Made by a program: the position numbers and the translations under genes. Positions 1 to 64,000 of a DNA stretch of 64,000 bases are shown one piece after another. Source of the DNA: Sphingomicrobium sp. (GTDB taxonomy: Bacteria > Pseudomonadota > Alphaproteobacteria > Sphingomonadales > Sphingomonadaceae); NCBI GenBank assembly GCA_036563485.1, contig DATCMI010000001.1, positions 2,233,501 to 2,297,500 of the forward strand, given 5' to 3'. The notes under the pieces are model-generated. The model was not told where the DNA came from and did not search any database. It was given only the letters and a program-made list of their open reading frames with translations. Within the stretch, counting starts at the first letter, position 1, and each line of letters starts with the position of its first letter.

Positions 1-54
1 GGCGCCGGTGCGCTCGCGCAGTTCCTTCACACTCGCGGCCGTGATCTCAGCCAT
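1..54 (-). CDS. tsf: Elongation factor Ts, N-terminal fragment (runs off window)
   Basis: Only the first 18 codons lie in the window. The translation begins MAEITAASVKELRERTGA, the conserved opening of EF-Ts, the nucleotide exchange factor that regenerates EF-Tu-GTP. Two in-frame ATGs exist (58-60 and 52-54). I prefer the inner one because an AGGA motif sits about 8 nt before it and only about 2 nt before the outer one. The gene follows rpsB in the usual rpsB-tsf order, with a pair of GC-rich palindromes between them. Confidence 0.9.
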   Translation of the reverse strand, partial: MAEITAASVKELRERTGA

Positions 55-70
55 TTCCATTATCCTTTCG

Positions 71-143
71 TTCCCCGGCGAAGGCCGGGGTCCAGTCAAA
101 GAAACAATATAGGTGCGGACCCCGGCTTTGCCGGGGACCAGTC
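71..143. repeat. Pair of GC-rich palindromes (REP-like) between rpsB and tsf
   Basis: Two hairpins with the same 7-bp stem CCCCGGC/GCCGGGG lie at 73-90 (loop gaag) and 120-136 (loop ttt). Each is followed by the same kind of tail, CCGGGG(T/A)CCAGTC, so the units are also direct repeats about 46 bp apart. Neither has a T-tract. They fill the whole rpsB-tsf gap and resemble repetitive extragenic palindromes. At RNA level they could act as a processing or attenuation structure between the two cistrons. Confidence 0.7.
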
Positions 144-146
144 GAG

Positions 147-899
147 TTAAGCGACCGCAGCTTCCATCGGCGGTTCGGCCATGGAGCCGATGTCCTCGCC
201 ACGAGCCGCGGCATTGCCGCTGCGCCCTTCCATCGCCGCCTGGGCAATGGAGTCGGTGTAGAGGCGGATCGCGCGGCTGGCGTCGTCATTGCCCGGGATC
301 GGGAAAGAGATGCCGCTCGGGTCGCTGTTCGAATCGAGGATCGCGACGACCGGGATGCCGAGCGTGTTGGCTTCCTTGATCGCCAGCTCTTCCTTGTTGG
401 TGTCAACGACGAACATGACGTCCGGCAGGCCGCCCATGTCGCGAATGCCGCCGAGGCTCTTTTCGAGCTTGTCACGCTCGCGAGTGAGCTGGAGGACTTC
501 CTTCTTGGTCAGGCCGGCGGTGTCACCCGACAACTGCTCTTCAAGGCTCTTGAGGCGCTTGATCGAGTTGGAGATCGTCTTCCAGTTGGTCAGCATGCCG
601 CCGAGCCAGCGGTGATTGACGAAGTGCTGATTCGACTGGCGCGCGGCTTCCGCGATCGCGTCCTGCGCCTGCCGCTTGGTGCCGACGAACAGCACCTTGC
701 CGCCGCGGGCGACGGTCTGCTGGACGAAGTCGAGCGCGCGAGCGAACAGCGGAACGCTCTGCGACAGGTCGATGATGTGCACCCCGTTACGATCGCCGAA
801 AATATACGGCTTCATCTTGGGGTTCCAGCGGTGGGTCTGGTGGCCGAAGTGCGCTCCGGCTTCGAGCAATTGCTGCATCGTGACGACGGTGGTCGCCAT
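147..899 (-). CDS. rpsB: 30S ribosomal protein S2
   Basis: The 250-residue product is full length for bacterial S2. The N-terminal part carries the family signatures [19 protein letters not shown] and [13 protein letters not shown], and the central part has FVGTKRQAQ and [12 protein letters not shown] short Ala/Glu-rich tail follows. S2 binds the 30S head late in assembly and helps recruit S1. An AAGGAG-type Shine-Dalgarno lies just before the ATG. The gene is transcribed away from a structured leader (905-985) and a probable promoter (993-1021), and is followed by tsf. Confidence 0.98.
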
Positions 900-904
900 A
901 GGTC

Positions 905-985
905 TTTCTCCTTCCGGTTATGCCTCGGTGGAGCCAGTCACCAGCCTTTCGGCCGGCACCGGTATGTCAGCTCCACCTGTGGGAT
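905..985 (-). promoter_or_regulatory. Structured 5' leader of rpsB, possible autoregulatory element
   Basis: Read on the minus strand, GGTGGAGC (970-977) and GCTCCACC (927-934) are perfect 8-bp inverted repeats. They enclose a second stem, CCGGCC-GAAA-GGCTGG, capped by a GAAA tetraloop. The fold takes up almost the whole leader between the predicted start of transcription (about 985) and the Shine-Dalgarno. S2 is known to repress its own operon in E. coli through leader RNA. Applying that to this alphaproteobacterial leader is inference. Confidence 0.55.
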
Positions 986-992
986 GCGGGGG

Positions 993-1021
993 CCCCTAGC
1001 CGAACTTTCCCGCACTTTCAA
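993..1021 (-). promoter_or_regulatory. Probable housekeeping promoter of rpsB
   Basis: On the minus strand TTGAAA (1016-1021) is separated by 17 nt from TAGGGG (993-998), a reasonable RpoD-type arrangement for a high-GC alphaproteobacterium. It places the transcript start near 985, directly before the structured leader. Confidence 0.4.
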
Positions 1022-1049
1022 GCGATTGGCAGCCCGCGAAAGAAGGCGC

Positions 1050-1078
1050 TTGACAGGTGAGAACATAACAGGAACATT
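1050..1078 (+). promoter_or_regulatory. LexA (SOS) operator in a promoter
   Basis: GAAC (1061-1064), 7 nt, GAAC (1072-1075) matches the alphaproteobacterial LexA box GTTC-N7-GTTC read on the other strand. It lies immediately after a perfect -35 hexamer TTGACA (1050-1055), in the spacer where bound LexA would block RNA polymerase. A weak -10 (AACATT) follows at 1073. The only gene downstream on this strand is the small membrane protein at 1164. Confidence 0.7.
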
Positions 1079-1163
1079 GTTTCGTATCAACGGAGCGCCG
1101 CAGGGCTCGTCCGGAACAAATCAGGTCCGGCCGGGTTGGCGCTCAAAAGTAAGGACAGATGCG

Positions 1164-1382
1164 ATGATGGCAGCAATCGGCACCCTCGTCTTCCTTGGCA
1201 CCCTGTGGCTGATGGTGGTCGTGGGTGCAGCGGTTCTTGAGGAGAGCGGGGCGAAGATCGCCGCCGCCCTCAAGGGCAAGCCTGCCGCGCCGAAGGCGGC
1301 CTTCGTTCCGGTACGTATTCGCACTCGCACGCGGATCCAGCAGCCGATGCGCGCTAGCGCGAAATGGCGCGCCGCCGCTTGA
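1164..1382 (+). CDS. Small single-span membrane protein under LexA control
   Basis: The 72-residue product has one hydrophobic segment at about residues 5-24 (LVFLGTLWLMVVVGAAV). A short acidic turn and a basic, Pro/Arg-rich tail ending KWRAAA follow. AAGGA ends 8 nt before the chosen ATG. I recognise no named family. Because the promoter carries a LexA box, the protein should be made on DNA damage. The known alphaproteobacterial precedent for a tiny SOS-induced membrane protein is SidA of Caulobacter (29 residues), which blocks division. The same role here is inference from size, topology and regulation, not homology. The 3' end overlaps pssA tail to tail by 29 bp. Confidence 0.75.
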   Translation: MMAAIGTLVFLGTLWLMVVVGAAVLEESGAKIAAALKGKPAAPKAAFVPVRIRTRTRIQQPMRASAKWRAAA

Positions 1383-2112
1383 CCTTCGCATAGCTCGTCA
1401 TCGCGACGGGGATCATCAACAGATAGAGCGCTGAGACGCCGAGAAGCGTCACCCACGGCGCGGTCAGCAGTGCCGCGCCGAGCACCGCGACACCGGCCAG
1501 TGCGAACAGCCGCCATTCGCGGCGGATCCTGATCGAAGACCAGCTATAGGTCGGCAGGCTCGAGATCATCAGCGTGGCGACGAAGAGCGTCCACGGCATG
1601 ACCAGGTACCACGCCCTGAACAGGTCGATGCCGGTCACCAGCCACAGGAAAATTGGGACGAACGCGATCCCCGCCCCTGCCGGCGCCGGAACGCCGGTGT
1701 TGAAGCCGGCTGATTTGTGCGGCTGTTCGGCGGCGTCGATCCGCGCGTTGAACCGCGCGAGGCGGAGCGCGCAGCATACCGCCAGCGCAAGCGCCGCCGT
1801 CCATCCGAATTTCGGGGCGAACTGAAGCGACCACAGGAAAAGGACGAGGGCCGGCGCGGTCCCGAACGCGATATTGTCGGCCAGCGAGTCCAGCTCCGCC
1901 CCGAACTTGCTCTGCGCCCGCAGCAGCCGGGCGATGCGCCCGTCCATGCCGTCGAGAACGCCGGCAAGGACGATTGCGCCCAACGCCTTCTCCCACTCAT
2001 CGCCGATTGCGAAGCGGACGCCCGTCAGTCCCATGCACAAGGCGAGCGCGGTAATCGCATTCGGGATCATCGCGCGGAAGGAGATCCCGCGCGGCCCGCT
2101 GTCGTCGTTCAC
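1354..2112 (-). CDS. pssA: CDP-diacylglycerol-serine O-phosphatidyltransferase
   Basis: This integral membrane enzyme makes phosphatidylserine from CDP-diacylglycerol and serine. The CDP-alcohol phosphotransferase signature DG-x2-AR-x8-G-x3-D-x3-D is complete at about residues 57-79 (DGRIAR...GAELDSLAD). Several hydrophobic segments follow. The start is a GTG whose bases overlap the psd stop (GTGA at 2109-2112), indicating translational coupling. psd makes the substrate-product partner, so the pair forms the phosphatidylethanolamine pathway. Length (252 residues) fits the multi-span subclass II enzyme. Confidence 0.95.
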
Positions 2113-2849
2113 TGGCTGATGCCCGTCAGCGTCGCGTCGACGCCGGCCTCCGCGATGACGGTTTCGCCGGCGATCGCACGCTGGCCGAGGAGGACCTTGG
2201 GCGACGTGCCCGCCGGCAGATAGACGTCGACGCGGCTGCCGAAGCGGATCAGGCCGATGCGCTGCCCCGCTTCGACGACATCCCCCTCGCGCACGAAAGC
2301 GAGGATTCGCCGAGCCACGAGACCGGCGATCTGTGTGAAGCCGATCTTCAGGCCGTCGCTCCCTTCGACCATGAAGTGCTGGCGCTCATTATCTTCGCTC
2401 GCCTTGTCGAGGTCGGCGTTGATGAATTTGCCGGGCACGTAAGCGACGCGGCGGATGACGCCGCTGATCGGCGCACGATTGATGTGCACGTCGAAGACAC
2501 TCATGAAAATCGAGACGCGGGTGCACTCAGCATCATCGAGCCCGCCCGTACCCCTCAATTCCGGCGGCGGCGAGACGCGAGCGATCATGGTGATCAGTCC
2601 ATCGGCGGGCGCGACGATCAGCCGGTCGCCCCGCGGCGTCGTGCGCACGGGATCGCGGAAGAAGGTCGCGACCCAGATCGTCACCCCGACGAACAGCCAG
2701 GCGAGGAAATGGCTGATCAGCATATAGGTGACGGCCGTCACCGCAGCCGAGATCACCACATATTTGCGGCCTTCCGGATGGACGGAGGGGAAGCGCCATT
2801 TGACGGTGGTCGTCGGCAGCGGCGTGTCGTGCTTGTCGAGTGCGGGCAT
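2109..2849 (-). CDS. psd: Phosphatidylserine decarboxylase proenzyme (short form)
   Basis: The enzyme converts phosphatidylserine to phosphatidylethanolamine at the inner membrane. Near the C-terminus the motif [11 protein letters not shown] contains the Gly-Ser pair where the proenzyme cleaves itself to form the pyruvoyl cofactor. Two hydrophobic stretches near residues 25-60 anchor it, and [12 protein letters not shown] is also typical of the family. I chose MPALDKHD as start (246 residues). A longer reading from 2885 adds a Trp/Arg-rich piece without family support. It is the first gene of the psd-pssA pair. Confidence 0.93.
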
Positions 2850-2953
2850 GGCGCGACCCTTAATCGTCCATCGCCATCGCCACAACGCTCCGGTTGCACG
2901 CGCGCTTTGCCCATCCTAAGGCCGCGCCCAATCCGAAAATCGCAGGAAGAATG

Positions 2954-4174
2954 ATGGCCAAGATCAAGGTGAAGAACCCCGTCGTCGAGCTCGATGGCGA
3001 CGAGATGACCCGCATCATTTGGCAGTGGATCCGCGAACGATTGATCCAGCCCTATCTGGACGTGGACCTCCGTTATTACGACCTGTCGATCGAGAACCGC
3101 GATGCGACCGACGACAAGGTCACCGTCGAAGCCGCCAATGCGATCAAGGAGCATGGCGTCGGCGTGAAGTGCGCGACGATCACGCCCGACGAGGCTCGCG
3201 TCGAGGAATTCAAGCTCAAGAAGATGTGGAAGTCGCCCAACGGCACGATCCGCAACATCCTCGGCGGCGTCGTCTTCCGCGAGCCGATCGTCATTTCCAA
3301 CGTCCCGCGGCTGATCCCCGGCTGGACCGATCCGATCGTCGTCGGGCGTCACGCCTTCGGCGACCAGTACAAGGCGACCGACTTCCGCGTGCCAGGCGCC
3401 GGCAAGCTGACGATGAAGTGGACCGGCGAGGACGGCCAGGAGCTCGAATTCGAAGTGTTCGACTTCCCGAGCTCGGGCGTCGCCATGGGCATGTACAATC
3501 TGGACGAGAGCATCCGCGACTTCGCCCATGCCTGCTTCAACTACGGGCTCAACCGCGGGTGGCCGGTCTATCTCTCCACCAAGAACACGATCCTCAAGGC
3601 CTACGACGGGCGCTTCAAGGACTTGTTCCAGGAGATTTACGACAGCGATTACAAGGCGAAGTTCGAAGCTGCTGGCATCGAATATCAGCATCGCCTGATC
3701 GACGACATGGTCGCCTCGGCGCTCAAGTGGAGCGGCAAGTTCGTCTGGGCCTGCAAGAATTACGACGGCGACGTGCAATCCGACCAGGTCGCGCAGGGCT
3801 TCGGCTCGCTCGGCCTGATGACCTCGGTGCTGATGACGCCCGACGGCAAGACCGTCGAAGCGGAAGCGGCCCACGGCACCGTCACCCGCCACTATCGCAT
3901 GCACCAGCAGGGCAAGGCGACTTCGACCAACCCGATCGCATCCATCTTCGCGTGGACCGGCGGCCTCAAGTACCGCGGCCGGTTCGACGACACGCCGGAT
4001 GTCGTGCGCTTCGCCGAAACGCTCGAGCAGGTCTGCGTCGAAACGGTCGAGAGTGGGCAGATGACCAAGGATCTCGCCATCCTCGTCGGCCCGGAACAGC
4101 CGTGGATGACGACCGAGCAGTTCTTCGAGGCGATCCGCACCAATCTCGAGAAAGCGATGGCGTCCTGGGCGTAA
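2954..4174 (+). CDS. icd: Isocitrate dehydrogenase, NADP-dependent
   Basis: The 406-residue protein catalyses oxidative decarboxylation of isocitrate to 2-oxoglutarate in the TCA cycle. It belongs to the eukaryote-like NADP-IDH subgroup common in alphaproteobacteria: [19 protein letters not shown] at the N-terminus, then [28 protein letters not shown] and [12 protein letters not shown] near the C-terminus. Two adjacent ATGs exist (2951, 2954). AGGA at 2944-2947 favours the second. It is divergent from psd with about 100 bp between them. Confidence 0.97.
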
Positions 4175-4212
4175 GCCCGGGACAACCACGACTTCCGAAG
4201 TCATGACGTCAG

Positions 4213-5418
4213 TCATGCGGCTTCGCGGGTGAGCACCTTTTCCCGGCGAATGCCCAAGGCGATCGCGCGGCCGATCACGCGCCGGATCGCCGGCTGCGAG
4301 TGTGCGAGGCGCAAGGGCAGCGGCGGCCGACGCATTGGGCGGTCACGCCACAGTATCGGGGCTAGAACCCAGTTCTGCGCCACTTTCTGCACCGCCTGGA
4401 TGACCCCGGCGGAAAAAGCGCGCCGCGCCTGCACTTTTCGGAGCAGGTGGTCCACCCGCTCACCTCGGGAGAGCGGCTCGGCCAGCAGATTGGCAGCCGC
4501 AACCGCGTCCTGAATGGCGATGTTGATGCCGATGCCGCCCATCGGCGACATCGCGTGGGCAGCGTCGCCGATTGCCAGCAGCCCCGGACGCGACCAGCGC
4601 CGAAGCCGGTCCAGGCTGACTTCCAGCAGATGGAGCTGATCCATGCTGACGAGGTCGCCGCCGATCCGGCCGAGCCGCGGCTCCAGTTGCTCCAGCTGTT
4701 CGACTAACTGGTCGATCCCGCGTCCCCGCACTTCCGCTGCGCGTCTCTTCGGGAAGACGAGAGCGCACTGCCAGTAATGCCCGCGATCCACCCGAACCAG
4801 GATCTGGCCAGCCTCGACGGCAATCCGCAGGGTGCCGCGTTCATCGCTGCGCTTGGGCAGCTCGAACCAGAAGACGTCGATCGGCGATCCCAGATCCTTG
4901 ATTGGCAGGACGTCCTGCTCGCGAACCAGGCTGCGCCGCCCGTCGCAGCAGAGGACGAGCGGGCATTGCACCTCCTCACTGGAGGTCAGCCGGACGCCGG
5001 AAATCCGCGTACCGCTGAAGAGCAGCCGTTCGGCAGCTACGCCCATCTGCAGTTCAAAGTTCGGGAGGCGCTCGGCCTCGCTGCGAAGGAAGTCGAGGAA
5101 GTCCCACTGCGGCATGATCGCCACGAAGGGTGTCGACCCGCGGACGCCTGACAGATCGCCGACGACCATCTCCTCGCCGGCGATCCGCAACTCAGCGCGC
5201 CACAGGCGCTGGTGCGGTCGCTCGAGAAAGCGGTCGAGCAGGCCGATGTCCCGGAGCACGCCCATCGTTGAAGGGTGGACCGTGTCGCCGCGGAAATCGT
5301 GCAGGAAATCCTCATGCTTTTCGACCACTCGCACGCGGCAACCGCTGCGCGCGAACAGCAGGCCCGCCATCAACCCAGCGGGACCGCCGCCGATGATCAG
5401 CAGATCGGGATGCCTCAC
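4213..5418 (-). CDS. FAD-dependent monooxygenase (UbiH/PHBH fold)
   Basis: The protein has about 401 residues. The N-terminus carries the FAD dinucleotide-binding motif LLIIGGGPAGLMAGLLFARSG, and around residue 280 GDAAHAMSPMGGIGINIAIQD forms the second flavin site. This two-site layout defines the p-hydroxybenzoate hydroxylase-like monooxygenases. The substrate cannot be read from sequence. The C-terminal region is basic and proline-rich. The GTG start overlaps the stop of the upstream DUF2945 gene (GTGA), so the two are likely co-translated. An upstream extension in the same frame is only the shadow of the DUF2945 gene. Confidence 0.85.
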   Translation of the reverse strand: MRHPDLLIIGGGPAGLMAGLLFARSGCRVRVVEKHEDFLHDFRGDTVHPSTMGVLRDIGLLDRFLERPHQRLWRAELRIAGEEMVVGDLSGVRGSTPFVAIMPQWDFLDFLRSEAERLPNFELQMGVAAERLLFSGTRISGVRLTSSEEVQCPLVLCCDGRRSLVREQDVLPIKDLGSPIDVFWFELPKRSDERGTLRIAVEAGQILVRVDRGHYWQCALVFPKRRAAEVRGRGIDQLVEQLEQLEPRLGRIGGDLVSMDQLHLLEVSLDRLRRWSRPGLLAIGDAAHAMSPMGGIGINIAIQDAVAAANLLAEPLSRGERVDHLLRKVQARRAFSAGVIQAVQKVAQNWVLAPILWRDRPMRRPPLPLRLAHSQPAIRRVIGRAIALGIRREKVLTREAA

Positions 5419-5621
5419 GCCTTGGTGAGGGCTTCCGGCTTGTGCGCCGCCTGCTTCCCTTCGTCCGTCTCGACCAGAAATTCGGGGTTGTCCTTCGACG
5501 CCGCGACCTTGTGGCCCTTGATCTGGCATTCGGACGTCAGCTTTTTCACGACCTTCCCGTGCGCGGTGCCGCCGTGCGATTTCCACGTGACCTTGTCGCC
5601 CGCCTTGAGCTGCTTCGCCAT
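5415..5621 (-). CDS. DUF2945 (Tudor-like, hypervirulence-associated) domain protein
   Basis: This 68-residue protein has the DUF2945 pattern: KAGDKVTWKSHGGTAHGKVVKK at the start, then a Lys-rich middle, a predicted small beta-barrel. Its biochemical function is unknown. Family members often sit among stress genes. The stop overlaps the start of the FAD monooxygenase gene. Upstream, GGACA-N17-CGTT is reminiscent of an EcfG promoter but has two mismatches in the -35, so I do not claim one. Confidence 0.85.
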   Translation of the reverse strand: MAKQLKAGDKVTWKSHGGTAHGKVVKKLTSECQIKGHKVAASKDNPEFLVETDEGKQAAHKPEALTKA

Positions 5622-5689
5622 GTCATTCTCCTCCGCCCCAGCAACGCACAGGCGGTGACAGTCTGTCCCTCACCTGCTCTAAAGCGGGT

Positions 5690-7486
5690 ATGCACGGCGA
5701 CGAATTCAGCACCTCGGGCCTTAGCGATGCGCTGGTGATCCTCGGCGCTGCCGGGATCGTCATCCCGGCCTTCGCGCGCTTCCGCATCAGCCCCATCATC
5801 GGCTTCATCCTGATCGGCTTGCTGGTGGGGCCGGCAGGCCTCGGCTCAATGGCGAACGACGTGCCCTGGCTTAGCTATGTCACCATCTCCAACCCCGAGG
5901 CGATCGAGCCGTTCGCCGAGCTTGGCGTTATCCTGCTCCTCTTCTCGATCGGGCTCGAGCTGTCGTTCCGGCGCTTGTGGTCGATGCGAAGGCTGGTGTT
6001 CGGGGTCGGGGCGGCGGAGCTGCTCCTGTCCGGCGCACTGATCGGGTTTGGCCTCTACCTGATGGGCCAGGGAATGGCCGGAGCAATCGGGCTCGGCCTT
6101 GCACTTGCCCTCTCGTCCACCTCGCTCGTCATCCCTCTGGTCGGCACGCACAGTGCAGTCGGACGGTCATCGCTGGCGATGCTGCTGTTCGAGGACGTGG
6201 CGATCGTGCCCATCGTCTTCTTCCTCGGCGCGATGGCGCCGACCGCCAACGCGGGCGTCGATTCGCTGTTGCTGACCATGCTGTTCGGCGGTGTCGCAGC
6301 GGTCGGGCTGCTGCTGGGGGGCCGGTTCCTGTTGCCGGGGCTGTTCGCACAAGCGGCGCGGACGAAGAGCCCGGAGCTGTTCCTCGCTGCCTGCCTGGTT
6401 GTGGTGATCGTCTCCAGCCTCATCACCTCGGCGATCGGCTTCTCGCCCGTCCTCGGCGCGCTGATCGCCGGCATCGTCATCGCCGAGACAGATTATCGCG
6501 GCGAGGTGGAGGTGGTGACCGCTCCATTCCGCGGGCTCGGCCTCGGCATCTTCCTCATCACGATCGGCATGAGTGTCGACCTGAGGCTGGTGATTGCCAA
6601 CTGGCAGGAAATCCTCGTCGCCGTCCTTGCAGTGCTGGGCATCAAGGCGGCCGTCACGGCGGCCCTCCTGCGGATCGAAGGCGCCAGCTGGGCGGTCGCG
6701 GCAGAGACCGGCGTGCTGATGGCGTCGCCATCGGAAACGACACTGATCGTACTCGGCGCAGCGACTGCCGCGCAACTCGTGCTGCCCGAAACCGCGGCCT
6801 TCTGGCAGATCGTGACCGCGATCGGGCTGACCATCACGCCGCTGCTCGGCAAGCTCGGCAAGCTCGCGAGCCGCGTCGATCGGCATAACCAGTCAGAAGT
6901 CGCCGATGCACTGAGCAATGAAGGTCCGCCAAAGGTCGTCCTGCTCGGCTTCGGGCGCGTCGGGCAGATGGTAGCCGACATGCTTGACGCCCATGCGCGG
7001 CCCTATGTGGCGGTCGACTCCGACGTCGATGCTTGCCAGCGGGCGAAAGATGCCGGTTACCAGGTCGTGTTCGGCGATGTGTCGCATCCCGAGATCATCG
7101 AGCGGCTGCAGCATGCCATACCGGCGGCAATCGTGCTGACGATGGACAATCCGGTGCTGGTCGCCCGCATTGCCAAAAGGCTGCGGGCCAGCTTCCCCGA
7201 CCTGCCGATCATCGCCCGGGCGCGCGACACCGCCCATGCCGCCAAGCTCTACAGGGCTGGGGTCACCGACGCCGTTCCAGAAACGCTCGAAGCGTCGCTA
7301 CAACTGGCCGAAGCGACCCTCGTCGATCTCGGCATCGCCATGGGGCCGGTGATCGCAAGTATTCATGAAAAGCGCGACGAGCTGCGCGCGGAAATCAAAT
7401 CCGAAGCGGACCTTGAGGAGAAGCCTTCCTTGGGCCGTCGACGACTCCGCGAGGCCGCTCCCGCGCCCAACACAGGAACTCGCTAG
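5690..7486 (+). CDS. CPA2-family monovalent cation:proton antiporter with TrkA-N domain (KefB/YbaL-like)
   Basis: The 598-residue protein has about 12-13 membrane spans in residues 10-395 (Na_H_exchanger domain; for example RISPIIGFILIGLLVGPAGLG and LGVILLLFSIGLELS). A cytosolic NAD-binding TrkA-N domain follows at about residues 413-530, with the Rossmann motif VVLLGFGRVGQMVADML. This is the plan of KefB/KefC/YbaL potassium efflux systems, gated by nucleotide or glutathione adducts. No TrkA-C domain and no KefF/KefG partner is seen nearby. Kup at 23-25 kb would supply opposing K+ uptake. Confidence 0.92.
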   Translation: MHGDEFSTSGLSDALVILGAAGIVIPAFARFRISPIIGFILIGLLVGPAGLGSMANDVPWLSYVTISNPEAIEPFAELGVILLLFSIGLELSFRRLWSMRRLVFGVGAAELLLSGALIGFGLYLMGQGMAGAIGLGLALALSSTSLVIPLVGTHSAVGRSSLAMLLFEDVAIVPIVFFLGAMAPTANAGVDSLLLTMLFGGVAAVGLLLGGRFLLPGLFAQAARTKSPELFLAACLVVVIVSSLITSAIGFSPVLGALIAGIVIAETDYRGEVEVVTAPFRGLGLGIFLITIGMSVDLRLVIANWQEILVAVLAVLGIKAAVTAALLRIEGASWAVAAETGVLMASPSETTLIVLGAATAAQLVLPETAAFWQIVTAIGLTITPLLGKLGKLASRVDRHNQSEVADALSNEGPPKVVLLGFGRVGQMVADMLDAHARPYVAVDSDVDACQRAKDAGYQVVFGDVSHPEIIERLQHAIPAAIVLTMDNPVLVARIAKRLRASFPDLPIIARARDTAHAAKLYRAGVTDAVPETLEASLQLAEATLVDLGIAMGPVIASIHEKRDELRAEIKSEADLEEKPSLGRRRLREAAPAPNTGTR

Positions 7487-7508
7487 GCGGGCGCTGCATT
7501 GAAGCGGC

Positions 7509-8072
7509 ATGAGAGTTCCGACGCTTCTGTTGCTGTCCGCCGGACTGACGGCTTGTGCGACGGTGGACCCCGATGCTCCGCCGCCTCCCGATCCGATCCC
7601 CAGCGTTCGGCCCGCTGAAGTCCTTCAGCCTGGCTTCGACCCGGCATTCGCGCGGTCGGACCTGCTGGCCACAGCCCGCGAGCGCTTCGGCGAAGCCGCG
7701 GTGCAGCGGGCGCTGGCTTCGTCCACCTACCTGTTCGCGAAGCGCTTCTATGGGATGGTCCCGCCACCGCCGCCCGGTGCCGGAGCCGATTGGCGCGCGC
7801 CGACGCCCACCGCGCTGCTCATCCGTGAAGGCGGCCAATGGCTGTTCGCGACTGCCGATGGTTGGCGCCCGGCCAAGGCCGACGTCGCCGCCGACATCGA
7901 CAGGCGCATTGCCGAGGCACGGCTGTGGAGCGAGCAGGCTTATACGCCGCCCTGCCCTGATTTCGGCGCCAACCTGCTTTTGCTGAAGGTGCCCGGCAAG
8001 GCGGAAACCGTCCGCCAGAGCCTGTGCAGCGGCGCGGCCGCGGACTTGGTGCAGGCGGCACTTACCGCCTGA
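7509..8072 (+). CDS. Predicted lipoprotein of unknown function
   Basis: The 187-residue protein starts with a short signal peptide ending in the lipobox LTAC (Cys at about residue 16), followed by a Pro/Asp-rich linker (PDAPPPPDPIPSV). The rest is a globular region rich in Ala, Arg and Trp that I cannot place in a family. It begins 22 nt after the antiporter stop and may be co-transcribed with it. Its stop codon lies inside a 16-bp palindrome shared with the convergent GFA gene. Confidence 0.75.
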   Translation: MRVPTLLLLSAGLTACATVDPDAPPPPDPIPSVRPAEVLQPGFDPAFARSDLLATARERFGEAAVQRALASSTYLFAKRFYGMVPPPPPGAGADWRAPTPTALLIREGGQWLFATADGWRPAKADVAADIDRRIAEARLWSEQAYTPPCPDFGANLLLLKVPGKAETVRQSLCSGAAADLVQAALTA

Positions 8073-8081
8073 CGTCAGGCG
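8066..8081. repeat. 16-bp perfect palindrome at a convergent gene junction
   Basis: CGCCTGACGTCAGGCG reads the same on both strands and contains the stop codons of both convergent genes (TGA 8070-8072 forward; TGA 8075-8077 on the minus strand). It has no loop and no T-tract, so an intrinsic terminator is unlikely. It may be chance or a protein-binding site. Confidence 0.4.
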
Positions 8082-8518
8082 TCCCCCGGCTCGAAACGCA
8101 ACCGCCCCGCGACGTAGCTCTTTCCGTCAGGATCGTCGCTCGGGTGGCGCTCGCCATCGTTGACCACCACCTCGGGAAAGTCGAACGGCGACACGCCGTT
8201 TAGGCAGGCGACGTTGATGCCTAGCTCGTCTGGGTTCGAGCGGCGCTTGTGGTGCGTGTAAATGCCGCAGCGGGTACAGAAATGATGTTCCGCGACTCCG
8301 GTGTTGAACCGGTAAGTCGCAAGCTTGTCCTCGCCTTGATGGAGCCTGAAGCCTTCGACGCTGCCAGTCACTGCGATGGCGCCGCGCATCCGGCATATCG
8401 AACAGGTGCAGCGCCGGGCTGAGGCGAGGCCATTCGGCAATTCCGCTGTGAACTTGACGGCACCGCAGTGGCACGCGCCGTCGAGCGTGACAGGCTCGGG
8501 TGAGCTGGTGTCGATCAA
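8075..8518 (-). CDS. GFA-family zinc-binding protein
   Basis: The 147-residue product has the glutathione-dependent formaldehyde-activating enzyme (GFA) fold signature: CHCGAVKF near residue 16, then [10 protein letters not shown] and [14 protein letters not shown], which provide the paired cysteines for two zinc ions. Many members have no proven link to formaldehyde, so the substrate is open. The start appears to be TTG, overlapping the alaS stop by 4 nt (TTGA), and no other plausible start precedes the first Cys motif. It is the last gene of a DUF4186-alaS-GFA run. Confidence 0.85.
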
Positions 8519-11166
8519 GCCGCCACCTTCTCCAGCGCGTCTTTCACGGCGGCGATCGCCTCGCCCGCCTTCGATCCGTCCGGGCCGCCGCCCTGGGCCA
8601 TGTCGGGACGTCCGCCGCCGCCCTGGCCGCCAAGCGCGGCAACCGCCGCCTTGACCAAGTCGACGGCGCTAAGCTCGCCGGCAAGGTCCTCGGTCACCCC
8701 CACGGCAACGCTTGCCCGCCCCTCGTTCACGGCCACGAGCGCGCCGATACCGGATCCGAGCTGCTTCTTCAGGTCGTCAACAGCGCCACGTAAGCCCTTG
8801 GGATCGAAGCCTTCGACGACTCGACCGAGAAATTTTCGCCCACCGACGTCCTCGGGCGCCGGAGCATCGCTCTTCGCGCCGCCGCCCATCGCCAGCGCCT
8901 TCTTGGCATCGGCAAGCTCGCGTTCTAGCCGCCGCCGCTCCTCGACTAGGGCGGCTATGCGCGCGGGCACTTCATCGGGCGCGCTTTTCAGTGTCGTGGC
9001 GGCCTCCCGCAGCTTGGCTTCACGGCCGGTGAGCCACTGGCGCGCCGCTTCGCCGGTCAGAGCCTCGATGCGGCGGACACCGGCAGAGACGGCGCTTTCT
9101 GAAATGATCTTGAGCAGCTGGATATCGCCAAGCGCACGCACGTGGGTGCCGCCGCACAATTCGACCGAATAGTCGGCATCGACCCTACGCCCCATGGAGA
9201 GGACGCGAACTTCGTCGCCGTACTTCTCGCCGAACAGCGCCATGGCACCGGCCGCAATGGCCTCGTCCGGGCTCATCAGCCGCGTCGTCACCGGCTCGTT
9301 CGAGCGGATCTGCTCGTTCACTTCCGCCTCGACAGCCTCAATTTCTTCGCGGCTCAGCGCTTTCGGGTGCGAGAAGTCGAAGCGGAAATAATCGTCGGCG
9401 ACGAGGCTGCCCTTCTGGGTGACGTGCGAGCCCAGGTGATGGCGCAGCGCGGCATGAAGGAGGTGCGTGGCGCTATGGTTTGCCCGAATCCGGTCGCGCC
9501 GCGCGCTGTCGACCTTCTGTTGCACGGTCTCGCCGACCGACAACTCGCCGGCAATCACCTTCGTGCGCAGGACATGAAGCTTGCCGAGCGGCTTAGATGT
9601 TTCCTCAACCTCTCCATCAAAGCCTTTGAGCGTCGTTAGTTTTCCTGCGTCGCCAGTCTGGCCGCCGCTCTCGCCGTAGAATGGGGTCTGATTGAGCAGG
9701 ACCTCCACGGTCTCGCCCACTTCGGCGCGGTCGACAGGCTGGCCGTCCTTGACCAGCGCGAGGACCACACCCTCGCCCTCATCGCCGGCATAGCCCGTGA
9801 ACTCGGTCGCCCCATGCTCCTCGGCAAGGTCGAACCAGATGTCCTCGCTCGCCTTGGCGCCTGAGCCCTTCCAAGCCGCGCGCGCTTTGGCCTTCTGCTC
9901 GGCCATGGCTGCGTCGAAACCTTCACGGTCAACCGCAATGCCTTTGGCGCGGAGCGCGTCCTCGGTGAGGTCGTAAGGGAAGCCATAGGTGTCGTAGAGC
10001 TTGAAGGCGGTCGCACCCTCGAGCGTGCCGCCCTCGCCGAGCTCCGAACTGGCTTCGTCGAGCAGCTTGAGCCCGGTTGCGAGCGTCTGGCGGAAACGCG
10101 TCTCTTCCTGCTGGAGCGTCGCTTCGATCAACGGCTGCGCCCGGACCAGCTCCGGATAGGCGGCGCCCATCTCGGCGACCAGGGTCGGGACTAGCCGGTA
10201 CATCAGCGGGTCATTGGCGCCGAGCAGGTGGGCATGACGCATTGCCCGCCGCATGATCCGGCGAAGCACATAGCCCCTGCCCTCATTGGCCGGCAGTACG
10301 CCGTCGGCGACAAGGAAGCCGCAGGCACGCAGATGGTCGGCGATGACCCGGTGGCTGGCCTGAGTCTCCCCTTCCGCCTTGGTGTGGGTCAGCTCCTCGC
10401 TAGCGGAGATCAGCCGCTTGAACAGGTCCGTGTCGTAATTGTCGTGGACGCCCTGGAGCACCGCTGCCACGCGCTCGAGGCCCATCCCGGTGTCGATGCT
10501 CTTCTTCGGCAGCTCCGACACGATCTCGCCGGCCGCCTGCTCGTATTGCATGAAGACGAGGTTCCAGATCTCGACGAACCGGTCGCCGTCCTCGTCCGGG
10601 CTGCCCGGCGGGCCGCCGGGGATGTGGTCGCCATGGTCGAAGAAGATTTCCGAGCAGGGTCCGCATGGGCCGTCGTCGCCCATCGCCCAGAAATTGTCCT
10701 TGGTTGGAATGCGAATGATCCGGCTTTCCGGAAGGCCGGCGATCTTCTTCCACAGGTCGAAGGCTTCATCGTCGGTATGATAGACGGTGACGGTCAGGCG
10801 GTCCGCGCTGAGCCCCCACTCCTTCGTGACCAAATTCCAGGCGAGCTCGATCGCGCGATCCTTGAAATAATTGCCGAACGAGAAATTGCCGAGCATTTCG
10901 AAGAAGGTATGGTGCCGGGCCGTATAGCCGACATTGTCGAGATCGTTGTGCTTGCCGCCCGCGCGCACGCATTTCTGCGAGCTGGTTGCGGTGCTGTACG
11001 GCCGCGTCTCGAGACCGGTGAAGACGTTCTTGAACGGGACCATGCCGGCGTTCACGAACATCAGGGTCGGATCGTTCTGCGGCACCAGCGGCGCCGAGGC
11101 GACGCGCGCGTGCCCTTCCTTCTCAAAATAGTCGAGGAAGGAGCGGCGGATATCCGCCATCGTCAT
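8515..11166 (-). CDS. alaS: Alanine-tRNA ligase
   Basis: The enzyme charges tRNA-Ala and clears Ser-tRNA-Ala. Class II core at the N-terminus: [35 protein letters not shown] and [11 protein letters not shown]. The editing domain has the zinc motifs [11 protein letters not shown] (about residue 565) and CGGTH (about 669), and a C-terminal DHHA1 domain follows with a Gly-rich end ([16 protein letters not shown]). The exact start is unclear because ATG or GTG codons exist at 11211, 11193, 11184, 11166 and 11160. I chose [10 protein letters not shown], which matches family length (883 residues). Confidence 0.97.
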
Positions 11167-11226
11167 CAGCGCGTTCGAAGCCATGGCTCGCATGTAAATG
11201 CGCTGCTGCACTGCGGCAAGGAGAGG

Positions 11227-11595
11227 CTAGTGCACCTGCTCTTCTATCCAGCGGGCGATTGCAGCGATGACATGTTCCTGTTCGGCCGCCGTCAGCGGCT
11301 TGCCCGCAGCGATATTGTGCCACTTGGCGAGACAGGACCGGCAGCAAGTTGCCGTGGCATGCTGGGCGATGAAGACTGGGTGCCCGCGCATCGGTGTCTG
11401 CTTGCCGTCGTTGAGCGGCTCTGCGGTCGCCAGGCGCTTGGCGATGAAGTCGCGACCATGGTCGAGCACGGTCGGCAGGCCGCGCTGATCGAGGTAAGCG
11501 CGCTCTTTCGGGCCAAGCCGAAACCGCCGCCGGAAGGCCGAGCCGGTCAGCCGATCGAAAACATCGTCGAGGTTGCGCACCTCGTAAGGGTGCAA
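11227..11595 (-). CDS. DUF4186 domain protein
   Basis: The 122-residue protein matches DUF4186 over nearly its whole length, including FRLGPKERAYLDQRGL, PNDGKQTPMRGHP-like and FIAQHATATCCRSCLAKWH segments. Two cysteine pairs and a His suggest metal binding, but no activity is established for the family. It lies 60 nt upstream of the chosen alaS start and on the same strand, so co-transcription is likely. Confidence 0.88.
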   Translation of the reverse strand: MHPYEVRNLDDVFDRLTGSAFRRRFRLGPKERAYLDQRGLPTVLDHGRDFIAKRLATAEPLNDGKQTPMRGHPVFIAQHATATCCRSCLAKWHNIAAGKPLTAAEQEHVIAAIARWIEEQVH

Positions 11596-11633
11596 CTCTC
11601 GACGCGCTTTGTCAGCCTCGCTAGCAGTCGAGC

Positions 11634-12587
11634 ATGGCGCGACGGCAGACTTCCTCGATCCCCAAGTACAAGCGGCGGCGGCAGCGCTCGTTCGGCGGGC
11701 GCCTGCTTCGCTGGCTCGCCACGCTGATCCTCGTCTTCCTGCTCGGTTCGCTGCTGTGGGTCCTCGCCTATCGCTTCGTGAACCCGCCGATCACTTTCAA
11801 CATGCTTGGCGACATCGTCGCCGGCCGCGGCGCGACAAAGGAATGGATGCCGATCGGCCAAATCGACCGCGACATGGTGCGCGCGTCGATCGCTGCCGAA
11901 GACAGCAAGTTCTGTTCGCACGGGGGCTTCGACCTTGAAGCCATTGAAGATGCGATGAAACGGAATGCATCGGGCGGCCGCATCCGCGGTGGGTCGACGA
12001 TCAGCCAGCAGACGGCGAAGAACGCCTTCCTGTGGAACGGCGGCGGCTATTTCCGCAAGAGCCTGGAGGCCTGGTTCACATTTCTGATCGAGCATCTTTG
12101 GGACAAGCGCCGGATCATGGAAGTCTATCTGAATGTCGCAGAGACGGGGATCGGCACCTACGGCGTGAACGCCGGAAGCGAACGCTATTTCGGCCATGAC
12201 GCGAGCGCCATGAGCGCGACCGAAGCGGCACGCATCGCCGCGATCCTGCCATTGCCTAAGAAGCGCGGCGCAACCGCGCCCAAGGGCTTCACCCGCCGCT
12301 ATGGCAACACGATTGCGGCTCGGCTCGGCGTGGTGGGCCGCGATGGGCTCGACGCCTGCGTCTATCAGGGCGCGTCGGCGCCCGTGAACAAGGCGCCGCC
12401 TGCGGCTACGAAGAAGGCTCGCCCGCTCCCTGGCGAGGAATATGAAACGGCAAAGCCGCTGCCGCCGGTCGAGGATGTTGTGCGTGAACTTCCCCCCGCC
12501 GCCGAAGAGCCGATGGTGGAAGAGCCGGTGTTGAACAATCCGTCGCCGGCAGCCGAGCCGCCGGCTGAACCCGAGAACGCCATCTAG
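11634..12587 (+). CDS. mtgA: Monofunctional biosynthetic peptidoglycan transglycosylase
   Basis: This GT51 glycosyltransferase polymerises lipid II into glycan strands. A basic N-terminus precedes one membrane span (about residues 24-46). The catalytic domain shows AAEDSKFCSHGGFD (containing the catalytic Glu), GGSTISQQTAKNAFLW and the second Glu region IMEVYLNVAETG. After about residue 245 there is an 70-residue Pro/Ala/Glu-rich tail (for example PPAAEEPMVEEPV) not needed by the fold and likely disordered. The usual MtgA is about 230-240 residues. Confidence 0.95.
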   Translation: MARRQTSSIPKYKRRRQRSFGGRLLRWLATLILVFLLGSLLWVLAYRFVNPPITFNMLGDIVAGRGATKEWMPIGQIDRDMVRASIAAEDSKFCSHGGFDLEAIEDAMKRNASGGRIRGGSTISQQTAKNAFLWNGGGYFRKSLEAWFTFLIEHLWDKRRIMEVYLNVAETGIGTYGVNAGSERYFGHDASAMSATEAARIAAILPLPKKRGATAPKGFTRRYGNTIAARLGVVGRDGLDACVYQGASAPVNKAPPAATKKARPLPGEEYETAKPLPPVEDVVRELPPAAEEPMVEEPVLNNPSPAAEPPAEPENAI

Positions 12588-12625
12588 CTTCGCGCCGAAG
12601 CGAGGGTTGCGAGCGTTTCGCAACA

Positions 12626-12651
12626 GGAACGCCCTCCCGTGCCTGTCCGTT
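12626..12651 (+). promoter_or_regulatory. EcfG-type general stress promoter of the hemerythrin gene
   Basis: GGAAC (12626-12630), 17 nt, CGTT (12648-12651) is an exact match to the alphaproteobacterial EcfG consensus GGAAC-N16/17-CGTT. It lies 31 nt before the ATG of the hemerythrin gene, leaving room for a short leader with a strong AAGGAGG. Confidence 0.75.
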
Positions 12652-12682
12652 TACGGAGCAAAATCAGGCAAGGAGGAATTCA

Positions 12683-13390
12683 ATGGCCACCCGTACCGAG
12701 AGCCGTTCGTCAAACCGCAGCACGTCCACTCGCAGCCGGTCCACCGGCAGCGGAAACAATACGAGCCCGAAGCGGAGCGGCTCGACCGAAAACCGCAGCA
12801 GCTCGAACGAAAGCCGCGAAAGCGGAAACCGCAGCGCCTTTTCATGGGGCGAAGGCGCAGGCCCGATCATCGCCGCGGCGATCGGCGGTGCTGCGATTGG
12901 CTTTGCCGCCAATTATGCCCGCAAGGGCCTGATGCAGGGCATGGAAGCCGCGATCGGCGATTGGGACGAGATCCTCGCTGCCGAACATGATGCGACGCTC
13001 GCCGTCTTCGACAAGATGCTGGCGACGGACCAGAGCCAGACGTTCAAGCGCAAGATGCTGTTGATGAAGCTCACCCATGCGCTCGACAAGCACGCGCACC
13101 AGGAAGAAATGGTCGTCTATCCGGCGCTTCGCGAAGCGAACATCGTCGTCGAGGCCGATCAGCTCGAGCAGGAGCATGGGCAGGTGAAGACCTACCTCTA
13201 CGAACTCCAGCAGATGGGCGCCGATAGCCCGAACTGGCTTGACACCGTTCGCGAGTTTCGCGGGCTCGTGTCGCGCCACGCCCATATGGAGGAAGAGGAA
13301 GTCTTCCCGGCGTTCAAGCGCGACCTTTCCGAGCAGCAGAACGCGAAGATCACGAGCCTTGTGAACCGCGACGGCTTCTGGATGGCTTAG
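12683..13390 (+). CDS. Hemerythrin-domain protein with Ser/Arg-rich N-terminus
   Basis: The 235-residue protein has three parts: a low-complexity Ser/Arg/Asn tract (residues 1-55), a glycine-rich hydrophobic stretch (about 58-78, IIAAAIGGAAIGFAANYARKG), and a hemerythrin-like four-helix domain with the metal ligand pattern AAEHDATL, HAHQEEMVVYP, EQEHGQVK and HAHMEEEEVFP. Such domains bind O2, NO or iron. AAGGAGG gives a strong ribosome site and the gene is preceded by an EcfG promoter, so expression under general stress is likely. The stop overlaps the dnaE stop. Confidence 0.9.
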   Translation: MATRTESRSSNRSTSTRSRSTGSGNNTSPKRSGSTENRSSSNESRESGNRSAFSWGEGAGPIIAAAIGGAAIGFAANYARKGLMQGMEAAIGDWDEILAAEHDATLAVFDKMLATDQSQTFKRKMLLMKLTHALDKHAHQEEMVVYPALREANIVVEADQLEQEHGQVKTYLYELQQMGADSPNWLDTVREFRGLVSRHAHMEEEEVFPAFKRDLSEQQNAKITSLVNRDGFWMA

Positions 13391-16300
13391 CCGACCAGGG
13401 CGAGCTTCGGCGGCTCCTGAACGGAGAGGTCGACGCTCCCTTCCCCGACGATGCGCTCGATGCGGGCCGAAAGCTCCGCGTCGAGCGCACAGTCGCGTCC
13501 GGCGACCACGACCGCTTCGCCGCCGCTCGCCAGCGGCAGCAGGAAGCGGACCAGCCCGTTCGAGCCGCGCGACTCTGCCAATTCTGCGGCGACGCGCTGC
13601 GCGGCGGACTGGTCGGCAAGCCTGATCGTCATCTGGAGACGCGTTCGCTTCGCCAGGTCCGCGAAGGGCTGCACGCGCTTGATGGTGACCCTCGGCATTT
13701 CGTCACCGGCGCGGCGGTCGAGCTCGACGCTTAGCAAGCCGCACTGCCCGGCCTTTGCCGCAGTCTCCAGTGCAGCGGTCACTTCATCGTCGAACGCGGT
13801 GGCGATGAACTGGCCTGAACTGTCGCTCAGCGTCGCCATCATATAGCGGCGGCCACGTGCCGAGGTGCGCCAGCGCGCTTCCTCGACAAGCCCGGCCATC
13901 ATCGCCCCAAGCCGCTCGCCTTCCGCAATCCGCATCTCGCTGATCTCGGCGAAGGTCTTGACCTTGTGCGCGGCAAGCAGGTGGCGAGCAGCGTCAACCG
14001 GATGAGCGGAGAAGTAGAAGCCGAAGGCGTCGCGCTCGGCCGCCATGCGTTGGGCCATGGTCCAGGCGGCGTCTCGGGGAAGCCGGATCGGCGCCGCCTC
14101 GGCCGGTCCGCCGCCGAACAGCGCGGCCTGCCCCGTCTCCCGCTGATCATGGGCGCTCGCCGCATGGGCGAGGATCGTCTCTGCTCCCGCGAATACTGCG
14201 GCGCGGTCAGGGTTTACGGCATCGAACGCGCCGCCTCCGGCAAGGCTTTCCAGCTGACGGCGGTTGAGCATTCGCGGGTCGATGCGTGCCGCAAAGTCTT
14301 CGAGGCTGGCGAAGGCGCCTCCCCGGTCCCGTTCCTCGACCAGCGCTTCCATCGCCTTCTCGCCCACACCCTTGAGCGCACCAAGCGCGTAGCGAACGCA
14401 ATTGCTATCGGCGCCACTCTCGACCGTGAAGTGCGCGTGGCTGGCATTGATGTCGGGCGGCAGGCACTCGACGCCGCCGCGGCGCATGTCCTCGACGAAG
14501 ATCGACAGCTTGTCGGTCAACGCCATGTCGAAGCTCATCGACGCCGCGTAGAATTCGGCGCGGTGGTGCGCCTTCAGCCAGGCGGTGTGATAGGCGACGA
14601 GCGCATAAGCGGCCGCGTGGCTCTTGTTGAAGCCGTAGCCCGCAAACTTGTCGATCAAGTCGAACAGCTCGTTGGCCTTCGCAGCCGGGATCTGGTTGTG
14701 CTCGGCGCATCCCTTCACGAAGGTCTCGCGCTGGGCGTCCATCTCCGCCTGGATCTTCTTGCCCATCGCGCGCCGCAGCAGGTCCGCGCCGCCGAGCGAG
14801 TAGCCGGCGAGGATCTGCGCCGCCTGCATCACCTGCTCCTGGTAGACGAAGATCCCGTAGGTCTCCTTCAATATGCCTTCGAGCAGTGGGTGCGGATATT
14901 CGATCTCTTCCTCGCCGTTCTTGCGGCGGCCGAACATCGGAATGTTGTCCATCGGACCCGGCCGATAGAGTGCGACGAGCGCGACGATGTCGCCGAATGC
15001 GGTCGGGCGCACCGACGCCAGGGTCCGCCGCATGCCTTCGGATTCGAGCTGGAAGACGCCGACCGTGTCGCCGCGCTTGAGCAGCTCGTAGACCGCCGGA
15101 TCGTCCCACGGCAGCGCGCCATAATCGAGCTCGATGCCTTGCTCCGAAAGCAGGCGCTGCGCCTCCTTGAGGACGGAGAGCGTCTTAAGGCCAAGGAAGT
15201 CGAATTTCACCAGGCCCGCAGCCTCGACATATTTCATGTCGAACTGCGTCACCGGCATGTCGGAGCGCGGATCGCGGTAGAGCGGGACTAGCTCGTCCAG
15301 CGGACGATCCCCGATCACCACGCCCGCTGCGTGGGTCGAGGCGTGACGCGGAAGCCCCTCGAGCTTCATCGCCAGGTCGAACAGCCGCTTGACCTCTGGA
15401 TCCTTATACTCGGCCGCGACTTCGGAGACGCCGTTGAGCGACCGCTCCAGGGTCCACGGGTCGGTCGGGTGGTTGGGGATCAGCTTCGCAAGCCGGTCCA
15501 CTTGCCCGTACGACATCTGCAAGACGCGGCCGGTGTCCTTGAGCACCGCCCGGGCCTTTAGCCGCCCGAAGGTGATTATTTGGGCGACCTTGTCGCGGCC
15601 GTACTTCTGCTGGACGTAGGAAATGACCTTGTCGCGATGGGTTTCGCAAAAGTCGATGTCGAAGTCCGGCATCGACACGCGTTCGGGGTTGAGGAAGCGT
15701 TCGAACAGCAGCCCGAGTGCAAGCGGGTCGAGGTCGGTGATCGTCAGCACCCAGGCGACGACCGAACCGGCGCCCGATCCGCGACCCGGACCGACCGGAA
15801 TGTCGTTGGCCTTCGCCCATTTGATGAAGTCGGCGACGATCAGGAAGTAGCCGGCGAAGCCCATGCCGATGATGACATCGAGCTCATAGTCGAGCCGCTC
15901 GCGATAGGGCGCCTTCTCCTCTTCGGAGCGCCCGGCGAGCCGCGCATCAAGGCCGGCATAAGCGTCGGCCCGCAGCTGCTCGTCCTCATCCTCGCCGAGA
16001 CGCGGCAGGATCGGCTTGCGCTTGGGCGCGGCGACGGCGCAGCGCTGCGCAATCACCGCTGTGTTCGCCAGCGCCTCGGGCAGGTCCTCGAACAGCTCGG
16101 CGATGGCTTCGCTATGTTTGAGCCACGCATCCGGTGACGACGTCACGCGATCGCTGCTTTCGACATAGGCCGAGCCGGCGATGCACAGCATCGCGTCGTG
16201 CGCGGAATGAAAACTGGGATCAAGGTAGGCGGCCGGGTTCGTGGCGACCAATGGCAGGTCGCGGGCATAAGCGAGCTCGATCAGGCCATGCTCCGCCGCC

Positions 16301-16842
16301 TCCTCTACCGGGTCGTTGCGGCGGGAAATCTCGATGTAGAGCCGGTCAGGAAAGAGCGCCTGCAACCGGTCGAGGTAGGCTTCGGCCTTGAGCTGCTGAC
16401 CGTCGGCGAGGAGCTTCGCAAGGGCACCTTCCCCGCCCGCGGTCAGGGCGATCAGCCCGCCATTAAGCTCATCCAAGGCTTCGAACGGCACATGCGGCTC
16501 TTCCTCGATCGGCCGATCGAGATGCGCCGCGGACACCAGCTTGCAGAGGTTCGCATAACCGCGATCCTCCTTGGCCAGCAGCACCAGCCAGTCGATTGCT
16601 GCCTCGCCTCCGAGGTCTTGCGGTCGCTTCACGGCGAGCATCGCGCCGATGATCGGCTGAACGCCCTTGCCGATGCAGGCGTCGCTGAACGGCATGACGC
16701 CGTAGAGGCCGTTGCGGTCGGTTACCGCAATGGCTGGGAAGCCGAGCTTGGCCGCGCGTTCGGCAATCGTCTTCGGCTCCATCGCTCCTTCGAGCATGGT
16801 GAAAGATGAAAAGACGCGGAGCGGAACGTACGGCTGAGTCAC
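13387..16842 (-). CDS. dnaE: DNA polymerase III subunit alpha
   Basis: The replicative polymerase has about 1,151 residues. The N-terminal PHP domain begins VPLRVFSSFTMLEGAMEP. The C-family catalytic region includes GPGRGSGAGSVVAWVLTITDLDPL and MPDFDIDFCETHRDKV (the active-site acidic residues), and helix-hairpin-helix and OB-fold domains follow. It is clearly dnaE1 and not the error-prone dnaE2, because no imuA/imuB lies alongside. The start is uncertain: GTG at 16842 begins at the conserved segment, whereas an upstream GTG at 16893 adds 17 poorly conserved residues. Neither has a strong Shine-Dalgarno. Confidence 0.97.
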   Translation of the reverse strand: MTQPYVPLRVFSSFTMLEGAMEPKTIAERAAKLGFPAIAVTDRNGLYGVMPFSDACIGKGVQPIIGAMLAVKRPQDLGGEAAIDWLVLLAKEDRGYANLCKLVSAAHLDRPIEEEPHVPFEALDELNGGLIALTAGGEGALAKLLADGQQLKAEAYLDRLQALFPDRLYIEISRRNDPVEEAAEHGLIELAYARDLPLVATNPAAYLDPSFHSAHDAMLCIAGSAYVESSDRVTSSPDAWLKHSEAIAELFEDLPEALANTAVIAQRCAVAAPKRKPILPRLGEDEDEQLRADAYAGLDARLAGRSEEEKAPYRERLDYELDVIIGMGFAGYFLIVADFIKWAKANDIPVGPGRGSGAGSVVAWVLTITDLDPLALGLLFERFLNPERVSMPDFDIDFCETHRDKVISYVQQKYGRDKVAQIITFGRLKARAVLKDTGRVLQMSYGQVDRLAKLIPNHPTDPWTLERSLNGVSEVAAEYKDPEVKRLFDLAMKLEGLPRHASTHAAGVVIGDRPLDELVPLYRDPRSDMPVTQFDMKYVEAAGLVKFDFLGLKTLSVLKEAQRLLSEQGIELDYGALPWDDPAVYELLKRGDTVGVFQLESEGMRRTLASVRPTAFGDIVALVALYRPGPMDNIPMFGRRKNGEEEIEYPHPLLEGILKETYGIFVYQEQVMQAAQILAGYSLGGADLLRRAMGKKIQAEMDAQRETFVKGCAEHNQIPAAKANELFDLIDKFAGYGFNKSHAAAYALVAYHTAWLKAHHRAEFYAASMSFDMALTDKLSIFVEDMRRGGVECLPPDINASHAHFTVESGADSNCVRYALGALKGVGEKAMEALVEERDRGGAFASLEDFAARIDPRMLNRRQLESLAGGGAFDAVNPDRAAVFAGAETILAHAASAHDQRETGQAALFGGGPAEAAPIRLPRDAAWTMAQRMAAERDAFGFYFSAHPVDAARHLLAAHKVKTFAEISEMRIAEGERLGAMMAGLVEEARWRTSARGRRYMMATLSDSSGQFIATAFDDEVTAALETAAKAGQCGLLSVELDRRAGDEMPRVTIKRVQPFADLAKRTRLQMTIRLADQSAAQRVAAELAESRGSNGLVRFLLPLASGGEAVVVAGRDCALDAELSARIERIVGEGSVDLSVQEPPKLALVG

Positions 16843-16910
16843 GCCGGCGAGTATGAAGCTTGAGGGCGCCGCGCGACAAGCACGGGTGCCCACTTATCCA
16901 CCGCTTATCG

Positions 16911-17978
16911 CTACGGGCTCCAATCCCCGTTCGCGATGTCGCGGATCTCGCGCATGCGCCCGCGATACGCCTCGGCGATGCAGGCGTCCGATCCGCAACG
17001 CTCGCGATAATTGAGGAAGCGGCCGCGAGTCTGCTGGAGCAAGGCTCGCTCGCGCGGACCGGCGTCCGACAACGCGCGATTGAATTGCGACGCCATCTGG
17101 CGGTCCAGCGAGGCGAGACCGGAGTCGCTGCACACCGCCCTTTCGCTCCGCGTGCTCGCGTTCGCGCAATTGAAGCTTGGACGCGCGCTGGTAGTCTGCG
17201 GTGCGGCCGGAGCTGGCGATGGGGCAACGGGTGGCGGGCTTGGCGCGGCGGGCACCGCGTCCGGAGCGTCGGCGCCCTCGTCCACGGCTGTGTCATCAGC
17301 ATCATCGGTCTGGACGGCTGCCGGCTGGGACGTGCGGGCGAGCGTCGCCAACGGCGTGACGATCGAATCGGCGTTGCGAAGCAGGACGACATTGCCGCTG
17401 CCGTCGGCGGCCGGCTGCACAGTGTAATCGATGTCGGAGCTGAGGGTGCGGCGTCCGCCGACCGCGGCAACACCGGGCGGCAGGTCGAGGGCCAGCGATC
17501 CCGAGCAGTTCACCCGGCCATTGTCGCCGTCCTCGCTCTCCATCACCGGGTTCTGCATCCGCAGCGATGCGTAGGCCGACAAGCGGTCGAACGCGGCCTG
17601 ATCGCTGCCGCGGACCTGAGCGGCGCGCCGGAACAGCTCGCGTTTGATGAGGTCGTAAGTCTGCTTGCTCCCGCAGAGCTTTTCCGGATCCGCTGCCGCG
17701 GCCGCATTCGAGCTCTCGGCACCGGTGAGCTTGTCCTGGTCGGAATTGCCGCGGCCGACGAACAGCCACAGGAGGAGCAGCAGCAGGACGACGCCGCCCA
17801 GCGCGATGTAGATCGGATTGATGCCGTTGCGGCGGCTTTCGACCCGCGTCTCCGTGCGACTGCGCGTTCGGCGCGCCGGTTCAGGCCGCGGCTCGGACAC
17901 CGGTTCGGTCGTCTCGATCCGGTCCCTTCGCCTGTTGATGGGCCATTCCGGTCCGCTGCCGCGATCGTCGCCGTTCAT
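16911..17978 (-). CDS. Membrane-anchored protein with LprI/DUF1311-like C-terminal domain
   Basis: The 355-residue protein has an Arg-rich cytosolic N-terminus, one membrane span at about residues 55-73 (IALGGVVLLLLLLWLFVG), a periplasmic region and a Pro-rich linker. The C-terminal domain of about 85 residues has paired cysteines (FNCANASTRSERAVC ... RCGSDACIAEAY), the pattern of DUF1311 proteins such as the lysozyme inhibitor LprI. A protective role against lysozyme is possible but unproven. It is on the same strand as lolD, downstream of it. Confidence 0.8.
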   Translation of the reverse strand: MNGDDRGSGPEWPINRRRDRIETTEPVSEPRPEPARRTRSRTETRVESRRNGINPIYIALGGVVLLLLLLWLFVGRGNSDQDKLTGAESSNAAAAADPEKLCGSKQTYDLIKRELFRRAAQVRGSDQAAFDRLSAYASLRMQNPVMESEDGDNGRVNCSGSLALDLPPGVAAVGGRRTLSSDIDYTVQPAADGSGNVVLLRNADSIVTPLATLARTSQPAAVQTDDADDTAVDEGADAPDAVPAAPSPPPVAPSPAPAAPQTTSARPSFNCANASTRSERAVCSDSGLASLDRQMASQFNRALSDAGPRERALLQQTRGRFLNYRERCGSDACIAEAYRGRMREIRDIANGDWSP

Positions 17979-18039
17979 CGGTTCGTGTGTCCCTCTTCCT
18001 GTTCAGCAGCGGAACGCAGCGAAGCGCCCGAGGATGCAA

Positions 18040-18723
18040 TCAGGCGGCGGGTTGCAACCTACCTTCGTGAAGCCGCACCACTCGATCCATGCGCGCGGCG
18101 AGACGTTCATTGTGGGTCGCCACCAAAGCGGCGCTTCCCTCGCCGCGCACGAGGCTCAGGAATTCGGCGAAAACCGCGTCGGCAGTCTGCTCGTCGAGAT
18201 TGCCGGTAGGCTCGTCGGCAAGCACCAACGGCGGCTTGTTGGCGAGAGCGCGAGCCACGGCAACGCGCTGCTGCTCACCACCCGAAAGCTTCGAAGGCCG
18301 GTGCTCGAGCCGTGCGCCGAGCCCAAGCGCGCTAAGCAGATCCCGGGCGCGCTGCTGCGCCGGCTCCATCTCGGCCCCGCGCACCAGTTGCGGCAGGACG
18401 ACATTCTCGACCGCCGTGAACTCGGGCAGGAGATGGTGGAACTGATAAACGAAGCCGAGCAGGTCGCGGCGGAGACGCGTCCGGCCCTCATCGTCGAGGT
18501 CGGCGGCTTCCTCGCCGTTCAGGCGGATCGTTCCTTGGAAGCCACCTTCAAGCAGTCCGACGGCCTGGAGCAGCGTCGACTTGCCCGAGCCCGACGGCCC
18601 AAGAAGCGCGACGATCTCGCCCGGCTGGATCGCCAGTTCGACGCCGCGCAGCACGTCGATAGTGACGTCGCCCTGCGTGAAGCTGCGCCGGAGCTCGCTG
18701 GTAAGAAGGACCGGCTCACTCAT
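18040..18723 (-). CDS. lolD: Lipoprotein-releasing ABC transporter ATP-binding protein
   Basis: The 227-residue ATPase of the LolCDE complex extracts outer-membrane lipoproteins from the inner membrane. Walker [10 protein letters not shown], signature [15 protein letters not shown], Walker [12 protein letters not shown] and a His switch (VATHNE) are all intact. It overlaps lolC by 8 nt, so it is the third gene of a proS-lolC-lolD unit. Confidence 0.95.
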
Positions 18724-19966
18724 AGCGGAGCACCTGAACGGGGTCCGTCCTTGCCGCCCGGCGAGCCGGGAACAAGGTGAACAGGAAGGTCAGCACGAGC
18801 GTCACGACGATGATTGCCAGCACCTCCAACGGGTCGGTCTTGGACGGCAGCTCGGTGAGGAAACGGACCGAGGGATCCCACAGGTTCGCGCCGGTGACGA
18901 GCTGGATGAAGTTTACGACGCCTTGGCGGAAGAACAGGAAGATGGCGCCAAGAATGGCGCCGAGCACGATGCCGATCCCGCCGATCGTCAAACCAACGGT
19001 CATGAATACGCGCGTCATTGCCTTGCGGCTCGCGCCCATGGTGCGGAGGATTGCGATATCCCGCGTCTTCGCCCGCACCAGCATGATCAGCGATGAGGCG
19101 ATGTTGAAGGCGGCGACGAGGATGATCAGCGACAGCACGACGAACATCGCCACGCGTTCGATCTCCAGGGCCTGGAACAGGGCCGAGTTCATCTGACGCC
19201 AGTCGGTAATGATGCCCTTGCCCTGCACGACCCGCTGCAGCGGCGTGAGGATGTCCTGCACCTTGTCGGGGTCGCTGGTCTGGATCTCCACCGTGCTGAC
19301 CTGGTCGCCGAGCAGGAGAAGCTCCTGCGCGTCCTGCATCGGCATGACGACGAATGCCTTGTCATAGTCGTAGACGCCCACCTCGAAGATCGCGCCCACA
19401 GTGTAGGTGACTTCACGCGGAACGGTGCCGACCACCGTCGAGCGGCCTTCGGGATTCCACAAGGTAATCTGGCTGCCCGGAAAAGCACCGAGCGTGCTTG
19501 CGAGCCGCGAACCAATTGCAACGCGTCCGGCTCCAGAAACGATCGATCGAATGTCGCCGGCCTGGACGTTCGACGTGATCGTCTTGTTGGCGCGGATGTC
19601 CTCGACCCGCATGCCGCGCACGAGCACGCCTTCGAAGCGGCCGTTCGCCGTGGCCATCAGCGGGGTTTCGATCAGCGGAAGCGCGGAGGTGACACCGGGC
19701 GTCTTCTTGGCCGTGTCGGCAATTCGCGCCCAATCGTTGAGCCGGCCGTCATAGCCCTGGACCACCGCATGACCGTTCAAGCCGACGATCTTGTCAAACA
19801 GCTCGGCGCGGAAGCCGTTCATCACGCTCATGACGATGATCAGCGCCGCGACGCCAAGCGTCACCGCGCCAATCGAGAAGGCGGCGACGACGAAGATGAA
19901 CCCCTCGCCCTTGCCGGGAAGCAGGTAACGCCGAGCAAGCATGCGCTCGTAGCGGTTGAGGATCAT
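18716..19966 (-). CDS. lolC: Lipoprotein-releasing ABC transporter permease (LolC/E type)
   Basis: The 416-residue permease has one N-terminal span (about residues 24-46), a large periplasmic MacB-like domain (about 50-260) and three C-terminal spans within an FtsX domain. The opening [19 protein letters not shown] and the MSVMNGFR motif are typical of LolC/LolE. Alphaproteobacteria usually have a single such gene (a LolF-like homodimer), which fits the absence of a second permease here. The ATG overlaps the proS stop (ATGA). Confidence 0.93.
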
Positions 19967-21285
19967 GCGGTGAGCCTCGCGAGTGCGGACTCGATGCTCA
20001 GTTCCTCGCGCTCGCCGGTGCGGCGGTTCTTCAGCTCGACCGTGCCGCTTGCGACCCCGCGCGGGCCAACGATGAGCTGCCAGGGCAGCCCGATGAGGTC
20101 CATGGACCCGAGCTTGACGCCGCCACGCTCGTCGCGGTCGTCGTAAAGCGTCTCCACCCCGGCGCCGGTGAGCTTTTCGTAAATCTGGTCCGCGGCCGCG
20201 GTGGTCGGCTCGTCATCCGAGCGCATGGTGACCAGTCCGACACGCCACGGCGCCACCGCCTCGGGCCACACGATGCCGGCCTCGTCATGGCTCGCCTCAA
20301 TGATAGCGCCGACAAGCCGCGAGACGCCGACGCCGTAGCTGCCCATGTGCGGGACGACCGGGCTCCCGTCCTTGCCGGAAACCTTCAGGCCCATGGCGCT
20401 CGAATATTTCTCGCCGAAGTAGAAGATATGGCCGACTTCGATGCCACGGCCGGTGCGGCGCTTGTCCTCGGCTACCGCGTCCCACTTCGCCTGATCGTGA
20501 GTCTCGTCCGTCGCCGCGTAGGTCGAGTTCACGCGGTCAAACAGCCCCTGCAGCCCGGCCTCATCGCCGTAGCGCAGGTCTGCCTGGCTCCAGTCGAACT
20601 CGTCATAGGCCGCGTCATAGAAGACTTCGCTCTCTCCAGTCGGCGCAAGGACGATGAACTCGTGGCTGAGGTCGCCGCCGATCGGCCCCGACGCCGCCTT
20701 CATCGGCACCGCCTGGATGCCGAGGCGCTGAAACGTCCGCAGGTAAGCCAGCATCTGCGTATAATAGCTCTGGCGCGCGCCGGCTTCGTCGAGGTCGAAG
20801 CTATAGGCGTCCTTCATCAGGAACTCGCGTCCGCGCATGACGCCAAAGCGGGGGCGAACCTCGTCGCGGAACTTCCACTGGATGTGATAGAGCGTGCGCG
20901 GAAGATCGCGATAGCTCTTCACCTCGTCGCGGAAGAGCGCGGTGATCATCTCCTCATTGGTCGGGCCGTAGAGGATCTCACGATCATGGCGGTCGCGGAT
21001 ACGGAGCATCTCGGGCCCGTAGGCGTCATAGCGGCCGCTCTCGCGCCACAGGTCGGCCGACTGCAACGTTGGCATCAGCAATTCCTGCGCGCCTGACCGG
21101 TCCTGCTCCTCGCGAACGATCTGCTTGATCTTCTGGAGCACGCGGAAGCCGAGCGGCAGCCACGCATAGATACCGGCCGCAGTCTGGCGTACCAGCCCGG
21201 CGCGCAGCATCAGCTTGTGGCTGACGATCTGGGCGTCGGCGGGGCTCTCCTTGAGAACCGGAAGAAAGGCTCGGGACCAGCGCAT
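19963..21285 (-). CDS. proS: Proline-tRNA ligase (alphaproteobacterial short type)
   Basis: The class II synthetase has about 440 residues and lacks the INS editing domain, as is usual in alphaproteobacteria. Motifs include [71 protein letters not shown], and a C-terminal anticodon-binding domain. I start at [11 protein letters not shown]; the open frame extends 34 codons upstream without family support. It leads the proS-lolC-lolD operon. Confidence 0.96.
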
Positions 21286-21427
21286 GGCGCCGCGCTGTAG
21301 GGGGGGCTCACGCGCCACGCAACCGCGCACCCCTACCGACCGATATGTGGCGCAGTCGACACATGCCGGGCGTAAAAGCAACGGCAACTGACGTCGCCCC
21401 GTGACAGGTGCCTTTTCCCGGCATAAT

Positions 21428-21615
21428 CAGCCGCTTGTCCGGACAAGGCGGCCCTCGGCTCCGCGTTCGGAGGTCGCGGCGGAAGTGACGAGCTGGTTGG
21501 TCTGGGGACGCCAGGTCGGAACTATGGGGACTTCCTGCCGTGCCGCACTAAGGGGGCTGACGAGCAATCGTCACGCAAGGCGCCCGGATCGCTCGTCGAT
21601 CCGGGCGTTTTGCTT
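21428..21615 (+). ncRNA. Candidate structured small RNA with its own terminator
   Basis: No convincing protein is encoded here, yet the strand is organised. A possible promoter (GTGACA 21401-21406, CATAAT 21422-21427, spacing 15) is followed by a hairpin built on CTTGTCCGGACAAG (21434-21447), a second hairpin CTCCG-CGTT-CGGAG (21459-21472), and a long-range 7-bp pairing GTGACGA (21485-21491) with TCGTCAC (21568-21574). A strong intrinsic terminator on the same strand closes it. The enclosed domain repeats TGGGGAC twice. I do not recognise 6S, SRP, tmRNA or RNase P RNA hallmarks. Confidence 0.5.
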
Positions 21616-21619
21616 TTCA
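21581..21619 (+). terminator. Strong intrinsic terminator
   Basis: CGCCCGGATCG (21581-21591) pairs with CGATCCGGGCG (21597-21607) as an 11-bp stem, followed by TTTTGCTTTT. The T-rich tail is on the plus strand only, so it terminates rightward transcription. No annotated rightward gene lies before it, which supports an RNA gene just upstream. Confidence 0.8.
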
Positions 21620-21651
21620 GGCATCCTCGACAAGATCGACGGCACGAAAGT

Positions 21652-21728
21652 TGGTAGCGGAGGAGGGACTTGAACCCCCGACACGCGGATTATGATTCCG
21701 CTGCTCTAACCAGCTGAGCTACTCCGCC
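21652..21728 (-). tRNA. tRNA-Met (anticodon CAT)
   Basis: The 77-nt cloverleaf reads GGCGGAG at the 5' end and CTCCGCTACCA at the 3' end, with CCA encoded. The anticodon stem GCGGA/TCCGC encloses loop ATCATAA, anticodon CAT. The acceptor pairs from position 1, unlike initiator tRNA, so it is most likely elongator Met. A CAT-anticodon tRNA-Ile2 cannot be strictly excluded without identity-element analysis. Confidence 0.93.
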
Positions 21729-21817
21729 CCAAGGCCTGGATCGCCCCCGAGGGGGGGCGGCTGGAGGCGCGCATATAAGAGCGAGCGCCGGACCGGTCAA
21801 CGAACCGCAAGGCTTTA

Positions 21818-21842
21818 GGAACCGCTTACTGCTGCTGTCGTT
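21818..21842 (+). promoter_or_regulatory. EcfG-type general stress promoter of the DUF3775 gene
   Basis: GGAAC (21818-21822), 16 nt, CGTT (21839-21842) fits the EcfG consensus exactly. It lies 26 nt before the ATG at 21869, so the leader would be about 20 nt and contain the AAGAGG ribosome site. Confidence 0.75.
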
Positions 21843-21868
21843 GAGGGGCCGACAATAAGAGGCATTTG

Positions 21869-22294
21869 ATGGACCCGTTGACCCCCCTCGAAACCTTGTG
21901 CCGGATCATTCTCCGGGCACGGGAATATGAAGCTCAGACCGCGAGCGACTATGATGACGACGAAGCCGCCGACAATGTCGACGATGAGCAGGAAGGCATG
22001 CTCAGCGTTCTCGAAGACGAGATCAACGATGGCGTTGAGGAGGAGCTGAAGGCCGCGTTCGAGGATCTCGGCGAAGACCAGCTCGCCGAAGTGATCGCCT
22101 TCTGCTGGGTCGGGCAAGGCACTTACGAGACCGGCGACTGGGACGAAGCGATGGAAGAAGCGCAGGACCTGGTCAGCAGCGGGACCGACGGTGCCATCGA
22201 CGAGCTGATGGACCAGCCGATGCTCGCCTCGGTGCTGGAATCCGGAATGGCGGCGTTTGAGCTGACTTGCGAAGGGGTCGGCGAAGTCTCCTAA
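21869..22294 (+). CDS. DUF3775 domain protein
   Basis: The 141-residue, strongly acidic protein has a run of Asp residues (YDDDEAADNVDDEQEG) and a helical remainder (ELKAAFEDLGEDQLAEVIAFCWVGQG) matching DUF3775. Function is unknown. I start at ATG 21869; a TTG directly before it would add one residue. An exact EcfG promoter precedes it, suggesting general stress induction. The stop overlaps the stop of the convergent 2H phosphoesterase gene. Confidence 0.85.
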   Translation: MDPLTPLETLCRIILRAREYEAQTASDYDDDEAADNVDDEQEGMLSVLEDEINDGVEEELKAAFEDLGEDQLAEVIAFCWVGQGTYETGDWDEAMEEAQDLVSSGTDGAIDELMDQPMLASVLESGMAAFELTCEGVGEVS

Positions 22295-22794
22295 GGCCGG
22301 AAGGGGTAGCGCGCGAGCGCTTCCCACGGACCATCCAAATAGCGATGCAGCGCCAGGCCGGCGATTCCCAGCGGCCGTGGCGAGAATTCGCGCTGCATCT
22401 TCTCCAACAAAGCACGTGCAACCTTCGGGGCGACCTTGTTCTGGATAGTGATGTGGGGCCGCCATCCGCCGCTGTCCTGTGCGCTTAATAGGCCGTGGAA
22501 GCCTTCGGCCAGCTCGTTGCGGACGAAATCCAGGTCGGGGGAGACGATACGGTATGCGACACCGCCGCCGAGATTCATCAGCCCTTCGATGGTGGCGCGC
22601 GGCACCCGCCTGCGAACCGCATCGGCAAGGCGGGAGCGGACTTCCGGCTCGGCCGACGGCGGCAGCGCGTGAAACATGGTGAGGTGCGCTGGAACGAAAT
22701 TGCGTTCCGGCGGGAAATGCGCACGGCGCAGGCCTTCGAGCCAGGAGAAGTCGCCCGCCGCAATCTCGGCAGTGACGATCAGCGCGCCGGCCAC
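22291..22794 (-). CDS. 2'-5' RNA ligase/cyclic phosphodiesterase family protein (2H superfamily)
   Basis: The 167-residue protein carries the two H-x-T/S-x motifs of the 2H phosphoesterases, HLTM (about residue 37) and HITI (about 113), in the spacing of LigT/ThpR-like enzymes that open 2',3'-cyclic phosphates. The physiological substrate is unknown. The start is a GTG that overlaps the end of the upstream membrane-protein gene by 16 nt. Confidence 0.85.
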   Translation of the reverse strand: MAGALIVTAEIAAGDFSWLEGLRRAHFPPERNFVPAHLTMFHALPPSAEPEVRSRLADAVRRRVPRATIEGLMNLGGGVAYRIVSPDLDFVRNELAEGFHGLLSAQDSGGWRPHITIQNKVAPKVARALLEKMQREFSPRPLGIAGLALHRYLDGPWEALARYPFRP

Positions 22795-23333
22795 TTGTCC
22801 CGCTCGAGCGCTTGAAGCTGGTCGAGGTCGCCTTCGGTCGACAATTTGCCATCATCCATGTGGGCGTCGCTCCATGGTAGCCGGCGCAGCGTCTCACCCA
22901 CCCCTGCGACGCCGCCCTGCGAGACGACGACATAGTTGAGCTTGCCGCTCCCGCAGCCCGCCATCGCATCGACGCAGCGACCGACATCCTGTCCGCGCAC
23001 AACGACCGGAGCGCTGGTCAGCAATGACACAGGGAACAAGGTTTCGCCCGGGGCGCGAACGCTTGCCTTAGCAGCGGCATGAGCCCCCTCCTCCACTCGT
23101 GCCTGGCGGCCAAGCCATCTCCAGACGCCGAACAGGTCAACGAACAGCAGGACGGCGTTCGTCCACAGCAAGGCAGGCTGGTCCGTCAGCACCCCGACCG
23201 CGATCCAGCAGATCGCGCCGACCGTGAAGACCGCAAAGCCGTAGCCGGTCACGCGCGAGCCGAGGTTCGCCGCGGTCATCAGCGCCGCAATGATGGTGAG
23301 CCCAGTCGCGGCCCAGGAGAAAATGTCAGCCAT
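22779..23333 (-). CDS. Membrane protein with C-terminal PRC-barrel-like domain
   Basis: The 184-residue protein has three hydrophobic helices in residues 1-75 (SWAATGLTIIAALMTAANLG, FAVFTVGAICWIAVGVL and LLWTNAVLLFVDLFGVWRWLG). A soluble part follows with VVVRGQDVGRCVDAMAGCGSGKLNYVVV and a LPW ending, which resembles PRC-barrel domains. I infer the PRC assignment from pattern only. MADIFSW is the natural start. The open frame continues 73 codons upstream, but there it shadows kup. Confidence 0.7.
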   Translation of the reverse strand: MADIFSWAATGLTIIAALMTAANLGSRVTGYGFAVFTVGAICWIAVGVLTDQPALLWTNAVLLFVDLFGVWRWLGRQARVEEGAHAAAKASVRAPGETLFPVSLLTSAPVVVRGQDVGRCVDAMAGCGSGKLNYVVVSQGGVAGVGETLRRLPWSDAHMDDGKLSTEGDLDQLQALERDKWPAR

Positions 23334-23365
23334 GCCGCGGCAAATGCGCGGGCATGGCGGAAGGT

Positions 23366-25309
23366 TCAGATCTCGACCTGGCTCCCAAGCTCGACGACGC
23401 GGTTGGTCGGCAGCTTGAAAAATTCCATCGCGCTTTCCGCGTTGCGAAGCATCCAGGCGAACAGCTTCTCTCGCCAGATCGCCATGCCGGGCCGCGACGA
23501 AGCAAGCAGCGTTTGGCGCGCAAGGAAGAAGCTGGTGTCCATCATTCGGCACTGCGAACCGAAGGATTTGACCTGAGCCAGCGTCGCGGGAACGTCGATC
23601 TCTTCCATGAAGCCGAAGCGGAGCACTGTGCGGTAGAAGCCCGCGCCATAGTCGCGCGTCTCGATGCGTTTCTCGTCCGGCACATAGGGCACGTCTTCGA
23701 TCCGCACGGTCAGCAGGATGACGCGCTCGTGAAGCACCTTATTATGCTTGAGATTGTGCAGCAGCGCGTGCGGCACGCCGCTTGCCGAGCTGGTCATGAA
23801 CACCGCGGTACCGGGCACGCGCGCAGCGCTCGGCGCCGCCGACTTGATGAAAATCTCCATCGGCAGGCTCGCCTCGTTCATGCGGGCGATCATCAGCTGC
23901 CGGCCCTTCGCCCAAGTCGTCAGCAGCGTGAAGGCGATGGCGCCGACGAGCAGCGGGAACCAGCCGCCCGCGGGGATCTTGAGCAGGTTCGCCGAGAAAT
24001 AGAGCAGGTCGATGCCGAAGAAGACGAACAGCATCGCGAAGACCAGCCAGCGGTTCCACTTCCACAGCGCCAGCAGCACGACGCTGATCAGCACTGCGTC
24101 GATCAGCATCGCCCCCGTCACTGCGATGCCATAGGCCGCGGCCAGGTTTGAGGAGTTGCGGAAGGTGAAGACCAGCAGCAGCACCATCACCAGCAGCGCC
24201 CAGTTGACCACCGGAATGTAGATCTGCCCGGCGGCGCTTTCGCTGGTGTGGGTGATCCGCAGACGCGGGATGAAGCCGAGCTGTATCGCCTGCTGCGTGA
24301 CGGAGAAGGCGCCGGAAATCACCGCCTGGCTGGCGATGATCGTGGCTAGCGTTGCCAGCAGGACCAGCGGCAGGCGGAACATGTCGGAAGCCATGTAGAA
24401 GAACGGGTTCTTGACCGTTTCGACAGCTTCGGCAGGCGACAGCGACAGGATCATCGCCCCCTGCCCCATATAGTTGAGGAGGAGCGCCGGGAGCACGAAG
24501 TACAGCCACGACACGCGGATCGGCCTGCGTCCGAAGTGGCCCATGTCGGTGTAAAGGGCTTCAGCGCCGGTAACCGCCAGGACCACCGATCCCATGGCAA
24601 CGAAGGCGCGCACCGGCTCCTGGATGTAAAACTCGATCGCGTTCCACGGATTGAGCGTGTTCAGGATCACCGAAGGCCGCTCGAGAATGTAGTAGATACC
24701 GAGCGCCGCAAGCGTCGTGAAATAGATGATCATGATCGGCCCGAACATCGCGCCGACCTTCGCCGTGCCGCGCGACTGGATCGAGAACAAGGCGATCAGG
24801 ATCACGACCGCCAAGGGAATGACATAGGGCTCGAACAGCGGGTTGACGGTCGTCAGCCCTTCCACCGCCGACAGGACCGAGATCGCCGGCGTGATCATCG
24901 AATCGCCGTAGAAAAGCGCCGTAGCGAACACGCCGAGCAGGACGATGCCGCCCGTCCATTTCGCGCGTTTCGCGAGCGAGCGGTTGATCAGCGCCAGCAG
25001 CGCCAGGCTTCCGCCCTCCCCCTTGTTGTCGGCTCGCATGATGATCGTCAGATATTTGAACGTGACGATGATCATCATCGACCAGAAGATCAGGCTGAGC
25101 ACGCCCCAGATGTGAAGCTGGTCGGGCACCAAAGTATGATGGCCGGCGAAGGTCTCGCGGAACGAATAGATCGGGCTGGTGCCGATATCGCCATAGACGA
25201 TCCCGATCGCGGCGACCGCCATCTTGCCGAGCGGCCCCTGGTGCCCGTGCGCGATCAGGTCGTGATCCGGGGTCCCCGCCTCGGCTCCACCCGTTGCATC
25301 GATGCTCAT
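23366..25309 (-). CDS. kup: Low-affinity potassium transporter Kup
   Basis: The 647-residue K+:H+ symporter has about 12 spans in the first 450 residues. The signature region [24 protein letters not shown] lies near the N-terminus and [15 protein letters not shown] after span 2. The C-terminal 190 residues are cytosolic, as in the KUP/HAK/KT family. I start at MSIDATGG; the open frame upstream lacks family support. It is divergent from ald with 163 bp between them, where both promoters must lie. Confidence 0.95.
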
Positions 25310-25472
25310 GCTGCTTTGTACTGACCGCCCAAGTTGACGCACTATGGCCCCCGCGGTCGCGCGGCGGTCGCGCCCCACTAGCACTGCGCACATATAGCTG
25401 CAATCGAGCGGGACAGCGCCGAAAACCCGGTCTATAGGCCCGGCAAATCTTCAGACGGAGCAATGGAAATCC

Positions 25473-26579
25473 ATGCGCATTGGTGTGCCCAAGGAAATCA
25501 AGGTTCATGAATATCGCGTCGGCCTGACGCCCGCATCGGTGGCGGAGCTGGTCAGCCACGGCCACGAGCTGTTCGTCGAGACGAACGCCGGGAACGGCAT
25601 CGACTGTCCCGACAAGGCCTATGAAAAGGCGGGCGCCAAGATCCTGCCGGACGCCAAGTCGGTGTTCGAAACCGCCGACATGATCGTCAAGGTCAAGGAG
25701 CCGCAGCCGGGCGAGATCGCCATGCTCCGCCAAGGCCAGATCCTCTTCACCTACCTCCACCTCGCCGCCGACAAGGATCAGGCGCTGGGTTTGATCAAGT
25801 CGGGTGCAATCTGCATCGCTTATGAAACGGTGACCTCGCGCACCAACTCGCTTCCGCTCCTGAAGCCGATGAGCGAAGTCGCTGGGCGCATGTCGGTCCA
25901 GGTCGGCGCTCACTATCTCGAAAAGGAACAGGGCGGCCGCGGCGTGCTTCTCGGCGGCGTTCCCGGCGTCGCGCCCGCTAAGGTGGCGATCCTCGGCGGG
26001 GGCGTTTCCGGCGTCAACGCGGCGCAGATGGCGACCGGCATGCGCGCCGACGTGACCATCTACGACATCAACAACGATCGCCTCGCCGAGCTCGACATGT
26101 TCTTCTCGAGCCAGATCAAGACGGCCTATGCCTCACGCGCGGCGATCGCGAATGCGGTCAAGGAAGCGGAGCTCGTCATCGGCGCGGTGCTCGTGCCCGG
26201 GGCTGCTGCGCCCAAGCTCGTCACTCGCGACATGCTCAAGACGATGAAGCGCGGCAGCGTCCTCGTCGACATTGCCATCGACCAGGGGGGATGCTTCGAA
26301 ACCTCGCACGCGACGACCCACGCCGACCCTGTGTACGAGGTCGACGGGATCATCCACTATTGTGTCGCCAACATGCCGGGCGCCGTCGCGCGGACCAGCG
26401 CCTTTGCGCTCAACAATGCGACCCTGCCCTTCGCCATCAAGATCGCGAACCTCGGCGCCGAAGAAGCGATGCGGCAGGACCCGCACCTCGCGAATGGCCT
26501 GAACGTCTCGGACGGCAAGATCCGCCACCAGGCGGTTGCCGAAGCGCTCGACTTGGAGTTCGAACCCGTCGCCGCCTAG
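25473..26579 (+). CDS. ald: Alanine dehydrogenase
   Basis: The 368-residue enzyme reversibly oxidises L-alanine to pyruvate and ammonia with NAD+. It shows the family start MRIGVPKEIKVHEYRVGLTP, active-site regions VKVKEPQ and TYLHLAAD, the Rossmann motif AILGGGVSGVNAAQMA and the C-terminal HYCVANMPGAVARTSA. A purine-rich ACGGAG lies about 11 nt before the start. Immediately after the stop begins an EcfG promoter for the next gene. Confidence 0.96.
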   Translation: MRIGVPKEIKVHEYRVGLTPASVAELVSHGHELFVETNAGNGIDCPDKAYEKAGAKILPDAKSVFETADMIVKVKEPQPGEIAMLRQGQILFTYLHLAADKDQALGLIKSGAICIAYETVTSRTNSLPLLKPMSEVAGRMSVQVGAHYLEKEQGGRGVLLGGVPGVAPAKVAILGGGVSGVNAAQMATGMRADVTIYDINNDRLAELDMFFSSQIKTAYASRAAIANAVKEAELVIGAVLVPGAAAPKLVTRDMLKTMKRGSVLVDIAIDQGGCFETSHATTHADPVYEVDGIIHYCVANMPGAVARTSAFALNNATLPFAIKIANLGAEEAMRQDPHLANGLNVSDGKIRHQAVAEALDLEFEPVAA

Positions 26580-26580
26580 C

Positions 26581-26605
26581 GGAACAGATGAAGAACATCG
26601 GCGTT
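26581..26605 (+). promoter_or_regulatory. EcfG-type general stress promoter of the DUF3072 gene
   Basis: GGAAC (26581-26585), 16 nt, CGTT (26602-26605) is an exact EcfG match beginning 2 nt after the ald stop codon. It places the start of transcription near 26612, about 28 nt before the DUF3072 ATG. Confidence 0.75.
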
Positions 26606-26640
26606 GATGCACCGACCAAGTGATTGAAAAGGTGCATCAA
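26604..26640 (+). repeat. Perfect 10-bp inverted repeat over the DUF3072 ribosome site
   Basis: TTGATGCACC (26604-26613) and GGTGCATCAA (26631-26640) are exact inverse complements separated by 17 nt. The first arm overlaps the -10 element of the EcfG promoter. The second covers part of the Shine-Dalgarno (AAAAGG) and the first base of the ATG. It may be a DNA operator or, for transcripts reading through from ald, an RNA hairpin that hides the ribosome site. Confidence 0.6.
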
Positions 26641-26867
26641 TGTCGACCAACATTTCTGACGACCCGAAGCAGCATCCGACTGGTAATGCGGTCAAGGATC
26701 CGGACCATTGGGTCACCGGTGACGAGCCGATGACCGGTGCGCAGGCCTCCTATCTGCAAACGCTCAGCGAGGAAGCGGGCGAAGAGTTCGATCCGGAGCT
26801 CAGCAAGGCGGACGCTTCGAAGAAGATCGACGCGCTGCAGGAGCAGACCGGGCGCGGCGAACATTAA
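26640..26867 (+). CDS. DUF3072 domain protein
   Basis: This 75-residue acidic protein matches DUF3072 almost end to end: DPDHWVTGDEPMTGAQASYL, then EEAGEEFDPELSKADASKKI and DALQEQTG. Function is unknown. The upstream EcfG promoter and the inverted repeat over the start point to stress-controlled expression. The stop overlaps by 4 nt the stop of the convergent TPR gene of the ccm operon. Confidence 0.88.
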   Translation: MSTNISDDPKQHPTGNAVKDPDHWVTGDEPMTGAQASYLQTLSEEAGEEFDPELSKADASKKIDALQEQTGRGEH

Positions 26868-27490
26868 GGCGAAGCTCGGGGCGCCAGCGTTGCCGGCACA
26901 CTCAGTGCCTGCACGCCCTGCTCAACAAGCGGTCGCCATTTGGCGTCGGCTGGTGCTTGGGCGAGGATCTCGCGCCACAGCTCGACTGCCCGCTCTTTCT
27001 GACCGGAGCGCGCGAGTGCAAGCCCATAGAAGAAGCGCGGTGCCGGGCGGTTCGGCAGCACCTGATCGGCTCGCCGGTAGGCAAGTTCGGCTGCCGGCGT
27101 CAGCCCTCCCGCGTGATCGACAAGGGCGTTGCCAAGCGCAATCCAGAGATGCTGGTCGCCGGGATATCGCCGGACGGCGTTCTGGAGGATGCCGACCGAA
27201 TCCTCGTCTTGCCCGTCGCTCGCAAGCGCTTCCGAAATGCGAACCCAGCTCTCGGCCGCGGAGAAGTTACCGAAAAATGCGTGACGAGCCTGAGTGAGCG
27301 GGACGACCGTCGACGTCCGATCGCGTTTAGCGGGCGCTCCGCTTAGGCTCGGGCTGCCCTGAAGAGCATAACCTGCAGCGCCGAAGAGCAGCGCTGCTGC
27401 ACCTGCCGTCAACGCACCGCCACGAACGCCGAACAGGCGCAGTGCCGCCACACAGGTGACGATGAGCAGGAGCAGGATGAGCCAGCCCAT
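26864..27490 (-). CDS. TPR protein of cytochrome c maturation (CcmI/CycH-like)
   Basis: The 208-residue protein has two membrane segments at residues 1-20 and 24-43 followed by a periplasmic region with tetratricopeptide repeats (AWVRIS-like, DQHLWIALGNAL, APRFFYGLALARSGQKERAVELW). This is the plan of CcmI, the apocytochrome chaperone that hands substrate to CcmF/H. It is shorter than classical CcmI (over 300 residues). Its ATG overlaps the last base of the ccmH stop (TGATG), so it belongs to the operon. Confidence 0.85.
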   Translation of the reverse strand: MGWLILLLLIVTCVAALRLFGVRGGALTAGAAALLFGAAGYALQGSPSLSGAPAKRDRTSTVVPLTQARHAFFGNFSAAESWVRISEALASDGQDEDSVGILQNAVRRYPGDQHLWIALGNALVDHAGGLTPAAELAYRRADQVLPNRPAPRFFYGLALARSGQKERAVELWREILAQAPADAKWRPLVEQGVQALSVPATLAPRASP

Positions 27491-27897
27491 CACCGGCTCT
27501 TCAGCTTGATGCGCCGGCGGATTAGCCACGCTCCGATGCCAAGCAGCGCCAACGGCGCCAGCCACAACGGCCAGGCGGCCGGCTCCGCCGTCGGCTTGTA
27601 GGTGATCCAGCTGCCGTAACGCTGGACCAACCAATCGCGGATCGCACCTGGCTGTTCACCCGCGGCGATACGCCGCCGCACCAGATCGCGCATGTCGCCG
27701 GCCATCTCCGCGTCGGAGTCGGCGATCGACTGCCCCTGGCAGACGAGGCAGCGAAGCTCTTCCATCAGCTGCTGGGCCTGGGCCTCCTGGCGCACATCCG
27801 GCAACTGGCGGTTCGACCAGTAAGCGGGCGGCAAATTGCTGTCGGCGTCCAGCGGTTGCCCCAGCAGCAGCGCGAGCAAGACGAAAAAACGCTTCAT
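27490..27897 (-). CDS. ccmH: Cytochrome c maturation protein CcmH
   Basis: The 135-residue thioredoxin-like reductant of apocytochrome c has an N-terminal signal or anchor (residues 1-18), the hallmark ELRCLVCQGQSIADS with the redox pair LRCxxC, and a C-terminal span (about 108-126) followed by a basic tail. It overlaps ccmG by 4 nt (ATGA) and the TPR gene by 1 nt. Confidence 0.95.
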   Translation of the reverse strand: MKRFFVLLALLLGQPLDADSNLPPAYWSNRQLPDVRQEAQAQQLMEELRCLVCQGQSIADSDAEMAGDMRDLVRRRIAAGEQPGAIRDWLVQRYGSWITYKPTAEPAAWPLWLAPLALLGIGAWLIRRRIKLKSR

Positions 27898-28421
27898 CGC
27901 GCCTGCTCCAGCTCCTTGAGGATCGCCGGAACGTCCGAGGCTTCGATGGCGCCGATATGCTGCTTGCGGATGATCCCTTTGCCATCGACGATGAAGCTTT
28001 CAGGCACGCCCGATGAGCCGAGCGCAATCTGTAAGGCGCTCTGCGGGTCCGCGCCGATCCGCTCGTAAGGATCGCCGTGCCGAGCCAGGAAGCCCGCAAG
28101 ATCGTCCGGCCTGTCGCGGATCGCGATGCCGTCCACCTTCACGCCGCGGGCCTTGAGCTCCTGGAGTACCTTCACCTCGGTTGCGCAGGGCACGCACCAG
28201 CTTGCGAAGATGTTGAGCAGGCGCGGCTCGCCCGTTGCGAGATCGGAAGAGGACAGCGCCGGCTTGCCGCTGAGCGCTGTGTCGAGCGTGAAGCTGGGCA
28301 CAGGCTGGCCTTCGAGGCCTGACCGGACGCTGGTGTCGGCCGGCGTCGCCAGGCGCCACAGCAGCGCGCCCACGACCAGGACCAGCAGCACCAGCGGCGC
28401 GAAGCGGAGGGCGCGGCTCAT
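27894..28421 (-). CDS. ccmG: Thiol:disulfide interchange protein CcmG/DsbE
   Basis: The 175-residue membrane-anchored thioredoxin has a span at about residues 8-23, active site ASWCVPC near residue 77, and SSGVPESFIVDGKG with the cis-Pro loop. It keeps the heme-binding cysteines of apocytochrome c reduced. ATGA overlaps on both sides couple it to ccmF upstream and ccmH downstream. A much longer open frame in this phase extends through ccmF but is only its shadow. Confidence 0.95.
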   Translation of the reverse strand: MSRALRFAPLVLLVLVVGALLWRLATPADTSVRSGLEGQPVPSFTLDTALSGKPALSSSDLATGEPRLLNIFASWCVPCATEVKVLQELKARGVKVDGIAIRDRPDDLAGFLARHGDPYERIGADPQSALQIALGSSGVPESFIVDGKGIIRKQHIGAIEASDVPAILKELEQAR

Positions 28422-30355
28422 GCGTAGCCCGCCCCACGCCACTCGCTTTCCGGAGCAGCCAACCGTCGCCGCCGGCGCCACAAACGGCCGACTAAGGCCA
28501 TCAGGCCGCCCAGGGCGATCAGCCCGCCGCCTGCCCAGATCAGCGTCACGAACGGCTTCCACCACAAGCGCAGCTGCCAGGCGCCGGATGCGTCCTGCTT
28601 GCCGAGCACGGAATAGAGCTGGCCGTTCCAGAAGGTCCGGATGTCGGCCTCGTTGGTCTCCATCGGCGGATCGGAGAAGAAGCGGCTCTGCGGCCGCAAG
28701 GTGATCGGGCCGGCGCCGCGGCTGGCGCTCAAATCCGCTTCGATCCCGGTCCAGTTCTTGCCCGCTGTCGGCGTGACGCTTTCGAGCTGCACGAGCCACG
28801 GCCCGACACTCAGCCGCTCGCCCGGATCGGCGATCGCCAGCCTCTCCTTCGTGAACGCGGCATTCGCCGCCATGCCGGCCAGCGCAACCGCAATCCCGAA
28901 GTGGGAGACGACCATTCCCCAGGTGGCGAGCGGCGCCCGAAGCGGATTGCGGCCACTGATCGGCAGGATGCTGGCGGCGGCGAGGAAGGCCGCAACGAGC
29001 AGCCCCAGTCGCGGGAGCAGGCCCATGCTGGGTGCGAGCAGGAATGTGATCGCGAGCGCGGTGATTCCAAGCAACGCCGGGATGATCAGCCTTTTGAATA
29101 CCGGTCGTCGCTCTCGCCGCCAGGCAAGCAACGGCCCCGCTCCCACCAGCAGTGCGAGCAGCAGCGCGAGCGGTCCCGCGACCAAATTGAAATAAGGTGC
29201 GCCGACGGACATCTTCTCGCCGCTCACCGCCTCCACGAACAGCGGATAGAGCGTGCCGACGAATACCACGCCAAGGATGACGCTGAGGATCAGATTGTTG
29301 ATCACCAGGCCGCTTTCGCGGCTGACCAGCTCGAACGGCGCGCCTTCCTTCAGGCTGGCGCCGCGCACCGCGAACAAGACGAACGCCGCGCCGACATAAA
29401 TGCCGAGCAGCGCCAACAGGAATGTCCCGCGCTGCGGATCGATCGCGAAGGCGTGGACGGAGGTGAGGATGCCCGAACGGACGAGGAAAGTGCCGACCAT
29501 CGACATCGAGAAGGCGATGACCGCCAACATCATCGTCCACGCCTTGAGCGCACCGCGCGCGGCCAGGACGTTGATGGAATGGAGAAGCGCGGTCGCGGCG
29601 AGCCACGGCATCAAGGACGCATTCTCGACCGGATCCCAGAACCAGTACCCGCCCCAGCCAAGCTCGTAATAGGCCCAATAGCTGCCCGCGGTAATGCCCA
29701 CGGTGAGCAGGACCCATGCCGCGAGCACCCACGGGCGCATCGCGCGAGCGAGCCGGCTGTCGACTTCGCCCGTCAGCAACGCGCCGACCGCCAGGCTGAA
29801 TGCGACCGACAGGCCGACATAGCCGAGGTAGAGGGTCGGCGGGTGGAACGCGAGGCCGGGGTCCTGAAGCAGCGGATTAAGGCCGCGCCCGTCGGCAGGC
29901 GCCGGAACCAGCCGCGCAAACGGGTTGGAGGCAAGCAGCAGGAAGCCGTAGAAACCCAGCGCCAGCGCGCCCTGCGCACCAAGCGCCGCGACCAATGTCC
30001 GTTCGCTCGCCCGGCGGGAAAACAGGCCGAGGAACGCGCCGGAGGCGGCAAGGATGGTCACCCACAGCAGCATCGATCCTTCGTGGTTCCCCCACGCGCC
30101 GGCCACCTTGTAGATGAAGGGCTTGGCGCTGTTGCTGTTCTCGAACACCAAAGCGACCGACATGTCGCTGCGCGCGAACAGGATCAGCAGCATCGCGAAG
30201 GCGATGATCGTCAGCATCCCCTGAACCACGGCCACCGCGCGCATTGGGCGGCCAATTTCAATCTGGGTACGAAGCGCGAGCACCATCAGCAGCAGCTGCA
30301 GCGCCGCCAGTGCGGCCGCGAGCCAAAGTGCCGCTAGCCCGGCCTCTGCAATCAT
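28418..30355 (-). CDS. ccmF: Heme lyase subunit CcmF
   Basis: The 645-residue polytopic protein has about 15 spans. The WWD heme-handling motif appears as WGGYWFWDPVENASLMPWL (about residue 235), with conserved His residues on either side (HPPTLYLGYVG, ATALLHSI). CcmF attaches heme, delivered by CcmE, to apocytochrome c. It overlaps ccmE and ccmG by 4 nt each. Confidence 0.97.
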   Translation of the reverse strand: MIAEAGLAALWLAAALAALQLLLMVLALRTQIEIGRPMRAVAVVQGMLTIIAFAMLLILFARSDMSVALVFENSNSAKPFIYKVAGAWGNHEGSMLLWVTILAASGAFLGLFSRRASERTLVAALGAQGALALGFYGFLLLASNPFARLVPAPADGRGLNPLLQDPGLAFHPPTLYLGYVGLSVAFSLAVGALLTGEVDSRLARAMRPWVLAAWVLLTVGITAGSYWAYYELGWGGYWFWDPVENASLMPWLAATALLHSINVLAARGALKAWTMMLAVIAFSMSMVGTFLVRSGILTSVHAFAIDPQRGTFLLALLGIYVGAAFVLFAVRGASLKEGAPFELVSRESGLVINNLILSVILGVVFVGTLYPLFVEAVSGEKMSVGAPYFNLVAGPLALLLALLVGAGPLLAWRRERRPVFKRLIIPALLGITALAITFLLAPSMGLLPRLGLLVAAFLAAASILPISGRNPLRAPLATWGMVVSHFGIAVALAGMAANAAFTKERLAIADPGERLSVGPWLVQLESVTPTAGKNWTGIEADLSASRGAGPITLRPQSRFFSDPPMETNEADIRTFWNGQLYSVLGKQDASGAWQLRLWWKPFVTLIWAGGGLIALGGLMALVGRLWRRRRRLAAPESEWRGAGYA

Positions 30356-30792
30356 TGCTCCAGCGTCTTCCCGGCCTTGTGCTCGGCGGCGAGATTGCCC
30401 AGCTCCGGCGGCATGTAGCGCTCGTCATGCTTGGCGAGGATCGTGTCCGCGACGAAGATGCCGTCGACCAGGCGCCCTTCTGCCACCGCGCCCGAGCCTT
30501 CCCGGAACAGGTCCGGCACGATGCCGCGATAGACGACGCGGGTCTGCGCCTTGCCGTCAGTCAGGACGAAGCGGATCGTCACGCCGTCCGGCAGGTGCTT
30601 GATCGAGCCCGCCTCCACCATGCCGCCGAGCCGCATCGCTTTCGCTTCTTCGGCCTTCCCGGCAGCAATGTCGGCGGGGGTGAGGAAATAGGACGCCTGG
30701 TTCCTTAAGCCCCACATCGCGAGCAATGCCGCAACCAGCAGCGCTGCAATGGCAGCACTCACCAAGACGAGGCGCTGGTTCTTGGGCTTCAC
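30352..30792 (-). CDS. ccmE: Heme chaperone CcmE
   Basis: The 146-residue protein has an N-terminal span (about residues 8-28) and a periplasmic OB-fold. The covalent heme ligand is the His in LAKHDERYMPPEL (about residue 122), with the Tyr that follows. The start is a GTG overlapping the ccmD stop (GTGA). A longer frame upstream runs through ccmD in another phase and has no family support. Confidence 0.95.
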   Translation of the reverse strand: MKPKNQRLVLVSAAIAALLVAALLAMWGLRNQASYFLTPADIAAGKAEEAKAMRLGGMVEAGSIKHLPDGVTIRFVLTDGKAQTRVVYRGIVPDLFREGSGAVAEGRLVDGIFVADTILAKHDERYMPPELGNLAAEHKAGKTLEQ

Positions 30793-30917
30793 TTGCGAGT
30801 GAGCGCGTCGGCCGCAGCCTCGGCCCGGCGCATCGAAGCATAGGCCCAGGCCAGCAAGACCGCGGTGAGCGCGATGGTCACGCCATAAGCGGCGATCACG
30901 AATGGCCACGGGTTCAT
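30789..30917 (-). CDS. ccmD: Heme exporter protein CcmD
   Basis: This 42-residue protein has one span (PFVIAAYGVTIALTAVLLAW) and a basic, helical tail (ASMRRAEAAADAL), typical of CcmD, which helps release holo-CcmE. It is flanked by 4-nt overlaps with ccmC and ccmE. It is easily missed because it sits at the end of a longer out-of-phase frame from ccmC. Confidence 0.92.
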   Translation of the reverse strand: MNPWPFVIAAYGVTIALTAVLLAWAYASMRRAEAAADALTRK

Positions 30918-31627
30918 GCGCTCATCCTCCGCATCCGGGCTTCGACCTTCGCTTCGGCAAGCTCGGCGCGCATGCGCATCAGCACCGCCGCTGCGAACAG
31001 GGAGCTGAATCCCATCAGCGTCAGCGGCAGCGGCCAGAGCAGCGAATTGTCGATGCTCGACCCAGTGACGCCGATGCTCGAGCCCTGATGGAGCGTTCTC
31101 CACCAGAGCACCGAATAGTGAATCACAGGCAGGTTTACCGCGCCGACGATGCCGAAGATGGCAGTGATGCGTCCCTCCCCGCCCCGCTCCCGCTCTGCGC
31201 CGGCAAGCGCAATGTAGCCGAGGTACAGGAAGAAAAGGACGAGCATGGAGGTCAGGCGACCGTCCCATTCCCACCAGGTGCCCCAGGTCGGCCGTCCCCA
31301 GATCGACCCTGTCAGGAGGCAGATCGCAGCGAATGTCGCCCCTGCCGGCGCCATGGCTCGGCCGGCAATGGCAGCGAGCGGGTGGCGCCACACCAGCTGG
31401 CTGATTGAGGCGGCGGCGATGCCGAGCCAGCCTGCCATGCCAAGCCATGCGGAGGGCACGTGGATGTAGAGGATGCGCACGGTCTCGCCCTGGAGGTAAT
31501 CGGGCGGAGTAAGGATCAGGCCCGCAAGCATTCCCGCGCCAGCAAGCGCGAGCCCGACCAGCAGCAGCCACATGGTCGCGGGCCGGGCAATGCGCAGGAA
31601 GCGCGCTGGATTTGCGAACGCGTGCAC
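30914..31627 (-). CDS. ccmC: Heme exporter protein CcmC
   Basis: The 237-residue membrane protein has six spans and the tryptophan-rich motif WGRPTWGTWWEWDGRLTSM (about residues 112-130), which loads heme onto CcmE. The GTG start is followed by HAFANPARFLRIARPA; frame extension upstream overlaps the dehydrogenase gene and is not needed. CcmC normally works with the CcmAB ATPase, but neither gene is present in this operon or window. Confidence 0.95.
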   Translation of the reverse strand: MHAFANPARFLRIARPATMWLLLVGLALAGAGMLAGLILTPPDYLQGETVRILYIHVPSAWLGMAGWLGIAAASISQLVWRHPLAAIAGRAMAPAGATFAAICLLTGSIWGRPTWGTWWEWDGRLTSMLVLFFLYLGYIALAGAERERGGEGRITAIFGIVGAVNLPVIHYSVLWWRTLHQGSSIGVTGSSIDNSLLWPLPLTLMGFSSLFAAAVLMRMRAELAEAKVEARMRRMSA

Positions 31628-31637
31628 GTTGCGCGGC

Positions 31638-32687
31638 TTATGCCCTGCCGATGAGCCTTTGCGCCATAGCGTCGGCGACAGCAGCCGGGTCGCGGCCACT
31701 GTTCGCGCTTTCGGCCCAGATCTGCTCGAGACGGACCGGTATGCCCTCGATCCGTTCGCGGACCAGGGTCGCGTCGCCGTCACCGACATATTCGGTGCAG
31801 ACGTTGATGATGCCGCCGGCGTTGATGACATAATCGGGTGCGTAGAGGATGCCGCGCTGTTGCAGGCGCTCGCCGTCTTGCGGCGTAGCCAACTGGTTGT
31901 TGGCGCCGCCGGCCACGATCGGGGTCCTGAGCGCAGCGATGCTCTCTTCCGTCAGCACGGCGCCGAGCGCGTTGGGGCTGACGACATCGGCTTCGAGCGA
32001 GAGGATGTCATCGGTCGAGACCACCGTGCCGCCGGTCAAACCGGCGAGCTTCTGCGCCTTCGCTTGGTCGATGTCGGCGATGCTGAGCTTTGCGCCTTCC
32101 GCACAGGCATGGAGTGCAACGCCGCTGGCGACGCTACCCGCGCCTTGCATGGCGATGTGAAGGCCGTCGAGGCTGTCCTTACCGAGCGCCCGCTTCACCG
32201 CCGCCTTGATCCCAAGGAACACGCCAAGCGAGGTATGCGGCCCCGGGTCGCCGCCAACTTCACCGCCCTCTTTGGGAAGGCCGGCGACGAACTTCGTCGA
32301 GCGATGAACCTCGATCATGTCGGCGACGCTCATGCCGACATCTTCCGCGGTGACGTAGCGGCCGCCGAGCCCATCGACGGCCTTGCCGAATGCATGCAAG
32401 AGGTCGGGCGTCTTGCTGCGGTCTTCCGGCGCCAGCAGCACCGACTTGCCGCCGCCGAGCGGCAGCCCGGCCATGGCATTCTTGTAGCTCATGCCGCGCG
32501 ACAGCCGCAGCGCGTCGATCAACGCGTCCTCGTCCTTGGCATAATGCCAGAAGCGCGCTCCGCCCGCGGCGGGACCCAGATGGGTCGAGTGCACCGCAAT
32601 GATGGCACGAAGGCCGCATTCCTCATTGGTGACGAACTGAACGGCTTCGTGGTCGTCGAAATCGGCAAGGCCCCAAGGCGTAGTCAT
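31638..32687 (-). CDS. Leu/Phe/Val dehydrogenase family enzyme
   Basis: The 349-residue NAD-dependent amino acid dehydrogenase has the catalytic-lysine region GGARFWHY, the Lys-containing MSYKNAMAGLPLGGGKSVLL, TAEDVGMS and the Rossmann segment IAMQGAGSVASGVALH. It resembles leucine dehydrogenase more than glutamate dehydrogenase in length and motifs. It lies 10 nt upstream of ccmC and may share a transcript, though a metabolic link to cytochrome maturation is not evident. Confidence 0.9.
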   Translation of the reverse strand: MTTPWGLADFDDHEAVQFVTNEECGLRAIIAVHSTHLGPAAGGARFWHYAKDEDALIDALRLSRGMSYKNAMAGLPLGGGKSVLLAPEDRSKTPDLLHAFGKAVDGLGGRYVTAEDVGMSVADMIEVHRSTKFVAGLPKEGGEVGGDPGPHTSLGVFLGIKAAVKRALGKDSLDGLHIAMQGAGSVASGVALHACAEGAKLSIADIDQAKAQKLAGLTGGTVVSTDDILSLEADVVSPNALGAVLTEESIAALRTPIVAGGANNQLATPQDGERLQQRGILYAPDYVINAGGIINVCTEYVGDGDATLVRERIEGIPVRLEQIWAESANSGRDPAAVADAMAQRLIGRA

Positions 32688-32719
32688 CGAGTGCGCTAAC
32701 TCTTTGCTCTATAAGGAAA

Positions 32720-32797
32720 TGGGGCGACCGAGGGGACTTGAACCCCCGACCCCTGGTACCACAAACCAGTGCTCTAACCAGCTGAGCTACGATCGCC
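32720..32797 (-). tRNA. tRNA-His (anticodon GTG)
   Basis: The 78-nt cloverleaf includes an encoded extra G at -1 that pairs with C73, the His identity signature. The anticodon stem CTGGT/ACCAG encloses loop TTGTGGT, anticodon GTG. The 3' CCA is encoded. The T-arm GTTCAAGTC and D-arm AGCTCAGCTGGTTAGAGC are standard. Confidence 0.96.
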
Positions 32798-32976
32798 ACG
32801 GCGCGTGTCGGGAGAATGCTCCCTCGCCCGCGGCCGGCACTTAAGAGGGGCAGCCGAGGAACGCAAGAACGGCGACGCTCGAAGCGAGCAAAGGCAGCGC
32901 GATAGCCCTTACCCGAAGTTAGGGAGCTTGCGTGACCTGCGGTTGACCCGCATTCTGCGCCGGGGAGACCAAGCCC

Positions 32977-33687
32977 ATGACGAGTCGGCGTACCATGTCG
33001 ACGCAAGGCATTCCTCTGCGAGAGACATTGATCTCGGCAGGCCTCGCCCCGCATCTTGCCGACCTCCTCGATCGGATGCCGCAGCGGGTCATCCAGGTCG
33101 ATCCGCGCCGCCCCTTCCGCGAACCTGGTGCCAAGCGAGACGAAGTGATCTTCGTCCGGTCAGGAATCCTTTCCAAGTTCAAGGTCGACGGCTCGGGCCG
33201 GCGGCAGATCGTCGCCCTTCGCTTCGCCGGTGAAGGCATCCTGCCGCGTAGCGGCGCGGCCGCTTACGGTTTGCAGGCGATTGTGAAGACGGAGCTGCTG
33301 GTTGGCAGCGCCGGCGACTTTGACCCGATCGTCGATGCAAACCCGGAACTGCCGCGTTTCTTCTGGCGGCTAATCCAGCGCGCCGAAGCGATCGGCTACG
33401 AATGGCTGCTCAACTGCGGCCGCCGCGATTCCACGGCCCGCGTTGCCCACCTGCTGTGCGAAACTGCAGTCCGGATGAATGCGCCCGAGGGCCAGCTGTC
33501 AAACCCATTCACCCAGCAGCAGATCGCCGACATCACCGGACAGACGTCCGTGAACGTCAACCGCGTCCTCGCAGAGCTCGAGCGGCACGGGTTGATCCGG
33601 CGCAAGGGCCGCGAAATCCAGTTCGTGGATTGGAGCGAGATCCAGCGGGTCGCGAGCTTCCAACCGGAATATCTCGCCTTCGCCTGA
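32977..33687 (+). CDS. Crp/Fnr-family transcriptional regulator
   Basis: The 236-residue protein has an N-terminal cyclic-nucleotide-binding-like beta-barrel (about residues 25-140) and a C-terminal winged helix with NPFTQQQIADITGQTSVNVNRVLAELERHGLI (HTH_CRP). No cluster of cysteines as in Fnr is present, so an Fe-S oxygen sensor is unlikely. The effector is unknown. An in-frame ATG at 32995 is an alternative start. A TTGACC lies upstream at about 32942, but no good -10 is seen. Confidence 0.9.
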   Translation: MTSRRTMSTQGIPLRETLISAGLAPHLADLLDRMPQRVIQVDPRRPFREPGAKRDEVIFVRSGILSKFKVDGSGRRQIVALRFAGEGILPRSGAAAYGLQAIVKTELLVGSAGDFDPIVDANPELPRFFWRLIQRAEAIGYEWLLNCGRRDSTARVAHLLCETAVRMNAPEGQLSNPFTQQQIADITGQTSVNVNRVLAELERHGLIRRKGREIQFVDWSEIQRVASFQPEYLAFA

Positions 33688-33745
33688 GCCCTGTCCCTTC
33701 GGCGGAGCACTTGCCAACAGCGGGGCGACGCCCGATCAAGCCACC

Positions 33746-35167
33746 ATGATCCGCCCAGTCATCCTCTCAGGGGGCGCAGGCACGCGCCTTTGGCCCATCT
33801 CGCGGCTGAGCCATCCCAAGCAGCTCCTGCCGATCGCCGGCGAGGATACGATGCTGCAGACCACTGTCGCGCGCGTCATGGGGCCGGGCTTCGCTGCCCC
33901 GGTCATCGTTGCCGACGAAGAGCATCGTTTCTTCATCAAGGACCAGCTGCACAAGATCGGCCAGGACGCCGCCGCGATCCTGCTGGAGCCCGCCGGGCGG
34001 AACACGGCGCCGGCGATCGCATTTGCGGCCCTGTGGAGCTTGCGGCAATTCGGGGACGAGCTTCTGCTGGTCCTCCCATCCGACCATCTGGTTCGAGACA
34101 CCGACGCATTCGCCGCTGCGGTACAGGCAGGGATGCCCGTTGCCGAAGCCGGCGGCCTTGTGACCTTCGGCATCAGGCCGGATCGGCCGCACACCGGCTA
34201 TGGCTACATCGAGCTGGGCAGCGAAGCACAAGCCGGGAGCCGCGTGCACAAGGTCGCGCGGTTCGTGGAAAAGCCGAACGAGGAGCTTGCGCGCGAGTAT
34301 CTCGCCGACGGCCGGTTTGTCTGGAACAGCGGCATGTTCCTGTTCCGCGCGAGCGCAATGGTCGATCAGCTCGAGCGGCTTGCCCCCGACGTCGTTGCCG
34401 CCATCTCCAGCGCCGTTGCCGAAGCAGCGGCCGACGGCCTTTTCGTCAGGCCCGATCGCGAGAGCTTCGTGTCGGCTCCCAGCATCTCCATCGACTATGC
34501 GGTCATGGAAAAGACCGATGCCGCATTCGTGCTTCCGGTCGATATCGGGTGGTCCGACGTTGGGTCATGGCAGTCGCTGTGGGAGATTTCGCCGAAGGAC
34601 AAGCGAGGCAATGCGGTCCAGGGCAAGGTCGTGCCGATCGACAGCAGCAATTCCCTGGTCCGCTCCGAACATGGCAAGCTGGTCGTCACGATCGGCATCG
34701 ATAATCTTGGCGTCATCGTAACCCGCGACGCGGTGCTGGTCGCCAATCTCGGACGTTCTCAGGACGTGTCCAATGCCGTCGCCATGCTGCGCAGCAGCGG
34801 CGAGGAAACGGCCGTCCAAACTTCGCAGGTGTTTCGGCCGTGGGGATCCTACCAGACGATCGACCGCGGCGACGGCTTTCAGTCGAAGCGCATCATCGTT
34901 AACCCTGGCGCGCGCCTGTCCCTGCAGAAGCACCACCAGCGGTCCGAACATTGGGTCGTGGTCCGCGGCACCGCCGAAGTGACCACCGGCGATGAGGTGC
35001 GGCTGCTTCACGAGAATGAGTCGACCTACATTCCGGTCGGCACGCTTCATCGGCTGGCAAACCCGGGCGAGGACCCGCTGCACCTGATCGAAGTGCAGTG
35101 CGGTTCGTATCTCGGTGAAGACGACATCGTCCGCGTCGAGGACGAATACGGCCGCAGCCGTTCCTGA
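33746..35167 (+). CDS. manC: Mannose-1-phosphate guanylyltransferase/mannose-6-phosphate isomerase
   Basis: The 473-residue bifunctional enzyme makes GDP-mannose for exopolysaccharide and lipopolysaccharide. The nucleotidyltransferase half starts ILSGGAGTRLWPISR and contains FVEKPN. The C-terminal cupin (about residues 350-465) is the type II phosphomannose isomerase with RPWGSYQTIDRGDGF, SLQKHHQRSEHW and the metal-site PVGTLHRLAN. No capsule cluster is visible beside it. Confidence 0.95.
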   Translation: MIRPVILSGGAGTRLWPISRLSHPKQLLPIAGEDTMLQTTVARVMGPGFAAPVIVADEEHRFFIKDQLHKIGQDAAAILLEPAGRNTAPAIAFAALWSLRQFGDELLLVLPSDHLVRDTDAFAAAVQAGMPVAEAGGLVTFGIRPDRPHTGYGYIELGSEAQAGSRVHKVARFVEKPNEELAREYLADGRFVWNSGMFLFRASAMVDQLERLAPDVVAAISSAVAEAAADGLFVRPDRESFVSAPSISIDYAVMEKTDAAFVLPVDIGWSDVGSWQSLWEISPKDKRGNAVQGKVVPIDSSNSLVRSEHGKLVVTIGIDNLGVIVTRDAVLVANLGRSQDVSNAVAMLRSSGEETAVQTSQVFRPWGSYQTIDRGDGFQSKRIIVNPGARLSLQKHHQRSEHWVVVRGTAEVTTGDEVRLLHENESTYIPVGTLHRLANPGEDPLHLIEVQCGSYLGEDDIVRVEDEYGRSRS

Positions 35168-35220
35168 TCGGATTTGTGCTGGCTGCACCCGCTGCCCGCC
35201 TGCCAGGCAGCGGAAGCGAA

Positions 35221-35295
35221 TGGTGGGCGCGACAGGGATTGAACCTGTGACCCCACCCGTGTGAAGGGTGTGCTCTACCGCTGAGCTACGCGCCC
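35221..35295 (-). tRNA. tRNA-Val (anticodon CAC)
   Basis: The 75-nt cloverleaf has acceptor stem GGGCGCG/CGCGCCC, discriminator A and encoded CCA. The anticodon stem CACCC/GGGTG encloses TTCACAC, anticodon CAC. It is downstream of hupB on the same strand, a frequent lon-hupB-tRNA-Val order in alphaproteobacteria. Confidence 0.96.
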
Positions 35296-35347
35296 GCCGA
35301 TTTGCGGAAGCGCGGGATATAGCCGCCCGCGCGAACCTGTCCAGCCG

Positions 35348-35620
35348 CTACTGAACCGCGTCCTTCAGGACCTTGCCGGGGCGGAATTTCGGCTGCGAAC
35401 TGGCGTCGATCTGCATCGGCTCACCGGTGCGCGGGTTGCGGCCGGTCGATGCCTTTCGCCGAGTGACCGAGAAATTGCCGAATCCGACCAGGCGCACTTC
35501 ATCGCCGCGCTTGAGGGTGGAGGTAATGACTTCAAGCATGGTCTCGACAGCACGCGACGCATCGTTGCGGCTGAGCCCGGCGCGGTCCGCGACATGGCCG
35601 ATGAGTTCCTGCTTGTTCAT
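35348..35620 (-). CDS. hupB: HU-family nucleoid protein
   Basis: The 90-residue histone-like protein is standard length. MNKQELIGHVADRAGLSR opens the dimerisation helices, GFGNFSVTRRKASTGRNPRTGEP forms the DNA-binding arm with the conserved Pro, and FRPGKVLKDAV closes the protein. It lies 77 nt downstream of lon on the same strand. Confidence 0.96.
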   Translation of the reverse strand: MNKQELIGHVADRAGLSRNDASRAVETMLEVITSTLKRGDEVRLVGFGNFSVTRRKASTGRNPRTGEPMQIDASSQPKFRPGKVLKDAVQ

Positions 35621-35697
35621 GCCCCGCGTCTCCCTCGTAGCGCCAAGACTCGCCCTTACCTTAAGTCAGGACTTCACCGACCTGTCCAGCCTGTGGC

Positions 35698-38097
35698 CTA
35701 ATGCCGAACGGCAGCTCCCGGCTCGCCGACGCCTGGGTGGACCGGCGGTTCCGCGGCATGCTCGTCCGCATCGGTCCATTCGATTGCCTGAAGCGGTTCG
35801 ACCAGCGCTCGCGACAGCACTTCGTCGACATGCGCGACGGGCACGATCTCAAGCCCGTCCTTCACCGCCACCGGCAGCTCGGCCAGATCCTTTTCGTTCT
35901 CAGCCGGGATCAGCACCGTGGTGATGCCGCCGCGAAGCGCCGCGAGGAGCTTTTCCTTGAGGCCGCCGATCGGAAGCACGCGGCCCCGGAGAGTCACCTC
36001 GCCGGTCATCGCAACATCGCGGCGCACCGGAACCCCCGTCAGGGTGGAGATCATTGCGGTTACCATGCCGATACCCGCGGACGGACCATCCTTCGGCACC
36101 GCTCCTTCGGGCAAGTGGACGTGGATGTCCTTGCGCGCGAAAATGGAAGGCTTCACGCCATAAGCGGGCGCACGTGCCTTGACGAAGCTCATCGCCGCCT
36201 GGATCGACTCCTGCATCACTTCGCCGAGCTTGCCGGTGGTCTTGATCTGTCCCTTGCCGGGCACCGTCACGGCTTCGATCGTCAAAAGCTCGCCGCCGAC
36301 TTCGGTCCAGGCGAGGCCGGTGACCGCGCCGATCTGGTCCTCTTCCTCGCCCATCCCGTAACGATATTTCCAGACACCGAGGAATTCGCCGATATTGTCT
36401 GGGGTCACCTCGACGCGTTCGACCTTGCCCTCGAGGATCTGGCGCAGCGACTTGCGCGCAACCTTGGCGAGCTCGCGCTCAAGCGTGCGGACGCCGGCCT
36501 CGCGGGTGTAGTGCCGCATGACGCTGCGCAAGGCATCATCCGAAAAGCTCAGCTCTTCGACCTTCAACCCATGCGCGTCTATCTGCTTCGGGATCAGGTG
36601 ACGCTTGGAGATCTCGACCTTTTCGTCCTCGGTGTAGCCCTCGAGGCGGATGATCTCCATGCGGTCGAGCAAAGGCTGCGGCATGTCGAGCGAGTTCGCG
36701 GTGGTCACGAACATCACGTCGCTGAGGTCGTAGTCGAGCTCCAGATAATGATCCTGGAACTTGTTGTTCTGCTCCGGATCGAGGACCTCGAGCAGCGCCG
36801 ACGCAGGGTCGCCGCGGAAGTCCTGGCCAAGCTTGTCGATCTCGTCGAGCAGGAACAGCGGGTTCGACGTCCCAGCCTTCTTGATGTTCGAGATGATCTT
36901 GCCCGGTAGCGACCCGATGTAGGTGCGGCGATGGCCCCGGATCTCGGCTTCGTCGCGGACCCCGCCCAATGACTGTCGGACGAACTCGCGGCCCGTGGCA
37001 CGGGCGATGGAGCGGCCGAGGGAAGTCTTGCCGACCCCCGGCGGCCCCACGAGGCAGAGGATTGGACCCTTCAGCTTGTTGGTGCGCGCCTGGACCGCGA
37101 GATATTCGACGATGCGGTCCTTCACCTTTTCCAGGCCGTAGTGGTCCTCGTCGAGGATGTTCTGGGCTTCGGCGATGTCCTTCTTCAGCTTCGACTTTTT
37201 GCCCCACGGCAGGCCCAGGAGCACGTCGAGATAATTGCGCGCGACTGTCGCCTCGGCAGACATCGGCGCCATCGCACGCAGCTTCTTCAGCTCGGCATTG
37301 GCGCGGGTCCGCGCTTCCTTAGACAGCTTGGTCTTGCGGATCTTCTCGGCGAGCTCGGCAAGCTCGTCGCCGCCCTCCTCGCCTTCGTTCCCGAGCTCGC
37401 GCTGGATCGCCTTGAGCTGCTCATTCAGATAATATTCGCGCTGGGTCTTCTCCATCTGCCGCTTCACGCGGCTGCGGATCTTCTTTTCGACCTGGAGCAC
37501 GCCAAGCTCGCCCTCCATGAAGGCGAACACCATTTCGAGGCGGCGCGACGGGTTCAGCTCGCCGAGCAGCGCCTGCTTGTCGGATACCTTCACCGACAGG
37601 TTCGATGCGACAGCATCGGCGAGCACGGACGGGTCTTCGATCTCCGAAAGCTGGATCCCGGTCTCCGGCGGCAGCCGCTTGTTGAGCTTGGCGTAGTTTT
37701 CGAACTGCTCGATGACCGAGCGCATCAGCGCCTGCGCTTCGGGACCGGCGACCGGCTCCTCGTCTACCTCTTCGATCTCGGCGGCGGTGTAGCCGTCGCG
37801 CTCGACCAGGTTCACGAGGCGCGCCCGCTTCACGCCCTCGACAAGGACGCGAACGGTGCCGTCCGGAAGTTTCAGGAGCTGCATCGCGGTGGCGATGACG
37901 CCGAGATCGTAAAGCGCGTCGCGGTCGGGATCATCTTCGCCCGGATCGAGCTGGGCGACGAGGAACAGCTCCTTGTCGGCAGCCATCGCCGCTTCGAGCG
38001 CCGCCACGGATTTGTCGCGGCCGACGAACAGCGGGACGATCCGGTGGGGGAAAACAACGATGTCGCGAAGCGGAAGGATCGGGAGAGAACGAGTCAT
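35698..38097 (-). CDS. lon: ATP-dependent protease Lon
   Basis: The 799-residue hexameric AAA+ protease has a Lon substrate-binding N-domain ([14 protein letters not shown]), Walker [10 protein letters not shown] (about residue 355), Walker [11 protein letters not shown] and the Ser-Lys peptidase with [11 protein letters not shown] (Ser about 671). It degrades misfolded and regulatory proteins; in alphaproteobacteria these include cell-cycle factors such as CcrM. The frame extends 25 codons upstream of the chosen MTRSLPIL, without family support. Confidence 0.97.
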
Positions 38098-38138
38098 TGC
38101 CGGTATATGGGCGGCCCTCCGCACCGGCGCAACAAAGG

Positions 38139-38164
38139 GGAACATTAAGTCGCCGCCGCTCGCT
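38139..38164 (+). promoter_or_regulatory. Possible EcfG-type promoter (one mismatch)
   Basis: GGAAC (38139-38143), 17 nt, CGCT (38161-38164) differs from the EcfG consensus only in the third base of the -10. It is correctly placed 28 nt before the ATG of the small acidic protein. Confidence 0.35.
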
Positions 38165-38192
38165 TGCAGCACGCATGTGCAAGGAGAGGAAC

Positions 38193-38405
38193 ATGGCGGA
38201 CGACTGGGAAAAGATCAGCAACGGCCCGAACGAACGGCCGGTCAACGAGACGATCGCCGGCACTGGCCCCGGCATCCCCGACGATGCGCTCACGCCGGGC
38301 GAAAACATGCCCGAGGCGCCGTCGGACGAACAGGTCGATGAGATGGCGCGAAAGCTCGGCAGCCCGGCTGCTGAACGCGACACGTTGCCGCTGGAAGGCG
38401 AGTAG
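38193..38405 (+). CDS. Small acidic hypothetical protein
   Basis: This 70-residue protein begins MADDWEKISNGPNERP and is rich in Asp, Glu, Pro and Gly, with no hydrophobic segment. It is likely soluble and partly disordered. The ribosome site AAGGAGAGGA is very strong and sets the start. I know no family for it. A near-match EcfG promoter precedes it, and it is divergent from lon across 95 bp, so it may be a small stress protein. Confidence 0.7.
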   Translation: MADDWEKISNGPNERPVNETIAGTGPGIPDDALTPGENMPEAPSDEQVDEMARKLGSPAAERDTLPLEGE

Positions 38406-38464
38406 TTGCCGCCGCAGACCGTCGATTCTGTAATCGTTCAGCTTCGACTGCTATCTTGGCCAAC

Positions 38465-39940
38465 GTGAACATTCGTAAGACTTTTGTCGCGCTTGGCGCG
38501 CTTTCGCTGTCGGCCACTGCGGCCGCCCAGGTGAATTGGCCGGTGCCGGGCCCCTACGCGCCGCCGCCGCGCGTGGTCCGTCCCCCGAAGCAACCGCCGA
38601 TGCGGGCTCCCGCGCAGCCGACCGGGCGCGCGCCCGTTGCGGAGCCGTGGATGGTTCAGCCTGGGGCGGTGCCGACCGGCCAGCCTTGGCAATCGCCCGT
38701 CGCGGAGTCGACCAAGAGCACGGCGCTCGAGCCGATCGACCTCCCGCCGGCGATCGAGCAAGGTGTCGACATGATCTACATCGACGAGGCCCTCGTGCCT
38801 CGTGCGGTGCATGACCGCGGCTTCCTTGCTGGTGCCAGCGATGCGGCCTGGAGTGGCGCGCCGGTCGACCTCTTCACCTCCGTAAACCCGGTCTACACCG
38901 ACCTGCGGCGCGGCCTTGTCCGATACCAGCAGGAATGGGGCAGCCTGCCCGACCTGGCGATCCCCGCCGGTCCGACTCTCAAGTCCGGCATGACTGGCGA
39001 GCGCGTGGCCATGCTCCGCGCGCGTCTTGGCCTTGCTCCGGGCGGCCTCTTCGACGCGGCGCTCGCGGCGCGCGTCAAGGCGTTCCAGGCGGTCCATGGA
39101 ATGAAAGCCGACGGCATCGCCGGCGCCGGCACGATCCAGGCGCTCAACCGCGGCGCCGATTATTACGAGAAGCTGATCCTCATCAATATGGAGCGCGCCA
39201 AGCGCCTCCCCGCGCCTGAGGAGCAGTCGAAATATCTGCTGGTGGACTCCGGCAGCGCGCGTCTGTCGATGTGGCAGAACGGTCGCAAGGTCGACGAGAT
39301 GAAGGTGGTGGTCGGCAAGGCCGAGACCGCGACGCCGATGATGGCCGCCTACATCAAATATGCTAGCGTGAACCCCTATTGGAACGTTCCGCCCGAACTG
39401 GTGCGCGGACTGATCGCGCCACGCGTCGTCGCGCAGGGCGTCCGTTACCTGACCGACCGCGAATATGAGGTGATGACCGACTATTCGGAAAATGCGCAGA
39501 CGATCGATCCAAACCAGGTCGACTGGCGCGCGGTCGTTGCGGGAACGCAGGAAGTGCGCCTGCGCCGCCTTCCGAGCCCGGCGAATTCGATGGGCATGAT
39601 GAAGTTCATGCTGCCCAACTACTTCGGCATCTATCTTCATGATTCGCCGGAGAAAGATCACTTCACCAAGAACGAGCTGTGGATCAGCAACGGCTGCGTG
39701 CGCGTCGAGGACTATAAGCGCGTGGCACGCTTCCTGTTCAACGGCAGCGTGCCGCGGGGCGAAGATCCCAAGGTCGAAAAGGAAGTCGACCTGCCGCAGC
39801 AGATCCCGGTCTACATGACCTATTTGACGGTCCAGCCGACGGCGGACGGGGTCCAGTTCGTGCAGGACCATTATGGCCGCGACGAGCATCTGCTCGAGCG
39901 TTACGGATCGCAGCTGCGCTCCGGGTTACGCGGCCAATAA
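38465..39940 (+). CDS. Secreted L,D-transpeptidase with peptidoglycan-binding domain (YcbB/LdtD-like)
   Basis: The protein has about 491 residues. A signal peptide (about residues 1-22, cut after ATAAA) is followed by a Pro-rich linker, a peptidoglycan-binding domain (TGERVAMLRARLGL ... VKAFQAVHGMKADGIAGAGTIQAL) and a YkuD catalytic domain with HDSPEKDHF and the active-site cysteine in ISNGCVRVED (about residue 410). It forms 3-3 cross-links or attaches proteins to peptidoglycan. I chose GTG 38465; a TTG 9 nt upstream is the alternative. Neither has a clear Shine-Dalgarno. Confidence 0.92.
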   Translation: MNIRKTFVALGALSLSATAAAQVNWPVPGPYAPPPRVVRPPKQPPMRAPAQPTGRAPVAEPWMVQPGAVPTGQPWQSPVAESTKSTALEPIDLPPAIEQGVDMIYIDEALVPRAVHDRGFLAGASDAAWSGAPVDLFTSVNPVYTDLRRGLVRYQQEWGSLPDLAIPAGPTLKSGMTGERVAMLRARLGLAPGGLFDAALAARVKAFQAVHGMKADGIAGAGTIQALNRGADYYEKLILINMERAKRLPAPEEQSKYLLVDSGSARLSMWQNGRKVDEMKVVVGKAETATPMMAAYIKYASVNPYWNVPPELVRGLIAPRVVAQGVRYLTDREYEVMTDYSENAQTIDPNQVDWRAVVAGTQEVRLRRLPSPANSMGMMKFMLPNYFGIYLHDSPEKDHFTKNELWISNGCVRVEDYKRVARFLFNGSVPRGEDPKVEKEVDLPQQIPVYMTYLTVQPTADGVQFVQDHYGRDEHLLERYGSQLRSGLRGQ

Positions 39941-39978
39941 GCTAAGCGAGTGAAAGTGACGGGGCGGACGCGCGGCGC

Positions 39979-41247
<1,269 letters not shown>

Positions 41248-41408
41248 TCCCGTCCTTGCATCTCGGCCGCTTGCCGACCGTCCTCTAATGGGCATGCTAG
41301 CCCGCTTTATAGCACAATCAACTCTGAGCGATCGTTAATGTATCCCCCGCCCAGGGAATGATGTTTCTTTTCAGGAATATGGATGCCCGGCCCCACAGGG
41401 GCAAGGCC

Positions 41409-42152
41409 TCAGGCTCCGCAGGCGTCCAGCGCTTCGCGCATCGCGTGCTGGAAATCCGAGCGGAAGTAGATGTCATTGTGTCCGGTCCGCTTGATGGTGC
41501 GGTCGAACACAAGCCGGCGTACCTTCTTCCGCAACGCGTCTGTCCGCTCGGCGGGAATGAGTTCGTCCCGCTCCGCCGCCACGATCGCCACGGGGACGTC
41601 CGACTTTGCAAGCGGTTCCGCGGCATCGATTTCGTGAGAGAAGAACGGGCCGATCGGCAGCCACGGGTACATCGACTGGGCGACCGCCTTCAGAGAGTCG
41701 AACGGCGTCACCAGGATCACGCCGTCCAGGTCGCGCACAGCAGCAAGCTGGGCCGCAACGCCGGTGCCGATACTGAAGCCGACGGCGACCACCCGTGCGG
41801 GCTTGAGCCGTTTCACGACATAATCATAGACCAGCGGGGCGTCCGCGATCAGCGCCTCGGCCGACGGGGAGCCACCCGAGGGACGGTAACCGCGAAAGTG
41901 GAACACAACCACGTCATCTTCGGGATAGAGCTGATGCAGATATTCGGCGACATCCTGCGCATTCCACGCATTGCCGCCGAAGCCGAGGACGAGCGTCGGA
42001 TCAGAACCGCGCTTGTCCGCCGGAATATGGACGCCGGCGAGCTCATGCCCATCGCCCGAACGCACTGACAGCGCTTCCGCGCCGCGCGGCAAGGGACCCG
42101 CCTTTGGAACGGCGTGGGTCGGGAAGATGAGGTGGCTCTGGAATTCAAACAT
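41409..42152 (-). CDS. Alpha/beta hydrolase, probably membrane anchored
   Basis: About 247 residues from the only usable ATG. The fold shows VLGFGGNAWNAQD (oxyanion region), the nucleophile elbow VGFSIGTG, a late Asp in AAERDELIPAERTD and the catalytic-type His in RTGHNDIY. The codons before the ATG encode a clear hydrophobic segment (LTSIIIGFAACAAVFA) as in related membrane-bound hydrolases, but no ATG, GTG or TTG lies in frame before it until deep inside the neighbouring remnant. The true start is therefore uncertain. Confidence 0.75.
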   Translation of the reverse strand: MFEFQSHLIFPTHAVPKAGPLPRGAEALSVRSGDGHELAGVHIPADKRGSDPTLVLGFGGNAWNAQDVAEYLHQLYPEDDVVVFHFRGYRPSGGSPSAEALIADAPLVYDYVVKRLKPARVVAVGFSIGTGVAAQLAAVRDLDGVILVTPFDSLKAVAQSMYPWLPIGPFFSHEIDAAEPLAKSDVPVAIVAAERDELIPAERTDALRKKVRRLVFDRTIKRTGHNDIYFRSDFQHAMREALDACGA

Positions 42153-42202
42153 GGCGAAGACGGCCGCGCATGCGGCAAAGCCAATGATTATGGAAGTGAG
42201 GC

Positions 42203-42399
42203 TTAGGCGGCGAACGCGGCGTCGATGGCCGGAGTCACCCGATCGACCGTGTACGGCTTCTCGATCACCGGCGCGTCGTTGAATTCGGGCGGCGGCGGAT
42301 CGACGTGGCCGCCGGTCGCGATGACGAACGGCACGTTCTTCTCGCGAAGCTTGCTGGCGACCGGCCAGACATTCTCGCCTTTGAGGTTCACGTCGAGAA
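42203..42399 (-). pseudogene. C-terminal half of a receiver-domain response regulator
   Basis: The frame reads AILDVNLKGENVWPVASKLR then VPFVIATGG and APVIEKPY, the second half of a stand-alone receiver domain (phosphoacceptor Asp in LDVNL, switch Thr in ATG, conserved Lys-Pro). The first half is absent. Instead the frame runs directly into the 3' end of cckA, in another phase, at about 42390-42400. A GTG inside could start a 62-residue product lacking the Asp, which would not work as a receiver. Confidence 0.75.
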
Positions 42400-44733
42400 T
42401 GGCTTGGGCAAGAAATTGACGTTCTCGATGTCGATCGACTTGCGCAGCTGCTCCTCGGCATATCCGGACATGAAGAGAATCTTGAGGTCCGGGCGATTTT
42501 TGCGCGCCTCGGCAACCATCGTCGGGCCGTCCATGCCCGGCATGACGACGTCGCTGATCAAAAGATCGATCTGCTCGCCAGCTGAAAGGATTTCCAGCGC
42601 GTCCTCGCCATTGTCCGCAGTCATCACCTTGTAGCCGTGGCGGGTGAGCGCCCGTTCGGCGACGGTCCGGACCATCGGTTCGTCCTCGACCAGCAGGACG
42701 GTGCCGCTACCCCACAGCTCATCCTTCTTGGCCTTCGGAGCGGCGCGGGATCGGCCGCTGCCCGACTGTTCGCGGTGCACGGGCAAATAGATGACGAAGC
42801 GCGTGCCCTCGCCGACCTTGGAGTCGGCGAAAATGAAGCCGCCCGACTGCTTGACGATCCCGTAGACGGTCGAAAGGCCGAGGCCCGTCCCCTTCCCCAC
42901 TTCCTTGGTCGTGAAGAAGGGCTCGAAGATCTTGCCCAGCACATTGGGCGCAATGCCGGTGCCGGTGTCGGTTACCGACAAGGCGCTGTAGTCGGCGACG
43001 GGAAGGATATCCGACCCGAGTTCGGCGACCTGATCGGCGCGGACCGAATAGGTCTGGATCGTCAACGTACCGCCGCCCTTCGGCGCCATCGCGTCGCGCG
43101 CATTGACGGCGAGGTTGATGATCACCTGTTCGAGCTGGCCGGGGTCGGCACGGACTGGCCCAAGGTTGCGCCCGTGCTTCACCACCAGCTCGACGGTCTC
43201 GCCGAGCAGGCGCTTCAGCAGGTGAGAAACTTCGGATACGACGTCGGGCAGCTGAAGCACCTGCGGCCGAAGCGTCTGCTGGCGCGAGAAAGCGAGTAGC
43301 TGGCGTGTCAGGCCCGCGGCACGGTTCGAGTTCGACTTGATCTGCTGGATGTCGTCATAGTCGCTGTCGCCAGGCGTGTGACGCATCAGCATCAGGTCGC
43401 AGTGGCCGATGATGGCGGTCAGGATGTTGTTGAAGTCGTGCGCAACGCCGCCGGCGAGCTGGCCAACGACCTGCATCTTGGTCGCCTGCGCGACCTGGCG
43501 CTTGAGCTTCGCTTCCTCGCTATTGTCCTTGAGCAGCAGGAGCACCGCGGCATCCCCGAGCCCGCGCAAGCCGGCGATGGTGAGCGCGACCGGCTCGGTC
43601 GGCTGGCGTGACAGGCGAACCGCAAGATCGCCCGACATCGCCGGGCCCCGGGCATTGCGGCGCACAGCATCGGCAACCGCCGCTTTGTCTTCCTTGACCA
43701 CCAGGTCGCCGGGGTAAACGGGCATCGCCGACCCGCTGATCCCCGCCGCTTGGCAGAAGGCGTTGTTCATCGTGAGGAAGCGGCCGTCACCGTCGACCAG
43801 GGCTAGGCCGATCGGCAGCATGTCGAGCAGGGCCTGGAGGTGCGACGAGCTCGACATCGGCAGGGTGTCGGGGCTGTCGAACAGGTAGAAGTTGCCGTAA
43901 TCGCGCGCCGCCGGATTATCGAGCGGCAGCAAGACCGCGCGCAAGGGACGGCCACCTTCCCCTTCGGCAACCAGCAGGAAGTGCCCCTCTTCTTCCGACT
44001 CGACGATGAGGTCGGTCAGGCGGGGCTTGTCTCGCTCGGCCACGGCGCCGAGCGCGCGGGCTTCGAACAGCGAATTGGCAGCAAGCACCCGTCCTTCGGG
44101 GTCGACGAAGGCGGCGAGAACACCGGCGCGGGCGAGCAGCTGGCCGGCGGAGCCCGCGAGCCTGCTGGTGGCGACGGCGACCGGATCGGGCGGCGGCGGG
44201 CTGACGAAGCGCCACAGAAGCAGATCGCCGTTAAGCCCCGCGCGCTCGACTTCCACGGGGCTGCTGCCGCGCTCGGTCTCGATTCCGGCGACGCACCCGG
44301 CGCCGTCGCGCAAGGCCATGGCCTGGGCGAATTTGAGATCATCGCGGGCCTGGTCGCTCGCGGCCAGGTCGAGCGGTGTGCGTCCGGGACCGAACCGCTC
44401 GCGATAAGCGGCATTCACGAGCAGCAGCGAACCTTCGGCGTTGGTCAGCGCCACAGGGTCCGACGTCAGGCCGAGCGCGGAGCCGACCAGCGAATAATCC
44501 GGACCTGCCGCCAGAAGCTCGCTGCTTGCCGGGGGCGCGGGCGCCCGGCGATTGACGGCGAACGCGGCCGCGCAGCCCCCGACCGCAGCAAACAGCGCGA
44601 CCCACGGCAGGCCGGCGAGCAGCAGCACTGCTGCAATCGTCAGCCCCGCCACGACCGCCAGGGCCGGCGCGAGCCAGCGTCCCCAGCCGTCGAGCGGGGT
44701 CGATTCGATCTCTGGTAGTTCCTGGTACAGCAT
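42388..44733 (-). CDS. cckA: Hybrid histidine kinase CckA, C-terminus apparently truncated
   Basis: The 781-residue protein has two N-terminal spans (about residues 21-60), PAS-type regions, the DHp motif GGVAHDFNNILTAIIGHCDL (phospho-His about residue 432), a HATPase domain (INLAVNARDAM, TGTGIAP, GKGTGLGLSTVYGIV) and a receiver domain with Asp in LLISDVVMPGMDG (about 727). CckA drives the CckA-ChpT-CtrA relay. The receiver stops right after FLPKPFS, so its last helix is missing, and the DNA continues as another receiver gene. The start ATG lies inside a hairpin with no visible Shine-Dalgarno. Confidence 0.9.
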   Translation of the reverse strand: MLYQELPEIESTPLDGWGRWLAPALAVVAGLTIAAVLLLAGLPWVALFAAVGGCAAAFAVNRRAPAPPASSELLAAGPDYSLVGSALGLTSDPVALTNAEGSLLLVNAAYRERFGPGRTPLDLAASDQARDDLKFAQAMALRDGAGCVAGIETERGSSPVEVERAGLNGDLLLWRFVSPPPPDPVAVATSRLAGSAGQLLARAGVLAAFVDPEGRVLAANSLFEARALGAVAERDKPRLTDLIVESEEEGHFLLVAEGEGGRPLRAVLLPLDNPAARDYGNFYLFDSPDTLPMSSSSHLQALLDMLPIGLALVDGDGRFLTMNNAFCQAAGISGSAMPVYPGDLVVKEDKAAVADAVRRNARGPAMSGDLAVRLSRQPTEPVALTIAGLRGLGDAAVLLLLKDNSEEAKLKRQVAQATKMQVVGQLAGGVAHDFNNILTAIIGHCDLMLMRHTPGDSDYDDIQQIKSNSNRAAGLTRQLLAFSRQQTLRPQVLQLPDVVSEVSHLLKRLLGETVELVVKHGRNLGPVRADPGQLEQVIINLAVNARDAMAPKGGGTLTIQTYSVRADQVAELGSDILPVADYSALSVTDTGTGIAPNVLGKIFEPFFTTKEVGKGTGLGLSTVYGIVKQSGGFIFADSKVGEGTRFVIYLPVHREQSGSGRSRAAPKAKKDELWGSGTVLLVEDEPMVRTVAERALTRHGYKVMTADNGEDALEILSAGEQIDLLISDVVMPGMDGPTMVAEARKNRPDLKILFMSGYAEEQLRKSIDIENVNFLPKPFST

Positions 44734-44757
44734 GGGCTCTGATGCCCATGCTACCAG
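44723..44757 (-). promoter_or_regulatory. Large inverted repeat covering the cckA start codon
   Basis: AGCATGGGC (44729-44737) and GCCCATGCT (44744-44752) form a perfect 9-bp stem with a 6-nt loop, and CTGGT/ACCAG extend it by 5 bp beyond a 2-nt bulge. The cckA ATG (44731-44733 complement) is inside the downstream arm on the mRNA. It sits in the 36-bp gap after the M13 peptidase gene. It could block cckA translation or act as a processing or termination structure. Confidence 0.6.
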
Positions 44758-44769
44758 AAGCGCGTCATC

Positions 44770-46842
44770 CTACCAGATGCGGACGCGTTCGGCCGGCGCG
44801 AGATAGAGCTTCTGCCCCGGCTGGACGTTGAACGCCTGGTACCAGGGGTCGAGGTTGCGGACGACGGCGGCCCGCTGCTCCGACGGCGAGTGCGGGTCGG
44901 TGATCAGCCGCTGGCGAAGATTCGCCTCGCGGTAGTTACGCCGCCACACCTGGGCCCAGCCAAGGTAGAAGCGCTGGTCGCCCGTGGTCCCGTCGAGCAC
45001 CGGCGCCGTTCCGCCTGCCAGCGAGTGCTTGTAGGCGTCATAGGCAACGGTCAGGCCGGCAAGATCGCCGATGTTTTCGCCCAGCGTGAAGTTGCCCTTC
45101 ACGAACGCGCCGGGGAAGACCTCATATTTATCGTACTGGGCGGCCAGGGCCTTGCTGGCAGCTTCGAACGCCTTGAGATCGGCTGGAGTCCACCAGTCCC
45201 GAAGCTGACCGGTCTCGTCATATTTCGAGCCCTGGTCGTCAAAGTGGTGGCTGATCTCATGGCCGATGACGGCGCCAATGCCGCCATAGTTGATGGCCGG
45301 GTCGGCGGCTGGATCGAAGAAGGGCGGCTGGAGGATGGCCGCCGGAAAGACGATCTCGCTCATGCCGAAATTGGCATAAGCGTTGACCGTCATCGGAGTC
45401 ATGCCCCACTCCCACTTGCGCACCGGCCCGCCGAGCTTCCCGAAATTATATTCGTGCTCGAACGTGTTCGCCCGCATCGCATTGCCGAGCAGGTCGTCGC
45501 GGCGGATGTCCAGCGCCGCATAGTCCCGCCACTGATCGGGGTAGCCGATCTTGGTCGTGAAGTTCGCAAGCTTGGCCCGAGCCCGAGCCTTCGTTTCCGG
45601 CGCCATCCACGTCAGATTGTCGATCCGCCGGCCCATCGCCGCGACCACGTTGCGGACAAGCTCGTCCGCCGCCGCCTTGGTCTCGGGCGGGAAGTAGCGC
45701 TGCACGTAGATTTTGCTGACTTCGTCGGACAGCGTGCCGGTAGTGAAGGAAACGGCGCGCTTCCAGCGGGCTTCCTGCTCTGGCGTTCCCGACAGCGTCG
45801 TGCCGTAGAAAGCGAAGCTCTCCTTGTCGAACGCCGACGGCAAATAAGCGGAATAGGAATCGAGCGACCGGACCAGCAGATGGTCCTTCAGCACCGAGAT
45901 CGGCGCCTTCGCCACCTGCGCGGCGATGCCGGTGATCGCGCTCGGCTGCTGGACGATCAGGTCAGTGATGTTCGCGCCGCTGTCGCGGAAGTAGGTCGCG
46001 AAGTTGAAGCCCGGCGCCCGGCGCTGAAGCTCGGCGAGCGACATTTTGTTGTAGGTCTTCGTCGCATCGCGGCTTTCGACCTGCGTCCAGTGAGCGCGGG
46101 CAATCGCCGTTTCGAAAGCCATAATCGCCTTGGCGCGCGCCGCTGCATTCGGCTCGCCGGCAAGCGACAGGACGTTCGTCAGGTGCTGGAGATATTTGGC
46201 GCGAATGTCGGCAAGCTTCGGGTCCTTGCTCAGATAATAATCGCGGTCGGGCATACCGAGGCCGCTCTGGACAAGGTTCATCGAATATTGTGTGTTCGTC
46301 TTGTCATCGACGCCGACGTACGAGCCGACGACGGACGAGATACCGAGCCGGTTCGCGCGCGCAGACAGCGCCGCATAATCGCCCTTCCGCGACAGCGACT
46401 TGATGTCGTTCAGCCACGGCTGGAACGGCGTGAGACCCTTCGCCTGGACCGCCGCCTCGTCGAGGAAGCTGGAATAAGCAGCGCCGATCTTGCTGTTGGG
46501 GTCGTTGGCCGCAGCCTTCAGGATCTCCTGGGTCCGCTCGCGCGACAAATCGTCGAGCATGGTGAACATGCCGTAGTTCGACTTGTCCGACGGGATCTGG
46601 GTGGTCTTCGCCCAGGTGCCGTTCGCATATTGGTAAAAATTGTCGCCCGGCAGAACGGTCGTGTCCATGCCTGCCTTGTCGAAGCCGTAGGTGCCGAGCT
46701 GCGGGCCGGGCGCTGCCGGCGGAGCGACGGGGCCGACTGCCGCGTGCTCGGCCGCCGGAGCAACTGCAACGGGCGCCGGCGCCTGCGTCGCGCAACCTGC
46801 AAGCGCGGTCGACGCCAGAACGACGGTGAGAAGCTTACTCAT
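44770..46842 (-). CDS. M13-family (neprilysin-like) metallopeptidase lipoprotein
   Basis: The 690-residue protein has a lipoprotein signal with lipobox LAGC (Cys about residue 18) and an Ala/Pro-rich linker. The M13 N-domain opens with MDTTVLPGDNFYQYANGTW, and the catalytic domain has NAYANFGMSEIVFPAAILQPPFF, zinc motif HEISHHFDD (about residue 528) and ENIGDLAG (about 587) giving the third ligand. The C-terminus ends VRIW, close to the family's conserved C-terminal Trp. It is probably a periplasmic-facing oligopeptidase. It precedes cckA on the same strand. Confidence 0.95.
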   Translation of the reverse strand: MSKLLTVVLASTALAGCATQAPAPVAVAPAAEHAAVGPVAPPAAPGPQLGTYGFDKAGMDTTVLPGDNFYQYANGTWAKTTQIPSDKSNYGMFTMLDDLSRERTQEILKAAANDPNSKIGAAYSSFLDEAAVQAKGLTPFQPWLNDIKSLSRKGDYAALSARANRLGISSVVGSYVGVDDKTNTQYSMNLVQSGLGMPDRDYYLSKDPKLADIRAKYLQHLTNVLSLAGEPNAAARAKAIMAFETAIARAHWTQVESRDATKTYNKMSLAELQRRAPGFNFATYFRDSGANITDLIVQQPSAITGIAAQVAKAPISVLKDHLLVRSLDSYSAYLPSAFDKESFAFYGTTLSGTPEQEARWKRAVSFTTGTLSDEVSKIYVQRYFPPETKAAADELVRNVVAAMGRRIDNLTWMAPETKARARAKLANFTTKIGYPDQWRDYAALDIRRDDLLGNAMRANTFEHEYNFGKLGGPVRKWEWGMTPMTVNAYANFGMSEIVFPAAILQPPFFDPAADPAINYGGIGAVIGHEISHHFDDQGSKYDETGQLRDWWTPADLKAFEAASKALAAQYDKYEVFPGAFVKGNFTLGENIGDLAGLTVAYDAYKHSLAGGTAPVLDGTTGDQRFYLGWAQVWRRNYREANLRQRLITDPHSPSEQRAAVVRNLDPWYQAFNVQPGQKLYLAPAERVRIW

Positions 46843-46925
46843 TACAAATCCCCTCCAAGAAACAGGCGCGTCTTTTGTCTCGCCAAAATTCCCTGCGCAA
46901 GTGCGCCTAAAGGGGATTGAAGGCC

Positions 46926-47471
46926 TCACCGCCCGGCGTGGCGCTGGTCCCAGCGGCTGCGCGCCCAGACACGCCAGGCGAGCGATGCGACGCCGTAACC
47001 GACCAGCGCCGCCAGGGTAGCGATCGTGAGCACCCCCAGCGCGATCGGCCCCGATGCCTCGTGGATCCAGAACAGGAACCGGCCCAGCTCGCTTGAGAAG
47101 CGTTGAGTGGCCTCAGCGTCTACCAGCGGCGAGTCATAGCGCAGCTCCCACAGGCCGAGGCGGTAGGCCGCATAATAGATGGGCGGGATCGTCAAAGGAT
47201 TGACCGCGAGGGTGAAGGCGGCGGCGATCGCGATGTTCGCGCGCGTCGGAATCGCCAGCAGTGCGGCAATCACCGTGTGCATGATCGGGATGAGGACGGC
47301 GACGAATAGCCCGACGGCGACGCCGCGCGGGACGGAACGCCGGGTCATACGCCACAAGGATGAATGACCGAGATATGGAGCGAACGGGCGCAGCAACCGA
47401 TGGCTGTTGAGGCTCTCACGCGTCGGAATGTGGCGCTTCAGCCAGCGCCACCTGCCGCCCCGGTCAGCCAT
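46926..47471 (-). CDS. DUF2062 membrane protein
   Basis: The 181-residue protein matches DUF2062: a basic N-terminus, then [30 protein letters not shown] and [21 protein letters not shown], with three to four predicted spans in total. Function is unknown. It overlaps the smpB 3' end by 8 nt, so it is likely translated with smpB. Confidence 0.9.
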
Positions 47472-47946
47472 TATGGCGAAGCAGCCGCTGCTGCTCCCGC
47501 TTCCAGTCGCGCTCCTTCACCGTTTCGCGCTTATCGTGCACCTTCTTGCCTCGTGCGAGGGCCAGCTCGACCTTCGCGCGGCCGCGGCCGTTGAAATACA
47601 TCGACAGCGGCACGAGGGTCAGGCCCTGGCGTGTGATCGCGCCCTGAAGCTTGGTGATTTCCCGCTGCTTCAGGAGCAGCTTTCGCGCCCGCCGCGGCTC
47701 GTGGTTGAGGCGGTTGCCGTGGCTATATTCCGGAATGTGGCTGTTGATCAGCCAAACCTCTTCACCGTCTACGGTCGCATAGCTCTCGGCGATCGATCCC
47801 TCCCCGCCGCGCAAGGATTTCACTTCCGTGCCGCTGAGCTGAATGCCGGCCTCGAACCGGTCCTCGATGAAATAGTCGAAGCGCGCGCGCCGGTTCTCGG
47901 CGACGACCTTCTGCTTGTCGAACGGCTGGACCGGCGGCTTGGACAT
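47464..47946 (-). CDS. smpB: SsrA-binding protein SmpB
   Basis: The 160-residue trans-translation cofactor binds tmRNA and brings it to stalled ribosomes. [21 protein letters not shown]-type OB-fold, [20 protein letters not shown] and the basic C-terminal tail ([17 protein letters not shown]) are all present. It is 7 nt downstream of dapA. The tmRNA gene is not seen in this window. Confidence 0.96.
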
Positions 47947-47953
47947 GAGGCGC

Positions 47954-48829
47954 TTAAATCAGCCCCGCATGGTCGAGCGCCGCGTCGACCGCGCGCTTCG
48001 AGGCGTCAGAAGCCTCGACCAGCGGCAGGCGCAGCTCGGCAGGAAATCCGCTCCGGACGCGCGTCAGCGCATATTTGGTCGGCCCGGGCGAGGCGTCGGT
48101 GAAGAGCGCTGCGTGGAGCGGGTAAAGGCGGTCCTGCAGCTTCAGCGCATCGTCCCAGCGCCCTTCCCCCGTGGCTGCCTGGAACTCGGCGCAGAGCTTC
48201 GGCGCTACGTTGGCGCTGACGGAGATGCACCCGACGCCGCCCATGGCGTTGAAGCCCAAGGCCATGTCGTCGTTGCCGCTGAGCTGGATGAAACCTTCGC
48301 CGCATTCGAGCCGCTGGGCCGTGACTCGCCCGAGGTTCCCGGTTGCATCCTTTACGGCAACAATCTTCTCGTGCCTGGCAACGGTGGCCAGCGTTTCCAC
48401 CGAAATGTCGGCCACCGTCCGCGATGGGACGTTGTAGACGACGATCGGGATCGGCGACGCGTCCGCAATCGCCAGGAAATGCGCGGCAAGCCCGGCCTGG
48501 CTTGGCTTGTTGTAATAAGGGACTACCACGAGTGCGGCATCGGCGCCGAGGTCGGCTGCCGTCTTCGCGCGTTCGATAGAGGCCGCCGTCGAATAGGTGC
48601 CGCAGCCGGCGATGACCGGCACCCTCCCCGCCGCCGTGCGCACCGTGATTTCGATGACCTTGCGATGTTCGTCGGCGGTCAGCGTGGCGACCTCGCCCGT
48701 CGTCCCGCACGGCACCAGGCCGTTCGTCCCCTCGGCGATCTGCCAGTCGACGAACTCGGCCAATGTGTCTTCAGCGACACGGCCACCGGAAAAGGGGGTC
48801 ACAAGCGCCGGAATCGAGCCGAAAAACAT
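47954..48829 (-). CDS. dapA: 4-hydroxy-tetrahydrodipicolinate synthase
   Basis: The 291-residue enzyme condenses pyruvate with aspartate semialdehyde in the lysine and diaminopimelate pathway. Motifs are GTTGEVATL near residue 45, [17 protein letters not shown], the Schiff-base Lys in IVAVKDATG (about 162) and GGVGCIS. It heads a dapA-smpB-DUF2062 unit and is divergent from the lytic transglycosylase gene (78 bp apart). Confidence 0.96.
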
Positions 48830-48907
48830 GAACTTGCCTCCGGTTTGGGAGTTGGGGAACGAGCGAGGGGCCGGCGTTCAGGGCCTGATAAGGAGCGGGA
48901 CACCATT

Positions 48908-50881
48908 ATGTCCAGCATGTGGCGTGCTGTCCTGTTTTTGCCGGTTCTGCTGGCGCCCGCAGCGTCGACATCGGCGCAGTCCATGGTTCAGCCCGGCTAT
49001 TCTGCTGCTCCCCCCACGGCTTATGCCGCGCCCAGCGTCGCTTATGCGCTCAATCAGTGGCGCCAGTTGCGGCAGAGCAGCGGATATAGGTTCGCCGACT
49101 ATGCGAACTTCCTGATCGTCAATCCCGATTGGCCGGACGCCGCCAAGATGCGCGCATGGGCCGAAAAGGCGATGCGCCCGGGCGAGAACGGCGCGACGGT
49201 CATGGCCTTCTTCGCGAAGGAGAAGCCGGCGACCGGCAACGGTTGGGCCCGGCTTGCCGAGGCCTATGCTGCCGCCGGTCAGGGGGGCCAGGCCTTCGAG
49301 GCTGCCCGACGCGCCTGGGGTTCGGCAGACCTGGATAGCACCGACGAACAGGCGATCTGGGCCCGCTACGGCCAGAGCTTCTCACGCGCGGACCATGACA
49401 AGCGCGTCGATGCGCTGTTGTTCGCGAAAAAGCCGGACACTGCCGCGCGCTTCGTCGCCCTTGCGAGCCCGGAGCGGCAGGCGTCTTTCGGTGCGCGAGT
49501 GGCCATGCTTCAGAACGGCACCGATGCCGAAGCGCGCTACCGCGCAGTCATCGCTCATGTGACGCGAGACGCCGGCCTGATGATGGACCGGGCGAGGTAT
49601 CTCCGCGCTCAGAACTTCAGTGCCGCGGCGCAGACGCTCGCTGCCCGCGATCATCAGTTCGTGTACAAGCCCGCCGATCCGGAGCGCTTCTATGAAATGA
49701 TGCTACTGCTGGCGCAGGACGCCGCGGACGCAAGGCAGTGGCAGACCGTCTACAACATCACTCGCCAGATCGACGACGTGCTCCCCGCGGGCGCATCGGT
49801 GGCCGATCAGCCGCTGGGCGTGCGCGACGAATATACCAGCCTGGCCTGGCTCGGTGGGATCACCGCACTCGACCGGATGCACCAGCCGGCGCGCGCTGTC
49901 GCTCTCTTCGACCGGTACGCCCGCGGCGGCCGCTCGCTTCAGGTCCAAACCAAGGGCGATTATTGGGCCGGCCGTGCCGCCGCGCGCGCGAACAACATGC
50001 AGGCGGCCAACAGCTACTTCCAGCGCGCCGCCGGCCATCCGGATCTGTTCTACGGCCAGCTCGCGCTGGAGCGGCTCGGCCGGGCCGTGCCGGTGCCGGC
50101 GGCAGCGATGCCCCAATATTCGACCACTTCGGTCCAGCGGGCGGCCTTCTCCAACCGTCGCCTGGTTCAGGCGCTGAGGCTGCTCGGGCAGCAGGGCCGC
50201 TCCAGCGAACAGGCGCTGTTCGTGCAGGCGCTCGGGCGAGCGCTCGACAATGACGCCGACCGGATGCTCGCGCTCGAGCTCGCGCAGCAACTCGGGCGGC
50301 AGGACATCCCGGTGTGGGTCGCACGGCAGGCCCGGATCAAGGGGTCGAGCTTCTACTATCGACAGGCCTATCCGACCCTGAACGCTTCAGTGTCGGGCAG
50401 CATCTGGCCCCTCGCGCACGGGATCAGCCGCCAGGAAAGCTCGTTCGATCCATATGCGGTCAGTCATGCGGGCGCCCGCGGCATCATGCAGCTGATGCCC
50501 GGCACCGCCCGCGAGCAGGCAGGCAAAATGGGGCTTGGCTATGACGGCTCGCGGCTCCTCACTGACCCCAGCTATAACGTGACGCTGGGCTCCGCCTACA
50601 TCCAGCGCATGCTTAACATTTGGGACGGCAACGTGCCCATGGCGGTGGCGAGCTACAACGCCGGCTCCGGCAACGTCAGCAAATGGGTGCGCCGTTACGG
50701 CGACCCGCGCGGTGCCGTCGACGTCGTCGGGTGGATCGAGGCGATCCCGTTCCTGGAGACGCGCGGCTATGTGCAGCGCGTGGTCGAAAATAGCGTCGTC
50801 TATGACGCCATGCGCACCGGCCAGCCGCAGCAGACGTCGATGCACGTGTCGCGCTATCTTGGGAAGAACCGCCCCGGCTGA
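48908..50881 (+). CDS. Soluble lytic murein transglycosylase (Slt70-like)
   Basis: The 657-residue periplasmic enzyme has a signal peptide (about residues 1-24), a long alpha-helical superhelical domain (30-480) and an SLT catalytic domain with ISRQESSFDPYAVSHAGARGIMQLMPGTA (catalytic Glu about 509), SYNAGSGNV and GYVQRVVEN. It cleaves glycan strands to 1,6-anhydromuropeptides. AAGGAG lies 12 nt before the ATG at 48908. The open frame extends far upstream, but that part is only antisense of dapA. Confidence 0.94.
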   Translation: MSSMWRAVLFLPVLLAPAASTSAQSMVQPGYSAAPPTAYAAPSVAYALNQWRQLRQSSGYRFADYANFLIVNPDWPDAAKMRAWAEKAMRPGENGATVMAFFAKEKPATGNGWARLAEAYAAAGQGGQAFEAARRAWGSADLDSTDEQAIWARYGQSFSRADHDKRVDALLFAKKPDTAARFVALASPERQASFGARVAMLQNGTDAEARYRAVIAHVTRDAGLMMDRARYLRAQNFSAAAQTLAARDHQFVYKPADPERFYEMMLLLAQDAADARQWQTVYNITRQIDDVLPAGASVADQPLGVRDEYTSLAWLGGITALDRMHQPARAVALFDRYARGGRSLQVQTKGDYWAGRAAARANNMQAANSYFQRAAGHPDLFYGQLALERLGRAVPVPAAAMPQYSTTSVQRAAFSNRRLVQALRLLGQQGRSSEQALFVQALGRALDNDADRMLALELAQQLGRQDIPVWVARQARIKGSSFYYRQAYPTLNASVSGSIWPLAHGISRQESSFDPYAVSHAGARGIMQLMPGTAREQAGKMGLGYDGSRLLTDPSYNVTLGSAYIQRMLNIWDGNVPMAVASYNAGSGNVSKWVRRYGDPRGAVDVVGWIEAIPFLETRGYVQRVVENSVVYDAMRTGQPQQTSMHVSRYLGKNRPG

Positions 50882-50893
50882 TAGCAGGCGGGC

Positions 50894-51382
50894 ATGGCCG
50901 GTCCCCCGCCCCGTTTCATCACGCCGCAAGGGTTCGCGCGCATTCGCGCCGAATATGACGAACTGTTCTCGACCGAACGGCCGAAGCTGGTCGAAACGAT
51001 CAGCTGGGCCGCGGCCAATGGCGACCGATCTGAAAACGGCGATTACATCTACGGCCGCAAACGCCTGCGCGAGATCGACCGGCGTCTCGGCTATCTCGCC
51101 AAGGTGATGAAACAGGCGAAGGTCGTGGACCCGAGCTCGCAGTCGACCGACCAGGTGCGGTTCGGCGCGACGGTCGAACTGGCTGACGAGGACGACAACC
51201 GCCGCACCCTGACGATTGTCGGGGACGACGAAGCCGACGCGTCGGCGGGCCGGATTGGGTGGAGCGCTCCGCTCACTCGCGCGCTTGTCGGCGCCCGCAT
51301 CGGCGACGAACGGGTCGTGCGCTTGCCCGCAGGCGAGAAAAGCTACGAGGTGATGGCGATCAGCTATCCCGGCGGCGCTTAG
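50894..51382 (+). CDS. greB: Transcription elongation factor GreB-type
   Basis: The 162-residue protein has the Gre coiled coil with the acidic tip GDRSENGDYIYGRKRLREIDRR and a C-terminal FKBP-like domain (VELADEDDNRRTLTIVG, ending [10 protein letters not shown]). It rescues backtracked RNA polymerase. The basic YGRKRLREID stretch points to GreB rather than GreA. It starts 12 nt after the lytic transglycosylase stop and overlaps the CPBP gene tail to tail. Confidence 0.93.
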   Translation: MAGPPPRFITPQGFARIRAEYDELFSTERPKLVETISWAAANGDRSENGDYIYGRKRLREIDRRLGYLAKVMKQAKVVDPSSQSTDQVRFGATVELADEDDNRRTLTIVGDDEADASAGRIGWSAPLTRALVGARIGDERVVRLPAGEKSYEVMAISYPGGA

Positions 51383-52121
51383 GGATCGCGAGCAGCAGGC
51401 CCGCGATAAGCAGATGAATTGCCGCCGTTTCGAGCCGGAACGCGTCGGTTCCGCTAATGTCCAGCGGCACGAGTGCGGCGCCGCCGTTCCAGCCGAGGTG
51501 GAGGCCGAACGCGGCCCACAGGGAATTCAGGCGCCACGCTGCAAGTGCATAAGCGATCCCCATGCAAAACAGGCGGACCTGTTCGGTAACTCCCCAGTCG
51601 AAGCGCCAGACATGGTTGAGCATGAACATCAAAGCGCTGATGCTGACGAGCAGCCACGCGGGGCGCGCCCCCCGTGCCGCAAAAAGCGGAAAGCCCCGGG
51701 TCAGGATGTCCTCGGCCAAGGCGGGAATCGCGCCGATCGCGAGCGCCATTGAGAAGCTTCCGAGCAAACTGCCCGCCGTGCCGGCCGCGTCGTCAGTCGC
51801 AATGCCGCTTGCGACGGCAAGAGCCCCTGCGGCGAAGCGGCAGGCGGTCGCCAGGAGAAGGCCCGCAAGGATGATCGGCAACGTCGATCGATCGAAGCTC
51901 AGCCCGAACGGGTCGGGAAGCGACCGCCGCGCCAGCCACCAGGACGCCAGGAAGGCCACCAGCAGCGACATCGCCATGAGAGTGGGACCCAAAGGTCCGC
52001 CGAACTCGAAACGCTCCTGGAGCCCCACCGCGGCTTGATAGGGAATCCAGACAGCAAGGAACGCGCACGCCAGCACGCCCCAGGCAGGCCGCGCGGCGCC
52101 CGAAGCCTTATTCCTGTGCAA
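51360..52121 (-). CDS. CPBP-family intramembrane protease with a variant motif
   Basis: The 253-residue protein has about seven spans and the CPBP (Abi/Rce1) motifs: motif 1 [12 protein letters not shown], motif 2 FMLNHVWR and motif 3 GLHLGWN. The canonical motif 1 is EExxxR; here it is EDxxxR. The start appears to be TTG at 52121, overlapping aspS by 14 nt; GTG at 52076 would give 238 residues. The substrate is unknown. Confidence 0.85.
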
Positions 52122-53928
52122 CCGCCTTCGCCGGGTTCGCTGCAGCAGGTTGGGCCGTCTCGCCCACGACCTTGATGTGCAGCTCCTTCAGCTGCTTGGC
52201 CGTGACGGCCGACGGCGCGTTCATCATCAGGTCCTCGGCCTTCTGGTTCATCGGGAAGAGGATGACTTCACGAATGTTCGGCTCGTCGGCGAGGAGCATG
52301 ACGATACGGTCTATGCCCGGCGCCGAACCGCCGTGGGGCGGAGCGCCGAACTTGAAGGCGTTGATCATGCCCGAAAAATTGGTGTCGACGTCCTGCTGCG
52401 AGTAGCCGGCGATCTCGAACGCCTTGTACATGATGTCCGGCCGGTGGTTCCGGATCGCGCCCGAGCTCAACTCGATGCCGTTGCAGACGATGTCATATTG
52501 CCAGGCGAGGATGTCGAGCGGGTCCTTGCTCTCCAGCGCTTCCATCCCGCCCTGCGGCATCGAGAATGGATTGTGGCTGAAGTCGACCTTCTTCGCGTCC
52601 TCGTCATATTCGTACATCGGAAAGTCGACGATCCAGCAGAAGCGGAACGCACCCTGCTCGATGAGGCCGAGCTGCTCGGCAACGCGGGTGCGCGCGGCGC
52701 CCGCGAGCTTCGCTGCTTCGATTTCCTTGCCCGCCGCGAAGAAGATGCCGTCGTCGGGACCAAGGCCCATCGCTTCGGCAATGCGGTTCATACCCTCTTC
52801 GCCGTGGTTCTTGGCGATCGGCCCGCCCCATTCGCCACCCTTGCGCGTCGCATAGCCGAGGCCTGCATAGCCCTCGCCGCGAGCCCATTCGTTCATGTCG
52901 TCGAAGAACTTGCGGCTCTTCTCTGCCGTGGCGGGTGCCGGGACGGCGCGCACGACCATGCCCTTGTCGACCAAGCCGGCGAACAGGCCGAAGCCGGAAC
53001 CGCGGAACTGATCGGTGACGTCGGTGATCAGCAGCGGATTGCGAAGGTCGGGCTTGTCGCTGCCATATTTCAGCAGCGCTTCCTTGTACGGGATGCGCGG
53101 ATATTCACCGGCGGGCGTGACGGTCATCCCGTTCGCGAATTCCTGGAACACGCCTGACAGCACGGGCTCGATCGCCGCGAAGACATCGTCCTGGGTGACG
53201 AAGCTCATTTCAAAATCGAGCTGGTAGAATTCGCCGGGGCTGCGGTCCGCACGCGCGTCTTCGTCCCGGAAGCAGGGCGCGATCTGGAAATAGCGGTCGA
53301 AGCCCGCCACCATGATCAGCTGCTTGAACATCTGCGGCGCCTGCGGAAGCGCGTAGAACTTGCCTGGATGGACACGGCTCGGGACGAGATAGTCGCGGGC
53401 GCCCTCGGGCGAGCTGGCGGTGAGGATCGGCGTCTGGAACTCGGTGAAGCCCTGGTCGATCATCCGGCGGCGGATCGACGCGATCACCGCCGAGCGGAGC
53501 ATGATGTTCGCGTGAACCTTCTCGCGGCGCAGGTCGAGGTAGCGGTTCTTGAGGCGGATCTCCTCAGGATATTCGGCATCGCCGGCGACCGGCATCGGCA
53601 GCTCGGCGGCCTGCGACTGGATCTCTACCCCTCGGGCGAACACTTCGATGTCGCCGGTCGCGAGGTTGGCGTTGGTGGTCCCCGTCGCGCGCGCCTTTAC
53701 CGTTCCGTCGATGGTGACGACCGACTCGACCCGCAGCTTGTCGAGCACCGGAAGCGCCGGACTGTCGGTATCGGCGACGATCTGCGTGATGCCATAATGG
53801 TCGCGCAGGTCGATGAAGAGCACGCCGCCATGGTCCCGCTTGCGGTGGATCCAGCCCGAAAGCCTGACGGTCTCACCGACGTCGCTATCGCGAAGCTCGG
53901 CGCAAGTATGGGTACGATAGGCGTGCAT
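52108..53928 (-). CDS. aspS: Aspartate-tRNA ligase
   Basis: The 606-residue bacterial-type class II synthetase has an N-terminal OB anticodon domain ([26 protein letters not shown]), motif 2 region [24 protein letters not shown], the bacterial GAD insertion (about residues 290-420) and motif 3 [18 protein letters not shown]. It may be non-discriminating, but that cannot be read here. I start at MHAYRTHT; the frame extends 26 codons upstream without support. Confidence 0.96.
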
Positions 53929-54041
53929 GAGGGACTTGGGCCTTCTGGTTCCGTGATGGGCGGGAAAACGCGCGCCGCGCTTCACGTGCCACTCTCTTTT
54001 TGTCAACCCGACAGGGCGCGGCTATGGGCTCGCCCAGAACC

Positions 54042-55229
54042 ATGCATATCCATCCCCTGATTACAAAATCCGACGACCTCAAGGCTCTCGTCGACCGGCT
54101 CTCCACCCATGATTTCATCGCCGTGGACACCGAGTTCATGCGCGAGAATACCTATTGGCCGGAGCTGTGCCTGATCCAGGTCGCCAGCATCGACGAGGCG
54201 GCCGCGGTCGACCCGATGGCCGACGGCCTCGATCTTAAGCCGCTGCTCGACCTGTTCGTCGAGAATGCGGAGGTCCTGAAGGTCTTCCATGCCGGCGGCC
54301 AGGACCTCGAGATCATCCACAATCTCACGGGCAAGGTCCCCCACCCTTTGTTCGACACGCAGATCGCGGCCATGGCACTCGGCCATGGCGAGCAGATCGG
54401 CTATTCGAACCTGATCGAAAGCCTGCTCGGCCACAGCCTCGACAAGGGCGCGCGCTTCACCGACTGGAGCCGCAGGCCGCTCGACAAGCGCCAGATCGAC
54501 TATGCCATCGCCGACGTCACCCACCTCGCGGCCGTGTTCCCGCGGATGGTGGAGAAATTGCGCCGGAGCGGGCGCGGCGCCTGGCTCGACGAGGAGATGG
54601 AGCGGCTCGCCGACCCATCGAGCTTCGCCTTCCCGCCCAGCGATGCGTGGAAGCGGCTGAAACTGCCGAGCCGAAACCCGACAGTGCTGGGGCGGCTGAA
54701 GGCCGTCGCAGCCTGGCGCGAAACCGAAGCGCGGTCGAAGAACCTGCCGCGCGGACGCATCATCAAGGATGACACGCTGAACGAAATCGTTCTCCACCCG
54801 CCCAAGACCCAGGACGATTTGGGACGGGTGCGCGGGCTTTCGGCCGGCTGGAAGAACAATGACATCGGCAGCCGTCTCATGGCGGCGGTTGAAGGTGCCA
54901 AGCCGCTGTCGAACGACGAAATGCCGGATCGAGAGCCCAAGCGCCCCGGGCTTACCAAAGATGCCGCGCTGGTCAGCGACCTTCTGAAGCTCCTGTTGAA
55001 GATCCGCGCGAAGGAGACGGGTGTCGCTGCGCGCTTGATCGCCCGGTCAGACGACCTCGAGGCGCTTGCCGCGGGCGTACGCAAGAACCTGAACATCCTC
55101 AATGGCTGGCGGTTCGAGCAATTCGGCAAGGACGCACTCGACCTCGTCGAGGGCCGCCTCGCCTTTGCGATCGAGAATGGAAAGCTCAAGATGAGCCGGG
55201 TGCGCGATGAAGAGGTGGTCGATGCGTAA
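54042..55229 (+). CDS. rnd: Ribonuclease D
   Basis: The 395-residue DEDDy 3'-5' exonuclease trims tRNA 3' ends. Exo I is FIAVDTEFMREN, Exo II is VFHAGGQDLEII and Exo III is YAIADVTHL; an HRDC domain follows (AWRETEARSKNLPRGRIIKDDTL). I start at MHIHPLITKSDDL; ATG 54024 is an alternative. It is divergent from aspS and overlaps the next gene by 8 nt. Confidence 0.94.
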   Translation: MHIHPLITKSDDLKALVDRLSTHDFIAVDTEFMRENTYWPELCLIQVASIDEAAAVDPMADGLDLKPLLDLFVENAEVLKVFHAGGQDLEIIHNLTGKVPHPLFDTQIAAMALGHGEQIGYSNLIESLLGHSLDKGARFTDWSRRPLDKRQIDYAIADVTHLAAVFPRMVEKLRRSGRGAWLDEEMERLADPSSFAFPPSDAWKRLKLPSRNPTVLGRLKAVAAWRETEARSKNLPRGRIIKDDTLNEIVLHPPKTQDDLGRVRGLSAGWKNNDIGSRLMAAVEGAKPLSNDEMPDREPKRPGLTKDAALVSDLLKLLLKIRAKETGVAARLIARSDDLEALAAGVRKNLNILNGWRFEQFGKDALDLVEGRLAFAIENGKLKMSRVRDEEVVDA

Positions 55230-55518
55230 GCTGCCGCTACTGCTGCTGTCCGGCGTCGCCACCGGATGCGCCACTGTACCTGCCGAGCCGCAGGTCCGCG
55301 GAGAGACGCCGGGGCGCACCTGCAGCAGCGATGGGGCAGCTCAGTTCGTCGGCCAGCTTGCGTCGCAGGAGAGCGGCACCGCGATCCTTCGCGCCACCAA
55401 TGCGGCCAAGCTGCGCTGGGCGCCTCCGGGCGTGATGCTGACCATGGACTTCCGCGCCGACCGGGTGACTGTCAGGACCGGCCCCGACGGAAAGATCACC
55501 GCCGTCAACTGCGGCTAG
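55222..55518 (+). CDS. Lipoprotein of the peptidase inhibitor I78 family
   Basis: The 98-residue protein has a lipoprotein signal with lipobox ATGC (Cys about residue 16) and a C-terminal I78 domain: FVGQLASQESGTAIL, RWAPPGVMLTMDFRADRV and GKITAVNCG. I78 proteins inhibit serine proteases such as elastase, so it may guard the envelope. An in-frame ATG at 55207 is an alternative start. The stop TAG shares CTAG with the hda stop on the other strand. Confidence 0.85.
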   Translation: MRKLPLLLLSGVATGCATVPAEPQVRGETPGRTCSSDGAAQFVGQLASQESGTAILRATNAAKLRWAPPGVMLTMDFRADRVTVRTGPDGKITAVNCG

Positions 55519-56138
55519 GCCGCTTCCCCGATCATTCCGGCCTCGGCGAGCGCTCGTCGGACCGTCGGCAGTGAGAGCCGCGCCCGTTCGGCAATCGCAT
55601 AGCGGTCGATCGCCTCGACCGCGCGCTCGGCCGTCCAATAATCGCGGTGGAGCCGCTCGCGCATGAAGCGGAGCGCGTCGGCCGGAACGTAAAGACCCCG
55701 GTCTGAGAACTGAAGCTGGATCAGGGCGGCGAACAACCGGTCGTCAGGCAGGCTGATCCGGGCCACGGGCGTGACCGCGAGGCGCGTCTTCAGGTCCGGC
55801 AGCGCCGGCGCCCATGCCGGGGGGGCTTGGTCCGCGATCAGCACGACGGGGCGGCCGCTGTCCTGGGCCTGGTTCCAGGCGTGGAACAGCTCTTCCTCAT
55901 CCCGCTGCTCGGCATCGTCGAACAATCGGCCGCCCACGCGCTCGACGAAGCTCCGCGCCAGCAAGGTGCGTCCGGACCGGCGCGGCCCGGTGAGGATCGT
56001 CGCCTTGACCGGCCACAGGCTCCACTTGCGAAAATGCTCGAAGGCGTCGCTGTTTGCGTCCGAGACGATGAAGCGAGCGTCGCCTTCGCTTTGGGGCCAG
56101 TCGAGCGGGAGCGCGATCTGGTCCGGCCCCTGCTTCAC
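55515..56138 (-). CDS. hda: DnaA-related regulatory protein HdaA
   Basis: The 207-residue protein starts at a GTG ([15 protein letters not shown]), with the QIALPLDW clamp-binding motif of Hda that contacts the DnaN sliding clamp. The AAA+ core follows with ILTGPRRSGRTLLARSF in the Walker A position, where Arg replaces the usual Lys, and VVLIADQAP at Walker B lacking the DE pair. Hda with DnaN promotes DnaA-ATP hydrolysis. The degenerate ATP site suggests a structural role. The GTG overlaps the stop of the upstream gene (GTGA). Confidence 0.88.
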   Translation of the reverse strand: MKQGPDQIALPLDWPQSEGDARFIVSDANSDAFEHFRKWSLWPVKATILTGPRRSGRTLLARSFVERVGGRLFDDAEQRDEEELFHAWNQAQDSGRPVVLIADQAPPAWAPALPDLKTRLAVTPVARISLPDDRLFAALIQLQFSDRGLYVPADALRFMRERLHRDYWTAERAVEAIDRYAIAERARLSLPTVRRALAEAGMIGEAA

Positions 56139-57457
56139 TGGCGAGTGCCCGTCTGGTTCGTCACCGGCGAGGCGGGCTGCGTAGGCTGAGGCGGCGGCGG
56201 CGCTTGCGGCTGCGGCTGCGAAGGCGGCGGAGGCAATGCGGGGGGACGGTCGCTTCCCGAGCGGATGGTGATCACCGTTCCGGACGCATCGACGATCCAC
56301 CCGCGGGCGCGGAGCGAGGACACGAGCTGGCCGACATCTCCCTTGTAGGAGATGAGAACGTAGCTGGTGCCGCCGGGGTTGATCTGCTGCGGGCTAGCCG
56401 ATTCGACGCCACCGACCGTGCGCAGGTGCGCCATCGCGAAATTGTAGACGGTGACGTCCCTGCCGCTGATCTGCACCTGGAACGCGCGGGCCGTTTCGAC
56501 TGGCTTTACGCCCGCGGTTGGCTTCTCGACCTCGGTCTCCAGCTCGGGAATGACCGGCGGCGGCGGCAGGTTGAGTGACGGATCGCGCGTCAACTCGCCG
56601 GCCACGAGAGCGCGCGTGAAGAGCGCGTCCAGCCGCTGCACCCCTTCAGCCAGCATTCTTTGCAGCGCCTCGCTGTTCGACGCGGTCAAGGTGAAGCCGC
56701 CGACAATCTCGCCATCCGGACCGTGACGGCCGATGAACCGCGCCCGCGCCGGCCCGCCCGGATAAGCGCGCTGAAGCTGCACTTCGGCAACCAGCACGTC
56801 CTGCGCGCCGTACATGTCGAGGAGCGCGCGCCACCAGCCCCGGCCGGGGCGGCTCGTTTGCGCGGCATTGATCAGCAGCGGGTCCGCTCCGAGCCCGCTC
56901 ACGCGGACATAGCTGATCGGGCTTCCGGCGGTACGGAATTCCGCCCAGGCGCGCTGCCATTGGTTGCGATATTCGACGCTGGTTTGGGTGCCGCCGGAAA
57001 CCATCACCGGGAACAGCAGCATCGGGACCGAGCGTTCGGCGACCTCGCTGCCGCCCATGCCCAGCAGCCCAGCAGCCTTTGCGCGATCGAATTCGACGGT
57101 CAGGTCGGCGATGTAGCGGTTGGGCCCGATCTCCTCATTGTCGACGTTGATCGAGCTGACGATCTGGTCGAGCGTGCTGTCGGGAGGCAGCGGCGCTTGG
57201 TTGGCCGGCGCATTGTGCGCCTTCGCCCAAAGCGCGCGGAAGCCCAACCGCTGCGCCATCCGCCACCCGTTCAGCCGCGCCGTGTCCGAATCTTCTGCGG
57301 TCACATCGACATGCACGCCGGAGACCTGCAGCGTATTGGAGGTGTCGAGCGGCAGGATGCCGCGATCGCCGGTTTCAAGCTGCGCGTAAACGGCCGCACC
57401 GATCCCGGCGGCGGCAAGCAACAGCAAAATAGGCAGGAGAAGACGGCGGCGGAGCAT
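56135..57457 (-). CDS. Secreted or membrane-bound protein between purM and hda (DUF2066-like)
   Basis: The 440-residue protein has an N-terminal signal or anchor (about residues 7-26), then [27 protein letters not shown] and a long beta/alpha region, and a Pro/Gln-rich C-terminal tail after about residue 400. The position (purM divergent on one side, hda downstream) and N-terminal pattern match the DUF2066 proteins found beside purM and hda in other proteobacteria. I am not certain of the family name. Function is unknown. Confidence 0.7.
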
Positions 57458-57521
57458 TCGCGAGGTCTTTTGGCGACAACGGCGTGGAAATCCAAGCGGC
57501 TTGTCTCTAGTGCCCGCGCCA

Positions 57522-58613
57522 ATGAGCGAAAAGCCACTGACCTACGCCGAGGCCGGCGTGTCGATCGAGGCCGGCAACGCGCTGGTAAAAACGATCGGTC
57601 CCCTCGCCCGCTCCACCGCGCGCCCTGGTGCCGATGCCGAGCTCGGCGGCTTTGGCGGCTTTTTCGATCTCAAGGCTGCCGGCTATAGCGACGCGCTGCT
57701 GGTGGCCGCCAACGACGGCGTCGGCACCAAGCTCAAGCTCGCCATTGAGAGTGGGCGGCACGAGGGGGTCGGCATCGATCTCGTCGCCATGTGCGCCAAC
57801 GATCTCGTCGTCCAGGGTGCGGAGCCGCTGTTCTTCCTGGATTATTATGCAACCGGGAAGCTCGACAATGACGTGGCCGCCTCGGTCGTTGCCTCGATTG
57901 CCGAAGGCTGCCGCCGCGCGGGCTGCGCGCTGATCGGCGGCGAAACGGCGGAGATGCCGGGCATGTATGCCGATGGCGACTACGATCTTGCTGGCTTCTG
58001 CGTCGGCGCCGTGGACCGCGACAAGGTGCTGACCGGCAGCGACATCGCGCCCGGTGACGTCATCCTGGGGCTGGCCAGCTCCGGCGTGCACAGCAACGGC
58101 TTCTCGCTCGTCCGACGCATTATCGAGCAGGAGAAGTGGAACCTGGACGAGCGGCTGCCCGCGCAAGGCGACCGCCTTCTCGGCGAGGTCCTGCTGGAGC
58201 CCACCCGTATCTATGTCCGATCGTTGCTCCCTGCCGTCCAGCAAGGCCGAATCAAGGGCCTTGCACATATCACCGGCGGCGGACTTCTCGAGAATATTCC
58301 GCGGGTTCTGCCGGAAGGCTGCCACGCCTTCGTAGACGCGGACCGCTCGCCCTTGCCGGCAATCTTCGCCTTGCTCCAGGCGGGCGGCCGCATAGCGGCT
58401 GACGAAATGGCGCGCACCTTCAACTGCGGGATCGGCATGGCCGTGATCGTGGCACCGGCCGAGGTTGCTCACGTCACCCAGACTTTGAAAGGCGCTGGAG
58501 AGCAGGTTTTCGAAATCGGGCGGATCGAGGCGGGCCAGCGTGGCTGCACTGTGGCGGGACGCGCCGGCGCCTGGAATGCCGCAGATGCCTGGTCGACAAC
58601 CCATCATGCCTGA
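57522..58613 (+). CDS. purM: Phosphoribosylformylglycinamidine cyclo-ligase (AIR synthetase)
   Basis: The 363-residue enzyme catalyses the fifth step of purine synthesis. It shows [56 protein letters not shown] and [11 protein letters not shown], and a C-terminal [16 protein letters not shown]. It overlaps purN by 8 nt in the usual purM-purN pair. The frame has a TTG 7 codons upstream, but ATG 57522 fits the family start. Confidence 0.96.
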
Positions 58614-59550
58614 ACGCAGCCGCGTCGCCGTCCTGATTTCGGGGCGCGGGTCGAACATGGCAGCGCTCATCTATGCCGCCCGCGCCGACGATTGCCCTTA
58701 CGAGGTGGTGCTGGTCACCGGTGATAGGGCGGACGCGCCCGGCCTCACCCTTGCAGAAGCCGAAGGCGTGGAAGTCGTCCGGCTATCTGCTACGGACAAG
58801 GAGGCATTCTTCTCCGATCTTCAATTGGCGCTGGAGGCCGCCAGCGTCGATCTTATAGCCCTTGCCGGGTTCATGCGCATCATCCCCGCCGATTTTCTTG
58901 AGCGCTGGTCGGGGAAGATCCTCAACATCCACCCCTCACTGCTGCCGAAGTACAGGGGGCTCGGAACCCACGAGGCCTGCCTCACGGCCGGCGACCGGGT
59001 CACGGGAGCGACCGTTCACCTCGTCACGCCGGAGCTGGATTCGGGAGAGGTGCTGGGCCAGGTCGAGGTCGCGGTGCTTCCTGGCGACACCGCCGAAACG
59101 CTCGCGGAGCGGGTCCTCATTGCCGAGCACCAATTATACCCGCGAATTCTCGCGCAATATGCGGCTCGACCGTTCGACGCCGGCTGGATCGAATCTCAGG
59201 TCGACGAACTCGCACGCGAGCTGCCCGAGGTCTGTCGCAAGAGCAGCCACGGCTCTCCCGGGTGGGCTGTCGGCGGCGAAAAGGGCAAGCTTTTCGCGAT
59301 CATCGCCGACCACCATCATGGCGAAGACGCGATTGGCCTGCTCGTCCGCTCGAGCGGAAGCGACGAGATGCACGGGCTGATCGAGGCCCAGCCGGATGTC
59401 TATTATTGGCCGAAATATTATGGGGCCAGCGGCTGGCTCGGGATCAAGCTCAACCGCCGAGACGTCGATTGGACGCACGTCGGCGATTGGCTTAGCCGCA
59501 GCTGGGAAGCCTCCGCGCCGCGCCGGCTCCTGGAAGCCGGCGGGCGCTAA
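58606..59550 (+). CDS. purN: Phosphoribosylglycinamide formyltransferase fused to a YjbR/MmcQ domain
   Basis: The 314-residue protein has two parts. Residues 1-190 are GAR transformylase: [31 protein letters not shown] and the catalytic [19 protein letters not shown] (Asn, His), then [11 protein letters not shown]. Residues about 195-314 match the YjbR/MmcQ (DUF419) family: [28 protein letters not shown] and [19 protein letters not shown]. The two join almost without linker. Ordinary PurN is about 190-220 residues. The added domain's role is unknown. Confidence 0.92.
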
Positions 59551-59599
59551 GGCGAAGTTTAGCCGACGATCGCCGCCTACGACCGTCCCCCGGACGGTC
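59521..59599. terminator. Two GC-rich hairpins at the purN/ndk convergent junction
   Basis: CGCCGGCT-CCTGGA-AGCCGGCG (59521-59542) lies at the end of purN, and GACCGTCC-CCC-GGACGGTC (59581-59599) lies against the ndk stop. Both stems are perfect (8 bp). No clean T-tract follows on either strand, so termination is only suggested by position. Confidence 0.35.
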
Positions 59600-60021
59600 T
59601 AGCCGACGATCTCTTCAGGCTTGAAGAAATAGTCGATCTCGATCTTGGCATTTTCGTCGCTGTCCGAGCCATGGACCGAATTGGCTTCGATCGATTCCGC
59701 ATAGGTCTTGCGGATCGTGCCTTCGTCGGCCTGCTCCGGGTTGGTCGCGCCCATCGCCTCGCGGTTGCGCTTCACGGCATCCTCGCCTTCGAGCACCTGA
59801 ACGACGACCGGGCCGGAGGTCATGAAGGTGCAAAGGTCGTTGAAGAACGGCCGCTCCTTGTGAACGGCGTAGAAGCCTTCAGCCTGCTCGCGCGACATCT
59901 GGATGCGCTTCGACGCGACGACGCGAAGGCCTGCGTCTTCCAGCATCTTGGTGACAGCGCCCGTCAGATTGCGGCGGGTTGCGTCGGGCTTGATGATCGA
60001 AAAGGTGCGCGTCACGGCCAT
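59599..60021 (-). CDS. ndk: Nucleoside diphosphate kinase
   Basis: The 140-residue enzyme equalises NTP pools through a phosphohistidine. The active-site His lies in [16 protein letters not shown] (about residue 119), and [16 protein letters not shown] opens the ferredoxin-like fold. Length is standard. The stop codon is partly within a hairpin at the convergent junction with purN. Confidence 0.97.
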
Positions 60022-60095
60022 GCCGGGCGGTCTCCTATATTAAGTTGGTTGGAATTGCTGGGCCGCCTAGCGGCGCTCCCGCTTAGGGGCAAGCT

Positions 60096-60533
60096 TCAAG
60101 CCTTCTTCGCCCACCTTCCATTCTCCTGCGCCCAATAGCGCCGCTCGACTCCTTCGCGGCCGGCAAGGAGCTTCCAGGCGAGACGCGCCGCTTCGAGCGT
60201 CGCATCATCGAACAAATAGAATGCACGGTCATAGGAGAGAGCGGCATCGCGCCACTGTCCGTCGGCGATCAGCATGTTCCTCGCCAGGTTCGGCGCATCC
60301 GCCGAGGTCGACAGCAGGATCGGCTGGCGCGCCGCGTCGACGCCGCCCGCGAGCCCATGCGGAAGAAAGCTGATCGGCCCCTGGTCCCACAACTGACGGT
60401 CGAGCCGCGCCAGCAGCAATTCGTCGGCCGCGACGATCAGCAGCCGGCCCTCGCTACCAAGAACCTTCTCCGCAATGCTTGCGATCACCTGCTCGATGGG
60501 GGTACCGGCGAGCTGGTAGAAATCGACCTGCAC
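60096..60533 (-). CDS. holC: DNA polymerase III subunit chi
   Basis: The 145-residue clamp-loader accessory protein links the replisome to SSB. Start MQVDFYQLAGTPIEQVI is GTG-initiated; LLARLDRQLWDQGPISFLPHG and PILLSTSADAPNLARNMLI are conserved. It lies 9 nt downstream of pepA on the same strand, the usual pepA-holC pairing in proteobacteria. Confidence 0.93.
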   Translation of the reverse strand: MQVDFYQLAGTPIEQVIASIAEKVLGSEGRLLIVAADELLLARLDRQLWDQGPISFLPHGLAGGVDAARQPILLSTSADAPNLARNMLIADGQWRDAALSYDRAFYLFDDATLEAARLAWKLLAGREGVERRYWAQENGRWAKKA

Positions 60534-60542
60534 GGCCGCGCC

Positions 60543-62009
60543 TCAGCTCTCGAGGACATCCTCGACATATTTGTCGAGCAGCCGGACGCCGAAGCCGGTC
60601 GCGCCCTTGTCGTAGGTGGAGCTTGGCTTGTCCGACCAGGCCTTCCCTGCCATGTCGATGTGCGCCCATTTCACGCCGTCATCGACAAAGCGCTTGATGA
60701 ACTGGGCAGCAGTGATCGACCCGCCCTCGCGCGGACCGACATTCTTCATGTCGGCGATCGGCGAATCGATCAGCCGGTCGAACGGCTCGCCCATCGGCAT
60801 GCGCCAAAGCTTGTCACCGGACTCGGTGCCCGCCTGCGTCAGCTTCGACGCGAGATCCTCATCGTTCGAGAAGAGCCCCGCCCATTCATGCCCGAGGCTG
60901 ATCAAGATCGCGCCGGTCAGCGTCGCCAGGTCGACGATCGTCTTCGGCTTGAAGGTGCCCTGGACATAGCAAATCGCGTCGGCGAGCACGAGCCGACCCT
61001 CGGCGTCGGTGTTGATCACCTCGACGGTCTGGCCTGACATTGTGGTGACCACGTCGCCCGGGCGCTGGGCATTGCCGCCCGGCATGTTCTCGACCAGCCC
61101 GCAGACTCCGACGACGTTGGCCTTCGCCTTCCGCAGCGCCAGCGCCTTCATCGCGCCGGCGACCGCGCCTGCGCCGCCCATGTCCCACTTCATGGCTTCC
61201 ATGCCTTGGGCAGGCTTGATCGAAATGCCGCCGGTATCGAAGGTCACGCCCTTGCCAACGAAGGCAACGGGTTCGCCCGAACCGCCGCCGTTCCACTGCA
61301 GGACGAGCATGCGTGCCTCGCGCACCGAGCCTTGAGCGACGCCGAGCAGCGCGCCCATGCCGAGCTTCTCCATCTGGGCACGGTCGAGGACGTCAACTTC
61401 GAGCCCTGAGCCCTCCACCGAAGCGCGAACGCGCTCGACGAAGCTTTCAGGATAGATGATGTTCGCCGGCTCGGTAACGAGCTCACGCGTAAGGGCGACG
61501 CCTTCGACCACAGGGGCCCAGCGCGAGCTGTAGCGCTGCTCGGCAGCGTTGCCCCCGCCGACGATCACGACTTCCTCGAGGGTCGGTTTCTGATTGTCCT
61601 TCAGCTTGGTGCGGTAGCGGTCGTGCCGCCACGACCGCAGGGCCGCCGCCATGCCGACCCGAGCTGCGGCGTCGGCCTCATAGCCAAGCCCTCCAAGGTC
61701 GATCACCACACGCGTTTCGCCCGACGTGAGCAGCCGCCCCACCGCTGTGCCGCCAAGCTTCTCGGCCCCATCGCCGTTCGAAGACGCGCCGACGCCAACC
61801 ACCAGCAGACGGCGGCTGTTTCCATTGTCATCGATGAATTGCTCGGCGACGCTGGAGCCCTCGCCTTCGAACCGCTGACGGTCGAGCGCCGCAGCGACGG
61901 ACTGCTGCGCCTGCCCGAGCGAGGAGAGGCTCTTGCGGTCCTTGCCCGCGACCGGCAGCACGAGCGCATAATCTCCGGTGGGCCGGCTGTCGGCGAAGCG
62001 AATTTGCAT
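60543..62009 (-). CDS. pepA: Leucyl aminopeptidase (M17)
   Basis: The 488-residue hexameric dinuclear zinc peptidase has AFVGKGVTFDTGGISIKPA (metal Lys and Asp), MKWDMGGAGAVAGAM and the signature NTDAEGRLVLADA. I start at MQIRFADSR, with AAGGGA 9 nt upstream; a TTG three codons earlier is less likely. In some bacteria PepA also binds DNA. It is divergent from lptD. Confidence 0.96.
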   Translation of the reverse strand: MQIRFADSRPTGDYALVLPVAGKDRKSLSSLGQAQQSVAAALDRQRFEGEGSSVAEQFIDDNGNSRRLLVVGVGASSNGDGAEKLGGTAVGRLLTSGETRVVIDLGGLGYEADAAARVGMAAALRSWRHDRYRTKLKDNQKPTLEEVVIVGGGNAAEQRYSSRWAPVVEGVALTRELVTEPANIIYPESFVERVRASVEGSGLEVDVLDRAQMEKLGMGALLGVAQGSVREARMLVLQWNGGGSGEPVAFVGKGVTFDTGGISIKPAQGMEAMKWDMGGAGAVAGAMKALALRKAKANVVGVCGLVENMPGGNAQRPGDVVTTMSGQTVEVINTDAEGRLVLADAICYVQGTFKPKTIVDLATLTGAILISLGHEWAGLFSNDEDLASKLTQAGTESGDKLWRMPMGEPFDRLIDSPIADMKNVGPREGGSITAAQFIKRFVDDGVKWAHIDMAGKAWSDKPSSTYDKGATGFGVRLLDKYVEDVLES

Positions 62010-62171
62010 TGGTGGCAATCCCTTGGAAGGCGAGTGTTTGGGCTGCCTTTAAGGCGCAAGGCGAAGCTTGGCAAAGACCTGCAAGAGAGCGGCTTGGCCG
62101 ATTGTCGAGCGGGAATTGAGGTGCGATAGGCGGGCACTAGGCAGCATCGGCAAGTAGCGGGCGGACACGGG

Positions 62172-64000
62172 TTGGCGGCAAGGTTTGTTTGGTGGTCAGC
62201 GCTCCCGGTGCTGATCGGTGTACCCGGCGCAGCGGTCGCGCAGACCGTCTCCGCGCCTGTGGCCGCGCCTGCAGGCCAGGAAGCAGAGGTCGTCGAGTTC
62301 ACTGCCGACCAGGTTGCCTACGACAGCGATGCCGAGGTGGTGACCGCGACCGGCGCGGTGCGGATGAACCGCGAGGGCAATCACCTCGCCGCCGACGAGG
62401 TCGTATGGAACCGGAACTCCGGCCGGGTCTTCGCGCGCGGCAATGTCGTCTTGCTGACGCCCACGGGTGACAAGCTGGTCGGCGACAATGTCGAGCTCAC
62501 CGATACGCTGCGTGACGGGACCGTCAGCAACCTGGCCATCGTCCTCGAAGGTGGCGGCCGGCTCGCTGCGGCGCGGGCGGTCCGGACGGGTTCGGTCACA
62601 ACGCTCGACAAGGCGATCTACTCGCCTTGCCCGGTCACGACGCCGAGCGGCTGCCCCAAGCGGCCGAGCTGGTCGATTACCGCCACACGGGTGATCAATG
62701 ACGAGGCGACGCAGCGAATCCGCTTCATCGGCGGCCGACTGCAGCTCTTCGGCCTGACCTTGCCGCTGCTTCCGGTATTCAACATCAACCGTGGCAGCGA
62801 AGGGGCGACGGGCGTGCTGATGCCCGACTTCAGCGTCTCGACCCGCAAGGGCTTTGAAATCGCTATCCCCTACCATTGGCAGATTGCGAAGAACCGGGAC
62901 CTGACGCTGACGCCACATCTGTACACAGGCGTTCTGCCGGCGATCGAGGCGAAGTACCGCCAGCTGAACTCTCTGGGCGCCTTCCAGGTCGGCGGGTTCC
63001 TGACGCACGGCCGCATCGAAAGCCTCGATCCGGTCGTGACCGACACCCGCAAAGGGGTCCGCGCCTATGTCGAGGGGAACGGCAAGTGGCAGCTCGACCC
63101 CTTGTGGAGCATCACCACCGCCTTACGCGCGGCGACGGACAAGACAGTCACCCGCCGCTACGACATTACCAACGACGATCGCCTCCGCAGCGTCATCAAT
63201 GCCGAGCGGATCAGCCCCAATTCCTACATTTCGATCGCCGGTTGGGCATTCCAGGGTCTTCGCGTCGACGACCGCCAGCGCGAGATACCGATTGCGCTCC
63301 CCGCGATTGACGCGCGCTTCCGCCACGAGCGCATTGCGGGGGGCACCCTGCAGCTGCAGGCGAACAGCCTCTCCATCATCCGCCGCGACGGCCAGGACAC
63401 GCAGCGGGCGTTCGCCAGCGCCCAGTGGGACCTGCGGCGGCTGACCAACTGGGGCCAGGAACTGACGCTGACCGCTCTTGCGCGGGGCGATATCTACCAT
63501 ACGGAAAATGCCGAAAGCACGCTCGTCCCAATCTATCGCGGCGAGAACGGCTGGCAGGCTCGGGCAATCGGCGCCGTTGCGCTCGACGTGCAATGGCCGT
63601 TCATCGGGTCTCTTCTCGGCGGCTTCCAGCGCCTGGTCCCACGGGCCCAGCTCGTGTTGACCCCGCCGACCCGCAACCTCGAAATCCCGAATGAGGATGC
63701 GCGTTCGATCGATCTTCAGGAAAGCAACCTGTTCGCGCTGAACCGCTTCCCCGGCTATGATCGGTGGGAAGACGCGTCGCGGATCACTTATGGTGTCGAT
63801 TGGTCGCTGCAGCGGCGCAATTTCGCGATCGACACGAGCATCGGCCAAAGCATTCGCGTCGCCAAGCGCCGCCAGATCTTTCCGGAAGGGACGGGCCTTA
63901 CCGAGCGCCTGTCCGACATCGTCGGCCGCACCAATATTCATTATGGACGGCTTTTAGATCTCACCCACCGCTTCCGCGTCGACCGGCACAATTTCGCCGT
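62172..64000 (+). CDS. lptD: LPS-assembly protein LptD, N-terminal part (runs off window)
   Basis: The open frame continues past the window end (at least 609 codons). A TTG start gives MAARFVWWSALPVLIGVPGAAVAQ, a signal peptide; GTG at 62208 is too far inside. The OstA/LptA-like beta-jellyroll follows (FTADQVAYDSDAEVVTATG, VVLLTPTGDKLVGDNVELTD), with an early Cys in IYSPCPVTTPSGCPK. The beta-barrel domain begins at FGLTLPLLPVFNINRG. LptD inserts LPS into the outer leaflet with LptE. No other start exists after an in-frame TAG at 62127. Confidence 0.93.
   Translation, partial: MAARFVWWSALPVLIGVPGAAVAQTVSAPVAAPAGQEAEVVEFTADQVAYDSDAEVVTATGAVRMNREGNHLAADEVVWNRNSGRVFARGNVVLLTPTGDKLVGDNVELTDTLRDGTVSNLAIVLEGGGRLAAARAVRTGSVTTLDKAIYSPCPVTTPSGCPKRPSWSITATRVINDEATQRIRFIGGRLQLFGLTLPLLPVFNINRGSEGATGVLMPDFSVSTRKGFEIAIPYHWQIAKNRDLTLTPHLYTGVLPAIEAKYRQLNSLGAFQVGGFLTHGRIESLDPVVTDTRKGVRAYVEGNGKWQLDPLWSITTALRAATDKTVTRRYDITNDDRLRSVINAERISPNSYISIAGWAFQGLRVDDRQREIPIALPAIDARFRHERIAGGTLQLQANSLSIIRRDGQDTQRAFASAQWDLRRLTNWGQELTLTALARGDIYHTENAESTLVPIYRGENGWQARAIGAVALDVQWPFIGSLLGGFQRLVPRAQLVLTPPTRNLEIPNEDARSIDLQESNLFALNRFPGYDRWEDASRITYGVDWSLQRRNFAIDTSIGQSIRVAKRRQIFPEGTGLTERLSDIVGRTNIHYGRLLDLTHRFRVDRHNFA

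What the first reader, a model, noticed from the sequence alone, without database searches (positions are those of the whole stretch)
1050..1382. Tiny membrane protein behind a LexA box: candidate SOS division inhibitor
Seen: TTGACA followed at once by GAAC-N7-GAAC, then a 72-codon gene with a good ribosome site, one membrane span and a basic tail. Known: GTTC-N7-GTTC is the alphaproteobacterial LexA operator, and Caulobacter uses the small SOS-induced membrane proteins SidA and DidA to stop division. Inference: this gene may be the sphingomonad counterpart, unrelated in sequence. I know no description of it.
Basis: partly seen in the sequence, partly recalled or inferred. Interest (0 to 1): 0.78.

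Follow-up and report, generated by a model that had tools for sequence, protein, structure and literature searches.

The report
Two-stress small membrane protein of sphingomonads
A 72-residue membrane protein of sphingomonad bacteria sits behind a conserved DNA-damage switch and, in many species, also a general-stress switch, so it looks like an undescribed stress brake, perhaps on cell division; the switches rest on sequence comparison and the brake itself is still untested.

Summary
On its own the GAAC-N7-GAAC site is no better than chance in this window (2 found, 2.08 expected). But all 54 homologous loci read carry it upstream, as do 20 of 20 further loci from other genera. In the same genome it also precedes lexA, recA, uvrA, imuA and rmuC. 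The gene matches in 53 of 53 high-quality genomes of its genus and in 22 of 84 sampled genera of the order, every positive in one family. No curated family fits it, and no paper on it showed in seven literature searches.

It is in 34 of 48 genus leaders and in 11 of 19 and 10 of 20 leaders of other genera. The gene thus looks driven by both SOS and general stress.

The protein is one N-terminal membrane helix plus a disordered basic tail, probably cytoplasmic. A division-inhibitor role remains inference; a depolarising toxin or another membrane regulator is possible. In passing: a conserved LexA box beside a DnaA box upstream of mraZ, the start of the division gene cluster.

The parts
1050..1055 (+). 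-35 hexamer TTGACA of the SOS promoter
   Evidence: sequence; TTGAC 3-6 bases before a box in 51 of 54 orthologous loci, in 10 of 20 of the later set
1061..1075 (+). LexA operator GAACATAACAGGAAC, lying between -35 and the presumed -10
   Evidence: 54 of 54 orthologous loci, 20 of 20 further loci of other genera; same motif at lexA, recA, uvrA, imuA, rmuC of this genome
1073..1078 (+). presumed -10 (AACATT, 17 bases after TTGACA), overlapping the operator
   Evidence: position only; inference
1113..1137 (+). EcfG-type (general stress response) promoter GGAAC-N16-GGTT
   Evidence: GGAAC-N17-GTT in 32 and N18 in 2 of 48 genus leaders against 0.09 and 0.05 expected; same -35/-10 variant upstream of nepR in this genome; published consensus GGAAC-N16-CGTT with GGTT as a natural variant (PMC7083833, passages)
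1151..1155 (+). ribosome-binding site AAGGA
   Evidence: sequence; similar purine runs in orthologues
1164..1382 (+). gene for the 72-aa single-span membrane protein
1182..1238 (+). codons 7-25, membrane segment (AlphaFold2 helix spans residues 2-37)
1371..1379 (+). last three codons (Ala-Ala-Ala): C-terminal -AA in 52 of 54 members, possible protease-recognition tail, antisense to pssA codons here
   Evidence: degron role is inference
1354..2112 (-). pssA, convergent, overlapping the 3' end of the small gene by 29 bp
   Evidence: Pfam PF01066 and PF08009, overlap
147..899 (-). rpsB, divergent upstream neighbour
   Evidence: gene name recognised from its translation (recalled), synteny in most loci
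996..1021 (-). possible rpsB promoter (TTGAAA ... TAG on the minus strand), not overlapping the operator
   Evidence: similar element in 23 of 52 loci by a strict pattern, overlapping a box in none of the 23

Best explanation
The gene is a core, lineage-specific stress gene of the sphingomonad family. LexA bound at GAAC-N7-GAAC blocks a sigma-70 promoter; DNA damage frees it (shown by conserved anatomy, not by experiment). A second, EcfG-type promoter downstream lets general stress (PhyR-NepR-EcfG) switch the same gene on without DNA damage (inferred from conserved spacing). The product is a single-pass inner-membrane protein, N-terminus out and Arg-rich tail in (predicted). Its most likely action is to hold up cell division or septal wall synthesis by packing its helix against a late divisome membrane protein such as FtsW, FtsI or FtsN (inference by analogy with SidA, DidA and YneA), and to be removed by proteolysis through its conserved -AA end (inference).
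For: Operator in 54 of 54 and 20 of 20 loci. The box stays with the gene when the gene is away from rpsB: L133, 1.1 kb away, and L165 and L166, where rpsB is not in the fetched stretch. Genes recognised as lexA, recA, uvrA, imuA and rmuC in the same genome carry the motif and LexA is present in 21 of 21 genomes tested. EcfG-type element in 34 of 48, 11 of 19 and 10 of 20 leaders; in the two sets where all spacings were counted the peak is sharp at 17-18. NepR in 30 of 30 genus genomes tested. 54 proteins of 67-79 aa, one hydrophobic span, tail charge median +6; helix 2-37 and disordered tail (mean pLDDT 65.7). No SulA in the genome. YneA, SidA and DidA are small membrane proteins that act on FtsW/FtsI/FtsN (PMC13396833, PMC4211646, passages). 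Terminal AA in 5 of 6 loci where pssA does not overlap and in both AT-rich tandem copies of G141.
Against: Nothing tested links the protein to division. [quoted passage not shown] Sequence conservation is weak across genera. The EcfG-type element is missing in 14 of 48 genus leaders and in 8 of 19 and 10 of 20 of other genera. The exact box is missing at 2 of 15 homologues. In the own genome the recA, rmuC and lexA boxes score only 10.8-15.1 bits with the orthologue matrix, no better than several sites without an obvious SOS gene. The conserved C-terminus mostly overlaps pssA antisense codons, so its conservation is confounded.
Confidence: 0.45

Rival explanations
1. Same dual regulation, but the product is a growth-arrest or persistence protein that depolarises the inner membrane, as DinQ does and TisB is known to do (TisB recalled).
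For: Small, hydrophobic, SOS-controlled; E. coli DinQ is an SOS-controlled single-span toxin that depolarises the membrane (PMC3567139, passages). General stress control would fit a dormancy protein.
Against: 72 aa with a basic tail, against 27 aa for DinQ; no known RNA family at 700-1700, though an unannotated antisense RNA is not excluded; matched in 53 of 53 good genomes of the genus, not patchy; no match on plasmids or phages.
Confidence: 0.17
2. Same dual regulation, but the basic cytoplasmic tail is the working part: a membrane anchor that binds nucleoid, ribosome, an anionic lipid or an enzyme such as PssA, and tunes envelope or nucleoid state under stress.
For: Nearly all charge lies in the tail (median +6), predicted inside; the usual neighbour pssA makes a phospholipid precursor (recalled); in the genus the AALxG stretch after the hydrophobic segment is better conserved than most of that segment.
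Against: Tail sequence varies strongly; pssA proximity is a tail-to-tail overlap, not an operon.
Confidence: 0.25
3. The transcript matters more than the protein: stress-induced transcription running into the 3' end of pssA represses pssA by convergent transcription or antisense RNA.
For: The ORF overlaps the pssA 3' end by 29-116 bp in the 53 loci measured; the nearest terminator-like site on the + strand is at 1693-1710, inside pssA.
Against: Six of 28 further loci have no overlap; no pssA was found in the 1.5 kb fetched beside the tandem copies of G141; frame, start, membrane span and length are conserved, which an antisense RNA would not need.
Confidence: 0.06
4. The operator belongs to the divergent ribosomal protein gene rpsB, and the small ORF is incidental.
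For: The box lies between the two genes; a sigma-70-like match (9 of 12) overlaps it on the minus strand.
Against: The box stays with the small gene when rpsB is not adjacent (L133, L165, L166); TTGAC and its spacing point to the small gene; a separate rpsB-like promoter lies nearer rpsB in 23 of 52 loci.
Confidence: 0.02

Closest known systems
SidA (Caulobacter, SOS-induced division inhibitor)
   Same: alphaproteobacterial, LexA-repressed through the same GTTC-N7-GTTC motif (PMC12700426, passages), tiny inner-membrane protein; sidA has a strong early SOS promoter, and this gene has a consensus -35
   Different: 29 aa (recalled); its sequence was not fetched, so no comparison was made; no general-stress promoter known to me; division role shown for SidA, not here
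DidA (Caulobacter)
   Same: 71 aa, single predicted span, damage-induced (PMC4211646, passages)
   Different: [quoted passage not shown] here the tail is predicted cytoplasmic and control looks to be by LexA
YneA / SosA / ChiZ (Gram-positive SOS division inhibitors)
   Same: small SOS-induced membrane proteins; the YneA helix binds FtsW TM7 and YneA is rapidly degraded (PMC13396833, passages)
   Different: YneA and ChiZ carry a LysM domain, outside in YneA; no such domain was found here; opposite predicted orientation to YneA
DinQ and TisB (E. coli SOS type I toxins)
   Same: LexA-controlled small membrane proteins
   Different: DinQ is 27 aa, under antisense RNA control and depolarises the membrane (PMC3567139, passages); no such RNA was seen and depolarisation is untested here
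EcfG/GSR regulon of sphingomonads
   Same: promoter GGAAC-N16-GGTT, as at nepR in this genome and among the variants named for Sphingopyxis granuli (PMC7083833, passages)
   Different: no GSR gene with a LexA operator is known to me; one search for papers holding LexA, EcfG, general stress response and SOS gave 3, none on such a gene by title and start of abstract

Membership tests
LexA (SOS) regulon | alphaproteobacterial LexA operator GAAC-N7-GAAC (= GTTC-N7-GTTC) in the promoter | tested here: met
   54 of 54, 20 of 20; 13 of 15 homologues found by rpsB anchoring
LexA (SOS) regulon | the same motif at lexA, recA, uvrA of the same genome | tested here: met
   lexA confirmed by PF01726, other genes named from their translations by recall
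LexA (SOS) regulon | induction by DNA damage dependent on RecA and LexA | not testable with these tools
   needs RNA measurement
EcfG general stress regulon | GGAAC-N16/17-NGTT promoter | tested here: met
   own gene and 34 of 48 genus leaders, 0.14 expected for spacings 17 and 18 together; 34 of 35 long leaders, 0 of 13 short ones (L087, a short one, has a match that overlaps its box)
EcfG general stress regulon | genome has the NepR/PhyR/EcfG system | tested here: met
   NepR PF18557 in own genome and 30 of 30 genus genomes; PhyR-like ORF beside nepR read by eye; ecfG itself not searched
EcfG general stress regulon | transcription lost in an ecfG mutant | not testable with these tools
   needs experiment
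SidA/DidA/YneA-type division inhibitors | small single-span inner-membrane protein | tested here: met
   54 proteins, none with a second span by hydropathy; AlphaFold2 helix 2-37; location in the inner membrane is prediction
SidA/DidA/YneA-type division inhibitors | blocks division, localises to septum, suppressed by ftsW/ftsI/ftsN mutations | not testable with these tools
   needs experiment
SidA/DidA/YneA-type division inhibitors | sequence homology to a named member | tested here: inconclusive
   no Pfam, PHROGs or solved-structure match and no NCBIfam match beyond one weak one; class-wide profile 2 of 385 genomes; SidA and DidA were not compared directly
SulA (PF03846) | SulA family match | tested here: not met
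   0 matches in own genome, E. coli control rings
TisB/DinQ type I toxins | antisense RNA antitoxin | tested here: inconclusive
   no Rfam match at 700-1700; unannotated antisense RNA cannot be excluded

The most novel reading that the evidence does not exclude
Sphingomonads carry one small membrane checkpoint protein in which two otherwise separate alarm systems converge: LexA for DNA damage and EcfG for general stress. It would be the first division (or growth) brake known to me that is wired to both, and the LexA box conserved next to a DnaA box at mraZ in the same genus would be the second arm of the same programme, letting LexA also adjust the division gene cluster.
Probability: 0.35. Interest if true: 0.86.

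Novelty: new variant of a known kind. Interest (0 to 1): 0.72.

Why it matters
The alphaproteobacterial damage-induced division inhibitors that I know of (SidA, DidA) come from Caulobacter; no paper on how sphingomonads arrest division after DNA damage showed in the searches made here. This gives one concrete, conserved candidate with a precise promoter anatomy, and the clades that lack one of the two promoters form natural controls. If true, it is a direct link between the SOS and general stress responses at a single membrane protein. Even if it is not a division inhibitor, an SOS-type gene matched in 53 of 53 good genomes of a genus and in no curated family is a clear gap in annotation.

Tried and rejected
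Window-level significance of the box: not significant alone; rested on comparison instead.

C-terminal -RAAA as a proof of a degron: weakened, because the ORF end lies antisense to the C-terminal codons of pssA in the 53 loci. Partly rescued by six non-overlapping loci of the 28 (5 end in AA, 1 in TA) and by the AT-rich tandem copies of G141.

Operator belonging to rpsB: rejected.

Loss of the EcfG element explained by loss of the system: rejected; NepR is in 30 of 30 genus genomes tested, among them the 13 with short leaders (some NepR matches include a stop codon).

Known families: Pfam none, PHROGs none, NCBIfam one weak match for 1 of 29 members (E 0.0092) judged chance; no solved structure; no plasmid or phage match; no Rfam match. 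SulA absent. PADLOC was not searched.

Literature: seven searches showed no paper on this gene, judged by titles and starts of abstracts (one search listed 15 of 30); subscription papers and preprints are not held. Six papers were seen as passages only.

Rows dropped: L028 and L029 (judged chance matches), L030 (second fragment of the G036 locus), and eight loci fetched twice for one genome (L016, L018, L019, L021, L023-L026). Of 67 genus genomes with a match, 48 were read at promoter level; some of the other matches are weak or hold stops (for example G012, E 0.0023, and G063). The 20 loci are 20 of the 33 matches that had no locus. The matrix was built from orthologues of this gene, so the top rank of the own site is partly by construction, and 51 of the 66 genome sites were scored. 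In one search the start offsets typed for L119, L129 and L130 were off by a few bases, which does not affect the motif counts.

Full report
What is there. At 1050-1055 the + strand reads TTGACA, at 1061-1075 GAACATAACAGGAAC, and at 1164-1382 a 72-codon ORF with AAGGA before its start. The divergent neighbour is rpsB (recognised from its translation); the convergent neighbour is pssA, whose 3' end overlaps the ORF by 29 bp. Alone, the box is as frequent in the window as chance predicts.

The gene is real and widely kept. A profile of 27 homologues, at E up to 0.01, matches in 67 of 71 genomes of the genus and in 53 of 53 that are at least 90% complete and at most 5% contaminated; a few of these matches are weak or hold stop codons. 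Named members are Sphingomonas segetis, S. hankyongi and a Sphingomicrobium MAG, from which I call the genus the Sphingomicrobium group. Profiles of 27 and 38 members match in 62 of 396 and 137 of 396 genomes of the order, in 22 of 84 genera in the latter; every positive listed lies in the window's own family. At class level 2 of 385 genomes match, the own genome and one doubtful frame with stops, but that profile also missed family members that do have the gene, so absence outside the family is not firm. Anchoring on rpsB in 29 loci found a homologue in 15 of the 20 loci of the family (one of them 1.1 kb away, recognised); in the 9 loci of other families no box lay within 1,200 bp and no convincing homologue was seen.

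The operator is real. All 54 homologous loci read have GAAC-N7-GAAC within 220 bp upstream; 22 have two or more; control stretches downstream of the ORF and 680-900 bp upstream have 0 of 53 and 0 of 52. In 20 further loci from other genera, chosen without regard to the box, it is present in 20, although TTGAC directly before it is seen in only 10 of those. Exceptions: L121 and the first of the tandem copies in L117 have no exact box, while the second copy of L117 has one. The same motif precedes lexA, recA, uvrA, imuA and rmuC of this genome (lexA confirmed by PF01726; the other names are recognised from translations). With a matrix made from the orthologues, this gene scores 34.6 bits, imuA 30.3, uvrA 21.2, lexA 15.1, rmuC 11.6 and recA 10.8; some sites without an obvious SOS gene score up to 21. 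GTTC-N7-GTTC, the reverse complement, is the published Caulobacter LexA motif (PMC12700426, passages).

A second promoter. Between operator and start, the 48 genus loci split in two: 35 long leaders (83-94 bp) and 13 short ones (26-54 bp). GGAAC-Nk-GTT was counted for k = 8 to 26: 32 leaders at k = 17 and 2 at k = 18 against 0.09 and 0.05 in shuffles, 0 or 1 at every other k; 34 of 35 long leaders have it and 0 of 13 short ones (a match in L087 that overlaps its box is outside the leader as defined). This is the alphaproteobacterial EcfG promoter GGAAC-N16-CGTT, for which GGTT is a natural -10 variant (PMC7083833, passages). The nepR gene of this genome carries the same GGAAC-N16-GGTT, while six other loci with LexA boxes, among them recA, lexA, imuA and uvrA, have no such match. 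Outside the genus 11 of 19 leaders have it at k = 17 or 18, against about 0.05 expected, and 10 of 20 in the later set. NepR is present in 30 of 30 genus genomes tested, including the 13 with short leaders, so these do not reflect loss of the system. L121 keeps an EcfG-type element without an exact LexA box.

The protein. Across 54 members: 67-79 aa, one N-terminal hydrophobic segment, no net charge before it in 52 of 54, tail charge median +6 (range 0 to +10) and no second span. By the positive-inside rule (recalled) the tail is cytoplasmic. AlphaFold2 with four sequences gives a helix at 2-37 and a low-confidence tail (mean pLDDT 65.7). In the genus the best-conserved parts are the AALxG stretch just after the hydrophobic segment (at the end of the predicted helix) and the last residues; 52 of 54 end in AA and 2 in VA. 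That end overlaps pssA antisense codons in the 53 loci, but of six loci without overlap 5 still end in AA and one in TA, and the AT-rich tandem copies in G141 both end in EAA. An -AA end would suit a ClpXP-type degron (recalled); this is inference.

What it does. No tool result speaks to division directly. Known damage-induced small membrane proteins fall in two classes: division inhibitors (SidA, YneA, SosA under SOS; DidA outside it), of which YneA works by its helix on FtsW TM7 (PMC13396833, passages) and DidA on FtsN (PMC4211646, passages); and depolarising toxins (DinQ, PMC3567139, passages; TisB, recalled). Length, core distribution, stable locus and absence of SulA favour the first class here; the inward tail and the general-stress promoter leave room for others. 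I give 0.45 to the division brake with dual control as stated, about 0.95 to LexA control alone and about 0.85 to the EcfG input where the element exists (judgement).

A related observation. In this genome a box lies upstream of mraZ, the first gene of the division cluster (name by recall). In 20 genus loci from 19 genomes, 14 loci (13 genomes) have GAAC-N7-GAAC at the same place, 274-283 bp before the MraZ KGR motif, with differing spacers; L173, L176 and L185-L188 lack it. It stands just after TTATCCACA, a DnaA box by recall, present in all 21 aligned sequences including the own, and before TCCCA repeats that look like MraZ sites (recalled). The gene before it looks co-directional in the three loci inspected. 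LexA binding upstream of a gut-bacterial mraZ homologue has been shown in vitro (PMC3998124, passages).

Verdict. Observation confirmed; regulation strongly supported; division model plausible and untested; a new and richer fact, the joint LexA and EcfG control, added.

Noticed in passing
locus L044 (G000:C1:487936, outside the window) and L170-L189: Conserved LexA box beside a DnaA box upstream of mraZ, the start of the division and cell-wall cluster: 14 of 20 genus loci (13 of 19 genomes) plus the own genome. Suggests LexA also acts on the division cluster.
   Followed up: partly
locus L117 (G141), about 344 and 948 bp beyond rpsB: Tandem duplication of the small gene in an AT-rich genome; only the second copy has an exact LexA box (GAACAAAACATGAAC), both end in EAA.
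   Followed up: partly
loci L154, L158, L161, L167, L168, L169: Six loci of genus g41 show no TTGAC just before the box and no overlap with pssA, but keep the LexA box.
   Followed up: partly
locus L103 (G000:C1:2163541) and L101 (G000:C1:1703853): High-scoring LexA boxes (33.7 and 26.2 bits) near a radical-SAM (SplB/PA0069-like) gene and 184 bp before an L,D-transpeptidase-like gene; gene names by eye.
   Followed up: no
window 26581-26605: GAACAGATGAAGAAC, the only other exact box in the window, overlaps a GGAAC-N16-CGTT match; not examined for its gene context, probably chance.
   Followed up: no
22 of 54 orthologous loci, e.g. L067, L064: Two or three LexA boxes, mostly at spacings of 25, 34-36 or 85 bp, suggesting cooperative repression in some clades.
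   Followed up: partly
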